Shown here piece by piece: positions 1 to 64,000 of a stretch of 64,000 nt of DNA (position 1 is its first letter; every line of letters starts with the position of its first letter). The notes below the pieces were generated by a model. It was not told the DNA's origin, searched no databases, and worked only from the letters and a program-made list of their open reading frames with translations. Both the position numbers and the translations under genes were made by a program. This DNA comes from Rhodocyclaceae bacterium (lineage in GTDB: Bacteria > Pseudomonadota > Gammaproteobacteria > Burkholderiales > Rhodocyclaceae): NCBI GenBank assembly GCA_028869135.1, contig JAGWTC010000001.1, positions 62,001-126,000 on the forward strand, written 5' to 3'.

Positions 1-1276
1 TCTCCTGCTCCAGGCGCTCGCGGCGCTGGGTCAGCGTATCCAGCGTGCGTCCGGCGTGGCTTTTCTCGGCATCGGCGAGCTTCAGCGCATGCTCGGCCTC
101 GGAATAGGTGCGACGCGCATCGGTCAGTTGGCCGCCGGCGGTTTCGACGAACTCTTCCAGTTGCGGCATGCGCTCGGACGCCTCTTCGTGGCGCATCTTT
201 GCGGCTTCGGCGCGAGCGCCGGCGTTTTCGCGCAGCGACGACCAGCGTTCGGCTTCGCGCGCCAGCTCGGCCTGCTGGCCGCGCCAATGGCCGTCCTCGG
301 TCGTCAGTTGGGCAATACGGGTTTCCAGGCGCTGACGGTTGTCGCGCATATGGCTGATTTCGGATTCGAGACGTTCGACCTCGGACTTGGCCGAATACAT
401 CTCGGCCTGCGCCGCATGCAGCGCATCCGATGCCGAGAAATGCGCTTCGCGCGCATGTTCGACGCGGGCCTCGATCTCTCGCAACTGCGCCGTTTCGCCT
501 TCGACGCGGGTGATGGCCTGTTCGACTTCGAGGTGCAGCTTCTCGGAATCGCGCCGCGCGTCCATGCGCTTCTTGTACCAGAGCAGATTCTGGCGCCCTG
601 TCATCTGCGACTGCAGATCGCGGTACTGGCGCGCCACTTCGGCCTGGCCTTCGAGGCGCACGATCTGGTTGTCGAGCTCGCCGCGGATATCGTCGACGCG
701 GGCGAGGTTTTCGCGCGCATCCTCAAGACGGTTTTCCGTCTCGCGGCGGCGCTCCTTGTACTTGGTCACACCGGCGGCTTCTTCGAGGAAGCCGCGCAGC
801 TCGTCGGGCTTGGCCTCGACGATACGCGCGATCATGCCCTGGCCGATGATGGCGTAGGAACGCGGCCCCAGGCCGGTACCCAGAAACAGGTCGATGATGT
901 CGCGGCGGCGGACGTTGAGGTTGTTGATGTAGTAATTCGAGTTGCCGTCACGATCGAGCACACGCCGCACCGTGATCTCGGCGTATTGCGACCACTGTCC
1001 GGCCGCCTTGCCGTCGGCGTTGTCAAAGAAGAGTTCGACGCTGCAACGGCTGACTTCCTTGCGCGTGCCCGAACCCTTGAAGATCACGTCCTGAATCGAT
1101 TCGCCGCGCAGCTCCGATGCCTTGGACTCGCCAAGCACCCAGCGCGCCGCGTCGATGATGTTGGACTTGCCGCAACCGTTGGGGCCGACAATGCCGCCCA
1201 GATTGCCCGGGAACAGCACGGTGGTGGGATCGACGAAGGACTTGAAGCCGGAAAGTTTGAGTTTGGTTAGACGCAC
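1..1276 (-). CDS. smc: Chromosome segregation ATPase SMC, N-terminal part (partial)
   Basis: Translating the minus strand from a GTG at 1276 gives an SMC head that runs off the left edge, so only about 425 codons are present. The start reads [20 protein letters not shown]. The Walker A motif GPNGCGKS sits near residues 31-38, and the conserved [20 protein letters not shown] block near residue 150 leads into a long charged coiled coil. SMC forms the condensin-like complex with ScpA and ScpB, whose genes lie in this window at 30.2-31.8 kb. The GTG start coincides exactly with the family N-terminus. queF is divergent. Confidence 0.95.
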
Positions 1277-1320
1277 GGCAGTATCTGAGGTGGATGGTCT
1301 GGTCGTAACTGATCTGAACA

Positions 1321-1347
1321 AAAGGCTGCAAAACCGCTGCAGCCTTT
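1321..1347. repeat. Perfect 10-bp hairpin in the smc/queF intergenic region
   Basis: AAAGGCTGCA and TGCAGCCTTT flank a 7-nt loop. On the minus strand it lies in the presumed smc leader, about 45 nt before the start codon. There is no adjacent T-run, so it is not a clear terminator. A second short GC hairpin follows near 1352. Confidence 0.5.
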
Positions 1348-1386
1348 CGCAAGCCGGCCCACCGGCTGGGGGCATAGGCACTGTGC

Positions 1387-1394
1387 ATTATAAT
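1387..1394. promoter_or_regulatory. Shared palindromic -10 element for smc and queF
   Basis: ATTATAAT reads as TATAAT on both strands and lies between the divergent genes. Toward queF it predicts a start near 1401, which makes the in-frame ATG at 1398 unlikely and favours ATG 1449. The -35 elements are weak on both sides, so this is a candidate only. Confidence 0.4.
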
Positions 1395-1448
1395 CCCATG
1401 CCATCAGCCGACAGTCCGAGCGGCTTCAGTTTTCCTGACAGGTTTTTT

Positions 1449-1883
1449 ATGACAACCAAACGCCCCCCCAAGGTCGACGCCAAGACGCTGGAGACCTTCC
1501 CCAACCCAGCACCGCACCGGGATTACCAGATTCACATGGAAATCCCTGAATTTACATGCCTTTGCCCCAAGACCGGCCAACCTGACTTTGCCGTCCTGAC
1601 CCTCGACTACATCGCCGACAAGCTCTGCGTCGAGTTGAAGAGCCTCAAGCTCTACACTTGGAGCTTCCGCGAGGAAGGTCATTTCCACGAGGACGTCACC
1701 AACCGCATCCTCGACGACCTGGTCAAGGCCACCAAGCCCCGCTACATGCGCCTGACCGCCAGGTTCTACGTGCGTGGCGGCATCTTCACCAATGTCGTGG
1801 CCGAGCACCGCAAGAAAGGCTGGAAACCGGAACCCCGCGTGGAGCTTGCCGAATTCGCGCAACAGTCGAACACACGCGGCTGA
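1449..1883 (+). CDS. queF: NADPH-dependent 7-cyano-7-deazaguanine (preQ0) reductase, QueF type I
   Basis: The 144-residue product matches the short unimodular QueF form, which reduces preQ0 to preQ1 in queuosine synthesis. The motif [14 protein letters not shown] (about 34-47) carries the thioimide-forming Cys39 and the proton-donor Asp46 seven residues on. The QueF signature ELKSLKLY (about 64) and the substrate-binding [11 protein letters not shown] follow. An in-frame ATG at 1398 would add 17 residues, but it lies at the predicted transcription start. The other que genes are not in this window, and I see no recognisable preQ1 riboswitch upstream. Confidence 0.95.
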
Positions 1884-1910
1884 TAAGCCCTTAACCGGCC
1901 TCGCCGGGCC

Positions 1911-1939
1911 AAAAAAATCCAGCTACGGCTGGATTTTTT
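1911..1939 (+). terminator. Rho-independent terminator after queF
   Basis: ATCCAGC and GCTGGAT form a stem around a TACG loop. It is flanked by an A-run on the left and six T on the right, so it works best in the queF direction. Confidence 0.85.
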
Positions 1940-1989
1940 GTTTCATTTATCGCCAAAACAGTAGCGATCAGAATAAATTTCGCTCCGAG

Positions 1990-2119
1990 TAAAGGTGTTT
2001 TGTGAAGAGGTGCCACTCGACACATCACCTTGTTATTGGGCATCATGAACCATTCAATTCATGCACCCGGACAAAAACCTCAGATTGCCTTGCCCTTTGT
2101 CGTCTACTTCACGTTAGGC
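1990..2119 (+). other. Degenerate integron-like sequence before the first cassette ORF
   Basis: The stretch ends in GTTAGGC (2113-2119), a match to the attC core GTTRRRY, five bases before the ATG at 2125. A second, weaker core-like GTTATTG lies at about 2032. The upstream partner half-site cannot be placed with confidence. I read this as the decayed 3' end of a preceding attC. Confidence 0.4.
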
Positions 2120-2124
2120 ACGGA

Positions 2125-2346
2125 ATGGATACTGTTCTTCACTTTCTTTTTTGGGCAGTCATCGAGACCGTACTTTTTCGGCTTGGGCGTGTTGCTCTAC
2201 GCGTTATTAGCATTGGCCGCGTTCGTTTAGAAAAGCCGACACCTTTCCAGGTTTTCATCGTTGCAGGGTTTGGTTTCCTGGTTGTGCTCGGTGTAGTTTT
2301 GGTAATTGCTTCGGTGGCCGTAGCCCATGTACCAATCTCTGCCTAA
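2125..2346 (+). CDS. Small hydrophobic cassette-encoded protein
   Basis: 73 residues with two hydrophobic segments: an N-terminal one (TVLHFLFWAVIETVLF), a basic linker with GRVALRVISIGRVRL, and a strong one near 48-66. No family is recognised with certainty. The start lies six bases after a GTTAGGC core, and the TAA stop overlaps the GCCTAAC half of the downstream attC, the usual layout of an integron cassette. An overlapping ORF in another frame (2045-2230, also hydrophobic) is less likely because it ignores both boundaries. A frameshifted longer protein joining the two frames cannot be excluded. Confidence 0.55.
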   Translation: MDTVLHFLFWAVIETVLFRLGRVALRVISIGRVRLEKPTPFQVFIVAGFGFLVVLGVVLVIASVAVAHVPISA

Positions 2347-2415
2347 CCCTTTGGTCAAGCGGGACCGTCTTCCGGCGTGCTGCCTCCAGCCGGCCCCTTA
2401 CCTCCAACGTTAGCC
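2341..2415 (+). other. Integron attC recombination site
   Basis: R'' GCCTAAC (2341-2347) and R' GTTAGCC (2409-2415) are near complements. Inside them, TCAAGCGGGACCG pairs with CCGGCCCCTT, leaving one unpaired C, the extrahelical base that sets strand choice in attC sites. Length is 75 bp, within the family range. The stop codon of the upstream ORF lies in R'' and the next ORF starts seven bases after R'. No integrase gene is within the window. Confidence 0.75.
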
Positions 2416-2421
2416 ATACCT

Positions 2422-2748
2422 ATGCTGCATCGCGCCATCGTTTCAATCGGGCTTGCTCTGGTGTTGTTGATAGGAGCTTTTCTTTTGTTCGCTGCTTTGG
2501 TCTCCCTCTCCAGCGATACAAGCCGGCCCGAATGGTTAATTATTTCGGCCTATTCGATTTTTGCCTGGCCGTTACACCTTTTTTCTCGCCTCCTTCCGAA
2601 CACCAGTTGCGTTGATGGTCACGAAATCTGTAGTTACGGCAGTGAGGTCTATCTTGCAACCGCAATCACGCTACCGTTGATCTACTCATCGGTTATCTAC
2701 TGTGTTCTGAGCTGGAGGGAGCGTTGTGCTTCAAAACCCCTTGCCTAG
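2422..2748 (+). CDS. Second cassette-encoded membrane protein of unknown function
   Basis: 108 residues with about three hydrophobic segments: near 5-25, near 38-52, and near 78-97. A Cys pair lies in the central polar loop (NTSCVDGHEIC). The product is not recognised. The ATG is seven bases after the attC core GTTAGCC, and the TAG stop overlaps a GCCTAGC half-site, so gene plus site has the organisation of an integron cassette. The base composition is more AT-rich than the flanking chromosome. Confidence 0.6.
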   Translation: MLHRAIVSIGLALVLLIGAFLLFAALVSLSSDTSRPEWLIISAYSIFAWPLHLFSRLLPNTSCVDGHEICSYGSEVYLATAITLPLIYSSVIYCVLSWRERCASKPLA

Positions 2749-2790
2749 CCCTTCGTATATGGACTCCCACGGTAAGTAAAGGGTTTGATC
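2743..2790 (+). other. Degenerate or truncated attC after the second cassette
   Basis: GCCTAGCCCTT at 2743-2753 closely resembles the 5' half of an attC, and its complement AAGGGTTTGAT follows near 2780. The inner arms are missing and the 3' core does not fit GTTRRRY well. I take it as a decayed site. Confidence 0.4.
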
Positions 2791-3030
2791 GTTTTGTGGG
2801 CATTGGGGCGTGCGTCTGCAGTCGCATCACCGCAAGGGTGCTGCCTTTGTATCCGGCATCAGTTTTGGGACACAATGCCCGCCAACGAAACCGTTTCTAA
2901 TCAAACCGCTAAAACACCCTGCTTCGTTACGGCTTGAGCCTCCGCTTGCCGCGTCAATAGCCGATTCGCTTAGACGAAAAAAGGGCGATGCCATTGGCAT
3001 CGCCCTTTTTTGCTCAGACATCGATCTGGG
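2791..3030. other. Non-coding stretch between cassette remnant and MFS gene
   Basis: About 240 bases without a convincing gene. A minus-strand ORF (2827-3021) runs through the terminator and is probably spurious, although the DNA under it has the look of a dispersed repeat. Only the terminator at 2975-3012 is supported. Confidence 0.4.
2975..3012. terminator. Bidirectional terminator downstream of the MFS gene
   Basis: GGGCGATGCC and GGCATCGCCC pair around an ATT loop, with A and T runs on either side. It terminates the MFS gene on the minus strand and would also stop read-through from the cassette remnant. Confidence 0.85.
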
Positions 3031-4371
3031 TCAGTTTTCCACGCTGCCGGCGGTCTTCTTGTTGTACATGTAGAGCGCGATCAGGGTACAGACCACGCCC
3101 GACATCACGTAGGCGCCCACGGCCACGGTGCCGAACTTGACTGCCAGCCCGAGGGCGACCAGCGGCGCGAAGGCGGCGCCGATCAACCAGCCGATGTCGG
3201 CGGTCAGGGCGGCGCCAGTGTAGCGATAACGGCGCGGGAAGCTGCCTGAGACCACACCGTGCGACTGGCCGTACGACAGGCCCAGCAGGATGAAGCCGAT
3301 CAGGATGAAGGTGTTCTGCGAGCCCGCGCCACCCGTGAGCAGACTGGGTACGAAGAAGCTGAACACGCCGATCAGGATCGCCACTGCGCTCAGCGTTCTG
3401 ACGCGGCCGATGCGGTCGGCAATGAAGCCGGACGCAAGAATCGCGATGATGGCCAGCAGCGCGCCCACCAGTTGCACGGTCAAGACCTGGTTGTCCGACT
3501 CCACCATGCCCAGGGGCACCCAGGACAGGGGGAAGACCGTTACCAGATGGAACAGCGCATAGGTGGCCAGCGACGAGAAGGCGCCGATCAGGATGTTGCC
3601 GCTTTGCGCGTTGATCAGTTCCTTGGCGTTGGTCGGCTCAAGCTCGCTTTTTTCCAGCATGCGGCTGAAGTCCTCGGCGACGACAAGGCGCAGGCGGGCG
3701 AACAGTGCGACGACGTTGATGGCAAAAGCCACGAAGAAGGGATAGCGCCATCCCCAGTCGACGAAGTCGCTCTTGGACAGGGTGCCGTTCAGATAGAGAA
3801 AGAGTCCGGCCGCCAGTATGAAGCCGACCGGTGCGCCGAGCTGCCCCAGCATGGCGTACCAGCCCCGCCGACTCGGCGGCGCGTTGATGGCCAATAACGA
3901 AGGCAGGCCGTCCCAGGTGCCGCCGACGGCGATGCCCTGCAAGGTGCGCAGGAGGACGAGCATGAAGATGGCCGTGCCGCCGGCGGTAGCGTAGTCGGGC
4001 AGGAAGCCCACGCTCACGGTCGCCGTGCCGAGCAGGAACAGCGCGGCGGTCAGCTTGCCGCTGCGCCCCCAGCGCCTTTGCAGGGACATGAACAGTGCGG
4101 TCCCCAGCGGTCGCGCCAGGAATGCCAGAGAAAAAATTACGAAACTCAACAGGATGCCGTCGATCGTGTCCTTGTGCGGAAAGAAGACGGTCGGGAAGAC
4201 CAGCACCGACGCCAGGCCGAATACGAAAAAGTCGAAATACTCCGACGTTCGCCCGATCACCACGCCGACTGCAATTTCGCCGGGGGTGACATGAGAGTCG
4301 GCTTCCGGCGCGCGCCAGATGGCTTCGTCCATGCTATCGGGGTTGGAAAACGCTTGAGTCATGGTAACCAT
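3031..4371 (-). CDS. MFS transporter, metabolite:H+ symporter (MHS) type
   Basis: 446 residues with about 12 membrane spans. The segment GRTSEYFDFFVFGL in the first span is the MHS-family signature (compare ShiA, KgtP and ProP), and GFIADRIGRVRT after the seventh span is the repeat of the MFS loop motif. It should be a proton-coupled importer of an organic acid or osmolyte, but the substrate cannot be read from sequence. Start ATG 4371 has GAGGGAAACC in front; a second ATG three codons on is possible. It is a single gene with its own terminator. Confidence 0.85.
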   Translation of the reverse strand: MVTMTQAFSNPDSMDEAIWRAPEADSHVTPGEIAVGVVIGRTSEYFDFFVFGLASVLVFPTVFFPHKDTIDGILLSFVIFSLAFLARPLGTALFMSLQRRWGRSGKLTAALFLLGTATVSVGFLPDYATAGGTAIFMLVLLRTLQGIAVGGTWDGLPSLLAINAPPSRRGWYAMLGQLGAPVGFILAAGLFLYLNGTLSKSDFVDWGWRYPFFVAFAINVVALFARLRLVVAEDFSRMLEKSELEPTNAKELINAQSGNILIGAFSSLATYALFHLVTVFPLSWVPLGMVESDNQVLTVQLVGALLAIIAILASGFIADRIGRVRTLSAVAILIGVFSFFVPSLLTGGAGSQNTFILIGFILLGLSYGQSHGVVSGSFPRRYRYTGAALTADIGWLIGAAFAPLVALGLAVKFGTVAVGAYVMSGVVCTLIALYMYNKKTAGSVEN

Positions 4372-4550
4372 GGTTTCCCTCCTGTCTTATTGTGGGATTT
4401 CAGTTTGCATCTCGCCGGCTCTTCCTGAAATGAGAAACAGGCGTACTTATAGTCCCATAAATATTCAGAATATAAAAGTGCCGCGAATTTTTCTGGAGCG
4501 CCTACCCTTTGGGTTAGCATGCGCGCCGCTCAAAAGCAATAATCCGATTG

Positions 4551-4579
4551 GTCTAGCGCACTAGGACAAAATGTCTAGT
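4551..4579. promoter_or_regulatory. CTAG-rich inverted/direct repeat cluster upstream of cyoA
   Basis: Three CTAG tetramers occur in about 28 bp in the arrangement GTCTAG-CGCA-CTAGGAC and then AAAATGTCTAG. The first two form an inverted repeat. ACTAGGACA and TGTCTAGT form a second one. It lies 45-70 bases before the cyoA start, where an operator is expected. The binding protein is unknown. Confidence 0.4.
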
Positions 4580-4623
4580 TCCCGAACGCGAGCCAATCCC
4601 TTAGATTCCGAAAGTTCCCCAAC

Positions 4624-5694
4624 ATGTTCAACTTTCCAGCCATGCCCCGACTCAAGCTAATTACAATCCCGGGCCTGTTCTGCGCCCTTCTGCTTTCCGG
4701 CTGCAACATGGTGCTGCTGTCCCCTTCGGGCGACATCGCCGTGCAGCAAAAGGACATCATGCTCATCTCCGTATGGCTGATGCTCATCGTCATCGTGCCG
4801 GTGATGTTCCTGACCCTGCTGTTTGCATGGAAATACCGCTCGACGAATACCGAGGCCACCTACAGCCCCGAATGGCACCACTCCACCATTCTCGAACTGG
4901 TGATCTGGTCCGTGCCGCTGATAATCATCATCGCGCTGGGCGCCGTTACCTGGGTATCGACGCACTCGCTCGACCCCTATCGCCCGATCGAACGCATTTC
5001 CGAAGGCCGCAACATCCCGATGGATGCCAAGCCGCTGGTGATCGAGGTCGTCGCCATGGACTGGAAGTGGCTGTTCATCTACCCCGAGCAGAACATTGCC
5101 CTGGTCAACGAACTGGCGGCGCCGGTCGATCGTCCGATCGAGTTCCGCATCACCTCGACGACCATGATGAATTCGCTGTACATCCCCGCACTGGCCGGCC
5201 AGATCTACGCCATGCCGGGCATGCAGACCCAGTTGCACGCCGTCATCAACAAGGCCGGCGACTACGAAGGCTTTTCCGGCAACTACAGCGGCGCGGGCTT
5301 CTCGCACATGCGTTTCCGCTTTCACGGCGTGAGCGAAGCCGAATTCGCGCAGTGGGTTGAACAGAATCGCAAGGAAGGCAGCGACCTGACCCGCGAGGCT
5401 TACCTGAAGCTCGAGCAGCCGTCCGAACGCGAGCCGGTGCAGCGCTTCGCCAAGGTCGACGCCAATCTCTTCGACGCCGTCCTGAACCGTTGCGTCGAAT
5501 CGAACCGCATGTGCATCAAGGACATGGTCGCCATCGACCGCAAGGGCGGCATGGGCGAGTCCGGCACGCACAACCTCGCCTCGAACGCCATGATCGGCCG
5601 CCGTATCGGCCTCGACCTCGCTTCGCAGAAGACCTATGTCGGCACTCTGTGCGCCCCCCAGGCGCAGGCCGATGCCAAGAGCAAGGTCCTCTGA
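4624..5694 (+). CDS. cyoA: Cytochrome bo3-type ubiquinol oxidase subunit II
   Basis: 356 residues. A lipoprotein signal ends in LLSGC (Cys about 27), followed by two membrane helices (about 45-68 and 92-112) and a periplasmic cupredoxin domain. The CuA ligand cluster of cytochrome c oxidases is replaced by SGNYSGAGFSHM, which marks a quinol oxidase. It docks with CyoB in the inner membrane. It is the first gene of cyoABCD. Start ATG 4624 is taken, though ATG 4642 (MPRLKL) also gives a complete lipoprotein signal, and neither has a good ribosome binding site. Confidence 0.95.
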   Translation: MFNFPAMPRLKLITIPGLFCALLLSGCNMVLLSPSGDIAVQQKDIMLISVWLMLIVIVPVMFLTLLFAWKYRSTNTEATYSPEWHHSTILELVIWSVPLIIIIALGAVTWVSTHSLDPYRPIERISEGRNIPMDAKPLVIEVVAMDWKWLFIYPEQNIALVNELAAPVDRPIEFRITSTTMMNSLYIPALAGQIYAMPGMQTQLHAVINKAGDYEGFSGNYSGAGFSHMRFRFHGVSEAEFAQWVEQNRKEGSDLTREAYLKLEQPSEREPVQRFAKVDANLFDAVLNRCVESNRMCIKDMVAIDRKGGMGESGTHNLASNAMIGRRIGLDLASQKTYVGTLCAPQAQADAKSKVL

Positions 5695-5739
5695 GACTCG
5701 CGCGAATTCCAGCTTTATAACCTTGAGTAGATAATCGAG

Positions 5740-7743
5740 ATGTCTGAACACTTCGACCTGAGCAAAATGATCTTCGGTCGGCTCTCCTGGGAAGCCATTC
5801 CCTATCATGAGCCCATCCTGATCTTCACCTTCATCGGCGTCATTCTCGGCGGCATCGTCGTCGTCGGCGCATTGAGCTATTTCAAGCTGTGGGGCCCGCT
5901 GTGGCGTAACTGGATCACCAGCATCGACCACAAGAAGATCGGCATCATGTACATGATCCTCGGTCTGGTCATGTTCGTGCGCGGCTTCGCCGACGCGCTC
6001 ATGATGCGCGGCCAGCAAGCCCTGTCCTTCGGCGACAACATGGGCTACCTGCCGCCGCACCACTACGATCAGGTCTTCACCGCCCACGGCGTGATCATGA
6101 TCTTCTTCTTCGCGATGCCCATCGTGACCGGCCTGATGAACTACATCGTGCCGCTGCAGATCGGCGCGCGCGACGTGTCCTTCCCCTTCCTCAACAACTT
6201 CAGCTTCTGGATGACCGCCTCGGGCGCCGCGCTGGTGATGGTGTCGCTGTTTGTCGGCGAATTCGCCAAGACCGGCTGGCTGGCCTACCCGCCGCTGTCC
6301 GGCATCATGCAGAGCCCGGACGTGGGGGTCGACTACTACATCTGGGCCCTGCAGATCGCGGGCGTCGGGACACTGCTGTCGGGGGTCAATCTGATCGTCA
6401 CCATCATCAAGATGCGCGCACCCGGCATGACCATGATGAAGATGCCCGTCTTCACCTGGACCGCCCTCTGCACCAACATCCTGATCGTCGCCGCCTTCCC
6501 GATCCTTACCGCCGTGCTGGCCATGCTGTCGTGCGACCGTTACCTCGACACCAACTTCTTCACCAGCGATCTCGGCGGCTCCGCCATGCTGTACGTGAAC
6601 CTGATCTGGATCTGGGGCCACCCCGAGGTGTACATCCTGGTGCTGCCGGTCTTCGGCATTTTCTCCGAAGTCGTCGCCACCTTCTGCAAGAAGCGCCTGT
6701 TCGGCTACACCTCGATGGTGTACGCGACCGTGGTCATCACCATCCTGTCGTACATCGTCTGGCTGCACCACTTCTTCACCATGGGTGCGGGCGCCAGCGT
6801 GAACTCCTTCTTCGGCATCTCGACGATGATCATCTCGATCCCGACCGGGGCCAAGCTGTTCAACTGGCTGTTCACCATGTACCACGGCCGTATCCGCTTC
6901 GAGCTGCCGATGGTCTGGACCGTGGGCTTCATGGTCACCTTCGTGATCGGCGGCATGACCGGCGTGATGCTGGCCGTGCCGGCAGCCGACTTTGTGCTGC
7001 ACAACAGCCTGTTCCTGATCGCCCACTTCCATAACGTCATCATCGGCGGTGTGGTGTTCGGCGCCTTCGCCGCAATCAACTACTGGTTCCCCAAGGCCTT
7101 CGGCTTCAAGCTGGACTACAAGTGGGGCCTGGCCTCCTTCTGGTTCTGGTTCGTCGGCTTCTGGGTCGCCTTCACGCCGCTCTATGTGCTGGGCTTCATG
7201 GGCGTCACCCGCCGCATGAGCCACTTCGACGACCCTTCGCTGCAGATCTGGTTCCAGATCGCTGCCGTCGGCGGCCTGCTGGTTGCACTGGGCATTGCCT
7301 GCTTCTTCATCCAGATCGGCGTGAGCTTCATGAACCGCAAAAAGCTGGCCGACGTGACCGGCGATCCGTGGGACGGCCGCACGCTGGAGTGGTCGACCTC
7401 CTCGCCCCCGCCGGACTACAACTTCGCCTTCACGCCTGTCGTGCATGAGCAGGATGCCTGGTTCGACATGAAGAAGAACGGCTTCAAGCGCCCGACCGAA
7501 GGCTTCATCGCCATCCACATGCCGAAGAATACCGGCGCCGGCTTCATCCTGGCCATGATCAGCGCCGCCATCGGCTTCGCCCTGATCTGGCACATGTGGC
7601 TGCCCGTCATTGTCTGCTTCGCGGCGCTGATTGCAGCCGTCATCATCCATACCTTCAACTACAACCGCGACTATCACATCCCCGCCGATGAAGTCGTCGC
7701 TGTCGAAAACGAACGTACTCGCCTGCTCTCCAGCCATGTCTAA
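5740..7743 (+). CDS. cyoB: Cytochrome bo3-type ubiquinol oxidase subunit I
   Basis: 667 residues, full length for Cyo[16 protein letters not shown] contains the Arg, Asp and Gln of the high-affinity quinol site. The low-spin haem ligand lies in [10 protein letters not shown], the CuB and His-Tyr crosslink region is [14 protein letters not shown], followed by WLHHFFTMG and the haem ligands in [12 protein letters not shown]. It reduces O2 to water at the haem o-CuB centre while pumping protons. Its stop overlaps the start of cyoC. No heme O synthase (cyoE) follows, so haem O must come from a gene elsewhere. Confidence 0.98.
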
Positions 7744-8368
7744 TACGCACACCGCAACCGCCGCTGGCATCCGCACCAGCGAAAGCTACTACCTCAAGGA
7801 AGAGCACCATCCGGAGAACGGAACCATGCTCGGGTTCTGGATGTACCTGATGAGCGACTGCCTGTTGTTCGCCATGCTGTTCGCCGCCTACGGCGTGCTC
7901 GGCCGCCATTACGCGGCCGGCCCGTCCGGCGCCGACCTGTTCGACCTGAAGCTGGTCGCGGTGAACACGGCCTTCCTGCTGCTCTCGTCCATCACCTACG
8001 GCTTCGCCATGCTGGCGATGCACTCGAAGCGCCTCGGCAAGACACTGTTCTGGCTGGGCATCACCGGGATCTTCGGCCTCGCCTTCCTGAGCCTGGAAAT
8101 CTACGAGTTCGTGCACCTGATCCACGAAGGCGCAGGCCCGCAGCGCAGCGCGTTCCTGACCTCCTTCTTCGCTCTGGTCGGCACGCACGGCCTGCACGTC
8201 ACCTTCGGCACGATCTGGCTGGTCACGTTGATGTTCCAGCTCAAGAAGCACGGTCTGGTCCCCGAAAACAAGCGCCGCATGAACTGCCTGTCGCTGTTCT
8301 GGCACTTCCTCGACGTCGTCTGGATCGGCGTATTCACCTTTGTCTATCTGATGGGAACCCTCGTATGA
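7736..8368 (+). CDS. cyoC: Cytochrome bo3-type ubiquinol oxidase subunit III
   Basis: 210 residues with five predicted helices, as in CyoC. The conserved segments [31 protein letters not shown] and [14 protein letters not shown] are present. It stabilises subunit I and the proton entry path. The ATG overlaps the last codons of cyoB by 8 bases, which implies translational coupling. A longer reading frame upstream is only overlap with cyoB. Confidence 0.97.
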
Positions 8369-8757
8369 GCAACCATAACCACGACGCCCACGCTCATCAC
8401 GGCGATCACGATCACCACGAAGACGACACCCCCCACGGCAGCCTCTACGACTATGTCGTCGGTTTCGTCCTGTCCGTCATCCTGACCGCGATCCCGTTCT
8501 GGCTGGTCATGGGCAAGGTCATCGACGACAAGACTGTGCTGTCCCTGATCCTGCTCGGCATCGGCGCCGTCCAGATCGTGGTGCACATGGTGTACTTCCT
8601 GCACATGAGCCCGAAGTCGCAAGGCGGCTGGAACTTGATGGCGCTGATCTTCACGCTCGTACTGGTCGTCATCACCATGGCCGGCTCGATGTGGGTCATG
8701 TACCACCTGCACAGCAACATGATGCCCATGCCCGTCAACATGAACAGCATGCCCTGA
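8365..8757 (+). CDS. cyoD: Cytochrome bo3-type ubiquinol oxidase subunit IV
   Basis: 130 residues. An N-terminal His/Asp-rich tail (about 1-25, with clusters such as HAHHGDHDHHEDD) precedes three membrane helices and the CyoD motif VQIVVHMVYFLHM. It overlaps cyoC by the ATGA arrangement. CyoD assists CuB binding to subunit I. The His-rich tail is more marked than in E. coli and might bind metal, which is inference. Confidence 0.95.
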   Translation: MSNHNHDAHAHHGDHDHHEDDTPHGSLYDYVVGFVLSVILTAIPFWLVMGKVIDDKTVLSLILLGIGAVQIVVHMVYFLHMSPKSQGGWNLMALIFTLVLVVITMAGSMWVMYHLHSNMMPMPVNMNSMP

Positions 8758-8772
8758 CGAAAGCCGCATCAC

Positions 8773-9567
8773 TTGAGCCCGACTCCGCAGGACTCACAGC
8801 GCAACGGCTCGCCCAACGGCGGGCCGTTGTCGCTTGATGAACCCCGCCCTCCCCGCAAGCGCGGCTTTATCGTCGCCTGGTGCATCTTTGCGCTGATCGC
8901 CTTTGTCGGCTTCATCGCGCTCGGCAACTGGCAGGTCGAACGTCGCGTCTGGAAACTGGATCTCATCGAGCGCGCCGAAACGCGCTCGCAGGCGTCGCCG
9001 GTCGCATTGCCCGACCGTTCCGAATGGCCCCAGATCACGGCCCGCTCGCACGAATATCTGCACGTCAAGGCGGCAGGCCGCTTCCTGCATCAAGACGTCA
9101 CCTTCGTCCAGGCCAACACCAATCTCGGCCCCGGCTTCTGGGCGCTGGTGCCGCTGCGACAAGCGGACGACACCCTGATCATCGTCAATCGCGGCTTCGT
9201 GGCGAAAAAGGAAAACTACCGGCCCATGCCTGATGGGAGCGTGGAGCTGACCGGCCTGCTGCGCATCAGCGAACCGGGCGGCGGCCGCCTGCGCAAGAAC
9301 GAGCCGGAAAACGAACGCTGGTTCTCCCGCGATGTCGAGGCCATCGCCAAGGCCCGCCATTTGTCGACCGAACGGCTCGCGCCCTACTTCATCGATGTGG
9401 ATTACAACCCGGCGACAGGCGCCGAGGAGCCCGTCGGCGGCCTTACCATCATCAGCTTCTACAACCATCATTTGGTTTATGCCCTGACCTGGTATACCCT
9501 TGCCCTGATGGTTGCGGGCGCGACGGCTTACCTCCTGCGAGAGGAACGCAAAAAACACAACTCCTGA
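8773..9567 (+). CDS. SURF1 family oxidase assembly protein
   Basis: 264 residues starting at TTG, 15 bases after cyoD. It has the SURF1 plan: a first membrane helix (about 36-55) followed by LGNWQVERRVWKLDLIERAE, a periplasmic domain, and a second helix near the C-terminus (about 235-255) after ISFYNNHLVYALTWY-type sequence. SURF1 delivers haem a or o to subunit I. In Paracoccus one of two SURF1 proteins serves the quinol oxidase, and the position here directly after cyoD suggests that role. No other start fits as well. Confidence 0.9.
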   Translation: MSPTPQDSQRNGSPNGGPLSLDEPRPPRKRGFIVAWCIFALIAFVGFIALGNWQVERRVWKLDLIERAETRSQASPVALPDRSEWPQITARSHEYLHVKAAGRFLHQDVTFVQANTNLGPGFWALVPLRQADDTLIIVNRGFVAKKENYRPMPDGSVELTGLLRISEPGGGRLRKNEPENERWFSRDVEAIAKARHLSTERLAPYFIDVDYNPATGAEEPVGGLTIISFYNHHLVYALTWYTLALMVAGATAYLLREERKKHNS

Positions 9568-9595
9568 GCGCGCCCAACCCCCACGGAGAAAAAAG

Positions 9596-10978
9596 TTGTT
9601 AAGCAGGATGAGGCCCAATACGGCGCGTTTCCTGCCCGACATCGGTTCGGGCCGCTACGCGAACATGCAGCAACTGATCCAGTTGCGCTGGCTCGCGGTG
9701 TTCGGCCAACTGGTCACGATATCCTTTTCGAATTTCGTGTTCATGATGGACCTGCCGCTGGCGCAGATGTTCGGCGTTATCGCGGCGCTGATCGGCTTCA
9801 ATATCTTCAGCAGCCTGCACTGGCGCATTCAGCGCGAAGGCGACAACCGCGAGGTCAGCAATCGCGACCTCTTCCTGTCGCTCCTGATCGATGTCTGCGC
9901 GCTCACCGCCCTGCTCTATTTCAGCGGCGGCGCCGCCAACCCCTTCAGCTCCCTCTATCTGTTGCAGATCGTGCTCGGCGCGGCGATTCTCGACGCCAGC
10001 TCGCTGTGGGCGCTGATCGTCTTCAGCAGCACCTGCTTCTCAGGCCTTACGGTCACTTACCACCCGCTGGCCTTGCTGCACGGCAGCCTGCCCGACCGCT
10101 ATCTGCTCGGCATGCTGCTCTGCTATGCGATCAACGCGGCGCTGCTCGGCCTCTTTGTCACCCACATCAACCGCAAGCAGCGCGAACGCGATGCCCGTCT
10201 GGCCGATATGCGCCAACGCGCCCTCGAGGAGGAGCACATCGTGCGCATGGGCCTGCTGGCTTCGGGCGCCGCGCACGAATTGAGCACGCCCTTGTCCACC
10301 ATGGCAGTCATTCTCGGCGACTGGCAGCACATGCGGACACTCAAGAGCGATCCTGGCATCGCCGAGGATGTCGAGGAGATGCAACGCCAGGTCAGTCGCT
10401 GCAAGTCCATCGTCACCGGCATTCTTTTGTCAGCCGGCGAAACGCGCGGTGAAGCGCCGGAGGAAACCACGGTCTGCACCTTCCTGGACGAACTCGTCGA
10501 AGACTGGAAGGAAACACGCAAACCAGCCGGCTTCGTCTACGACAACCGCTTCGGCACGGATCTCCCGATCGTCTCCGACGAGGCGCTCAAGCAGACCATC
10601 TGCAACGTACTGGACAATGCCCTTGAAGCCTCGCCGCAATGGGTGAAACTCGGCGTTCTCCGCAGCCAGGAACAATTGATCCTGACCATCAGCGACAAGG
10701 GGCCTGGCTTTATCGAGGAAATGCTCCATCATGTCGGCAAGCCCTATCAGTCGTCCAAGGAAAATTCGGGCAGCGGCATCGGCCTGTTTCTAGTCGTCAA
10801 CGTGATCCGCACCCTGGGCGGCGCGGTCGCGGCCCGCAATATCGAAAATGGCGGTGCCGTGGTAACGCTAAGCTTGCCCTTGAATGCATTGAAACTGAAT
10901 AGACACAACGAGTCTGACAATGACCATAGCTTCACTCCCCACCATGGAAGCCAGCCTCCGCCTGTTGCTGATCGTTGA
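9596..10978 (+). CDS. regB: Redox sensor histidine kinase, RegB/PrrB/ActS family
   Basis: About 460 residues with six membrane helices. The quinone-binding loop GGAANPF (about 111-117), the H-box SGAAHELSTPL with phospho-His near 227, and a Cys about 41 residues later in QVSRCKSIV match the redox Cys position of Rhodobacter RegB (His225 and Cys265). ATP-binding N, G1 (DKGPGF) and G2 (GSGIGL) boxes follow. It reads quinone redox state and phosphorylates RegA. TTG 9596 is preferred because GGAG lies seven bases before it; ATG 9608 is the alternative. Its end overlaps regA. Confidence 0.9.
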   Translation: MLSRMRPNTARFLPDIGSGRYANMQQLIQLRWLAVFGQLVTISFSNFVFMMDLPLAQMFGVIAALIGFNIFSSLHWRIQREGDNREVSNRDLFLSLLIDVCALTALLYFSGGAANPFSSLYLLQIVLGAAILDASSLWALIVFSSTCFSGLTVTYHPLALLHGSLPDRYLLGMLLCYAINAALLGLFVTHINRKQRERDARLADMRQRALEEEHIVRMGLLASGAAHELSTPLSTMAVILGDWQHMRTLKSDPGIAEDVEEMQRQVSRCKSIVTGILLSAGETRGEAPEETTVCTFLDELVEDWKETRKPAGFVYDNRFGTDLPIVSDEALKQTICNVLDNALEASPQWVKLGVLRSQEQLILTISDKGPGFIEEMLHHVGKPYQSSKENSGSGIGLFLVVNVIRTLGGAVAARNIENGGAVVTLSLPLNALKLNRHNESDNDHSFTPHHGSQPPPVADR

Positions 10979-11483
10979 AGACGACGAGGCCTTTCACCGT
11001 ACGCTAAGCCGCTCATTCGAGCGCCGCGGCTACGCCGTGCTGCATGCCAGCAGCCTGGAAAGCATGCAGGAGGTGCTGACCGCAGATACCCCCGACTATG
11101 CCGTAGTCGACCTCAAGCTGGCCGGCAAGGCTTCTGGTCTGGCCTGCGTCGAGGTGCTGCACAAGCACAACCCCGACATGCTGATCGTCGTGCTCACCGG
11201 TTACGCCAGCATTGCCACGGCGGTCGAGGCGATCAAGCTCGGCGCCTGTCAGTATCTGGTCAAGCCTTCGAATACCGACGACATTGAGGCCGCCTTCAAC
11301 AAGGCTGGCGGCGACGCAGACATTGACGTCACACCGCGCGCCACCTCGATCAAGACGCTGGAATGGGAGCGTATCCACGAAACTCTCGCGGCCACCGGCT
11401 TCAATATCTCGGAAACCGCTCGTCGCCTCGGCATGCACCGCCGCACGCTGGCGCGCAAGCTGGAAAAGCAGCGCGTCAAATAG
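10920..11483 (+). CDS. regA: Redox response regulator, RegA/PrrA/ActR family
   Basis: 187 residues: a receiver domain with acidic pocket (IVEDDEAF), phospho-Asp in AVVDLKLAG, Thr in LTGYAS and Lys in LVKPS, then a short linker and a Fis-type helix-turn-helix (NISETARRLGMHRRTLARKL) almost unchanged from other RegA proteins. It overlaps regB by 59 bases; ATG 10944 (MEASLRLLL) would shorten this to 35. It is expected to control respiratory and redox genes, and the adjacent cyo operon is an obvious candidate target. Confidence 0.93.
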   Translation: MTIASLPTMEASLRLLLIVEDDEAFHRTLSRSFERRGYAVLHASSLESMQEVLTADTPDYAVVDLKLAGKASGLACVEVLHKHNPDMLIVVLTGYASIATAVEAIKLGACQYLVKPSNTDDIEAAFNKAGGDADIDVTPRATSIKTLEWERIHETLAATGFNISETARRLGMHRRTLARKLEKQRVK

Positions 11484-11782
11484 GAGCGTCCTCCGCAGCG
11501 GAGTCTTTCCTCCGGCAATCGAACGTGCCGACGGCAGGATCAGGCGTCTGCCTTCTGCCGAAGCACGGCATTGCCCTACCCAAAGCCGAATGCCGCATTG
11601 GGGAACGTAATTCGCGATCACCCCATCCAATGGGCAGAGACAGCCTGAAACTGTCTGTCGAGCCGCATGGCCCCCGCTGTCCGCAGGCGGCTGGCGTTGG
11701 CGGCATGCTGGTACACCAATGCGGCGTCGGGCAGGCCGGTAAAGCGGCCGTAGCTCCTTCGCTTTTGAAAATCACTGATCAA
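11484..11782. other. 299-base intergenic region between regA and folE
   Basis: I see no gene. CTCCGC-AGC-GGAG followed by TCTTT just after the regA stop could be a weak terminator. Both a plus and a minus reading frame cross the region but have no recognisable product. Any folE promoter is not obvious. Confidence 0.4.
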
Positions 11783-12514
11783 ATGAGTCCATCCATGCTG
11801 CACGATCCCGTTCTCAAGGCCTTTCCCTCTCCGACTGCAATCCCCGTATCCGAGCGCATTCGCCAACGCCTTGCGGAGGCGGGGCAGCGCTTCCACGCCA
11901 ACGACAATATTGCCGCCCACATCCGCGACGGCGAAATGGACGAGCTGCGCGTCGAGCTTGAGCAGCAGTTGCAGGGCGTGCTGCGCTCGCTGGTCATCGA
12001 TACGCAGAGCGATCACAACACCGCCGAGACCGCAAAGCGGGTCGCCAAGATGTTCCTCAACGAGATATTTCGCGGCCGCTACGAGGCGGCGCCCACCGCC
12101 ACGGCATTCCCGAACGTATCGCAACTCAACGAGCTGATGATCGTGGGCCCGCTCGCGGTGCGCAGCGCATGCTCGCACCACTTGTGTCCGATTCTAGGCA
12201 AAGTGTGGATCGGCGTGCTGCCGAATGCATCGTCCGACCTGATCGGTCTGTCCAAGTACGCGCGTCTGGTCGAATGGGTCATGAGCAGGCCCCAGATCCA
12301 GGAGGAGGCCGTCATCATGCTGGCTGACGAGCTGGAGCGCCGCATCAAGCCGGATGGCCTGGCCATTGTCATGGAAGCCAGCCACTTCTGCATGCACTGG
12401 CGCGGCGTCAAGGACGACGGGGCACTGATGCAGAATTCCGTCATGCGCGGCGCCTTCCTGAAGGATGCTACGTTGCGCGCCGAGTTCCTGAGTCTGCTCA
12501 GGCAGCGCGCCTGA
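11783..12514 (+). CDS. folE: GTP cyclohydrolase I
   Basis: 243 residues. The zinc ligands lie in SACSHHLCP and ASHFCMHWRGV, the two catalytic motifs of type I GTP cyclohydrolase. The segment HNTAETAKRVAKMF and the loop ELMIVGPLAVRSAC are also typical. It opens GTP to dihydroneopterin triphosphate, the first step of folate and pterin synthesis. The N-terminal 70 residues are less conserved. ATG 11783 and ATG 11795 are both possible starts, and neither shows a clear ribosome binding site. An ECF sigma gene follows at 41 bases. Confidence 0.9.
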   Translation: MSPSMLHDPVLKAFPSPTAIPVSERIRQRLAEAGQRFHANDNIAAHIRDGEMDELRVELEQQLQGVLRSLVIDTQSDHNTAETAKRVAKMFLNEIFRGRYEAAPTATAFPNVSQLNELMIVGPLAVRSACSHHLCPILGKVWIGVLPNASSDLIGLSKYARLVEWVMSRPQIQEEAVIMLADELERRIKPDGLAIVMEASHFCMHWRGVKDDGALMQNSVMRGAFLKDATLRAEFLSLLRQRA

Positions 12515-12555
12515 TCGCCCTGCCAGCACTCGATCGCCGAACCGCAGGAAGCCCC

Positions 12556-13257
12556 ATGCTGAACACATCCGGCCAGACACCCGCCCCCCTTTCCCCGCAA
12601 ACGCCAGAGGCCGAGCTTGTCGCGCGCGCGGCCAGCGGCGAGACGCCCGCGTTCGAGGCGATCATGCGGCGCCACAACCGGCTGCTGTTTCGCACGGCGC
12701 GCAGCATCCTGAAAAACGATTCCGAGGCCGAAGAAGCCCTGCAGGACGCCTACCTGCATGCGTGGCGCGGCCTGGAAGGATTTCGTTCGGACGCCAGGCT
12801 CTCAACCTGGCTGGTGCGCATCGTCGCCAACGAAGCGCTAGGACGCCTGAGGCGCAAGACCGCGCAGATCATTCCACTGGACGCCGCCATGAATTCCATC
12901 GACCCGGAAATCCAGGCATCGTTAACCGACGATCCCGCCCACAGCCCCGAAAGCCTCGCCATGCGAGCCCAGATACGCCTGCTGCTGGAAGCCCGTATCG
13001 ATTTGCTGCCCGAGGCCTTCCGTACCGTGTTCATGCTGCGCGCGGTCGAGGAAATGAGTGTGGAAGAGGTTGCCGAGGCGCTGGATATTCCCGAGGCCAC
13101 GGTACGCACCCGCTTCTTCCGCGCCCGCAGCCTGCTGCGCGAGGGACTCGCCAGCCAGGTCGATGTAGCGCTGCAGGATGCCTTCGCCTTCGACGGCATG
13201 CGCTGCGATCGTATCGTTGTCGGCGTGCTGGAAAAACTGCCGCCCCGCCAAGTCTAG
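12556..13257 (+). CDS. ECF-type RNA polymerase sigma factor
   Basis: 233 residues. Region 2 is seen in FEAIMRRHNRLLFRTARSIL, DSEAEEALQDAYLHAWRGL and ARLSTWLVRIVANEALGRLR. Region 4 is in LPEAFRTVFMLRAVEEMSVE and IPEATVRTRFFRARSLLRE. It directs RNA polymerase to a specific promoter set. No anti-sigma factor gene follows; the next gene is thpR on the other strand. A roughly 40-residue extension after region 4 ending in KLPPRQV could have a regulatory role. The target genes are unknown. Confidence 0.88.
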   Translation: MLNTSGQTPAPLSPQTPEAELVARAASGETPAFEAIMRRHNRLLFRTARSILKNDSEAEEALQDAYLHAWRGLEGFRSDARLSTWLVRIVANEALGRLRRKTAQIIPLDAAMNSIDPEIQASLTDDPAHSPESLAMRAQIRLLLEARIDLLPEAFRTVFMLRAVEEMSVEEVAEALDIPEATVRTRFFRARSLLREGLASQVDVALQDAFAFDGMRCDRIVVGVLEKLPPRQV

Positions 13258-13309
13258 CGCCGCCCTCGCATCTGTCCCGTACACAGCTCGAACAGATCAG
13301 GCTCAGGTT

Positions 13310-13912
13310 TTACTCGGCCAGAGACCAGGTACGAATTACCTCATGGCGGGAGAAGCCGATATGGCTTTTGACAAGGGAAAACTCCGCAGCCCGAAAGCCA
13401 AGTGGCTCGATGGAAAAGCGCGGCACGCGACGGTGCGCATCGTAGCCCAAGGTCATGTGCGGCTCATAATTGCGCACCGGAGAAAATCCGTGCTCCGCCA
13501 TCGCAATAGCCAGCGCCGTACGCAGTTCGCGCACCCGATCCAGACCATCGCTTCCCAGCAGAACGAAGGGACCGCTTGGCGCGGCGAACGTCATGGCGGC
13601 GTCGAAGCATGCGTCGAATGCCGCTCGATGCACCGTATCAGCCGCGCGACAGGCGGCTTCCACGAGATGTGCAGCCGCATCGTGCCCCACCAGTTCGAGG
13701 GTAATGTGCAAGCGCTCGGCGCCAGTGCCTTTACCCATTACACCGCAGTCGGCCAGCAAGCGCTCGGCAAGACGCCTGATGCGCACAGCATCCTCGGCGG
13801 AGGGACGCAAGGCAAAGAACCAGGTATGCGATGGTTGCGTCGCCGGCTTTCGCGGCGGGTTCCGCCTTGGCGCAGATTCGGGCGCGTCCCCGAACAGATC
13901 CTGCTCAGGCAC
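13310..13912 (-). CDS. thpR: RNA 2',3'-cyclic phosphodiesterase (2'-5' RNA ligase family)
   Basis: About 200 residues with the two HxT motifs of the 2H phosphoesterase fold, LHITLELVG and PHMTLGYD, which form the active site. The usual length is about 175-190. It hydrolyses 2',3'-cyclic phosphate RNA ends. The start is uncertain: GTG 13912 (MPEQDLFGD) avoids overlap with guaA, and GTG 13927 would overlap it by a few bases. The gene follows guaA immediately on the same strand and may be co-transcribed. Confidence 0.85.
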   Translation of the reverse strand: MPEQDLFGDAPESAPRRNPPRKPATQPSHTWFFALRPSAEDAVRIRRLAERLLADCGVMGKGTGAERLHITLELVGHDAAAHLVEAACRAADTVHRAAFDACFDAAMTFAAPSGPFVLLGSDGLDRVRELRTALAIAMAEHGFSPVRNYEPHMTLGYDAHRRVPRFSIEPLGFRAAEFSLVKSHIGFSRHEVIRTWSLAE

Positions 13913-13917
13913 CCGCC

Positions 13918-15483
13918 CTATTCCCACTCAATCGTCGCCGGGGGCTTGCCCGAAATGTCGTAGACCACGCGGTTGATGCCGCGCACTTCGTTGATGATGC
14001 GGTTCGAGACCTTGCCGAGCAGGCTGTGCGGCAACTCGGACCAGTGCGCGGTCATGAAGTCGGTGGTCGATACCGAACGCAGGGCCACGACGTATTCGTA
14101 AGTGCGTCCGTCGCCCATGACGCCGACGCTCTTGACCGGCAGAAACACGGCAAAGGCCTGCGAAGTCTTCTCGTACCAGCCTGCGGCGCGCAATTCGTCG
14201 ATGAAGATGGCATCGGCGCGACGCAGCAGATCGGCAAACTCCTGCTTCACTTCGCCGAGAATGCGCACGCCGAGGCCGGGGCCGGGGAAGGGATGGCGAT
14301 AGACCATTTCGTGGGCCAGGCCGAGCGCCACGCCGAGCTCGCGCACTTCGTCCTTGAACAGTTCGCGCAGCGGTTCAAGCAGCTTGAGATTCAGCGTCTC
14401 GGGCAGACCGCCGACATTGTGGTGGCTCTTGATCGTGTGGGCCTTGCCGGTCTTGGCGCCGGCCGACTCGATCACGTCCGGATAGATGGTGCCCTGCGCC
14501 AGCCACTTGGCCTTGGGCAGCTTCTTGGCTTCGGCCTGGAAGACTTCGACGAATTCGCGACCGATGATTTTGCGCTTGGCCTCTGGATCGGACACGCCCT
14601 TCAAGTGGCCCATGAACTGTTCGGTCGCATCGACGTGGATGACCTTGACGCCGAGATTGCGCGAGAAGGTTTCCATGACCTGAGCGCCCTCATTCAAGCG
14701 CAGCAGGCCGTTATCGACGAAGACACAGGTCAGCTGGTCGCCGATGGCGCGATGGATCAGCGCCGCAGCGACAGAGGAGTCAACGCCGCCGGAGAGGCCA
14801 AGGATGACTTCATCCGAGCCCACTTGTTCGCGAATCTTCGCGACGGCTTCGTCGATGTAACCTGGCATGGTCCAGTCATTGCCGCAGCCGCAAATGTCAT
14901 GCACGAAGCGCGCAATCATGTCGCGCCCCTTGGGCGTGTGCGTCACTTCGGGGTGGAATTGCACCGCGTAGAACTTGCGCTTTTCGTCGGCAATCGCGGC
15001 GATCGGCGTCGAGGGATTGCTGGCGATCACGTTGAAGCCCGGCGGCAATTGCGTGACCTTGTCGCCGTGGCTCATCCACACATCGATGCCCGGCTCGCCA
15101 GAGGCAGTCTTGCGGTCCTCGATCAGACGGAACAGCGGCGAATCGTTGTGCGTCACGATCTCGGCGTAGCCGAACTCGCGCTTGGACGAACTCTCCACCT
15201 TGCCGCCGAGCTGCTCGGCCATGGTCTGCATGCCGTAGCAAATGCCCAGGACCGGCACGCCGAGCTCGAACACCACTTGCGGCGCGCGCCAGTCCAGCGC
15301 CTCATACACAGAGTTCGGACCACCGGAAAGAATGATGCCGGCCGGTTTGAATTCACGGATGAACTCCGGCGTCACATCATAGGAATGCAGCTCGCAATAG
15401 ACTTGCTGCTCGCGCACGCGGCGGGCGATCAGTTGCGTGACCTGGGAACCGAAATCGAGGATGAGTATTTTCTGGTGGGACAT
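13918..15483 (-). CDS. guaA: GMP synthase (glutamine-hydrolysing)
   Basis: 521 residues. The class I amidotransferase domain has the nucleophile in LGICYGMQ and His/Glu in HPEVTHT. The ATP pyrophosphatase domain carries the P-loop [11 protein letters not shown], followed by the C-terminal dimerisation domain ending in ATIEWE. It converts XMP to GMP. It lies 70 bases downstream of guaB in the standard guaBA operon. Confidence 0.98.
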
Positions 15484-15553
15484 GATCGAATAATCAGTAC
15501 GGCGCTAGAAATGAGAAAGGCGGCCGCAGCCGCCTTGCCGGAATGAGCGAGGC

Positions 15554-17044
<1,491 letters not shown>

Positions 17045-17090
17045 TTATACGCAGGTCAGCCACCTCTGGCAAACGCTTGCCAGGCTTGGA

Positions 17091-17399
17091 TCAAGCGCCG
17101 GATTTCGGAGTTTTTCTGGCTTTCTTCTCGGCAACCCGCGCCTTGCGCATTTCCTTGGGGTCGGCAATCAGCGGGCGATAGATCTCCACACGGTCGCGGT
17201 CGCGCAAAACGGCATCCGGCTTGGCAGGCTTGCCATAGATGCCGAACTTCACGGTCGCCGCGTCCAATCCGTGCCTGCCCAGCAAACCGGACCCGTCCAC
17301 TGCCTGCATCAGGGTGCTGCCGGGCGCCATGGCAAGACTCAGCAGCTCCTGCCGTTCGGGCAAGGCATAAATGACCTGGATATTGATATTTTCAGCCAT
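17091..17399 (-). CDS. rnfH: RnfH family (UPF0125) ubiquitin-like protein
   Basis: 102 residues with the beta-grasp pattern and the family block [19 protein letters not shown] near 71-89. The C-terminus is Lys/Arg-rich. It is usually encoded next to ratA, as here, with which it overlaps by 8 bases. The molecular role is not established; the name derives from linkage to rnf genes in other bacteria. Confidence 0.88.
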
Positions 17400-17823
17400 A
17401 GACGCTCTGTGCCCGTTTGACGAAGGATTCGACGAAAGTATTGGCAATGTGGTTGAACACCGGCCCCAGCATGGCTTCCAGCACCTTGCTGGAAAACTCG
17501 TAGTGCAGGCGGAACTCGATCTTGCAGGCGGACTCACCCAGCGAAACAAAGCGCCAGTGTCCGTCCATCTGCGTAAACGGACCGTCCTTGAGGCGAATCT
17601 CCATGCGCTGCGGATATTGCTTGGCATTCTCCGTCGTGAAATGCGACCTCAGCCCATGGTAGTTGATGTGCACGGTTGCGACGGTCTTCGTCTCCGAGCG
17701 CTCGATCAGATCGGTGCCGCCGCACCAAGGCAAAAATTTTGCATAGTCCTCGACGTGATCGACGAGTTCGAACATCTGCGCGGCGGTACGCTCGATCAGG
17801 ACCGACTTTTCGACAACAGCCAT
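17392..17823 (-). CDS. ratA: RatA / COQ10-type START-domain protein
   Basis: 143 residues, a single SRPBCC (START-like) domain beginning [20 protein letters not shown] with the conserved FLPWCGG. Homologues are described both as the ribosome-association toxin RatA of E. coli and as ubiquinone-binding COQ10-like proteins; sequence alone does not decide between these. It is divergent from smpB across 63 bases and is followed by rnfH, the usual neighbourhood. Confidence 0.88.
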
Positions 17824-17848
17824 GGGTATTGGCGTATGGGCTCGTGGG

Positions 17849-17868
17849 GTAGAATTATGCGATTCTAC
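17849..17868. promoter_or_regulatory. Palindrome with face-to-face -10 elements between ratA and smpB
   Basis: GTAGAAT and ATTCTAC pair around TATGCG. Each arm contains TAGAAT, a good -10 hexamer, in opposite orientations, so the ratA and smpB promoters may overlap here. No good -35 is seen on either side. Confidence 0.4.
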
Positions 17869-17886
17869 CGCGCCACTGCAGCCTCC

Positions 17887-18333
17887 ATGAGCATTGCTGA
17901 AAACAAGAAGGCCTTTCACGACTATTTCATCGAAGAGCGTTTCGAGGCCGGCCTCGTCCTCGAAGGATGGGAAGCCAAGGCGATTCGTGCCGGGCGTTCC
18001 AACCTCAAGGAATCCTATGTCGTGCTCAAGGACGGCGAAGTTTTTCTCATCGGCTGCCACATCAGCCCGCTGATCACCGCCTCGACCCATGTCCATCCCG
18101 ACCCGACGCGCAGCCGCAAGCTCTTGCTGAACAAGAAGGAAATCAACAAGCTGATCGGCAGCGTCGAACGTGCCGGTTATGCCCTGGTGCCGCTGGACCT
18201 GCATTTCAAGCGCGGCCGCATCAAGCTGGACATCGGCCTGGCCAAGGGCAAGAAGCAGTATGACAAGCGCGAAACCGAGAAAAAAAGGGACTGGGACCGC
18301 GAAAAAGCCAGGCTGATGCGGAGTAAAGTGTAA
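17887..18333 (+). CDS. smpB: SsrA-binding protein SmpB
   Basis: 148 residues. It begins [20 protein letters not shown], has the OB-fold core with [18 protein letters not shown], and ends in the basic tail [20 protein letters not shown] that enters the ribosomal decoding centre. It escorts tmRNA to stalled ribosomes. The tmRNA gene is not in the window. The ATG is taken from homologue length, since no strong ribosome binding site precedes it. Confidence 0.96.
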
Positions 18334-18371
18334 TTTATCCGCCGGGCGAGTTTTGTAGTTGGAAATGTGAC

Positions 18372-18400
18372 TTGCGGTACCTGTCGGTTTGGGATATAAA
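18372..18400 (+). promoter_or_regulatory. Sigma-70 promoter of dksA
   Basis: TTGCGG at 18372-18377 and TATAAA at 18395-18400 are separated by 17 bases, 32 bases before the dksA ATG. Confidence 0.7.
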
Positions 18401-18431
18401 ACCCTCCTTTCTTAGATGGAATCTGGAAGCA

Positions 18432-18860
18432 ATGGCTGAAGATCTGCTGCACAAGAAACAATTCCCCGCTTATGTCCCCAAGAAGGGCGAGGAATACATG
18501 AGCGCAAAGCAACTCGCCCATTTCCGCGCCATTCTGACCTCGCTGAAGGAAGAACTGAGCGAAGATATCGACCGCACGGTGCACACCATGCAGGACGAGG
18601 CCACCGTCTTTGCCGACCCGAACGATCGCGCCAGCCAGGAATCCGACATTGCGCTGGAACTGCGCAATCGCGACCGCGAACGCAAGCTCATCAAGAAGAT
18701 CAACGAGTCTCTGGCCGCGATCGAATCCGGCGACTATGGTTATTGCGAAAGCTGCGGCGTCGAAATCGGCTTGAAGCGCCTCGAAGCCCGCCCGACCGCA
18801 ACGCTTTGCATCGACTGCAAGGAGCTGGAAGAACGCAAGGAGAAACAGCAAGCGAAGTAA
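18432..18860 (+). CDS. dksA: RNA polymerase-binding transcription factor DksA
   Basis: 142 residues. The coiled-coil tip carries DPNDRA, the DxxDxA motif needed for action in the polymerase secondary channel. The C4 zinc finger CESCGVEIG and CIDCKELEE is complete. It potentiates ppGpp at ribosomal and amino acid promoters. An upstream ATG at 18372 lies in the promoter, so ATG 18432 is used. The stop codon sits inside a perfect inverted repeat. Confidence 0.97.
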   Translation: MAEDLLHKKQFPAYVPKKGEEYMSAKQLAHFRAILTSLKEELSEDIDRTVHTMQDEATVFADPNDRASQESDIALELRNRDRERKLIKKINESLAAIESGDYGYCESCGVEIGLKRLEARPTATLCIDCKELEERKEKQQAK

Positions 18861-18873
18861 GCTTGCTGTTTCT
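18841..18873 (+). terminator. Hairpin overlapping the dksA stop codon
   Basis: A perfect 13-bp inverted repeat, AGAAACAGCAAGC and its complement, has the last dksA codons and the TAA in its 7-base loop and ends in TTTCTTAG. It probably terminates or protects the dksA transcript. Confidence 0.65.
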
Positions 18874-18921
18874 TAGTGAAGGCTGATCGGCGCTGCCGGT
18901 TATGCCGGAACTAAACGCAAT

Positions 18922-18948
18922 AAAAGGTCAGCCTAAGCTGGCCTTTTT
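18922..18948 (+). terminator. Second terminator after dksA
   Basis: AAAAGGTCAGC and GCTGGCCTTTT pair with one wobble around CTAA and are followed by a T-rich tail. Confidence 0.75.
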
Positions 18949-18976
18949 CTTTTGGAAAGTCATGGTTTTCCAAAAG
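18949..18976. repeat. Inverted repeat between dksA and pnp
   Basis: CTTTTGGAAA and TTTTCCAAAAG pair around a 7-base loop directly after the preceding terminator. Confidence 0.5.
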
Positions 18977-19006
18977 CAGGCGAAGGGATAAATCTCAGAT
19001 AGCCGA

Positions 19007-19044
19007 GCAACAAAAAAGGACGCCGCAGCGTCCTTTTTTGTTGC
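19007..19044. terminator. Bidirectional terminator at the end of pnp
   Basis: A perfect 17-bp inverted repeat with core GGACGC-CGCA-GCGTCC flanked by A6 and T6. It terminates pnp on the minus strand 13 bases after the stop codon. Confidence 0.9.
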
Positions 19045-19056
19045 CTTGAAAACCGC

Positions 19057-21177
19057 TTACTGCGCAGCGGATTCCGAAGCGGCCGGCGTACCCTCACCTT
19101 CGGAGACGGCCTTCATGGACAGACGCACGCGACCCTTGTCGTCGGTCTCGATGACCTTGACCTTCACGATTTGGCCTTCCTTCAGGTAGTCGGAAACGGC
19201 ATTGACGCGCTCGTTGGCGATCTGGGAGATGTGCAGCAGACCATCCTTGCCCGGCAGCAGGCTGATGATGGCGCCGAAATCCAGGAGACGCAGCACCGGA
19301 CCTTCATAGATCTTGCCGACTTCGACTTCAGCGGTGATGTCCTCGATACGCTTCTTGGCCACTTGCGCGGCATCGGCGTTGACCGAGGAAATGGTGATGC
19401 TGCCGTCGTCGGAGATGTCGATCACGCAACCGGTTTCTTCGGTCAGGGCACGAATCACTGCACCGCCCTTGCCGATCACGTCACGGATCTTTTCCGGGTT
19501 GATCTTCATGTGGATCATGCGCGGAGCAAAGGCCGACACTTCTTCACGAGCACCGGAGACGCTGCCTTGCATGATGCCGAGGATGTGGATACGGGCTTCC
19601 TTGGCCTGGGCCAGTGCAACCTGCATGATTTCCTTGGTGATGCCCTGGATCTTGATGTCCATCTGCAGCGCGGTGACGCCTGCATCGGTACCGGCGACCT
19701 TGAAGTCCATGTCGCCGAGGTGATCTTCGTCGCCGAGGATGTCGGTCAGCACGGCGAAACGCGGGCCTTCCTTGATCAGGCCCATGGCGATACCGGCCAC
19801 GTGAGCCTTCAGGGGAACGCCGGCGTCCATCAGCGCCAGCGAAGCACCACAGACCGAAGCCATCGAGGACGAACCGTTCGATTCGGTGATTTCCGACACC
19901 ACGCGCATGCTGTAGCCGAACTCTTCTGCGCTCGGCAGCACGGCGACGATGGCGCGCTTGGCGAGACGACCGTGGCCGATTTCGCGACGCTTCGGTGTAC
20001 CAACACGGCCGGTTTCACCGGTCGAGTACGGCGGGAAGTTGTAGTGCAGCATGAAGCGATCGCGGTACTCGCCTTGCAGCGCGTCGATGATCTGTTCGTC
20101 GCGGTTGGTGCCCAGCGTCGACACGACGATGGCCTGGGTTTCGCCACGGGTGAACAAGGCCGAACCGTGGGTACGCGGCAGCACGCCGGTACGCACTTCG
20201 ATCGGACGCACGGTGCGGGTGTCGCGACCGTCGATACGCGGCTGACCGCTCAGGATCTGGTTGCGCACAATCTTGGCTTCGAGGTCGAAGAGGTGGTTCT
20301 TGACGGTGTTCTCGTCCGGACCGCCTTCAACGCACAGCGCGGCAACGACCTTGCCCACGACATCCTTGGTAGCCTGGCTGCGAGCCTGCTTGCTGGTGAT
20401 CTGGTAAGCAGCGCGCAGATCGGCTTCAGCCAGTTCCACGATCTTGGCGATCAGGACTTCGTCCTTGGCAGGCGGCTGCCAATCCCATTCCGGCTTGCCG
20501 GCGACTTCGACCAGTGCGTTGATCGCGTCGATGGCTGCGCGCATCTGCTCATGGCCGAACACGACAGCGCCGAGCATGACTTCTTCGGACAGTTGCTGGG
20601 CTTCGGATTCCACCATCAGCACGGCGGCGGCGGTACCGGCCACCACCAGATCCATCTGGCTTTCCTTCATCTGGCTGAAGGTCGGGCACAGCACATACTG
20701 GCCGTTGATGTAACCGACGCGGGCGGCGCCGATCGGGCCGGCGAAAGGAATACCCGAGATCGCGAGTGCTGCAGAGGCACCAATCATGGCCGGAATGTCC
20801 GGATCGATTTCCGGATTCGACGACATGACGGTACACACGATCTGCACTTCGTTGTAGAAGGCTTCCGGGAACAGCGGACGCAGCGGACGGTCGATCAGAC
20901 GCGAGGTCAGAATTTCCTTTTCCGAAGGACGGCCTTCACGCTTGAAGAAGCCGCCGGGGATCTTGCCGGCAGCGTAGGTCTTTTCCATGTAATCCACGGT
21001 CAGCGGGAAGAAATCCTGACCCGGCTTGGCAGACTTGGCACCCACCACGGATGCGAGCACAACGGTGTCGTCCATATTGACGATGACAGCACCACCGGCT
21101 TGACGGGCGATCTCGCCGGTCTCCAGGGTGACGGTGTGGGCACCGTAGGCGAAACTCTTCTTGGTTGCAGTCAGCAC
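19057..21177 (-). CDS. pnp: Polynucleotide phosphorylase
   Basis: 706 residues from GTG 21177, which has AAAGGA six bases upstream; a longer frame to 21252 lacks support. Two RNase PH domains flank a helical domain, then comes a KH domain ([20 protein letters not shown], about 565-585) and an S1 domain. It degrades RNA 3' to 5' phosphorolytically and is a degradosome partner in many bacteria. It is last in the rimP-to-pnp block and separated from rpsO by a terminator hairpin, the usual arrangement. In enterobacteria the equivalent region holds the RNase III site for autocontrol. Confidence 0.97.
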
Positions 21178-21289
21178 AGTAAATCCTTTCAAACAATGAG
21201 CCATGGTCACATGGCTGTACTTCACATTAAGGCGCTGCCAATGCGGCGCCACTTTTCACAACGGTTACAGCAATTGCATAAATCAAACG

Positions 21290-21330
21290 ACAAAGCCGGA
21301 ACGACCACAAGGATCGTTCCGGCTTTTTCT
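21290..21330. terminator. rpsO-pnp intercistronic hairpin
   Basis: AAGCCGGAACGA and TCGTTCCGGCTT form a 12-bp stem. On the minus strand it lies after rpsO and before pnp and would act as a partial terminator. The T-run is longer on the plus strand. Confidence 0.75.
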
Positions 21331-21394
21331 TATCGGTGCCCGAACGTTCGGGCGCTCCGCATGACTGCCAATTCCGGCTGCTTACTTGCGTAAA

Positions 21395-21664
21395 TTACTT
21401 ACGCAGGCCCAGACGCTGGATCAGTTCGCGGTAGGAATCCGCATTCTTGCGCTTCAGGTAGTCCAGCAGCTTGCGACGGGTGCTCACCATGCGCAGCAGA
21501 CCGCGGCGGGAGTGGTGATCCTTGCTGTGTTCCTTGAAGTGACCGGTCAGGTCGTTGATACGGGCGGTCAGCAGTGCGATTTGCACTTCGGAAGAACCGG
21601 TGTCGCCCTGCGCGCGCTGGAAGTCAGCGACGATCTTTGCCTTGTCGGCGGTTTGGATAGCCAT
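21395..21664 (-). CDS. rpsO: 30S ribosomal protein S15
   Basis: 89 residues, standard length, with the conserved blocks [20 protein letters not shown] and [20 protein letters not shown] that bind 16S rRNA and proteins S6/S18. It has its own promoter at 21746-21774, separating it from murI and truB upstream. Confidence 0.98.
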
Positions 21665-21745
21665 TTTTATCTCACTCAAACACTGATTTAAAAATCCCGT
21701 ACGGCCCCGGTTTGATAGAGCGCGTAAAGGCATTGCGAGGCCGGG

Positions 21746-21774
21746 ATTATACAAGGACTTTCAAGCAAGGACAA
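21746..21774 (-). promoter_or_regulatory. Sigma-70 promoter of rpsO-pnp
   Basis: On the minus strand, TTGTCC and a perfect TATAAT are separated by 17 bases. Transcription would start near 21739, giving a leader of about 75 bases before rpsO, long enough for S15 autoregulatory structure. Confidence 0.75.
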
Positions 21775-21807
21775 GCCTTTGCGCACCCCGGAATCGGATT
21801 CTCCCGA

Positions 21808-22596
21808 TCAGGCGGGCAATTGCGCTATTTCGCCGACGCCGGGCCAGTAATGGCGGACAAAAGCGGCTTGCGCCGCCGGATTTGCCGAACTCAGGAAACG
21901 ATGTACCGGAGGGCTTCCATTTGCCGCCAGCTGATGGCTTTGCAATTGCCGCTGAAGCTGACGTGCAACCGGCATTCCCGTTTCCAGTATCCGGATGCTA
22001 GGCCCGGCCACCACCTCGATCAAAGGGCGCAGGAAGGGAAAGTGCGTGCATCCCAGCACCAGCGTGTCTGCCCCCGCATCCAGCAAAGGCTGAACGGAGG
22101 CCTCCACCAGCGCCCGCGTCGCCGGGCTGTCCAAGGCCCCCGCTTCGACCGCCTCGACCCAGCCGGGACAGGCGGATGTGACGACCTCGTGATATTCGGT
22201 ATGGCGCTCGATCAGCGCCGCCAGGTGGGCGCTGCCCAGCGTCGCGGCCGTCGCCAGCACGCCGATGACGCCGCTTTTGGTATTGGCGGCGGCAGGTCGT
22301 ATCGCCGGCTCGATGCCGATGATGGGCAGACTGAAGTTCTCGCGCAGCGTGGCGATGGTTGCCACCGTGGCCGAGTTGCAGGCTACGACGATGGCCTTGG
22401 CCCCCTGGGCCTGCAGCCAGGCGCTGATATGCATGGCGCGTGCGCGCAGGTATTCGACCGAGCGCGACCCGTACGGACAATGCGCGGTGTCAGCAACATA
22501 GAGCAGCGACTCGGACGGCATCAGTTCGACGATGGCGCGCACGACCGACAATCCGCCGAGGCCTGAATCGAATACGCCGATCGGAGCGCTGCTCAT
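21808..22596 (-). CDS. murI: Glutamate racemase
   Basis: 262 residues. The two catalytic Cys lie in VVACNSATVA and LGCTHFPFL, and the N-terminal GVFDSGLGGLSV loop is intact. It supplies D-glutamate for peptidoglycan. It starts 8 bases after truB on the same strand and takes a place that is normally empty in the rimP-pnp cluster of E. coli. A frame extending to 22677 is overlap with truB. Confidence 0.95.
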   Translation of the reverse strand: MSSAPIGVFDSGLGGLSVVRAIVELMPSESLLYVADTAHCPYGSRSVEYLRARAMHISAWLQAQGAKAIVVACNSATVATIATLRENFSLPIIGIEPAIRPAAANTKSGVIGVLATAATLGSAHLAALIERHTEYHEVVTSACPGWVEAVEAGALDSPATRALVEASVQPLLDAGADTLVLGCTHFPFLRPLIEVVAGPSIRILETGMPVARQLQRQLQSHQLAANGSPPVHRFLSSANPAAQAAFVRHYWPGVGEIAQLPA

Positions 22597-22603
22597 GAAA
22601 GGG

Positions 22604-23500
22604 TCACGCTGCGATGAGTCGCTTGGGCGCCAAACGGCCCTGGGCATCGAGCTGACAAAGGCCGATGAAACGGCCATCGGCGGCGTAGGTGCGGTAACGC
22701 GGCGCAGACACGCCGGCGACGCTTACCGGCTGCCCGTGCAGCAGACGATCACTGGCGGCAGCATCGAGACGCGCCTCGGGCAAATCACCAAGCAGGGATT
22801 CGGTCGCAGCCAGCAAAGCGTCGCGGTCGGCTGCGTTTTCCATCTGCTCCAGCGTCACCGCGCCCGCCAGCGTGATCGCGGCGATGCGCGTGCGGCGCAA
22901 TGCGGTCAGATGCGCGCCGCAGCCGAGGCACTCGCCGATGTCTTCGGCCAGCGTGCGGATATAAGTGCCCTTGCTGCAATCGACGGCGATGCGCACTTCC
23001 TCGCCCTGCCAACCCAGCAATTCAATCTTGTGGATGACGACATTGCGTGCCTCGCGCTCCAGCTCGACGCCGGCGCGGGCATATTCATAGAGCGGCTTGC
23101 CGTCGCGCTTCAGCGCCGAATACATCGGGGGCACCTGGCTGATAGCGCCCGTGAACTTCGCCAATGCGGCGTCCAGCATGGCCTGCGTCACCGCAACCGG
23201 GCGGGTCTGCAGCACGTCTCCTTCGGCATCGGCCGTGGTCGTGGTCACGCCCAGCTTCAACGTCGCCTCGTAGGCTTTGTCGGCATCCAGCAGTTCGCTC
23301 GAAAACTTGGTCGCCTCGCCGAAGCACAAGGGCAGCAGGCCCGTCGCCATCGGGTCGAGCGTGCCGGTATGGCCGGCCTTCTCGGCATTGAGCAGGCGGC
23401 GGGCAATCTGCAGCGCCGTGTTGGAGCTCAGGCCTTGCGGCTTGTCGAGCAGCAGCACGCCGTCGACCTTGCGACGCGGAGCACGACGCGGTTTGCTCAT
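22604..23500 (-). CDS. truB: tRNA pseudouridine-55 synthase
   Basis: 298 residues. The catalytic Asp is in GHTGTLDPMATGLLP, and DKPQGLSSNTALQ and the PUA-like C-terminus are present. It makes Psi55 in tRNA. It overlaps rbfA by 4 bases (ATGA). Confidence 0.97.
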   Translation of the reverse strand: MSKPRRAPRRKVDGVLLLDKPQGLSSNTALQIARRLLNAEKAGHTGTLDPMATGLLPLCFGEATKFSSELLDADKAYEATLKLGVTTTTADAEGDVLQTRPVAVTQAMLDAALAKFTGAISQVPPMYSALKRDGKPLYEYARAGVELEREARNVVIHKIELLGWQGEEVRIAVDCSKGTYIRTLAEDIGECLGCGAHLTALRRTRIAAITLAGAVTLEQMENAADRDALLAATESLLGDLPEARLDAAASDRLLHGQPVSVAGVSAPRYRTYAADGRFIGLCQLDAQGRLAPKRLIAA

Positions 23501-23868
23501 TCTTCCTCGCCGGATTTTGCGTCGGAACGCACCGCCTCGTCGATCAAAGCGGACATGCGCGCGCCCTGCTCCACCGAGGCGTCATAGACGAAATGCAGTT
23601 GCGGCAGCGTGTGAATGCGCACGCGCTTGCCGAGCTCGCGGCGCAGAAAACCGGCGCCGCGCACCAGTCCTGCCTCGATCTCGGCGCGCTTGTCGGTTTC
23701 GAGCACCGTGAAGAAGACTTTGGCGTGGGCGTAATCCGGCGTGATCTCGACATCGTTGATGGTGACGAACTTGACGCGCGGATCCTTGAGCTCAAGGCGG
23801 ATCAGCTCGGCCAGTTCGCGCTTGATCTGCTCGACGACGCGGCTGGAGCGTGAAAATTCCTTGGGCAT
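23497..23868 (-). CDS. rbfA: 30S ribosome-binding factor A
   Basis: 123 residues with a single type II KH-like domain (SRRVVEQIKRELAELIRLELKDPRV at the N-terminus in segments, then FVTINDVEITPDYAHAKVFF). It helps mature the 5' end of 16S rRNA. It sits 76 bases after infB and overlaps truB. Confidence 0.96.
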   Translation of the reverse strand: MPKEFSRSSRVVEQIKRELAELIRLELKDPRVKFVTINDVEITPDYAHAKVFFTVLETDKRAEIEAGLVRGAGFLRRELGKRVRIHTLPQLHFVYDASVEQGARMSALIDEAVRSDAKSGEEE

Positions 23869-23944
23869 ATGAACTCCTGAGTGAGAACGGGCAGCCGATG
23901 CTTCAGCTGCCCGTTCGTATTACTGCATAAGACTGCTGAAACGC

Positions 23945-26680
23945 TTACAGCGTACGGGCTATTTCCTGAATTTCGAACACTTCGAGCTGGTCGCCCACCT
24001 CGATATCGTTGAAACCCTTGAGGTTGAGACCGCACTCGAAGCCTTCACGCACTTCCTTGGCATCGTCCTTGAAGCGCTTGAGCGATTCGAGTTCGCCGGT
24101 ATGGATGACCACATTGTTGCGCAGTACGCGCACCGACGCACTCCGCTTGACCACGCCCGAGGTCACCATACAGCCGGCGATGGTACCGACGCGCGAGATC
24201 GTGAAGATCTGGCGAATTTCGACCGTACCGATGACGGCTTCCTTCTTCTCAGGGGCGAGCATGCCGGACAGCGCCTGCTTAACTTCATCCACGGCGTCGT
24301 AAATGATGTTGTAGTAGCGGATATCCACGCCGAAGCTCTCGGCCGCTTTACGGGCACCAGCGTCAGCACGCGTATTGAAACCGATGATGACGGCCTTGGA
24401 AGCCTGCGCCAGATTGACGTCGGACTCGGTGATGCCGCCCACGGCTGCGTGGATGACATTGACCTTGACCTCGTCGGTGGACAGCTTCTGCAACGACTGC
24501 ACCAGCGCCTCCTGCGAACCCTGCACGTCAGCCTTGACGATCAGCGGCAGTTGCTTGGCCTCGGCCTGACCCATGTTCTCGAACATGTTTTCAAGCTTGG
24601 CGGCCTGAGCCTTGGCGAGTTTGACGTCGCGGAACTTGCCCTGGCGGAACAGTGCGATTTCGCGCGCCTTGCGTTCGTCGCCGAGCACAATGGCCTCGTC
24701 GCCGGCAGCCGGCACTTCAGTCATACCCTGAATCTCGACCGGGATCGAAGGACCAGCGGCGTCAATGGGCTTGCCGTTCTCGTCCAGCATGGCGCGCACG
24801 CGGCCGAACACGGCGCCGGCGAGCAGCGTGTCACCGCGCTTCAGCGTACCCGACTGCACCAGCACGGTTGCGACGGCGCCGCGGCCCTTGTCGAGGCGGG
24901 CCTCGATGACCAGACCCTTGGCCGGTGCATCCACGGGCGCTGTAAGCTCCAGCACTTCGGCTTGCAGCAGGATGTTTTCCAGCAGTTCGTCGATGCCGGT
25001 ACCGACCTTGGCCGAGACGGGGATGAAGGGCGAATCGCCGCCGTACTCTTCCGGCACCACGCCTTCGGCAACCAGCTCCTGTTTGACGCGATCGGGGTTG
25101 GCATCCGGCTTGTCGATCTTGTTGATCGCCACCACCAGCGGAACGCCGGCGGCCTGCGCGTGGTGAATCGCTTCCTTGGTCTGCGGCATCACGCCATCGT
25201 CGGCAGCCACCACCAGCACGACAATGTCGGTCGCCTTGGCGCCGCGGGCACGCATGGCCGTAAAGGCCTCGTGACCCGGAGTGTCGAGGAAGGTGATCAT
25301 GCCGCGCGGCGTATTCACATGGTAGGCGCCGATGTGCTGCGTAATGCCGCCGGCTTCGCCGCTGGCCACGCGGGCCTTGCGGATGTAGTCGAGCAGCGAG
25401 GTCTTGCCGTGGTCGACGTGACCCATGACGGTGACGACCGGCGCGCGCGGCAGCAGCTCGGCATCCTTGTGCTCGTCGTGCGCTTCGTCGAGGAAGGCAT
25501 CGGGGTCATCGAGCTTGGCGGCAAATGCCTTGTGGCCCATTTCCTCGACCACGATCATCGCGGTTTCCTGGTCCAGCACCTGGTTGATGGTCACCATGGA
25601 GCCCATCTTCATCAGGGTCTTGATGACTTCGGCCGCCTTGACCGACATCTTGTGCGCCAGATCGGCGACGGTAATGGTTTCCGGAATATGCACATCGCGA
25701 ATGATGGCTTCGGCCGGTTGCTGCGGTGCGGAATCCTGACCATGGCCGCGACCATGACGGCCGCCGCTGCGACCGCCGCTACGCCAGCCGCTGCCGGTGT
25801 CGCCGCCGCGCGTCTTGAGACCGCCGCGACGCTTGGCTGCATCGTCGCTCCAGGACGAACCCGGCTTCTTGGCGCCCGGCTTGTCGGTCTTGGCTTCGGG
25901 CTTGGCGTCCGCCGCCTTGGCCGGCTTGTGCAGTGTGCCGGTCGGCGCCGGTGCCGCAGCCGCCTTGCGGGCGGCCTCTTCGCGTTCGCGGGCAGCCTGC
26001 TCGCGCTCCACCTTGGCCTTTTTCTCGGCCGCCTGAATAGCAGCCAGCTCGGCGCCACGACGCGCTTCGGCCTCGCGGATCGCCTGCTGTTCGGCGTCGA
26101 TCACCGAACGGCGGACCACGACGGGCTCCTTGCTCCTGGGCTTCTTGACGGGTTCGGCCTCAACGGGCGCAGCCACCACCGGGGCCGGTACCTCGACAGG
26201 TGCTTCGACCACAGGCGCTTCGACCACAGGCTCGATGACCGGCTCCGGCTCGGCGACGACAGGCGCGGGCGCCTCCACCACCGCCGGCGGCGGAATCTCG
26301 ACGACCGGCGCCTCGATCACGGGCGCTTCGGCAACCGGAACTTCCACTACCGCTTCCGGCGCGTCAACGGCCTCGGGCGTATCGCGGCGCACCAGCACGC
26401 GCTTCTTGCGCACCTCCACCTGGATCGTGCGTGACTTGCCGCTCGAATCGGCAGCCTTGATCTCGCTGGTCTGCTTGCGCGTCAGCGTGATCTTGGACTT
26501 GGCCTCGGCTTCTCCGCCATGCGACTTGCGCAGATATTCGAGCAGGCGAGCCTTGTCGGTCTCGGTCAGCGTATCGTCTGCCGCCTGCTTGCTGACGCCG
26601 GCCTTCTGCAACTGCTCCAGCAGCGCGGACGACGGCATTTTCAGCTCGGTAGCAAATTGGGCAACACTCATTTGAGCCAT
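23945..26680 (-). CDS. infB: Translation initiation factor IF-2
   Basis: 911 residues. An IF2_N domain at 1-55 is followed by a second small N-terminal region with [12 protein letters not shown], then a Pro/Val/Glu/Ala-rich repeat linker (about 105-185) and a basic charged helix (about 195-240). The GTPase follows, with [17 protein letters not shown] and NKIDKP, then domains II-IV that bind fMet-tRNA. It is the usual position in the nusA-infB operon. The PVVEAPV-type linker is long and repetitive, so indel variation between strains is likely. The long plus-strand frame opposite is a shadow. Confidence 0.98.
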
Positions 26681-26699
26681 GTATTAACTTCCCCCGGGC

Positions 26700-28181
26700 T
26701 TACGCCTCTCCCGTGAACCAGTGCGCGCGCGCCTTGGTAATCAGCGCCTTGGCGCGTTCTTCGTCTATGCCCGTCATTTCGGTCAGCTCGTCCACCGCCA
26801 GATCGGCGAGGTCGTCGCGATTCTTGATGCCGCCGCGCGCCAGCTTGGCGGCCAGGCTCTTGTCCATACCATCGAGATTGAGCATGGCTTCCTCGACGTC
26901 CTCAAGCTGCTCCTCGTCGCTGATCGCTTCGGTCAGCAGCACATTGCGGGCGCGGTCGCGCAGCTCGTTCACGGTCGCTTCGTCGAAGGCCTCGATTTCA
27001 AGCATTTCGGCGAGCGGCACATAAGCCACTTCTTCCAGCGTGGAGAAGCCTTCCTGGATCAGGATGTCGGCCACTTCTTCGTCCACATCCAGCTTCTCCA
27101 TGAACACGGTACGAATCGCACCGGCTTCCACTTCCTGACGTTCGGCCGACTGCTCGACCGTCATCAGGTTGATCTGCCAGCCGGTCAGTTCCGACGCCAA
27201 ACGCACGTTCTGGCCGCTGCGGCCGATGGCGATGGCGAGATTGGCTTCATCCACCACCACGTCCATGCTGTGCTTGTCTTCGTCGACCACGATGCTCGCC
27301 ACTTCGGCCGGCGCCAGTGCGCCGATCACGAACTGCGCCGGCTCCGGCGACCACAGGATGATGTCCACGCGCTCGCCGGCCAATTCGTTGGTCACGGCGG
27401 TCACGCGCGAGCCGCGCATGCCGACGCAGGTGCCGATCGGATCGATGCGCTGATCGTTCGACTTGACGGCGATCTTGGCGCGGATGCCGGGATCGCGGGC
27501 GGCCGACTTGATTTCGAGCAGCTCATCCTCGATTTCCGGCACTTCAAGACGGAACAGTTCGATGATGAACTCGGGCGCGGTGCGCGACAGAATCAGTTGC
27601 GGGCCACGCGCCTGACGGTCGATCTTGTACAGATAGGCGCGCACGCGGTCGCCCGGACGCAGGTTTTCCTTCGGGATCATCTGGTCGCGCGGCAGCAGCG
27701 CTTCGATGCGGCCGGCTTCGATGATGGCGTTGCCGCGCTCCATGCGCTTGACGGTGCCGGTCACCAGCTTTTCCTTGCGCTCAAGGAAGTCGTTCAACAC
27801 CTGCTCGCGCTCGGCGTCACGAATCTTCTGCAGGATCACCTGCTTGGCGGCTTGCGCGCCGATGCGGCCGAAATCAACGGGCTCAAGGCTTTCCTCGATG
27901 TAGTCGTCTACCTGCACGTCGGGCAGCTGATCGCGCGCATCGATGATGCCGATCTGATTCTCGTCGTTTTCAACTTCAGCATCCGGCAGCACATGCCAGC
28001 GGCGATAAGCATCGTAGTCGCCGGTTTCGCGATCGATTTCAACGCGGATATCGGCGTCGTCGTTAATGCGCTTCTTGGTCGCCGAGGCGAGCGCCATTTC
28101 GAGTGCAATGAAGACCACTTCCTTCTGCACATTCTTTTCACGGGCCAGTGCATCAACCAGCAACAGCAGTTCGCGACTCAT
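26700..28181 (-). CDS. nusA: Transcription termination/antitermination protein NusA
   Basis: 493 residues. An N-terminal RNA polymerase-binding domain is followed by S1 (about 135-200), two KH domains including [12 protein letters not shown] and [17 protein letters not shown], and two C-terminal acidic helix-hairpin-helix repeats that contact the alpha subunit. It controls pausing, termination and antitermination. It is downstream of rimP and upstream of infB, as in E. coli. Confidence 0.98.
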
Positions 28182-28216
28182 TCAGTATCCCTCCGAATTT
28201 CTTCTATTCGCTAATT

Positions 28217-28645
28217 TCAAAACTTGGGCACCAGACGCGCCTTGTCCAGTTCTTCAAGGGCTACAACCAATTCGCCCTTTTCGGTATCCAGACAAACACG
28301 GCCATCACGAACCCCCAACAGGGTTCCGGTGAAATTTCTTTGGTTCTCGACTGCCACGCGCAGGCGGATATTTACCTGCTGCCCGGCAAAGCGCTCGAAA
28401 TCGCTCAATTTCTTGAGCGGCCGATCAAGGCCCGGCGACGAGACTTCCAGACGATCGAAATCGATGTTTTCGACGGTAAATACACGCGACAACTGGTTGC
28501 TGACATTGGCGCAGTCGTCGATATTCACGCCTTCCGGCTTGTCGATAAACACCGTGAGCAGACGTGCGCGCGGACTCGTCTCGAAGTCCACGAGTTCATA
28601 GCCCATCCCGGCCACCGTCTGTTCAATCAATTCAACCAGTTGCAT
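28217..28645 (-). CDS. rimP: Ribosome maturation factor RimP
   Basis: 142 residues from ATG 28645 (MQLVELIEQTVAGMGYELVD). The family block SRVFTVENIDFDRLEVSSPGLDRPL is intact. It is needed for 30S assembly. It is the first gene of the rimP-nusA-infB operon. A frame to 28708 runs into the leader terminator and is rejected. Confidence 0.96.
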   Translation of the reverse strand: MQLVELIEQTVAGMGYELVDFETSPRARLLTVFIDKPEGVNIDDCANVSNQLSRVFTVENIDFDRLEVSSPGLDRPLKKLSDFERFAGQQVNIRLRVAVENQRNFTGTLLGVRDGRVCLDTEKGELVVALEELDKARLVPKF

Positions 28646-28684
28646 GAAAATTCCGTACGTACTGCGCAATTTCGTGCGCACAAA

Positions 28685-28714
28685 ATAAAAAATGGGCTTG
28701 ATGCCCATTTTTTA
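28685..28714 (-). terminator. Terminator in the rimP leader
   Basis: ATGGGC and GCCCAT pair around a 5-base loop, with A and T runs of six on the flanks. On the minus strand it lies after the rimP promoter and about 40 bases before the rimP ATG, so it can attenuate the whole nusA operon as well as end rluB transcripts. Confidence 0.85.
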
Positions 28715-28729
28715 TTGATTCTGAGGCCA

Positions 28730-28755
28730 TGGTCCGGGTGGTCTCGGAACCATGC
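28730..28755 (-). promoter_or_regulatory. Leader hairpin between rimP promoter and leader terminator
   Basis: CATGGTTCCG and CGGACCATG pair with one bulge around an 8-base loop on the minus strand. It may be part of an antitermination or pausing structure. Confidence 0.5.
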
Positions 28756-28791
28756 GGCATTGGCAAGCGACAATACCGTGGAAAGTGCAGG

Positions 28792-28821
28792 ATTATAGCA
28801 GAGCCGCCCCCTGTTTCACAA
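28792..28821 (-). promoter_or_regulatory. Sigma-70 promoter of the rimP-nusA-infB operon
   Basis: On the minus strand, TTGTGA and a perfect TATAAT with extended -10 (TGCTATAAT) are separated by 18 bases. Predicted start near 28785, giving a leader of about 140 bases. Confidence 0.75.
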
Positions 28822-28878
28822 TCCAAATTCGCGGTCTCAGCCTTATTCCGCTAAGAGGCCGTCGGGGGCAAGGGAGAT

Positions 28879-30240
28879 TTATTCAGTCTGCCCTTGGGCT
28901 TCCGGCTTCTTGCGCGGACCGAAACGACGTCGACGATTGCGCGACTTGTTACCGGCCGCTTTGGTGTCCGCACCGCCTTCCGGCGCGGCGGCCTGAGCCG
29001 GTGCGGCAGCGCCTTCGCCGCCACCCGCGCCCTCGACCTGCGGACGAGGCCGCTGCGGGCGACGTTTCTTGTTGCCCTGCCCGGCTGCACCTTGGCCACC
29101 TTGGCCACCGGGGCCGCGATTGCCTTGCGACTGACCGCCCTGGGCTTTACGCTGCCCCTGCCCCTGCCCCTGACGCGGCGGCTTGTTGCGCTCGCCACGG
29201 CCCTGGGCATTATTGCCGCCATTGCCACGCTGGCGATCGCCGGCACCGCCGATCAGGTTGCCGTTGATATCGCCTTCTTCGTGCTCGTCGTCGCTGGTTT
29301 CCAGCGGCATGAGCTCATCCTCGTCAAACTCGTGGGGCTCCGGCTCAGGCAGGCTGCGCGCCCAAGCCATCAGCTCTTCGAGCTCCTTCGGTTCAAGGTC
29401 GCGGCACTGCCCGCGCTTCAAGCGCGGCGGCAGGCTGATCGGACCGTAGCGCACGCGCATCAGGCGGCTCACGGTCAAGCCAATGGCTTCGAACATGCGC
29501 CGCACCTCGCGATTGCGGCCCTCGTTGAGGGTCACGTGATACCAGTGATTGCTGCCCTCGCCGCCCTTGTCGACGAGGCTGTTGAACTTGGCCGGGCCAT
29601 CTTCGAGCATGACGCCGTCGAGCAATTGCTGTTTCTGCTCGTCGGTCAGCTCGCCGAGAATGCGCACGGCATATTCGCGCTCCAGCTCATAGCGCGGATG
29701 CATCATGCGATTGGCCAGATCGCCGTTATTGGTGACCACCAGCAGACCGCAGGAATTGAAGTCGAGACGGCCAACCGTGATCCAGCGGCCGGCCTTCAAG
29801 CGCGGCAGCTTGTCGAAGACACTGGGACGACCTTCCGGATCGTCGCGCGAAACGATTTCGCCTTCCGGCTTGTGATAGATCAGCACGCGCGGCAGACGGC
29901 CCTGCGCAAAGCGCAGCTGAATCAATTTGCCGTTGACGCGAATCTTGTCCTCTGGCCCGATACGCTGGCCGACGTGGGCCGGCATGCCATTGACGCTGAC
30001 GCGGCCGGCGACGATCCAGTCCTCCAACTCGCGACGCGAGCCCAGACCGGCATCCGCCAGGGCCTTGTGCAGTTTCGGTTCGGGGTCGGTGACAAGCAGA
30101 TTGCGGCCACCGCCGCCCTGCCCACCTTGCTTGTTGAAACGTCCGGCGCCGCGGCGGCCGGTTGGAACGCCCGACGGCTGACTGCCGGCGGCGCGGAATG
30201 GGGTGTTCTTATTGCTGCTGTTGCGACGCGGATTCGGCAA
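28879..30240 (-). CDS. rluB: 23S rRNA pseudouridine-2605 synthase RluB
   Basis: 453 residues. After a basic 45-residue leader comes an S4 domain ([20 protein letters not shown]), then the RsuA-type catalytic domain with Asp in [14 protein letters not shown]. After the core (about 300) there is an acidic stretch, then a 130-residue tail rich in Gly, Gln, Arg and Ala ([18 protein letters not shown] and similar), typical of beta-proteobacterial RluB and probably RNA-binding and disordered. The start is TTG 30240 and overlaps scpB by 32 bases. Confidence 0.93.
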
Positions 30241-30880
30241 GATCCATCATCCCTTCAATATCGGTTTGCGTTTGCGGCTCGGTTTCGGCAGAGTCCGCTG
30301 TCGGCTCGGCCTTGGCCTGGACTGGAGGCGCGGCATCGACAAGGTCCATCATTCCTTCGATTTCAGTGAGCGGCGGTAGCTCCGCCAGACTGCGAAGGCC
30401 CAAGTCATCGAGGAAGGAACGCGTGGTTGCATAGAGGGCCGGACGTCCCGGCGCATCGCGATGCCCCACGGTGTCGATCCAGCCGCGCCCTTCCAGGGTT
30501 TTCAATATGTTCGGTGATACGGCGACGCCACGAATATCTTCGATGTCGCCACGGGTTACCGGCTGACGGTAGGCGATGATCGCCAGGGTTTCCATGACGG
30601 CACGCGAATATTTCGGTGCTTTCTCGGTTTTGAGCCGATCGATGTAGGCCTGATACTCAGGCTTGGTCTGGAAACGCCATCCGGTCGCCAACTGTACCAG
30701 TTCTACGCCCCTTTGTGACCAATCGCGGCGCAAATCGTCGAGCAGGGTGCGCCAGGTCTCGTCGTCGAACTGTTCGTCGAAGAGCTTTTTCAGGTCGGCC
30801 AGCGTCATCGGTTCGCTGGTGGCGAGCAGCGCGGCTTCGAGCACGCGCTTGTAGTCGTCAGGCTTGTACAGTTGCAGCAT
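30209..30880 (-). CDS. scpB: Segregation and condensation protein B
   Basis: 223 residues with two winged-helix domains; the family block [28 protein letters not shown] is present near 97-124. A Gln/Glu-rich tail with two copies of [16 protein letters not shown] ends the protein. It works with ScpA and SMC in condensin. It overlaps scpA by 23 bases and rluB by 32. Confidence 0.94.
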
Positions 30881-31757
30881 GGGAGTCGATTTCCGGCAGC
30901 CTTACATAGATAGGCGCGAGCGCCTCGTTCTGTGTGATCTCGATCAGCGACTCGCGTGCCAATTCCAGCACGGCGAGGAAGCTGACCACCAGTTGCGGGG
31001 CGCCTGCGCTCACGTCGAACAAACTCTCAAACACCACGTAGCCCTTGCCCGAGAGCTTGCGCAGAATCCCGGTCATGTATTCGCGCACGGACAGCTCTTC
31101 GCGCTTGATCTTGTGGTGCTGCGTGACCTTGGCCTGCTTCATCAAGGCCAGCCAGGCTACCTGCAGATCGTGCAAGTTGACGTCCGGCTGCGCCTCGATC
31201 ACCTCTTCCGTGACCCAGACCGAAATCCACTCATAGTCGCGCCCCGCCTGCGGCAGCTCGTCGATCTTGGCAGCGGCGGCCTTCATCTTTTCATACTCGA
31301 CCAGCCGGCGCACCAGCTCGGCGCGCGGATCCTCGACCTCGCCCTCCTCGTTCTTGGGCAAACGGGGCAGCAGCATTCTCGACTTGATCTCGATCAGCAT
31401 CGCCGCCATCAGCAGATACTCGGCGGCCAGTTCGAGATTGCGCTTGCGCATGGCCTCGACGTACTCCAGATACTGCTTGGTCAGCGGCGCCATCGGAATG
31501 TCGAGCACATTCACATTGGCCTTGCGGATCAGGTAAAGCAGCAGGTCGAGGGGACCTTCGAAGGATTCGAGAATGACCTCAAGCGCATCCGGCGGAATGT
31601 ACAGATCCCTGGGCATCGCCTCCATGCGCTCGCCATAGACCTTGACGAGATGCTGCTCGATTACGGCATCGGCGGCAATCGCAGCTTCGGCCTGCTCAAC
31701 AGGCGTCGCCGGCGGCTCGGGTGGGTCGATATCCGGGATGACGGTTTCCATGGACAT
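30858..31757 (-). CDS. scpA: Segregation and condensation protein A (kleisin)
   Basis: 299 residues. An N-terminal Pro/Glu-rich extension of about 60 residues precedes the kleisin domain, which starts at [46 protein letters not shown] and the C-terminal winged helix follow. It bridges the SMC heads. ATG 31757 is chosen because longer frames run into trpS. It lies 13 bases after trpS. Confidence 0.94.
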
Positions 31758-31770
31758 GGTGGTGCTCCGC

Positions 31771-32973
31771 TCAGGAGTAATGCAGCCCCATGGCCTCACG
31801 CACGTCGCGCATGGTTTCCTGCGCCAGCTTGCGGGCTTTTTCACAGCCGTCGGCGACGATATTGCGCACCAGCGACGGATCTTCCTCGTACATGCGGGCG
31901 CGCTCGCGCATCGGCTCCTGCTCCTTCAGCACGGCGTCGATCACGGGCTGCTTGCATTCGATGCAGCCAATGCCGGCGCTGCGGCAGCCCTGCTGCACCC
32001 AGGCTTTCACTTCGTCGTTCGAATACACCTGATGCAGTTGCCACACCGGGCACTTGTCCGGATCACCCGGGTCGGTGCGCCGTACGCGCTGCGGATCGGT
32101 CTGCATGGTGCGGATCTTCTTGCTGATCGACTCCGGGTCCTCGCGCAGGAAAATCGTGTTGTTGTAGGACTTGGACATCTTCTGCCCATCCAGGCCCGGC
32201 ATCTTGGAGGCCTCGGTCAGCAACGCATTCGGCTCGGTGAGGATCATCTTGCTGCCGCCCTCAAGGTAGCCGAAGAGGCGCTCACGGTCGGCATGCGACA
32301 GGCTTTGCGCCTCGTCGATCAGGGCATGGCCGCGCTCGATCGCATCCTGGTCGCCCTTCTCCTGGTAACGATTGCGCAGCTCCTCGTAGAGCTTGGCGCG
32401 CTTGCCGCCGAGCTTCTTGACCGCTTCCTTCGCCTTGTCCTCGAAGCCGGGTTCGCGGCCATAGAGATGGTTGAAGCGGCGCGCCAGTTCGCGCGTGAAT
32501 TCGATATGCGGAATCTGGTCTTCGCCGACCGGCACCTTGTCGGCACGGTAGATCAGAATGTCCGCGCTCATCAGCAGCGGATAGCCGAGAAAGCCGTAGG
32601 TAGTCAGATCCTTATGGCTCAATTTTTCGATTTGATCTTTATACGTCGGCACGCGCTCCAGCCAGCCCAGCGGCGTCATCATCGACATCAGCAGATGCAG
32701 CTCGGCATGTTCCGGCACCTTGGACTGAATGAAAATCGTCGCCTGGGTCGGATCGACGCCGGCAGCCAGCCAGTCGACGATCATGTCCCAGGTGTTCTGC
32801 TCGATACCGGCCGTATCGTCATAGCCGGTCGTCAATGCATGCCAGTCGGCAGCAAAAAAGAGGCAGGGATGCTCGTGCTGCAGCTTGACCCAGTTTTTAA
32901 GCACCCCGTGGTAGTGGCCGAGATGCAGGCGCCCGGTCGGGCGCATGCCGGAGAGAACGCGTTCTTCGTACAT
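31771..32973 (-). CDS. trpS: Tryptophanyl-tRNA synthetase
   Basis: 400 residues. The class I signatures are LHLGHYHGV (HIGH) and GQKMSKS (KMSKS). It is longer than E. coli TrpS (334) and carries four Cys with spacing C-x21-C-x6-C-x2-C in the segment from KCPVWQLHQ to GIGCIECKQP, close to the 4Fe-4S pattern described for Thermotoga TrpRS. An iron-sulfur cluster that helps anticodon recognition is therefore likely. It is upstream of scpA and 6 bases after the M50 protease gene. Confidence 0.95.
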   Translation of the reverse strand: MYEERVLSGMRPTGRLHLGHYHGVLKNWVKLQHEHPCLFFAADWHALTTGYDDTAGIEQNTWDMIVDWLAAGVDPTQATIFIQSKVPEHAELHLLMSMMTPLGWLERVPTYKDQIEKLSHKDLTTYGFLGYPLLMSADILIYRADKVPVGEDQIPHIEFTRELARRFNHLYGREPGFEDKAKEAVKKLGGKRAKLYEELRNRYQEKGDQDAIERGHALIDEAQSLSHADRERLFGYLEGGSKMILTEPNALLTEASKMPGLDGQKMSKSYNNTIFLREDPESISKKIRTMQTDPQRVRRTDPGDPDKCPVWQLHQVYSNDEVKAWVQQGCRSAGIGCIECKQPVIDAVLKEQEPMRERARMYEEDPSLVRNIVADGCEKARKLAQETMRDVREAMGLHYS

Positions 32974-32979
32974 TAATTG

Positions 32980-33636
32980 TTAGAGATTGAGTAACGATTG
33001 AATCAGGGCCAGAAATGCCTGCATTAACGGTGAGAGTATCGCACCCAACAGACCCGTAAACATCAGTCCGAGCAGAATGACGAAACCATAACGCTCGATT
33101 TGGGCAAAACGCCACGCCAGCCGGTGAGGCAGCAGACTCACCATGATGCGCCCGCCGTCCAGCGGCGGTAAAGGCAACAAATTCAATAACATGAGACTGG
33201 CATTGATCAGAATGCCGGCCTGCCCCATGGCCTGCGACGCCGCCCCGTACAGGCCCGCAGGATGGCTCGCCCCATATTTATACAGCAGCGCCCAGCCAAC
33301 CAGCATCGCCAGATTCGCCGCCGGTCCGGCCGCCGCCACCCACAGCATGTCGCGCTTGGGGTGGCGCAGGCGCGAGAAATCCACAGGCACCGGCTTGGCC
33401 CAGCCGAACAGGAAACCACCGCCGAGCATGCTCGACATCAGCAGGATCAGGCCCGGAACCAGGATGGTTCCAACCGGATCGATGTGCCGCAAGGGGTTGA
33501 GGCTGATGCGCCCCATTTGCCAGGCCGTCGGATCGCCAAAATGCCGGGCCACATAACCGTGCGCCGCTTCATGCAGGGTGATCGCGAAGACCACGGGCAA
33601 GGCATAAATTGCCAAAGCCTGAATCAGATTATCCAT
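32980..33636 (-). CDS. Site-2 protease family (M50) membrane metalloprotease
   Basis: 218 residues with about six helices. The zinc motif is HEAAH (about 22-26) and the third ligand is in LPPLDGGRI (about 167-175). The substrate is unknown; the short form lacks PDZ or CBS domains. Conserved position before trpS-scpAB. A TATAAT on the minus strand at 33645-33650 would give an almost leaderless transcript, and I see no matching -35. Confidence 0.9.
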   Translation of the reverse strand: MDNLIQALAIYALPVVFAITLHEAAHGYVARHFGDPTAWQMGRISLNPLRHIDPVGTILVPGLILLMSSMLGGGFLFGWAKPVPVDFSRLRHPKRDMLWVAAAGPAANLAMLVGWALLYKYGASHPAGLYGAASQAMGQAGILINASLMLLNLLPLPPLDGGRIMVSLLPHRLAWRFAQIERYGFVILLGLMFTGLLGAILSPLMQAFLALIQSLLNL

Positions 33637-33686
33637 TAGCCGGGATTATACCTGCATGCCGCCCTCCGCTCGGGCCCGGCGATAAC

Positions 33687-34040
33687 TCAGGAGGCATGGC
33701 GCGCTAGGTAATCCGCCAGGGCAACCGCCTGATTGTGCGTCTCATCCTTGGCCCCGTACACCAGCGTCACCTTGCCCCGCCGCGCATGCTGGAGCAGAAG
33801 CGCCATCGGCTCCGCCGCATGATCCAGCTCCGCAAAATAACGTTTGCGAAACTCCGTCCACTTGGCCGGATCGTGCCCGAACCACTTGCGCAGCTCGGTA
33901 CTCGGCGCAATCTCCTTGAGCCAGAGATCGACCCGCGCCTCGTCCTTGCTCACCCCGCGCGGCCACAGGCGGTCGACCAGCACGCGGAAACCGTCGCCGG
34001 CTTCAGGCGCTGCATAAGCCCGCTTCAAGTGGATATTCAT
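33687..34040 (-). CDS. DUF488 family protein
   Basis: 117 residues with the DUF488 signature FRVLVDRLWPRGVSK and a C-terminal VTLVYGAKDETHNQAVAL. The function is not known. It has its own position between the M50 protease gene and gdhA, on the same strand as both. Confidence 0.88.
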   Translation of the reverse strand: MNIHLKRAYAAPEAGDGFRVLVDRLWPRGVSKDEARVDLWLKEIAPSTELRKWFGHDPAKWTEFRKRYFAELDHAAEPMALLLQHARRGKVTLVYGAKDETHNQAVALADYLARHAS

Positions 34041-34151
34041 GTGACGCCTCCTTTCCTTGCAGTTGGCTCCGACATTGTGAGCGCTCTTTGCTATCCGGAG
34101 TCAATATTTCGGGCGGATTTCGTCTCCATATTAGTCGTCGCTTCCGAGCAA

Positions 34152-34182
34152 AAAAACGGCCCTCCGCAGAGGGCCGTTTTGC
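34152..34182 (-). terminator. Terminator of gdhA
   Basis: ACGGCCCTC and GAGGGCCGT pair around CGCA. On the minus strand the stem is followed by seven T, about 40 bases after the gdhA stop. Confidence 0.88.
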
Positions 34183-34220
34183 GTGGCTGAGCGCCTTGTC
34201 CGGCGCCCGCTGGCGAATGA

Positions 34221-35635
<1,415 letters not shown>

Positions 35636-35663
35636 AAATCCCCGAAAACGCGGGCTGGCTGAA

Positions 35664-36287
35664 TTAAAAGCCGAACGGCGCCAGGGGGCCTTTCCCTGCG
35701 CGTACCAATTCGGGCGGGCCATCGGCGAGATTGATCACTGTCGTCATCTCAGCGCCGCAACGGCCGGCATCAATGACGAGATCGATCTGATGATCGAGGC
35801 GCTCGCGAATCTCTTCGGCATCGGTCAGCGGGAATTCGTCGCCGGGCAGAATCAGCGTCGAGCTCAGAAGCGGTTCGTCCAGCTCAGCGAGCAAGGCAAG
35901 AACAACCGGATGATCCGGCACGCGCAGACCTATGGTCTTGCGTTTCGGGTGCAGCACGCGCCGCGGCAACTCCTTGGTGCCTTCGAGAATGAAGGTATAG
36001 CTGCCGGGCGTCGCGGCCTTGAGCAGGCGATATTGCGCATTGTCGACGCGGGCGTAGTTGGCGATTTCCGAAAGATCGCGGCATAGCAGCGTGAAGTGAT
36101 GACGCTCATCCACGCCGCGGATGCGACGGATGCGGTCCAGCAGTTTCGCGTCGCCGGTCTGGCCGCACAGGGCGTAGGCAGAATCGGTCGGCAATGCGAC
36201 CAGCCCGCCGTCACGAATCATCTCCGCCGCCTGCTCGATGAGGCGCGGCTGGGGGTTGTCGGGATGGATGGAAAAGAGCAAGGCCAT
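35664..36287 (-). CDS. YciO/Sua5-family (threonylcarbamoyl-AMP synthase-like) protein
   Basis: 207 residues of the YrdC/Sua5/YciO fold with GGLVALPTDSAYALCG, IRGVDERHHFTLLC and TFILEGTKELPRRVL. It is closest to the YciO branch, whose activity is weak compared with TsaC, so the t6A role is uncertain. It lies 34 bases after the PHP gene, a conserved pair. Confidence 0.88.
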   Translation of the reverse strand: MALLFSIHPDNPQPRLIEQAAEMIRDGGLVALPTDSAYALCGQTGDAKLLDRIRRIRGVDERHHFTLLCRDLSEIANYARVDNAQYRLLKAATPGSYTFILEGTKELPRRVLHPKRKTIGLRVPDHPVVLALLAELDEPLLSSTLILPGDEFPLTDAEEIRERLDHQIDLVIDAGRCGAEMTTVINLADGPPELVRAGKGPLAPFGF

Positions 36288-36321
36288 GATGGAGTGTCGT
36301 TCCGCAGCGGAGCGAGATGAA

Positions 36322-37155
36322 CTAGATCAGTTCGCTCCAGACGGGCGTGAGGTCGCGCGGCAGGTCCGGCAGCTTGCCGAGGTCGGTCCAGCTCTCTCCG
36401 GGTGCATGAAAATCCGATGCACGCGAAGCCAGCAGGTTGAAACGGCGCGCATAGTCGGCGAAGATTTCAACCTTGTCCGGGTTATGCGAGCTCGACAGCA
36501 CTTCGATGCCGCGCCCGCCGCAGCTTTTGAACTCGGTCAGAAAGGCTTCCATCTCCCGGGGTTCCAGCCAGTAGCGGCCCGGATGGGCAACCACGGCCAT
36601 GCCGCCGGCGCCGGTGATCCATTGCACGGCCTGCTCCAGCGTCGCCCATTGATGCGGCACATAGCCGGGTTTGCCGCGGCGCAGATAATCGGAAAAAATC
36701 GATTTCACGTCCTTGCCCAGGCCGCGCTCGACCAGATAGCGCGCAAAATGGGAACGGCTGATCAAGGCCGGATTGCGCGCATGGCGCATCGCACCTTCGT
36801 AGGCGCCGTCGATGCCCTCGCGGGCAAGTTGTTCGCCGATTTCCATGGCGCGCGCGTCGCGACCGCCGCGCACGGCTTCCAGACCTTCGCTGAGTGCCGT
36901 GTTGTAGACGTCGATGTTGAGGCCGACGATATGTATGGTCTGATCGTCGCCCCAGGTGACGGAAACCTCGACCCCGTTTACAAACTGCATGCCCAGCTCG
37001 GTGGCGACGTCGCGCGCTTCGGAAACGCCCGCCGTTTCATCGTGGTCGGTCAGGGTGACAAGCTCGACGCCATGTGCGTGCGCACGACGCATCACATCCG
37101 ACGGGCTGAGCAGCCCGTCCGAGTAATACGAGTGGCAATGCAGATCTGCGTTCAT
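36322..37155 (-). CDS. PHP-domain phosphoesterase (Rnm / 3',5'-nucleoside bisphosphate phosphatase type)
   Basis: 277 residues. Metal ligands are visible in ADLHCHSYYSDG, LTDHDET, FVNGVEVS, AVVAHPGRY, SSSHNP and ASDFHAPG, a complete PHP set. E. coli homologue Rnm (formerly YciV/TrpH) is a 5'-exonuclease acting on rRNA precursors and short RNAs; homologues also dephosphorylate pAp. Neighbouring the YciO-type gene supports this subfamily. Confidence 0.9.
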   Translation of the reverse strand: MNADLHCHSYYSDGLLSPSDVMRRAHAHGVELVTLTDHDETAGVSEARDVATELGMQFVNGVEVSVTWGDDQTIHIVGLNIDVYNTALSEGLEAVRGGRDARAMEIGEQLAREGIDGAYEGAMRHARNPALISRSHFARYLVERGLGKDVKSIFSDYLRRGKPGYVPHQWATLEQAVQWITGAGGMAVVAHPGRYWLEPREMEAFLTEFKSCGGRGIEVLSSSHNPDKVEIFADYARRFNLLASRASDFHAPGESWTDLGKLPDLPRDLTPVWSELI

Positions 37156-37156
37156 T

Positions 37157-38047
37157 TCACTTCGCGCGGAAAAATTCGTCGATCAAGGCCGCCACTTCTG
37201 CCGGATATTCATGATGCATATTGTGGCCGCAATCTTTCAATACTACCTCACGCAACTCGCGGAAGCAGGCCTTGCGCGCAGCATATTCTTCTTCGTTGCC
37301 ATCAAAGCGTTTCATGACGAAGGAGTCGCGCGCCGCCAGCCACAACACCGGCGCCGTCACTTCGCGCCAACAGGCCTTGGCTTCGTCGAGCCGATAGCGG
37401 AAAGGGCTGCGCCAGCGGTGGCAGGGGTCGATCGCCATTTCAATGCGCCCGCCGTCGGGCCCCGGGCGCCGTTGCCCGAGATGCCTGGCCATGTAGTCGG
37501 CTCGTTCAGCCGTGAGACGCGGGTTGTCCTTGCGCAGACGCGCGGCCAGCTCCGCGAAATCGGCGTAGTCGCGGAAACGCGTGGCCTCCTTGACCTCGTC
37601 CAGCCACTCGCCGTAGTGCCGGGCGGCGTCGCCCGGACCGCTGTCCGGCAGGCCGAAGCCTTCCAGCGTGGCAATGCGATTGAAGCGCTGCGGCCGCACG
37701 CCGGCATGGATGCACAACACATTCCCGCCCAGACTGTGGCCGATAACGTCGGCGGGATGATCGGGCGAGTAATGATCAAGCACGCCTTCGAGGTCGGCCA
37801 GATACTCGGGATACCAATAGGGGCCGCCGTTCCACTGCGACAGGCCGAAGCCGCGCCAGTCGGGGGCGATCACCTGCCAGTTGCCTTTCAGTTCGTCCAC
37901 GACGAACTGAAAGGTCGCGCTGACATCGCCCCAGCCGTGAAGCATGAACAGCCTGGGCGCATCCGCGTCGCCCCAGATGCGGACATGGATGCGCCGCTTG
38001 TTCTCGACGCCGCCGACTTCGATGAATTCACTGCGATAAGGCTTCAT
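37157..38047 (-). CDS. Alpha/beta hydrolase
   Basis: 296 residues. The nucleophile elbow is GHSLGG, the oxyanion HGWG is near the N-terminus, and the catalytic His is in DCGHNMHHE. The substrate is not known. ATG 38047 (MKPYRSEF) matches the usual family start; a longer frame begins at 38068. It stops 2 bases before the PHP gene and probably forms an operon with it. Confidence 0.85.
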   Translation of the reverse strand: MKPYRSEFIEVGGVENKRRIHVRIWGDADAPRLFMLHGWGDVSATFQFVVDELKGNWQVIAPDWRGFGLSQWNGGPYWYPEYLADLEGVLDHYSPDHPADVIGHSLGGNVLCIHAGVRPQRFNRIATLEGFGLPDSGPGDAARHYGEWLDEVKEATRFRDYADFAELAARLRKDNPRLTAERADYMARHLGQRRPGPDGGRIEMAIDPCHRWRSPFRYRLDEAKACWREVTAPVLWLAARDSFVMKRFDGNEEEYAARKACFRELREVVLKDCGHNMHHEYPAEVAALIDEFFRAK

Positions 38048-38171
38048 GAGGGAGATTTTACCTCCCATGTCACCCGGCTTATCACGGCAGCCTTCGCGCA
38101 GGCATTCGTGGTTTTTGAATGCGACTGAGGCAAAATAACCGTCTTTCCAGAACGCTCACGGAGCTTGCCTC

Positions 38172-38549
38172 ATGAATCTGCCCACCGATCTCAAATACGC
38201 CCCCACGCATGAATGGTCGCGCCGCGAGGCCGACGGCACGCTGACGGTCGGCATTACCGATCACGCGCAATCCACGCTCGGCGACATCGTGTTTCTGCAA
38301 CTGCCCGACGTCGGGCGTAGCGTAAAGGCCGGCGAGGAAGTCGCCTCGATCGAATCGGTCAAGGCCGCATCGGGCATTCATGCGCCGGTGACCGGTAGTA
38401 TCGTCGCCGTCAATCAGGCCGCCGTCGATGCGCCCGAAAGCATCAACGACGATGCCTATGCCACGTGGATGTTCCGCATTCAACCAGACACTCCGGCAGA
38501 CTACGACAGTCTGCTTGACGCGGCGGGCTACGAGGCTGTGGCTGAATAA
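38172..38549 (+). CDS. gcvH: Glycine cleavage system H protein
   Basis: 125 residues. Lipoylated Lys near 64 in [16 protein letters not shown]. It carries the aminomethyl group between the P, T and L proteins and is a substrate for lipoate transfer. gcvT and gcvP are not adjacent here. No glycine riboswitch is recognised upstream. Confidence 0.95.
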
Positions 38550-38627
38550 ACGTACCCGCCGACGCCGACTGTCGGTCATTGGCGACAAGTTTTTTTATTT
38601 CAAAACATCAGCTTAAGCTATGCGCTC

Positions 38628-38642
38628 GTGCGCCTGTCGCAC
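38628..38642. promoter_or_regulatory. Palindrome upstream of the sigma-54 promoter
   Basis: GTGCG-CCTGT-CGCAC, a perfect 5-5-5 palindrome about 75 bases upstream of the -24 element, where an enhancer-binding protein could bind. CGACAAGTT also occurs twice nearby (38583 and 38648). Confidence 0.4.
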
Positions 38643-38703
38643 ACAGCCGACAAGTTACTTCATATGCCATCGGCAATTTCATGATTTAAAATAACTATTT
38701 TTC

Positions 38704-38718
38704 TGGCACGGAGCTTGC
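38704..38718 (+). promoter_or_regulatory. Sigma-54 (-24/-12) promoter of the bactofilin gene
   Basis: TGGCACG-GAGC-TTGC is a full match to the RpoN consensus with the right spacing (GG to GC 12 bases). Transcription would start near 38730, about 29 bases before the bactofilin ATG. Confidence 0.8.
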
Positions 38719-38758
38719 GGATAGAACGGGGATTTTCACCCCCTGAAGGAGTCTCCTC

Positions 38759-39265
38759 ATGCTCAAGTCCTCGTCCCCGTTCGGCAAGCGGGAAGAAAAC
38801 GTGCCTCACTCGATTCTGAATTCCGCTGCCACGCAACAGCCCACTGCACGCCCTGCGGCCCAGGCAGCGCCAGCCCCGCAGGCTGCAGCGGACACGGGCG
38901 CGGGCAACCGCCTGATCGTCGGGCCGGACGTCCGCCTCAAGGGCGCGGAAATTCTCGATTGCGATACGCTGGTCGTCGAAGGCCACGTCGAGGCGACCAT
39001 GGACAGCCGCATCATCCGCATCGCCGAAAAGGGCGAATTCAACGGCAAGGTCGGCATCGACATCGCCGAAATTCGCGGCACATTTACCGGCGAACTCAAC
39101 GTCCGCGATCAACTGATCATCCATTCGACCGGCAAGGTGAACGGCACGGTGCGCTACGGCAAAGTACTGATCGAAGAAGGCGGACAGCTCTGCGGCGACA
39201 TCCAGATGATGAACAAGAGCGACGCAAAGCCGGCCCTGCAGGCGCCCCGTATTGCCCAGTCCTGA
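38759..39265 (+). CDS. Bactofilin (polymer-forming cytoskeletal protein)
   Basis: 168 residues. A disordered Ala/Pro/Gln-rich N-terminus (to about 48) precedes the right-handed beta-helix domain with repeats such as LVVEGHVEATMDSRIIRIAEKGEFNGKV in short units and GELNVRDQLIIHSTGKVNGTV. Bactofilins polymerise without nucleotide at the membrane and position cell-wall or polar proteins. No peptidase M23 gene is adjacent. GAAGGAG precedes the ATG. Confidence 0.93.
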   Translation: MLKSSSPFGKREENVPHSILNSAATQQPTARPAAQAAPAPQAAADTGAGNRLIVGPDVRLKGAEILDCDTLVVEGHVEATMDSRIIRIAEKGEFNGKVGIDIAEIRGTFTGELNVRDQLIIHSTGKVNGTVRYGKVLIEEGGQLCGDIQMMNKSDAKPALQAPRIAQS

Positions 39266-39316
39266 TCACTCATCACAACCTTGCGAGGCGGCCTTAGGGG
39301 TCGTCCTCCTTCCAAA

Positions 39317-39691
39317 ATGCGAAAACATCTGCTTCCGCTGGCCGGCGCGCTGGCATTGCTGATCACTCCCCTTTGCCATGCCGACGGCGCCTCCATCAGC
39401 ATCGGCCAACCGGGCTTCTACGGGCGTCTGGACATTGGCGGCTACCCGCCACCCCAACTGATCTATTCGCAGCCGGTGCTGGTGCAGGGTGCCCCCTACG
39501 GCGGGCCGCCCATGTATGTGTATGCGCCGCCGAAACACGTTCGTCACTGGGATAGATACTGCCGGCAATACGGCGCCTGCGGGATGCCCGTGTATTTCGT
39601 CCAGGAGCGCTGGTACCGCGAAGTGTATGCGCCACGCTACCGATATGATGGCGGACGTCATCGTCACCATGATGACGACGACGATGATTGA
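39317..39691 (+). CDS. Secreted protein of unknown function, tandem copy 1
   Basis: 124 residues. A signal peptide ends near CHADG (about 23). The mature part has IGQPGFYGRLDIGG, a Pro/Tyr-rich middle, then RHWDRYCRQYGACGMPVYFVQERWY, and an unusual acidic/His tail ending in seven or more Asp with HRHH. The core is shared with the next gene. The function is unknown. An upstream ATG at 39281 would spoil the signal peptide. Confidence 0.75.
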   Translation: MRKHLLPLAGALALLITPLCHADGASISIGQPGFYGRLDIGGYPPPQLIYSQPVLVQGAPYGGPPMYVYAPPKHVRHWDRYCRQYGACGMPVYFVQERWYREVYAPRYRYDGGRHRHHDDDDDD

Positions 39692-39784
39692 GTTCAGTCG
39701 CAAGTATTGCAATTGCTTACACTGAAAGCGTAATCACGGCCGCTGGTCGTGCGTTGAAAAGAGCATCCACCCGGAGGGCTCGCC

Positions 39785-40327
39785 ATGAAACGCCTGTTTA
39801 CGCTTTTAGCTGCCCTGCTCTGCCTGTCCCCCGCCGTTCATGCGCAAGGCATGGGGCAGCCGGGTTTTTACGGACGCATAGAAATCGGCACGGCGCAGCA
39901 ACCGCCGCTGCTGATCTCCGACGCCATCATGGGCAATCCCGGCGTGTATACGGGCCAACCGGTGTACATGCATGTTCCGCGGGCGCATGCCTACGCCTGG
40001 AGCCGTTATTGCCATCTGTATGGCGCCTGCGACTGGATGGTGTATTTCGTCGATAACGACTGGTACGACACCGTGTATGTGCCGGGCTTCCGCAGCGGCA
40101 TCTTCACTTATGCCCCGGCGCCGGTGTACGTCGCGCCGCCGGTCTACTATCCACGCCCTTATTACGGACCGCCGCCGCGTTACTATCATCCGCCACCGCC
40201 TCCGAATGTGCGGCCGCCACCCTACCCCGGCGCCCCACAGTGGCAAGCGCCGCCGCCTGCAGACATGAATCGCTACGAGCGACCACCGAGGCATGAACGG
40301 CCTCCGATACAGCGGCCGCCTCCCTAA
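39785..40327 (+). CDS. Secreted protein of unknown function, tandem copy 2
   Basis: 180 residues. The signal peptide ends at AVHAQG (about 21). GMGQPGFYGRIEIG and YCHLYGACDWMVYFVDNDWYDTVY align with the first copy, followed by a Pro/Tyr/Arg-rich tail of about 75 residues (APVYVAPPVYYPRPYYGP and PPPPPN). It looks like a periplasmic or outer-membrane-associated protein, with two conserved Cys likely paired. CGGAGGG precedes the ATG. The function is unknown. Confidence 0.78.
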   Translation: MKRLFTLLAALLCLSPAVHAQGMGQPGFYGRIEIGTAQQPPLLISDAIMGNPGVYTGQPVYMHVPRAHAYAWSRYCHLYGACDWMVYFVDNDWYDTVYVPGFRSGIFTYAPAPVYVAPPVYYPRPYYGPPPRYYHPPPPPNVRPPPYPGAPQWQAPPPADMNRYERPPRHERPPIQRPPP

Positions 40328-40446
40328 GCCATGGACCAAGGTGAGAATGCCGTCAAAGCCAGATGTAGGAGATAAACAGGCCTGCATGCAGACGATGTCC
40401 CCAGCACGAAGCCGTAGCCCCTGAATGGGCGGCGCACTTCGCCTTT

Positions 40447-41889
40447 CTACTCGCTGTTGCGCACGAGGTTGCGGCCGCCCTGCTTGGCCGCGTACAGACC
40501 GTGATCGGCACGGCTGAGCAGGCTGTCGGCCGTGTCGCCGTCGCGCAATACCGCAATGCCGATGCTGCAGCTCAGGAATATCCTGTCTTTTCCGTAGATG
40601 ACCGGCGTCTCTGCAACGTGCTGACGGATCTTCTCCGCCACCAGCGTCGCCGCATTCAGATCGGTGCGCTTCAACACGACGAGAAACTCCTCTCCACCCC
40701 AGCGGCCGACCATATCGCTGTCGCGCAACTGCGTGCGGATGGCCTCCGCCATGCGCTTGAGCACAGCGTCGCCGGCGAGGTGGCCGTGCGCATCGTTGAT
40801 ATCCTTGAACCGGTCCAGATCCAGCAATAGCAGAGCAAGCCCCATCCCGGTGCGTCTATGCTCGGCCATATCCCGCTGCAGCATCATGTCGAGCGCCAGG
40901 CGATTGGCCAGCCCGGTCAATTTATCGCTCAAGGCCACCGCTTCCAACTTGTCCTGGTAACGCTTGGTCGCAACGCTGACGAGGAACAGCACCAGCCCCG
41001 TCACCGCAACGCTGATCAGCAGATTCAGATAAAGCGTGCGGCGTATGCCGCTCAGCGCCTCATCCTCGCGCTTTTCGACGAACAGGTACCAATGCAGCTC
41101 GGGGATGTAGCGAACGTTGAGCAGATGGTTGGTGCCCTCGCTCCGGTATTCGAACGTACCGCCTTCCGTATCGCGCAGGATGTCCGGCGCCAGCGCCTTG
41201 AGGCCATCCATTTCACCGATATTGTTGCCGGCCCTGTGGTCGCCGGCGAACACCATCATTCGCCCCTGTTTGTCGACGAAATAAATCGTGCGGTGATAAC
41301 GGCTTTGATATTCGTCGATCAGGCCGCGTACCGAGTCCACCGCCAGCCCGACGCCGGTCGCCCCGAGGAAATTGCCCTTGAAATCGAGCACCCGGTAATT
41401 GACGAAGATCGTCAACTCATCGCGATTCGCCATGTCGGGATCGACATTGATCTCGTAAGGCGTATCCATGGCGCGCACGCGGTAGTACCAGACATCCCGC
41501 ACCTCGTCCTTGCGCACCTGCTTCAGCAAGCCGTCCGCCTGATAGTAGTTGTCGGTCTGGTCGGAAACCAGGAAAGCCGTATGGGCACCATAGCGCTGTC
41601 TGACTTCCATCAGATAGCGGGAAATCTTGCTCAGGTCCTTTTCTCCGGACAACATCCAGTCGCGCAGAAAGGTATCGCCAGCCATCATTGACGATACAAA
41701 AATCGGCCTGACCAGATCCTTCTGGATTTCAGAATAAATATTGTCCGAGGTGAGCGGCAGTTCGCTGCCAATAATTGCTTCGCGAATCAGATTCCTTGCT
41801 GCCACATAATTTACGAGTGCCGTCACCATGAAACCGAGGCATAGAAGCACCGTCACCATGGAAACAAGTTGCCGCCTCCCCAACGCCAT
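40447..41889 (-). CDS. Membrane diguanylate cyclase with Cache-type sensor
   Basis: 480 residues. Helix 1 (about 8-30), a periplasmic dCache-like domain of about 250 residues, helix 2 (about 290-308), then a GGDEF domain. The active site is GGEEF with LDRFKDINDAHGH, and the product-inhibition I-site RDSD lies five residues before it, so the enzyme is probably active and feedback-controlled. It makes cyclic di-GMP. The periplasmic ligand is unknown. Confidence 0.93.
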   Translation of the reverse strand: MALGRRQLVSMVTVLLCLGFMVTALVNYVAARNLIREAIIGSELPLTSDNIYSEIQKDLVRPIFVSSMMAGDTFLRDWMLSGEKDLSKISRYLMEVRQRYGAHTAFLVSDQTDNYYQADGLLKQVRKDEVRDVWYYRVRAMDTPYEINVDPDMANRDELTIFVNYRVLDFKGNFLGATGVGLAVDSVRGLIDEYQSRYHRTIYFVDKQGRMMVFAGDHRAGNNIGEMDGLKALAPDILRDTEGGTFEYRSEGTNHLLNVRYIPELHWYLFVEKREDEALSGIRRTLYLNLLISVAVTGLVLFLVSVATKRYQDKLEAVALSDKLTGLANRLALDMMLQRDMAEHRRTGMGLALLLLDLDRFKDINDAHGHLAGDAVLKRMAEAIRTQLRDSDMVGRWGGEEFLVVLKRTDLNAATLVAEKIRQHVAETPVIYGKDRIFLSCSIGIAVLRDGDTADSLLSRADHGLYAAKQGGRNLVRNSE

Positions 41890-42023
41890 AGCCTTCCTTT
41901 TTCTTCAATTTTTGTCGGGCGTCATTATCCAGCGAAACTGCCTCCGATTCAAAAACCCGCTCGACGCCGACTCAGGTAAGCTTGCGCCCCATTAGCAACC
42001 CGGCATCTCAACAGATTCACACC

Positions 42024-43688
<1,665 letters not shown>

Positions 43689-43709
43689 CCCTTGAGGATC
43701 GGAGCCGCC

Positions 43710-44264
43710 ATGCTCGGAAAAATGCTTCCTGCCCTGTTGTTGCCGCTGCTGACCGGCTGTTCGACGCTGCTCGGCCCCCCGGTAATCCCGGGCGTGACGA
43801 CTCAGGCCGAAATCGTTGCAAGAAAGGGCCCGCCTGCGTTACACGTCGAGGAAGCAAAGCAGGTAACGCGGCTCTTCTGGCCGACAGGCCCCAACGGTAC
43901 ATCCACCATCCGCGCCCGTTTTGACGGGCAGCAACGCCTGATCAGCTATGAGGAAGTGCTGGATATGCAGCACTTCTCCAAGATACAGCCCGGCATGAGC
44001 ATGGATGATGTACTGCGCGAAATCGGCCCGCCCTTCGCACCGTGGACGATTTACTTCAAAGCGCGTGATGAACTGGTCTGGGAGTGGCGCTATTGCGACT
44101 CATGGAATGCCGCCGCGCGCTTCAACGTTCTGTTTGATGGAACCAGCAAACTGGTTCGCTCCACCATGAGTCTTACCGAAGCCCAACGCTTCTACGGTCG
44201 ACTTAGCCCGCCCTGCGGGCAAACCTATCTCAATGTCAGCCCCGCGCCAGGCTTGTCGAAATAA
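43710..44264 (+). CDS. Lipoprotein, SmpA/OmlA (BamE)-like
   Basis: 184 residues. The signal ends in the lipobox LLTGC (Cys near 17). The segment IQPGMSMDDVLREIGPPF is typical of the BamE/SmpA fold and appears to be preceded by a related repeat, ITTQAEIVARKGPP-like. It is larger than BamE and unlikely to be the Bam component. GGATCGGAG precedes the ATG. It is followed by a terminator. Confidence 0.75.
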   Translation: MLGKMLPALLLPLLTGCSTLLGPPVIPGVTTQAEIVARKGPPALHVEEAKQVTRLFWPTGPNGTSTIRARFDGQQRLISYEEVLDMQHFSKIQPGMSMDDVLREIGPPFAPWTIYFKARDELVWEWRYCDSWNAAARFNVLFDGTSKLVRSTMSLTEAQRFYGRLSPPCGQTYLNVSPAPGLSK

Positions 44265-44265
44265 G

Positions 44266-44298
44266 CAATAAAAAACCCGCCGATGGCGGGTTTTTTAT
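44266..44298 (+). terminator. Terminator after the lipoprotein gene
   Basis: AACCCGCC-GATG-GGCGGGTT with A and T runs of six, starting one base after the stop codon. It also serves the small minus-strand gene. Confidence 0.9.
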
Positions 44299-44324
44299 CG
44301 GGGCTCTGGGGCCGTAGCGGCAAA

Positions 44325-44603
44325 TCAGTGCTGGGTACGCAGCGCAGCGGTCAGCGAGGACTGGGCCGGCTCCGGGAACTCGAAACGGACCAGCGTATTG
44401 CGAATCGCGGTGTCGTCTGCATTATGGTTCTCGAAACGGATGCCGAGTGAGCGGCCGTTGCTGGCCAGCGTGGTGAAGGCGTAGCGCCAGCGGCGTGCCT
44501 CAGCCATGCGCTCGCGCAACTCCAGTTCGTTGCTGATGACAATGCCCAGACGCTTCAGCGAACTCAGAAATTCGTCGAACGATTCAGTGCCAAACCTGCC
44601 CAT
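44325..44603 (-). CDS. Hypothetical protein
   Basis: 92 residues from ATG 44603, which has GGAG six bases upstream; a longer frame to 44696 lacks this. The sequence begins GRFGTESFDEFLSSLKRLGI and has no signal, helix or domain I recognise. It stands alone between converging genes and is divergent to the methyltransferase. Confidence 0.6.
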   Translation of the reverse strand: MGRFGTESFDEFLSSLKRLGIVISNELELRERMAEARRWRYAFTTLASNGRSLGIRFENHNADDTAIRNTLVRFEFPEPAQSSLTAALRTQH

Positions 44604-44764
44604 TGCAATCTCCGAAAACGACGGCTTGAGATTAAATCTGCCGTCCTTGGAGCAATTAACGCCGCACTCCCTGACCCGGTTGACAGAAAAATACAAAAAA
44701 TCCGCATTTCCCTGCGTGCGACAATCACGCCCTCACGAATCCGGCCCTGCCCCGCCAACTTTGC

Positions 44765-45772
44765 ATGCTGACCGACGCCCTGACAGCAGCTCTCAATGCC
44801 AGAGAGCCGCTTATAAATCAATTACATAATGAATCAACTGACGCATATCGCCTGTTCCATGGCAGCGTTGAGGGTGCATCCGGACTAACCGTGGATCGCT
44901 ACGGCAACCTGATTCTGGCTCAGAGCTTTCACCGCGCCTTGAGCCCCGCGGAGCGGGAAAAAGTCGAACGCTTCTATGCAAAACACTTGCCCGGGCTGGA
45001 CTTCATCTACAACGACCGCAGCGAAGCCAACTCCCGCGTCAACAATCCCTTGCCGGCCGGTTTGCTGGAAAAAGCCCAGCAGGCGCGCGTCGCTACCGAA
45101 CTCGGCGCCAAGTACCTGATCCAGGCTCGCCATGCCGGGCAGGACCCCTGGTTGTTTCTCGACGCCCGGGCCGCACGTCGGCGTGTCATGGCGGAAGCTG
45201 CCGGCAAATCGGTGCTGAATCTCTTTGCCTACACCTGCGGCACGGGTCTGGTCGCAGGCCTGGCGGGCGCCAGCCATGTCGTCAATGTGGATTTCGCTGA
45301 ATCCAGCCTCGCCGTCGGCAAGGAGAATGCACGTCTCAACGAATTGCAGCTCCGACCTCGTTTCGTCAAAAGCGATGCTTTCGCGGCCATGCGTCAATAC
45401 GCCGGCCTGGGGCAGCCCGAGCGCGTTCGCGGTAAACCCATGCCGCCCTTCCCCAAGCTGGAGCCGAAGCAGTTCGATATCGTCTATCTAGACCCGCCGC
45501 GCTATGCCAAGAGCGCATTCGGCGTCGTCGATCTGATCAACGACTATCCGGGCGTCTTCAAGCCGGCGCTGCTCTGCACCGCCGCAGGTGGCACGCTGAT
45601 CTGCTGCAATAACGTCGCCCAGGTTGAGCGCGAAATCTGGCTGGATCAACTGGAGCGCAGCGCCCGCAAGGCCGGACGCCCGATCCGCGAGATCGAGTGG
45701 ATCACACCGGAAGCCGACTTCCCCAGCCCGGACGGAAAACCGCCACTCAAGATCGCCCTGCTGAGAGTTTAA
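44765..45772 (+). CDS. Class I SAM-dependent rRNA methyltransferase (RlmI-like)
   Basis: 335 residues. The SAM motif LNLFAYTCGTGLVAG and the catalytic-site DPPRYAKS resemble RlmI/RlmK C5-cytosine or related rRNA methyltransferases. The N-terminus lacks a clear PUA domain. The target base is unknown. The start at 44765 has no good ribosome binding site, so it may be one of the next in-frame codons. Confidence 0.82.
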   Translation: MLTDALTAALNAREPLINQLHNESTDAYRLFHGSVEGASGLTVDRYGNLILAQSFHRALSPAEREKVERFYAKHLPGLDFIYNDRSEANSRVNNPLPAGLLEKAQQARVATELGAKYLIQARHAGQDPWLFLDARAARRRVMAEAAGKSVLNLFAYTCGTGLVAGLAGASHVVNVDFAESSLAVGKENARLNELQLRPRFVKSDAFAAMRQYAGLGQPERVRGKPMPPFPKLEPKQFDIVYLDPPRYAKSAFGVVDLINDYPGVFKPALLCTAAGGTLICCNNVAQVEREIWLDQLERSARKAGRPIREIEWITPEADFPSPDGKPPLKIALLRV

Positions 45773-45817
45773 AAACTCAGGTTTGAAAAGAAAAATCAGG
45801 CCGGCATCAAGAGGCGA

Positions 45818-46279
45818 TCAGGCAAAACGGTCGCCAACCGGCGCCTTGGCATACCAGGCGAGCAGCTTTTCCGCAGAGCCCTTCTCTCGCCAGGGCGCAA
45901 AATCTTCAGCGGCAATGGGGCGATATGGCCCATGTTTGACCTCGAAAATAATGCCGCCCGCATCCAGCGACAACACCGCATGCCAGACACCTGCGGGGGT
46001 TTCGACGACCTGGCTGTCCTCGCCAAGCACCGTGCGTCGGGTCACTGTGCCGTTGTCGTCGAAGTGGAGGACGATGAAGCGTCCGCGCAGCGGCGTGAGC
46101 AGCTCCCAGGTATGGCGGTGCCGGTGCGGCTGCACCTCCGTATCCGGCTCCATCGCTATCGCCAAGCGCTGGATGGGATCGTCCAGGGTCTCATGGACAT
46201 TGAGGTTGGCGCGACGGCGCGGTGACTGCATGGCTGAGGCAGCCAGCGTGTCCAGGTCTTGTTGCGTGATCTGCTTCAT
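45818..46279 (-). CDS. WbuC family cupin-fold metalloprotein
   Basis: 153 residues. The metal site EVQPHRHRHTWELL and a second cupin motif TPAGVWHAVLSLD are present. WbuC proteins occur near O-antigen loci in enterobacteria, but here the gene lies among RNA-related genes and overlaps the methyltransferase by 4 bases. The reaction is not known. Confidence 0.85.
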   Translation of the reverse strand: MKQITQQDLDTLAASAMQSPRRRANLNVHETLDDPIQRLAIAMEPDTEVQPHRHRHTWELLTPLRGRFIVLHFDDNGTVTRRTVLGEDSQVVETPAGVWHAVLSLDAGGIIFEVKHGPYRPIAAEDFAPWREKGSAEKLLAWYAKAPVGDRFA

Positions 46280-47157
46280 GCGTTCTCCGTAAAAAACCGC
46301 GTCCGCAATTCTTCCAGCCCAAGCGTCGCCAGGATCGCGTGCAGACGCTCGGCCGCACGGTGCGAGGGTTTTTGCGTGCGGCTGGCGATGATCAGCTCGT
46401 TTTTCATCGAGTGCTCCCAGCCGACCAGCTCGGTCACATTGAGCTGATAGCCATGGGCTTCGAGTTGCAGGCAACGCAGCACATTGGTGACGTGGCTGCC
46501 GAACTCGCGGGTGTGAATGGGATGGCGCCAGATTTCGGCGAGCGGATTGGACAGCGCCTGCCCCTTGTGCTTTCTCAGCGCAGCGGCCACCTCGGCCTGG
46601 CAGCAGGGCACCAGCACGATGTGCCGCGCCTGCTTGGCCAGCGCGAAACTAATAGCGTCGTCGGTCGCCGTATTGCAGGCATGCAGCGCCGTTACGACAT
46701 CGACCTCGGCCGGCAGGGCCGGCGACGCGATCGAATCGGCCACGCTCAGATTGACGAAGGACATGCCGTTGAAGCCGAGCCGGGCGGCGAGCGCGGTCGA
46801 GCTTTGCACCAGATCTTCACGCGTCTCGATGCCGTAGATATGGCCGTTTTTACCGTCGCCTCGCGCGTTGTCCTTGAAGAACAGATCGTAGAGGATGAAG
46901 CCCAGATAGGACTTGCCGGCGCCGTGGTCAACCAGGGTCAGCTCCGGTTTGCGGCTAAGCACTTCCGTCAACAAGGGCTCGATGAAGCGAAACAGGTGAT
47001 AGACCTGCTTCAGCTTGCGGCGGCTGTCCTGATTGAGCTTGCCGTCGCGCGTGAGGATATGCAGTTCCTTGAGCAGCTCGACGGACTGGCCCGGACGGAC
47101 ATCGTACTTTTCGCTGGCATTGACAGGCACGCCGTTGCTTTCGTTTGCGTTATTCAT
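46276..47157 (-). CDS. SAM-dependent methyltransferase (Methyltransf_32 type)
   Basis: 293 residues. LVDHGAGKSYLGF is the SAM motif. ALHACNTATDDAI and LVPCCQAEV are the distinctive HAC-x-TATD and PCC blocks of this family, shared with GSTCD-like eukaryotic proteins. The substrate is unknown; RNA is a reasonable guess from the neighbours. It overlaps slyX by one base and wbuC by four. Confidence 0.82.
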   Translation of the reverse strand: MNNANESNGVPVNASEKYDVRPGQSVELLKELHILTRDGKLNQDSRRKLKQVYHLFRFIEPLLTEVLSRKPELTLVDHGAGKSYLGFILYDLFFKDNARGDGKNGHIYGIETREDLVQSSTALAARLGFNGMSFVNLSVADSIASPALPAEVDVVTALHACNTATDDAISFALAKQARHIVLVPCCQAEVAAALRKHKGQALSNPLAEIWRHPIHTREFGSHVTNVLRCLQLEAHGYQLNVTELVGWEHSMKNELIIASRTQKPSHRAAERLHAILATLGLEELRTRFFTENA

Positions 47158-47396
47158 CAGTAGTGCGGCGGAACCTCGTCGCGCAGGCTGCGCTGTTCGC
47201 CCGGGAGGGAGTCGTTGAACTGCTGGCGCAGCATGCGCAACTGCTCCTGCAGCAGATCGAGCTGCTGTTGCTGCCGGAAGACCGTCGTGTTCAGCGTATC
47301 CAGCAAATCTTCCGCATACGCGAGCTTGATCTGCAGCTCGCCCAGCTCGCCTTCCAGCCGGGCTTCGAGCACATCGATGCGGCGCTCAGCTTCCAT
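47157..47396 (-). CDS. slyX: SlyX family protein
   Basis: 79 residues, a single coiled coil (RRIDVLEARLEGELGELQIKLAYAEDLLDTLN) with a Gln-rich heptad region and the usual C-terminal PPHY. The function is not established. It overlaps the S4 gene by 11 bases. Confidence 0.9.
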   Translation of the reverse strand: MEAERRIDVLEARLEGELGELQIKLAYAEDLLDTLNTTVFRQQQQLDLLQEQLRMLRQQFNDSLPGEQRSLRDEVPPHY

Positions 47397-47610
47397 GGGC
47401 GACTACCCTGATCGAAACGTCGCCGCAGCGCACCACCTGCCCGGCACGTATCTTTGCCGTCTTGCGGCCTTCGGGCCGGCCGTCGACCTGGATCATGCCT
47501 TCAGCCACCATCTGCTTACCGCGCCCGCCGCTGTCGGCGATTCCGGCCAGCTTGAGCAGATTGCACAACTCGACGTACTCGCCGCGCAATTCGAATTCGA
47601 GAGACTGCAT
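47386..47610 (-). CDS. S4-domain RNA-binding protein (YbcJ-like)
   Basis: 74 residues, one S4 domain: VELCNLLKLAGIADSGGRGKQMVAEG and IQVDGRPEGRKTAKIRAG. It presumably binds structured RNA. It overlaps the preceding gene by the ATGA arrangement. A longer frame to 48126 is overlap. Confidence 0.9.
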   Translation of the reverse strand: MQSLEFELRGEYVELCNLLKLAGIADSGGRGKQMVAEGMIQVDGRPEGRKTAKIRAGQVVRCGDVSIRVVAHGS

Positions 47611-48068
47611 CAGAAAGCGCTTCCGAAAATGGCAAAGGCAATCGTCACGATACCCAGCACGAGATTGATCACGACCAGACGGCGGATGCCGTTCATGGCC
47701 ATGGCGGCGACCACCCAGTCGCCGGCCTTGACCGCACGACCGAGGCGGCGATAGCCGGCACCGTAGATGTGGCCGAAGATCAGCATCATGGCGATGCCTC
47801 CCGCCAGCATCCAGTGCCAGCCGCGCGGCACGTCCGCAAAGCCGATGTGCGCCATCATGACCAAGCCGCTCGCCAGAATCACCGCAATGGCAATCGCCAC
47901 ATAGCGGAAGAAGCGGCCTAACGCCGCATGCAGCAAGGACAGCCGCTGCTGCGGCTCCAGCACCTGTGTGACGGCAGGGCGCAGGCAGCAGAGCGCAAAG
48001 AACATGCCGCCGATCCAGATGGCGACGGCAATGAGGTGCAGGAAGAGCAGGAAAAGATGCAGACTCAT
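47610..48068 (-). CDS. CopD-like integral membrane protein
   Basis: 152 residues with four helices. HLIAVAIWIGGMFFALCCLRPA and a helix with WHWMLAGGIAMMLIFGHIYGAG resemble the CopD fold, with His residues suited to haem or copper. ATG 48068 has GGAG eight bases upstream. It heads the minus-strand group down to wbuC. Confidence 0.78.
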   Translation of the reverse strand: MSLHLFLLFLHLIAVAIWIGGMFFALCCLRPAVTQVLEPQQRLSLLHAALGRFFRYVAIAIAVILASGLVMMAHIGFADVPRGWHWMLAGGIAMMLIFGHIYGAGYRRLGRAVKAGDWVVAAMAMNGIRRLVVINLVLGIVTIAFAIFGSAF

Positions 48069-48143
48069 GGAGACGGCTCCGACAGAAGAAATCAATTCGC
48101 GGTAAAGTCGAATTATCGCAGCTCATTGAAACATTCTGCCGTC

Positions 48144-48926
48144 ATGGAACAAATTGCCCGCATGCCCGCACTCTTCGTCGGCCACGGTTCGCCGATGAAT
48201 GCCATCGAAGAAAACGACTGGAGCCGCGCCTGGCGCGGCCTTGGCGCGGCCCTGCCGCGACCGCGCGCGATACTCGTCGTTTCGGCGCACTGGATGACCC
48301 CGGGGGTCGGCGTGACCGCGATGGCGCGACCGGAAACCATACACGACTTCGGCGGCTTTCCGGATGCGCTGTTCGCCATGCAGTACCCGGCGCCTGGCAG
48401 CCCCGAACTGGCGCGGCGCGTGCAGACGCTGCTGGCGCCGCAGGAGGTCAGTCTGGATCAGAGCTGGGGCCTCGATCATGGCGCCTGGTCCATCCTCGTG
48501 CACCTGTTTCCAGCGGCCGATATTCCGGTGCTGCAACTGAGCCTGGACCTCTCGCAGCCGCCCGCCTTCCATTACGCGCTCGGGCAGCGCCTGCGGCCCT
48601 TGCGCGACGAAGGCGTGCTGGTGCTGGCCAGCGGCAACGTGGTTCACAATCTGCGCCTGATTCAGTGGCAGAGCGGTCATGCAGCGCCCGAGTGGGCGGC
48701 GCGTGTCGAAAAGCGCGTAATGGAATGCCTGCAGACACGCGACCATCACGCGCTGCTCGACTACCCGAACCTCGACCCGCAGGCCATGCTGGCCATTCCT
48801 ACACCGGAACACTATCTGCCGCTGCTCTACATCGCCGCCCTGCAGGACGAGGATGAAACGGTCAGCTTTCCGGTGCAGGGCATTGATCTTGGCACCATCA
48901 GCATGCTCAGCGCATGCATCGGCTGA
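48144..48926 (+). CDS. LigB/DODA-type extradiol dioxygenase (YgiD-like)
   Basis: 260 residues. Metal ligands are seen in LFVGHGSPMNA, VVSAHWMTPG and GLDHGAWSIL, and LASGNVVHNLR is conserved. E. coli YgiD opens DOPA at the 4,5 position in vitro; the natural substrate is unknown. It is divergent from the CopD-like gene and convergent with acpH. Confidence 0.88.
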   Translation: MEQIARMPALFVGHGSPMNAIEENDWSRAWRGLGAALPRPRAILVVSAHWMTPGVGVTAMARPETIHDFGGFPDALFAMQYPAPGSPELARRVQTLLAPQEVSLDQSWGLDHGAWSILVHLFPAADIPVLQLSLDLSQPPAFHYALGQRLRPLRDEGVLVLASGNVVHNLRLIQWQSGHAAPEWAARVEKRVMECLQTRDHHALLDYPNLDPQAMLAIPTPEHYLPLLYIAALQDEDETVSFPVQGIDLGTISMLSACIG

Positions 48927-48930
48927 GGCG

Positions 48931-49518
48931 CTAGCGCCGGGCGCGCGCCAGCGCCGTCATGGCGATGGCATCGCTCATGAATTCGATGAAGTCGGCCTTG
49001 AAGCCCTGATAGTCGGCCGCCAACTCCTCAATGCCGCCCGGCAAGGTGCCGGGGCGGGACAGGCGGTGGCGGGCAATGCGGTCCAGCGCTGCGCCTGTGC
49101 CGGCAACCGTGCGATAACTGGTCAACCAGTCGTCCTTGCGCATCCATATCCGGACCTGGCCGAGCCGCTCCGGCAGCAGCCCCGCATTCGCGTCGAGCAG
49201 ATCGTAGATGCCGAGGCTGTACTGGCTGAGCGCCAGCGAGGAATAGATTTCCCAATGTGACGCCAGCAGGTGATCGTAGAACATGTCGACCATGACACCC
49301 GCATAACGGCGGCGCTCGGGGCTGACCCGGGCGCGGCTGCGCCGAAACGCCGGATGCGTATCGGCGTAGCTGTCGATGCGTCGATGCAAGGCGACGCCGG
49401 CGGCGAGGTCAGGCGGCAAACCGCAGGGCAGCGGCCCCTTGACGAAGTCGCCCAGCAGTCCGCCGAGGCGGTCACTGTCCGCGTCTCCGGCGAGGTAGGC
49501 ATGCGCTAGGTAGTTCAT
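48931..49518 (-). CDS. acpH: Acyl carrier protein phosphodiesterase
   Basis: 195 residues, AcpH length. MNYLAHAYLAG, LLGDFVKG, GVALHRRIDSYADTHP and DMFYDHLLASHW give the HD-like metal site. It removes 4'-phosphopantetheine from ACP. The ATG at 49518 has no overlap with the divergent gamma-carbonic anhydrase gene. Confidence 0.92.
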   Translation of the reverse strand: MNYLAHAYLAGDADSDRLGGLLGDFVKGPLPCGLPPDLAAGVALHRRIDSYADTHPAFRRSRARVSPERRRYAGVMVDMFYDHLLASHWEIYSSLALSQYSLGIYDLLDANAGLLPERLGQVRIWMRKDDWLTSYRTVAGTGAALDRIARHRLSRPGTLPGGIEELAADYQGFKADFIEFMSDAIAMTALARARR

Positions 49519-49568
49519 GGCGACAAGTTTACAATCCACGCCGTCAAAGATCACCCAGGAATTTCGCC

Positions 49569-50093
49569 ATGCCCGTCTATGCAGTGGGAAACAGGACGCC
49601 CCGGATTTCCGCGTCATCGTGGATCGCCCCCAATGCCACGGTCATCGGCTCGGCCGTACTGGGCGATGGCAGCAGCGTCTGGTGGAACAGCGTCATCCGG
49701 GCCGATGACGAGGCGATTTCGATCGGCGCCAACTGCAACGTTCAGGACGGTTCGGTGCTGCATGCCGATCCCGGCGTGCCCCTGACGCTAGGCGACGATG
49801 TGACGGTCGGTCACATGGCCATGCTGCATGGCTGCACCATAGGCGAAGGCAGCCTGATCGGCATCAAGGCGGTGATTCTCAACCGTGCCGTCATCGGCAA
49901 GGGCTGCCTGATTGGCGCCAATACCCTGATTCCCGAGGGAAAGGTCATCCCCGACTATTCACTCGTCGTGGGGTCGCCGGGGCGGATCGTGCGCACCCTG
50001 AACGAGGACGAAGCCGCACGCCTGCGCGCCACGGCCGGACATTACGTTGAAGCCTGGCAAAGCTACCGCGACGGATTGCAACGCCTGGACTGA
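49569..50093 (+). CDS. Gamma carbonic anhydrase family protein
   Basis: 174 residues, a left-handed beta-helix of hexapeptide repeats. The zinc His are in VLHADPG and VGHMAMLHGC. It is the short form (YrdA/CaiE-like) whose carbonic anhydrase activity varies, so activity is uncertain. Confidence 0.92.
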   Translation: MPVYAVGNRTPRISASSWIAPNATVIGSAVLGDGSSVWWNSVIRADDEAISIGANCNVQDGSVLHADPGVPLTLGDDVTVGHMAMLHGCTIGEGSLIGIKAVILNRAVIGKGCLIGANTLIPEGKVIPDYSLVVGSPGRIVRTLNEDEAARLRATAGHYVEAWQSYRDGLQRLD

Positions 50094-50178
50094 CGGCCTC
50101 GCCACTCGCCGCCGACAAACGGCAGCCCCCTTTCCTGTTTCAAATCGTTAGAATCCCAAAAAATACCTCGGGGGATTC

Positions 50179-51369
50179 ATGTTCGCCAAATTGCCACGCT
50201 CCGCAAAGCCGGGACTGTTCGCTCTCCTTGTCGCCATCTGCCTGCAAGGCCACGCGGAAAGCGCCAACAATGTCTACGCGCAGGTCAGCCGCAGTGTCGG
50301 CATCGTGCTTGTCAGCACCTTCGAAGGTCAGCTTGTCGGCTCCGGCAGCGCGGTTACCGTCGGACCGCAGACCATGGTTACCAATCATCATGTGCTGCTG
50401 CCCGGGCATCGCTACCAGATTTACATGGGCGGCAGCATTCTCGATGCAGATGCCGGCATCTGCGACAACACGCAGGATCTCTGCCTGGTTTCCGTCCCCA
50501 AGCTCGAAGCCCGCGCGGTCGAATTTGCCGACGCCGACAAGTTCAGCGTCGGCGATGCGGTATACGCCATCGGCGCGCCCAATGAAATCGGCAATATCGT
50601 CGGCGTGTCCCAGGCCACCAGGCAAAAGAGCTATTCTCCGCCGCAGCTCAGCCTGAGCAACGGCTTGATCACGGCGCTGCGTCCGGTCGAGGACGGCAAG
50701 ATCATTCAGACCAACGCCGCCATTTCCCCGGGCTCCAGCGGCGGCGGCCTGTTCGACAGCAGCGGACGGCTCGTCGGCATCACCACCTTTGCCATGCGCA
50801 GCGGTCAGGGGCTGAACATGGCCCTGCCGGTGAACTGGGTCGCCCGTCTGGGCGTCACCGGCTCGCCGCGCACCACCGACACCACCGCCCAGACGCCGAT
50901 GCCGGCGCCTATGGCGGTCGAACGCATGGCACCGCCGCCGACCGTGGCCGAACCCGAGCCGATGACGCGCGAAACCGAAGTCAAGCCGACCCCGGCGACG
51001 CCCAGCGCACCGCAGGATAAAACCGGTGCCTGGAGCGGCGGCGTGCCCTCCTACGTCTGGATTGCCGTGCCTATCATGCTGCTGCTCATCTGGCTGATGC
51101 GGGGCCGTCGCAAAGACGACTATGACGACGCTGTCGACTTTGTGCCCGCCGGACCGCCGCCGGCGCTGCAGCCCTTCATGAGCGCCGCCGAAAAGGAGCT
51201 CGACCAGAATAGCCCCGATCTCAACTTGTGGAATCTGGTCATTGCGGACTGCAAGGGGAACATGGACGCCGCGCGACGGTCATATGTCGAGCGTCGCGCT
51301 GCCCGCCTGCTGTCCGAGGAAAAGGACAGGCAATGGGCTGCCGCCGCGCGCCAATCCCAAACGCCCTGA
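50179..51369 (+). CDS. Membrane-anchored trypsin-like serine protease (S1C)
   Basis: 396 residues. Signal peptide to about residue 26, then a chymotrypsin-fold domain with triad His in VTNHHVL (about 71), Asp in TQDLCLV (about 99) and Ser in SPGSSGGGLF (about 188). A Pro/Thr-rich linker (about 235-290) leads to one membrane helix (about 295-312) and a cytoplasmic tail of about 80 residues with a helical end. No PDZ domain is present. The tail placement is unusual and could couple it to a cytoplasmic partner. Followed by a SIMPL gene at 10 bases. Confidence 0.85.
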   Translation: MFAKLPRSAKPGLFALLVAICLQGHAESANNVYAQVSRSVGIVLVSTFEGQLVGSGSAVTVGPQTMVTNHHVLLPGHRYQIYMGGSILDADAGICDNTQDLCLVSVPKLEARAVEFADADKFSVGDAVYAIGAPNEIGNIVGVSQATRQKSYSPPQLSLSNGLITALRPVEDGKIIQTNAAISPGSSGGGLFDSSGRLVGITTFAMRSGQGLNMALPVNWVARLGVTGSPRTTDTTAQTPMPAPMAVERMAPPPTVAEPEPMTRETEVKPTPATPSAPQDKTGAWSGGVPSYVWIAVPIMLLLIWLMRGRRKDDYDDAVDFVPAGPPPALQPFMSAAEKELDQNSPDLNLWNLVIADCKGNMDAARRSYVERRAARLLSEEKDRQWAAAARQSQTP

Positions 51370-51379
51370 AAGGATACTC

Positions 51380-52069
51380 ATGCGTTACGCACTGGCAAGC
51401 TGCCTGCTCCTCTCCGGCACCCCGCTCCTGGCGCAAACGATGCCTGCCCCGGGCAGCGGCACCCTGATCGAGCTCTCCGCCGAAGCCAGCCGCCCGACCG
51501 CGAACGACTTATTCCGCGCCACGGTCTTTGCCGAAGCCGCCAACCCGAACTCGGCCGCGCTGGCACGTCAGGTCAATCAACAGATCGCCGCCGCGCTCGC
51601 CGTTGCAAAGGACTATTCGTCCGTCAAGACGCGCACCGGCGCCAGCTATACCTATCCGGTCTACGGCAAGACTGATCGCAGCATCGAAACCTGGCGCATG
51701 CGCAGCGAAATCCAGCTCGAATCGCGCGATGCGCCGGCCATTGCAGAGCTTCTGGGCAAGCTGCAATCGTCGCTTGGCGTCAGCCAGATCAACGCCGCAC
51801 CGGCGCCGGAAACCGTGCAGAAGGCGGAAGCCGACGCCACGGTTGGCGCGATTCAGGCCTTCCGCGAGCGCGCCGGCCTGATTGCCGGCGCGCTGGGCAA
51901 GAAGTACAGGATTCGGGAAATGAACGTGGGCAGCAACAATCGCGGCCCGGTCTACCCCATGTTTCGCGGCAAGGCGATGATGGCCGCGGAAGCTGCGCCC
52001 ATGCCCGTCGAAGGCGGCGAAAGCCAGATTCAGGTCAATATTGCCGGGAAGATCGAGCTGACCGACTAG
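51380..52069 (+). CDS. SIMPL (DUF541) domain periplasmic protein
   Basis: 229 residues with a signal peptide ending LLAQT (about 19). The SIMPL domain is seen in IELSAEASRPTANDLFRATVFAEA and the closing IQVNIAGKIELTD. The function is unclear; E. coli YggE protects against oxidative stress. AAAGGA precedes the ATG. Probably co-transcribed with the protease gene. Confidence 0.88.
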   Translation: MRYALASCLLLSGTPLLAQTMPAPGSGTLIELSAEASRPTANDLFRATVFAEAANPNSAALARQVNQQIAAALAVAKDYSSVKTRTGASYTYPVYGKTDRSIETWRMRSEIQLESRDAPAIAELLGKLQSSLGVSQINAAPAPETVQKAEADATVGAIQAFRERAGLIAGALGKKYRIREMNVGSNNRGPVYPMFRGKAMMAAEAAPMPVEGGESQIQVNIAGKIELTD

Positions 52070-52114
52070 GACTTGTTTCGCCAATTGCGATGGCCGCCGC
52101 CGGCGCAGTTCTGA

Positions 52115-52136
52115 TATAATGGGAATTATTCTTATT
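52115..52136 (+). promoter_or_regulatory. feo promoter with Fur box
   Basis: TATAAT at 52115-52120 overlaps AATGGGAATTATTCTTATT (52118-52136), 17 of 19 to the Fur operator AATGAGAATTATTCTCATT. Ferric uptake regulator with iron would block the promoter. The -35 is poor. Confidence 0.72.
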
Positions 52137-52172
52137 TGAAGCAACAAACTCGCTTCAAACGACGGATTCCCC

Positions 52173-52457
52173 TTGAATCAAGCCACTTCGCCCATCCTGC
52201 TGGCCCCCTGTCTCAGCCTTTGCGATCTCGATCGCAACGTGCCGGCTCGCATTTCGCGCATCGCCGCGCCCGAAACCGAAGCGCAGCAGCATCTCGTGCT
52301 GCGCCTGATCGAAATCGGCTTCCTGCCCGGCGAAACCGTACGCGTCGTGGCGCACGGCCATCCCGGCCGCGAACCCATTGCGGTCCGCCTCGGCCACACG
52401 ACCTTCGCCCTGCGCCGCCATGAGGCGGCCTTCATCCAGGTGGAGGTCGAATCATGA
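52173..52457 (+). CDS. feoA: Ferrous iron transport protein A
   Basis: 94 residues, one SH3-like domain with LVLRLIEIGFLPGETVRVVAHG. The start is TTG 52173. FeoA is needed for FeoB activity. It overlaps feoB by 4 bases (ATGA). Confidence 0.92.
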   Translation: MNQATSPILLAPCLSLCDLDRNVPARISRIAAPETEAQQHLVLRLIEIGFLPGETVRVVAHGHPGREPIAVRLGHTTFALRRHEAAFIQVEVES

Positions 52458-54322
52458 GCCACGATACGGCGCTGCATGTCGCCCTGCTCGGCAACCCGAA
52501 CTGCGGCAAGACTGCGCTCTTCAATCTGCTCACCGGCAGCCGGCAGAAAGTCGCCAACTACGCCGGCGTCACCGTGGAGCGCAAGGAAGGCCACTTCGTC
52601 ACGACCGGCGGTCGCAGCGTGCGCCTGCTCGATCTGCCCGGCGCCTACAGTCTCAACGCGCTTTCCGCCGATGAGGAAATCACGCGCGACGTCGTCACCG
52701 GCGCCCGAGAGGACGAAGCCCGCCCCGACCTGCTGGTCTGCGTTACGGATGCCACCAACCTCAAGCTGAATCTGCGTCTGGTACTGGAAGCGAAGCAGCT
52801 CAATCTGCCCATGCTGCTGGCGCTCAACATGAGCGATGCGGCGCGGCGCCAGGGCATCGTCATCGACACCGAAGCTCTCTCGCGCGAACTCGGCATGCCG
52901 GTGGTAGAGACCATTGCCATTCAGAACCATGGCGCCGAAGCGCTGCTGGCCGAGCTGGACATTTATCGGCGCAGCGCCGAAAAGGCAGCCTCCTCGTGGC
53001 GCCCGGCCGATATCAATACGGTAATGGCGACGCAGCAGGAGGTGCGCCGCATTCTGGCGCGGGCTGTCACCCTGCCTAGGATGGACAACCGCCTCGATGA
53101 TCGCATCGACAATATCGTCATGCATCCGGTATGGGGCATGCTGGTGCTGGCGGTAACCCTGTTCCTCATGTTCCAGGCGGTGTTCAGTTGGGCTGAAGCC
53201 CCGATGGATGCCATCAGCGCACTCATGGACGGCTTTGCCGGCCTCGTCAAGGAGCACATGCCCGAAGGCATGCTGCAGAGCCTGATCACCGACGGCATCA
53301 TCGCTGGCGCCGGCGGCGTACTGGTCTTCCTGCCGCAGATCCTGATTCTGTTCTTCTTTATCCTCGCGCTTGAGGACTCGGGCTATCTGCCTCGCGCAGC
53401 CTTCCTGCTCGATCGCGTCATGAGCACCGTCGGCTTGTCCGGCCGCTCCTTCATCCCGCTGCTGTCGAGCTTCGCCTGCGCGATTCCCGGCATCATGGCA
53501 ACGCGCACCATCGGCGACTGGCGCGACCGCCTCGTCACCATCATGATCGCGCCGCTGATGACGTGTTCCGCGCGCCTGCCCATCTACGCGCTGCTGATCG
53601 CCGCCTTCGTTCCGCAAAAGACTGTCGCCGGTATCTTCAATCTGCAAGGACTGGTGCTGTTCAGCCTTTACGTCGCCGGCATCCTCTCGGCCATGGCGGT
53701 TGCCTGGACGCTCAAGCACTTTCGCGGCAATACCGCGCCGACGCTGCTGCTGATGGAACTGCCTTCCTACCGCCTGCCCAGCCTGCGCAATCTGGCGCTC
53801 GGCCTCCAGGAACGCGCCAGTATCTTCATCCGCCGCGTCGGCACCATCATCCTCGCGTTGATGATCATCCTGTGGTTTCTGTCCAGCGTTCCGGGCGCGC
53901 CTGCCGACGCCACCGGCCCGGCCATTCAGTACAGCTACGCCGGCAAGATCGGACAGGCGCTGGAAACGGTCTTCGCCCCCATCGGTTTCAACTGGCAGAT
54001 CTCGATTGCGCTGGTGCCCGGCATGGCCGCGCGCGAAGTCGCCATCGGTGCGCTCGGCACCGTCTATGCGCTGTCGGCGCACGGCGATGACGTCGCCGGC
54101 GCCCTTGAACCGCTGATCGCGCAAAGCTGGTCGCTGGCCACCGCGCTGTCCCTGCTGGCCTGGTATGTGTTCGCGCCGCAATGCCTGTCCACGCTGGCCG
54201 CCGTCAAGCGCGAAACCAATTCCTGGCGCTATCCCCTGATCATGGCCGGCTATCTGTTTGCGCTGGCGTATATCGCTTCCTTCATCACCTACCGTGTCGC
54301 CGTCGCCCTGGGCTGGGGCTAG
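52454..54322 (+). CDS. feoB: Ferrous iron transporter FeoB
   Basis: 622 residues. The cytoplasmic G domain has G1 GNPNCGKT, G2 NYAGVTVE, G3 DLPG and G4 NMSD, then a helical GDI region. The membrane part has both Gate motifs, including LALEDSGYLPRAAFLLDRVM and SSFACAIPGIMATRTI with the conserved Cys. It imports Fe2+. It is shorter than E. coli FeoB (773) mainly at the C-terminus. It is followed by a small Cys-rich membrane protein instead of FeoC. Confidence 0.97.
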   Translation: MSHDTALHVALLGNPNCGKTALFNLLTGSRQKVANYAGVTVERKEGHFVTTGGRSVRLLDLPGAYSLNALSADEEITRDVVTGAREDEARPDLLVCVTDATNLKLNLRLVLEAKQLNLPMLLALNMSDAARRQGIVIDTEALSRELGMPVVETIAIQNHGAEALLAELDIYRRSAEKAASSWRPADINTVMATQQEVRRILARAVTLPRMDNRLDDRIDNIVMHPVWGMLVLAVTLFLMFQAVFSWAEAPMDAISALMDGFAGLVKEHMPEGMLQSLITDGIIAGAGGVLVFLPQILILFFFILALEDSGYLPRAAFLLDRVMSTVGLSGRSFIPLLSSFACAIPGIMATRTIGDWRDRLVTIMIAPLMTCSARLPIYALLIAAFVPQKTVAGIFNLQGLVLFSLYVAGILSAMAVAWTLKHFRGNTAPTLLLMELPSYRLPSLRNLALGLQERASIFIRRVGTIILALMIILWFLSSVPGAPADATGPAIQYSYAGKIGQALETVFAPIGFNWQISIALVPGMAAREVAIGALGTVYALSAHGDDVAGALEPLIAQSWSLATALSLLAWYVFAPQCLSTLAAVKRETNSWRYPLIMAGYLFALAYIASFITYRVAVALGWG

Positions 54323-54336
54323 CAAAGGAGTTGAAC

Positions 54337-54600
54337 ATGGATACGCAAACCCTCATCGTCGCCGTCATCGTCGGCCTGGCCACGGCCTATGCGCTGTGGC
54401 GCTTCCTGCCGGCCGCGCCGAAGCGCGCGCTGAGCCGCTTGTTCTCCAGCGCAGGACGCGCGCTCGGCATGTCCGAAGTGCGCGCGCAGCAACTGGAGCG
54501 CAAGCTGGAGAGCGGCGGCGCGTGCGGCAGTTGCGATAGTTGCAAGGCCTGCGCGACGCCGGCGGAACGCAGCGGCCAGCCGCTGCGCTTGCAAAAGTAG
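54337..54600 (+). CDS. Small Cys-rich membrane protein of the feo operon
   Basis: 87 residues. One N-terminal helix (about 6-24), a basic linker, and four Cys spaced two apart in CGSCDSCKAC near 64-73. It may take the place of FeoC; a cluster or Fe2+ binding by the Cys is inference. AAAGGAG precedes the ATG, 14 bases after feoB. Confidence 0.8.
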   Translation: MDTQTLIVAVIVGLATAYALWRFLPAAPKRALSRLFSSAGRALGMSEVRAQQLERKLESGGACGSCDSCKACATPAERSGQPLRLQK

Positions 54601-54610
54601 CCCTCCCCCG

Positions 54611-54650
54611 AACAAGTAAAAAGCCCGCGAACGCGGGCTTTTTACTTGTT
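54611..54650. terminator. Terminator between feo operon and ftsB
   Basis: A perfect 18-bp inverted repeat with core AGCCCGC-GAAC-GCGGGCT flanked by A5 and T5. It ends both convergent transcripts. Confidence 0.9.
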
Positions 54651-54664
54651 GCGGATTGAGTCCC

Positions 54665-54949
54665 TCAGGGCTGGTTTTTTTGCGGCACCTGCACGAACAC
54701 CTCGCCCGGCTTGATCAAGCCCAGTTCGTAGCGCGCACGCTCTTCGATGGCGTCGTAACCGTTCTTCAGATCGCGGACTTCAGCGTCGAGGCCGGCATTG
54801 CGCAACTCCAGTTTCTGATTTACCTCCTGCTGCGCTTCAAGCTGCTGGTCCATGGACCAGACCCGGAGCCACCCGCCTTTGCCGAGCCACAGCGGATACT
54901 GCAGGACGGCGATCAGGCCGAGCAATATCCACGTAGGCCATCTCCTCAT
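54665..54949 (-). CDS. ftsB: Cell division protein FtsB
   Basis: 94 residues. A short cytoplasmic N-terminus, one helix (about 8-22), and a periplasmic coiled coil (about 30-70) ending [21 protein letters not shown], which is the FtsB signature. It forms the FtsQBL complex. It is downstream of eno, the usual place. Its start codon lies in a perfect inverted repeat. Confidence 0.94.
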
Positions 54950-54978
54950 GCAACCTCCGGTTGCATGAGGAGATGGCC
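54936..54978 (-). repeat. 20-bp perfect inverted repeat covering the ftsB start
   Basis: Arms at 54936-54955 and 54959-54978 are exact complements with a three-base loop. In the ftsB transcript the Shine-Dalgarno GGAGG spans the loop and the stem base, and the ATG and first codons lie inside the stem. Such a hairpin would be very stable and should limit translation unless opened. The outer arm looks like an inverted copy of the gene start. Confidence 0.85.
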
Positions 54979-55125
54979 GTTGGCCACGAGTCGACTACCC
55001 ATCCCACAGCCCCTTCCCCGGCGGTCCCACAGGGATTCCCTCCGGTCAAAGGGGTGACTATGGTTCGCGGCTACGCCGCTCCACACGTTTCTTGCACCGG
55101 AGCACACGCGAACCACGTCACCGTC

Positions 55126-56421
<1,296 letters not shown>

Positions 56422-56530
56422 CTAGTTTTCAACTTATCCAAATGATCGTACAGCAAGGCGACCGCCCCGAAGCCGGGGAAAACCGCCCGCCTAGTCCGCT
56501 AAATCAAGTAAAAGCAGAGGTGCAAGCGCC

Positions 56531-58219
<1,689 letters not shown>

Positions 58220-58408
58220 TCACCAGAGGCGAGAAACATGCACGTGAAACGCATCACGGCGATGCACGACGCGCAAGATCAGGCGACGTTCGGAAGCGCA
58301 GGCAGGGGCGACAATCCGTGGCGGTGCCGCATTGCAGGCGCCGCAGGTTTGCCAGTGACTCGTGGTTTCGGCGAGGAGTGAATGGCAAGCAGCCCTGCCC
58401 TCGCACCG

Positions 58409-58431
58409 CCCCTCTCCCTGAAAGAGAGGGG
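58409..58431. terminator. Hairpin downstream of pit
   Basis: CCCCTCTC and GAGAGGGG pair around seven bases, 18 bases after the pit stop. It lacks a T-run and resembles a dispersed palindrome rather than a classical terminator. Confidence 0.4.
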
Positions 58432-58448
58432 GTATTCCTCACTGCCTG

Positions 58449-59459
58449 TCAGAACAGGGCACTGCCCAGATACCAACTGACGGCGGAAATCGCCGCACTG
58501 GCCGGAATGGTCAGGACCCAGGCCCAGACGATGCTGCCTGTCACGCCCCAACGCACCTTGCTCGGACCGCGCGCAGCGCCGACGCCGACGATGGCGCCGG
58601 TGATGGTGTGCGTAGTGGACACTGGGACACCAAGCCCGCTAGCGACGAACAGCGACACTGCGCCGCTCATTTCCGCACAGGCGCCGCCGACCGGGCGCAG
58701 CTTGGTAATCTTCTGGCCCATGGTCTTGACGATGCGCCAGCCACCGAACAGCGTGCCCATGCCCATGGCCAGATAGCACATGACGATGACCCAGACGGGC
58801 GGCATGGCGTCGCTTTGCGACACATAGCCGGTAGCGATCAGCAGCAGCCAGATGATGCCGATGGTTTTCTGCGCGTCATTGCCACCGTGGCCGAGGCTGT
58901 ACATGGAGCAGGACACGAGCTGGATGCGCCGGAACCATCGGTCCACCTTGCGCGGCGTCATGCCGTTGCAAAGCCAGGAAATAATGACCCAGAAGATGCC
59001 GCCGAGAATGAAGCCCATGGCCGGAGCGATGAAGATGAAGACCACGGTCTTGGCGATACCGGCCCACATCAGCGGATCGAGGCCGGCCTTGGCGATGCCC
59101 GCACCGACCAGGCCGCCGATCAGGGCGTGCGATGAACTCGACGGAATGCCGTAGTACCAGGTGATGATGTTCCAGGCGATGGCACCGACCAGGGCGCCGA
59201 AGATCAGATGCGGATCGACGATGGAAGGATCGACAATGCCCTTGCCTACCGTGGTCGCGACCTTGAGATGAAAGATGAAGATGGCGACGACATTGAAGAA
59301 GGCGGCCAGCGCGACGGCCTGCTGCGGCTTCAATACGCCGGTGGAAACAACCGTGGCAATGGCATTGGCGGCATCGTGAAAGCCGTTCATGAAATCGAAT
59401 ACCAGTGCCAGCAGCACCAGCAGGACCACGATCCCGAGGCCGAGACTTACAGCATCCAT
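58449..59459 (-). CDS. Inorganic phosphate transporter, PiT family
   Basis: 336 residues with about ten helices. The duplicated PiT signature GFHDAANAIATVVSTGVLKPQQAV and GGNDAQKTIGIIWLLLI is present. It imports metal-phosphate with a proton. It is paired with the DUF47 gene 14 bases upstream on the same strand, which often controls such transporters. Confidence 0.95.
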   Translation of the reverse strand: MDAVSLGLGIVVLLVLLALVFDFMNGFHDAANAIATVVSTGVLKPQQAVALAAFFNVVAIFIFHLKVATTVGKGIVDPSIVDPHLIFGALVGAIAWNIITWYYGIPSSSSHALIGGLVGAGIAKAGLDPLMWAGIAKTVVFIFIAPAMGFILGGIFWVIISWLCNGMTPRKVDRWFRRIQLVSCSMYSLGHGGNDAQKTIGIIWLLLIATGYVSQSDAMPPVWVIVMCYLAMGMGTLFGGWRIVKTMGQKITKLRPVGGACAEMSGAVSLFVASGLGVPVSTTHTITGAIVGVGAARGPSKVRWGVTGSIVWAWVLTIPASAAISAVSWYLGSALF

Positions 59460-59473
59460 TCAGGGCGCTCCGC

Positions 59474-60115
59474 TCAGGAATTCTCGAGGACAATGCCTTC
59501 GAGAATGTTGGCCACATCCTCGCAGCGATCCGTCACCAGCTCCAGCAGTTCGTACAACTCCTTGAGCTTCAGCACCTGGCGCACATCCGATTCTTCGCGG
59601 AACAGTCTGGCGATGCCCTGGCGCATGGAACGGTCAGCGTCGGTTTCGAGCTGATCGACTTCCTTGCACAGTTTGAGAATGGCCGGCGCATTGTCCATAT
59701 TGTTGAGCAGCACCACGGCGGAACGCACGCGCTCGCAGCAGGACACGCTGAGGTCGGCAATATGACGCGCCTCCTGGGTCAGCTTGCGCACGTCGTAGAG
59801 ATAGATGGCTTCGGCGACATCCTGAATCAGGTCGAGGATGTCGTCCATGCCCGAGATCAACTGGTGGATCTCGTCGCGGTCGAGCGGCGTATTGAAGGTC
59901 TTGTGCAGTTGCGCAATCGTTTCATGCGTGATGGTATCCGCCGCCGATTCGATTTCGTCGATGGCTGCGGAATGCGCGCTCATCGTCTTGGGGTCGTTTT
60001 CGAGGGAATTGACCAGCGCCGCGAGCTCCCGTCCACCTTTGACGATCAGCTCGGCATGGGCGTTGAACAACTCGAAAAAACTGCCTTCCTGCGGCAGAAA
60101 ACGGGAAAAAAGCAT
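59474..60115 (-). CDS. DUF47 (PhoU-like) regulator of Pit transporter
   Basis: 213 residues, all helical; it begins MLFSRFLPQEGSFFELFNAHAEL and has the two E/D-x-E-AD motifs typical of PhoU-type metal binding (IDEIESAADTIT, VDQLETDADRSM). It is translated just before pit and probably modulates phosphate uptake. Confidence 0.92.
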   Translation of the reverse strand: MLFSRFLPQEGSFFELFNAHAELIVKGGRELAALVNSLENDPKTMSAHSAAIDEIESAADTITHETIAQLHKTFNTPLDRDEIHQLISGMDDILDLIQDVAEAIYLYDVRKLTQEARHIADLSVSCCERVRSAVVLLNNMDNAPAILKLCKEVDQLETDADRSMRQGIARLFREESDVRQVLKLKELYELLELVTDRCEDVANILEGIVLENS

Positions 60116-60247
60116 GTGGTTCCCTCAGATTTATATTGCTGTTTTATTACGAAGCGCGCAGTCTACCAGCATTCGAGGGTCCATTTCGACTCCGGAAACA
60201 GCATTCAGGCGGCTGTTATACTCGCCGGCCCCAACTGTATTCCGCCT

Positions 60248-61423
60248 ATGAAACGCACCCGCTCTTCGCGTCACGCACGCCTTACCCCCCGTATCGAAAC
60301 CCTGGTTCAACTGGCAGAGGCCTATGCGCGCTCCTGTTCGCGGCTGGAAGACGCCTGGTGGGAACGGGAACTGGGAGCGCTGATCGGCGACCTCCTCGAC
60401 GAGCATAACGAGGAGGGCCTGAACGCCGCGCTGGACCACCTCCACAGCAACAGCAGCCGCGCCTACGACATGCTGGCCGACATGATAGAGGCGCAGTGCG
60501 AGTGCCTGTCGATCGCCGGTCCCGGCGCGACCTTCAGCGTGCAATTGATCGCCCTGCCCGTGCTGGCCTGGTCGCGCTTCAACATTCCCTCGGGAACGAT
60601 CCCGGCGCCCTTGCTCGACACCCTGCGCGTGCAGTTGCAGGCGCATGTGCTGGCCGCCGATGCGCGCGTGGCGCTGGCCAACTTTCTATTCAGCCCCGAC
60701 CATCTGCCCCAGGGTTTCTGCCCAACGGCAGAACTCACCCGCGAACTCGGCGAGGCGGCGATCCATCATCGCAGCGTATCCATAGACCCGGCCCTGTTGC
60801 CGGAATCGATGAAGTTCCTGTCCGACAGCCGCTATCTGCTCGGTGCCGTCGTCGTTCCGCAAGGCCAGCCCTTGTTCCGCTGGCAGGAAAAGGACGGCAA
60901 GCGCGAAAACGCCGAGCGCAACTGGCTGAGTCAGGGCGGCAATGCGATGCAACCGCTCCTGACCGGCTGCGCCAGCGAGCTCCTGCTGCCGCAGGCCTAC
61001 TTCAGCGCCTGCCGCGATACCGACCGCGCCTCGCGCCCCTTCTCGCTGCAGGCATCGATCGAGTTTCTAAAGACCACGCTGGACATTCCGGCGGCGGGCT
61101 TGCGCGCAGTCATCGCGCCCTTCTACGAGGAAGATCTGGTCGAGTATCGCGTCGGATTCACCCAGACTGCGGATCGGCAGGTCATCTACGGCCTGGTCTG
61201 GCCGCTGCTCGAAGCCGAGGATGAAAACAGCGACGTTCCGGCGCAGATCGAAACGCTGCTCAAGCAGCACGGCATCGAACAGGTCGTACAGCTCGACCAT
61301 CGCTTTCCGGTCGAGTTTTGCGACGACTGTGGCACCCCGCTCTACCCAAGCCCGGACGGCGAGATCGTGCATGCGGAAATGCCGGAAGAGGAAGCGGACG
61401 CATTACCCAAGCACCTGCACTGA
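60248..61423 (+). CDS. DUF2863 family protein
   Basis: 391 residues, a betaproteobacterial family of unknown function. Helical N-terminus with IETLVQLAEAYARSCSRLEDAWWE; a C-terminal pair of Cys in FCDDCGTPLYPSPDGE may bind metal. No signal or helix. It is divergent from DUF47. Confidence 0.85.
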   Translation: MKRTRSSRHARLTPRIETLVQLAEAYARSCSRLEDAWWERELGALIGDLLDEHNEEGLNAALDHLHSNSSRAYDMLADMIEAQCECLSIAGPGATFSVQLIALPVLAWSRFNIPSGTIPAPLLDTLRVQLQAHVLAADARVALANFLFSPDHLPQGFCPTAELTRELGEAAIHHRSVSIDPALLPESMKFLSDSRYLLGAVVVPQGQPLFRWQEKDGKRENAERNWLSQGGNAMQPLLTGCASELLLPQAYFSACRDTDRASRPFSLQASIEFLKTTLDIPAAGLRAVIAPFYEEDLVEYRVGFTQTADRQVIYGLVWPLLEAEDENSDVPAQIETLLKQHGIEQVVQLDHRFPVEFCDDCGTPLYPSPDGEIVHAEMPEEEADALPKHLH

Positions 61424-61439
61424 CCTTGCAAAAGCAGGC

Positions 61440-61513
61440 CGCCAAGTCACCAGGACCTGGCCAGTAAAACGAAAGTGGTTTGCGTTTCCTGGTGAAGCTT
61501 TGTGTTCTTGGCG
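61440..61513. repeat. Long imperfect inverted repeat between DUF2863 and dadA
   Basis: CCGCCAAG and ACCAGG at the left recur as CCTGGT and CTTGGCGG at the right of the 118-base gap between convergent genes. It may end both transcripts or be a dispersed intergenic repeat. Confidence 0.5.
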
Positions 61514-61541
61514 GCTGGGTGGCCCGCGGTTGATTTTGGCT

Positions 61542-62789
61542 TTATCCGACCCGATACGGCGCCGGATCGATTGCCGGCGATTTGCCGCTGACCAGATCGG
61601 CCAGCAACTGCCCCGAACCGCAGGACATGGTCCAGCCCAGTGTGCCATGGCCGCTGTCCACGAACAGATTGTCGTAGCGGCTCTTGCCGACATACGGCAC
61701 GTTGCCGGGCGTGGCCGGACGCAGCCCGGCCCAGAACTCGGGCACCTCATCGCTGGTGGCCAGCGGAAACAGCGCTTGCGTGCGCTTGACGATGGCCTCG
61801 CAGCGCACCGGGTTCAGATCCGTGTTGTAGCCGTTGAACTCCGCCGTGCCGGCGATGCGCAGACGATTACCCAGGCGCGAAAACACCAGCTTGTGGCCGT
61901 CGTCGGTGATACTGACCACCGGCGCCACCGCGCCTTCACTCAAGGTCAGCGTGGCCGAATAGCCTTTGCCCGGATAAATCGGCAGATTGACGCCGAGCGG
62001 ATGCAACAGCAGCGGCGTGTAGCTGCCGCAGGCGACCACGTAGGCATCGGCCTGCACTACCGTGCCATCCTGCATGCGCACCCCGCTGATGCGGCCGGCT
62101 TCGGCTTGCAGTGCGGCCACGGATTCGCCATAGCGATAGACAACGCCATGGTCTGCGCACTTCTGCGCCAATACCTGAGTAAATTTGCGCGCATCGCCGG
62201 ACTCGTCTTCGGCGGTATAGGTGCCGCCGACCAGCTTGACGTTCGAGTGACGCAGGGCCGGCTCGATCTGCATGCATTCCTCGACCGACTTCACCACCCG
62301 GTCGCAGCCGTATTCGCGCATCAACGCGGCCGAGGGGATGGCCTGCGCGAAATCCTGTTCGTCGGTATACACATGCAGGATGCCGCGTTCCAGATGATCG
62401 TACTCGAGGTCGAGCTCGCGGCGCAGTTGCTGCAGGCAGCCGCGGCTATGCAGGGCCAGCCCGAGAATGGCGACGATGTTGGCGCGCGTGCGCGCCGGCG
62501 TGCATTCGCGCAGGAAGCGCAAGCCCCAGGACCACTGCGCCGGATCGGCGCGCAGACGCCACAGCAAGGGCGATGCTTCATGGCCTATCCATTTCAGCAC
62601 CTGCGGCAGGACGCCGGGATGCGCCCAGGGTTCGGCATGGCAGACCGAGATCTGGCCGCCGTTGGCGAAACTGGTTTCGAGTCCGGCCTCGGGCTGACGT
62701 TCGATGACCGTCACCTCGTGGCCGGCAGCGCTCAGATACCATGCGGCCGTCGTTCCGACCACGCCTGCACCCAGCACGATTACCCGCAT
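61542..62789 (-). CDS. dadA: D-amino acid dehydrogenase, FAD subunit
   Basis: 415 residues from ATG 62789. The FAD-binding GAGVVGTTAAWYLSAAGHEV begins the protein, with LETSFANGGQIS, PIYPGKGYSATL and GHGTLGWTMSCGSG further on. It deaminates D-alanine and similar amino acids and passes electrons to the respiratory chain. No alanine racemase gene is adjacent. Confidence 0.93.
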   Translation of the reverse strand: MRVIVLGAGVVGTTAAWYLSAAGHEVTVIERQPEAGLETSFANGGQISVCHAEPWAHPGVLPQVLKWIGHEASPLLWRLRADPAQWSWGLRFLRECTPARTRANIVAILGLALHSRGCLQQLRRELDLEYDHLERGILHVYTDEQDFAQAIPSAALMREYGCDRVVKSVEECMQIEPALRHSNVKLVGGTYTAEDESGDARKFTQVLAQKCADHGVVYRYGESVAALQAEAGRISGVRMQDGTVVQADAYVVACGSYTPLLLHPLGVNLPIYPGKGYSATLTLSEGAVAPVVSITDDGHKLVFSRLGNRLRIAGTAEFNGYNTDLNPVRCEAIVKRTQALFPLATSDEVPEFWAGLRPATPGNVPYVGKSRYDNLFVDSGHGTLGWTMSCGSGQLLADLVSGKSPAIDPAPYRVG

Positions 62790-62870
62790 TTCCAGACTCG
62801 CCCTCGTCAATGATTGGGCTTATTATAACGGGCGCCCTTCCCGAGGGCAGAAAGACAAAACGAGGGCAGC

Positions 62871-63257
62871 ATGAGTAAAGTTGATGACGAAGCGCTGAAG
62901 CAGCGACTCACCCCGATGCAGTATTACGTCACGCAATTCGCCGGCACCGAATCGCCGTTCACCGGCGAATACTGGGACAACAAGGCCGCCGGCACCTACA
63001 AGTGCATCTGCTGCGGCACACCGCTGTTCGAATCGCTGACCAAATATGACTCCGGCTGCGGCTGGCCGAGCTTTTTCGCGCCCATCGGCAAGGAGCTGAT
63101 CGCCGAAATCCGCGATACGAGTCACGGCATGATCCGCACCGAAGTGCGCTGCATGAATTGCGACGCGCATCTCGGCCACATCTTCGAAGACGGCCCGCAG
63201 CCGACCGGCGAGCGCTACTGCATCAACTCGGCTTCACTCGCTTTTGACAAGAAATAA
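62871..63257 (+). CDS. msrB: Peptide-methionine (R)-S-oxide reductase
   Basis: 128 residues. The zinc Cys pairs are CICCG and CMNC; the catalytic Cys is in [18 protein letters not shown] is conserved. It repairs oxidised methionine. It sits three bases before yciB. Confidence 0.96.
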
Positions 63258-63260
63258 GCC

Positions 63261-63797
63261 ATGAAACTGCTATTCGATCTGCTGCCGGTCATTCTTTTCT
63301 TCATTGCCTACAAGCTTGCCGACATCTATGTCGCCACGGCGGTTGTCATCGTCGCGACCTGCGCCCAGATCGCCTTCGTCTGGTTCAAGCACCGCAAGGT
63401 AGACAAGATGCTCTGGGTCAGCCTGGGGCTGGTCGTGGTCTTCGGCGGCGCCACGCTGATCCTGCACGACGAAAACTTCATCAAGCTGAAACTGACCATC
63501 TTCTACTGGCTGTTCGCGGCCATCCTGCTGGGCGCCAGCGCATTCATGGGCAAGAATCTGATCCGCTCGCTGCTGACGGCCCAGACCGAGCTCAACATGC
63601 CTGATCGCGTCTGGCGCATGCTCAATCTCATGTGGATCGTCTTCTTCGCTTTCATGGGCGGCCTCAATCTTTTCATCGCCAGAAACTACTCGACCGATAC
63701 CTGGGTGAATTTCAAGCTCTTCGGCAGCTTCGGCCTGATGATCGTTTTCCTGGTTGCACAAGGCTTCATCATCGCCAAGTACGTCAAGGAAGAGTGA
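63261..63797 (+). CDS. yciB: Inner membrane-spanning protein YciB (septation protein A)
   Basis: 178 residues with five or six helices. It begins [26 protein letters not shown] and has [19 protein letters not shown]. It is linked to cell-envelope and septum synthesis in E. coli. The usual cluster msrB-yciB-yciI is seen. Confidence 0.93.
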
Positions 63798-63906
63798 ACG
63801 AAAATTCGCCGATCCACTGCACGAACCGATCTGCACGGAAAAATCGTTCCCTGCAGGAAACACCAACTCGCCCAATTACGGGCCATATCAAGCACAAGGA
63901 AATCAG

Positions 63907-64000
63907 ATGCTCTACGCCATCATGGGTGAAGACGTTCCCGGCAGTCTCGAACGGCGCCTCTCGGTTCGCCCCGCCCACCTTGCCCGCCTGGAAGCGCTCA
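63907..64000 (+). CDS. YciI family protein (partial)
   Basis: Only the first 31 codons are present. They start MLYAIMGEDVPGSLERRL, a standard YciI N-terminus with VRPAHLARLEAL. The gene runs off the right edge. The function is unknown. It follows yciB by 109 bases. Confidence 0.8.
   Translation, partial: MLYAIMGEDVPGSLERRLSVRPAHLARLEAL

Follow-up and report, generated by a model that had tools for sequence, protein, structure and literature searches.

A stretch downstream of queF in a Rhodocyclaceae genome is most probably a degraded chromosomal integron, consisting of an attI, two cassettes, one good attC and one attC broken by an insertion sequence (IS) (Table 1). It lies in a 64,000-nucleotide stretch, hereafter the window (C16:62001-126000). 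The draft genome comprises 63 contigs totalling 2.82 Mb, with a completeness of 96.35% and a contamination of 2.99%. The feature is flanked by queF on the left (1449-1883, PF14489) and by a convergent MFS transporter gene on the right (3031-4371, minus strand, PF07690), with an inverted repeat and a T run behind each flanking gene (1912-1939 for queF and 2977-3011 for the transporter gene). The closest relatives of QueF among named ones are from MAGs of Betaproteobacteria and Rhodocyclaceae. An earlier, sequence-only reading had described a cluster of attC sites lacking an integrase; the cassette remnant that it recognized was borne out, while the description is incomplete, since an attI is found at the left and an IS-broken attC at the right.

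The covariance check proposed in that reading was run with a home-made model (R1, distinct from that of IntegronFinder) built on 21 attC sites with the window's own excluded, and the well-formed 75-bp attC claimed at 2341-2415 was recovered with 87.2 bits (E = 7.7e-22), the runner-up among seven matches in the 64 kb scoring 10.7 bits. Because the window's own genome supplied 15 of the 21 sites in the model (3 on contig C2 and 12 on C36), this score is a test of homology and not an independent structural test. The window's attC shares 72 of its 75 bases (97% by BLAST) with C36:98622-98696, inside a 13-site cassette array. Its folding energy is not significant on either the bottom (z = -1.45, 16 of 200 shuffles as good) or the top strand (z = -0.56, 53 of 200), and an Rfam scan of the window gave no family at gathering score. 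The outer boxes of an attC are named R'' and R', and the 5' core of a cassette complements the R'' of its own attC. R'' (GCCTAAC, 2341-2347) contains the stop of the first cassette gene (TAA, 2344-2346), as had been read; the outer cores, described as complementary, pair at six of seven positions and not at all seven, and R' (GTTAGCC, 2409-2415) does not fit the GTTRRRY form assigned to it. In the whole genome, R1 at E up to 1 detected 18 attC sites (13 on C36, three on C2, one on C15 and one in the window). Two initial attC patterns gave two and three matches, none on C2, and missed known sites, so the attC counts rest on the covariance model.

At the left end, 24 bases (2096-2119) are identical to the site adjoining intI in G133 (L173), and 25 bases (to 2120) to the site adjoining intI in the same-genus genome G097 (L174), whereas the attI of the genome's own integron on C2 matches at 17 of 21 positions. 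To the left of these 24-25 bases, no similarity to other integrons extends. Judged by its sequence, the left end is an attI, which would make the element an integron platform in its own right and not a set of loose attC sites. With the crossover taken to fall between G2113 and T2114, the core-complementarity test was passed by cassette 1 (7/7) and failed by cassette 2 (5/7). Perfect joints were found at 15 of 20 attI heads (18 of the 19 attI sites described below, without L209, which lies at a contig end, together with the two heads of C2 type, on C2 and C36) and in 36 of 380 non-own pairs, such that a lone 7/7 joint has about a one-in-ten probability by chance; when 6/7 was counted as a match there was no discrimination (18 of 20 heads and 209 of 380 pairs). 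All 14 cassettes of the C36 array had perfect core complementarity. A random secondary site as the source of the left GTTAGGC was ruled out by the attI identity and by the distribution of this attI type at array heads.

Table 1. Features of the element, in window coordinates
Feature	Position	Strand	Basis
attI-like site	2096-2119	+	Identity to attI beside intI in G133 and G097; presumed crossover G2113/T2114
Cassette 1	2114-2409	+	attI crossover to attC crossover; 5' core GTTAGGC against own R'' GCCTAAC, 7/7
ORF of cassette 1, 73 aa	2125-2346	+	One hydrophobic segment; stop inside R''; distant relative in G354
attC of cassette 1, intact	2341-2415	+	R1 87.2 bits, E = 7.7e-22; 72/75 bases as in C36:98622-98696
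Cassette 2, 3' end missing	2410-2755	+	Begins at R' of attC 2341-2415; GTTAGCC against R'' GCCTAGC, 5/7
ORF of cassette 2, 108 aa	2422-2748	+	Two hydrophobic segments; stop inside R''
Second attC, left end only (R'' and spacer), cut before L''	2743-2755	+	Sequence; R1 10.6 bits, E = 1.8
Putative IS1111-attC-type right-end (non-coding) remnant	2756-2880	-	Right-end profile match; same YTAAC-core join in relatives

The two ORFs agree with the small membrane-protein genes, spaced as cassettes, of the sequence-only reading, with start codons 5 bases (core 2113-2119 to ATG 2125) and 6 bases (core 2409-2415 to ATG 2422) past the cores where 6-7 had been given. Among 399 genomes of the order, ORF 1 has a single relative besides itself, in G354 (38% over query residues 1-59, E = 1.8e-6), which begins at the corresponding start codon and therefore supports the start at 2125; a search of the same genomes with ORF 2 returned nothing but itself. 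Neither protein had a Pfam or NCBIfam match above cut-off, in line with the unassigned function noted earlier, and both were also searched against plasmids, without a match at E 0.01. For these two small membrane proteins, an accessory function in the cell envelope would be a guess. An ORF at 2030-2230 was rejected as the cassette gene, as it spans the joint between attI and cassette and as the G354 relative starts where ORF 2125-2346 starts.

ORF 2 terminates in GCCTAGC (2743-2749, stop TAG 2746-2748), correctly placed at the end of the second cassette by the sequence-only reading, and this core and its spacer (2743-2755) pass into TATATGGACTCCC. An nhmmer profile built on 24 right ends in other genomes matched 2756-2880 with 26.9 bits (E = 7.7e-8; E = 1.4e-6 with a profile from all 28 ends); the IS similarity of this segment rests on that 26.9-bit match, a point against the reading. 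The right-end pattern is present in 21 of 199 family genomes, this genome counted. Among loci from other genomes, 22 of 30 right ends lie behind an NYYTAAC core by a strict test, which the remaining eight fail, some by one base. Several of these loci contain an IS110-kind ORF, and the one tested, from L156, scored 313.8 bits with NF033542 and 99.8 bits with PF02371. The opposite IS end was sought in 14 loci and located in five; past it, the attC resumes as GTCAA in L145, L154, L156 and L158 and not in L147. According to the available portion of PMC11187229, the transposase gene of IS1111 members is usually followed by their long non-coding region, and attC is the target of ISKpn4 and ISPst6. 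Given this layout, the profile match and the joins seen in relatives, 2756-2880 is taken as the non-coding right end of an IS1111-attC-type element, which at the window joins R'' and the spacer, that is, between R'' and L''. The minus strand given for it is that on which, judging from the relatives, the lost transposase gene lay. The attC target is shared with ISKpn4 and ISPst6; unlike these elements, the window keeps about 125 bp of right end and no transposase gene, and no PF02371 match to a DEDD (IS110-type) transposase was found in the draft genome. The right end was also considered as part of an intact attC, which its low R1 score ruled out. Elsewhere in the genome, an IS-right-end-like stretch lies behind a CCTAGC core on C53 (L172, C53:36000-41932, around 3031, minus strand); it aligns with the IS-like right end in the window over 58 columns, with a profile E of 1 that is not significant.

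The element is integrase-less in the window, as had been claimed, and the claim does not extend to the genome. At E 1e-3, a TIGR02249 search of the genome placed no integron integrase on C16. Ten IntI queries run by tblastn (E 0.01) over the window locus (L008) gave nothing either, including in the stretch of only 212 bases from the queF stop to attI. A full-length IntI is encoded on C2 (326-aa ORF at 4159-5139, TIGR02249 488.7 bits), next to an attI-like site and three attC. As read from the sequence, the window thus appears to hold the attI at the array head and to lack the adjoining intI of a complete integron; recognizable intI remains, as in a degraded integron, were not found at the window locus either. 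Contig C36 carries an array of 13 attC by the model (L007, C36:88000-107900, at 7370-15225). At its head are a decayed intI start and a near-identical copy of the attI region of C2, and it ends in an attC cut in the middle (approximately 15198-15225 of L007). This copy shows that attI regions do get duplicated.

We searched 199 family genomes for the attI 22-mer with up to two mismatches and found it at 19 places, the window counted, in 15 genomes; a backward-pattern control gave 0 among the matches listed. At 18 of the 19 places, the attI is followed by a correctly oriented attC detected by R1, some of these attC sites (in G097 and in relatives from the window's own genome's array) being inside R1 or close to its members, and at L190 the contig ends 61 bases past the attI. 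By tblastn with ten IntI proteins (E 0.01), a full-length or nearly full-length intI is present at five of the 19 sites (one, in G109, interrupted), 5' remnants of 49, 50, 73 and 99 residues remain at four, and no intI was detected at ten, among them the window; 14 sites, including the window and C15, are therefore without a full-length or nearly full-length gene. Across these sites intI is lost by degrees, and the window fits the last stage of the series, with no local remnant to prove it.

These results suggest a succession of events in which a normal platform of intI, attI and cassettes would first have lost the intI left of attI, leaving attI and two cassettes joined to it where IntI recombination is expected to place the joints. 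Later, an IS1111-attC-type element would have entered cassette 2's attC, between R'' and L'', and a further deletion would have removed the transposase gene, the other IS end and the rest of the attC, leaving approximately 125 bp of right end. Since no intI fragment is left at the locus, the former presence of the gene, like the order of events, is something we infer. The window attI is closer to those of G097 and G133 than to that of the genome's own IntI, and so the original integrase would not be the one seen on C2. Cassette 1 may still be excisable or capturable in trans by the C2 IntI.

Alternatively, attI and cassettes could have been copied or moved as a block from another integron, with intI never at the locus. 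The C36 copy of the C2 attI region offers a precedent, and the element is absent downstream of queF in both congeners retrieved, where a 346-aa ORF and then more ORFs (L012, taken as G097) or a 1036-aa repeat-rich ORF behind a similar terminator (L013, taken as G040) follow queF. The two ORFs, whose conservation with the same flanks across the genus would have spoken against the sequence-only reading, were thus not seen in either congener, and with three genomes in the synteny comparison, gain here and loss there are both compatible. However, likeness to other integrons stops at the 24-25 attI bases, and the graded series of intI remnants elsewhere speaks for loss in place, which leaves a block copy unlikely. 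Still less probable is IntI-driven cassette insertion at a non-integron genomic site (attG) resembling attI by chance. Such insertion in Escherichia coli is cited in the accessible text of PMC12444791, and the flank left of 2096 is unlike other attI regions, but the 24-25 base identity is to real attI sites, and of the 19 places with this attI type 18 head an array, against none among the listed control matches. No empty host site carrying an attI-like sequence was found, the queF neighbourhoods of G097 and G040 both being different. Chance resemblance in ordinary intergenic DNA carrying two small ORFs, to which the unremarkable folding energy and the near lack of protein relatives might point, is refuted by the covariance match and by near identity to an attC of the true array on C36. 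The 1036-aa ORF of G040 (L013, 2057-5167, minus strand) itself shows, by eye, GGxGxDxLxGG-like repeats and a long acidic DE run.

A degraded chromosomal integron is of a kind already known as CALIN, SALIN and inactivated integrons, as far as the available parts of PMC9024848, PMC9229058 and PMC12444791 describe them. Single attC sites are termed SALIN in the part seen of PMC9229058, and the CALIN default of IntegronFinder 2 is at least two attC without intI in that of PMC9024848. The window falls below this threshold, because one attC is intact and the second is cut (10.6 bits). Like CALIN and SALIN it has attC without a neighbouring intI; in contrast to them, it keeps an attI at the array head. 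Inactivated Xanthomonas chromosomal integrons resemble it in the loss of intI with cassettes kept, whereas in that genus intI decays at one fixed locus (ilvD), in the portion of PMC12444791 consulted, and the window array sits away from the intact integron and has another attI type. Taken alone, the locus is a case of ordinary integron decay. Its contribution is that two origins of integrase-less cassettes become separable, a kept attI indicating a lost or copied platform and ordinary host sequence a genomic-site insertion. Outside class 1 integrons, attI sites have been poorly described, according to PMC9024848.

More tentatively, family genomes may hold several attI docks without intI, scattered over the chromosome and all fed cassettes in trans by one distant IntI, a possibility that we consider doubtful and under which the window locus would represent one such dock, close to dead. 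In this genome, attI-headed arrays without a full-length intI occur on C15, C16 and C36, and the congener G097 has one complete integron and two docks without intI (C11 and C18). Cassette turnover before intI loss, or intI missed in draft assemblies, would explain the pattern equally. In the available literature, no description of several attI-headed arrays without intI per genome was found, and 'orphan attI' had no match. With 14 of 19 heads lacking a full-length or nearly full-length intI, the attI marker opens the idea of a distant IntI serving docks in trans to a direct test in the family. Two docks in two species of the genus, G097:C18 (L207) and G040:C260 (L208), have no detectable intI, and in G040, whose assembly is 94% complete, intI had no match at E 1e-60. 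Both lie behind a photolyase-related gene (PF04244) with 81% DNA identity over 1720 bases, and beyond attI no similarity between the two was detected (blastn E 1e-3; tblastx hits over 40 residues); different sequence behind a dock at the same place is compatible with service in trans, and equally with the two other explanations just given. A second exact copy of the attI 22-mer in the genome of the window lies on C15 (L198, C15:1-6000, at 155-750, minus strand), near a contig end, and heads one cassette with a 149-aa ORF without a Pfam match, an attC at 155-226 and a joint of 5/7.
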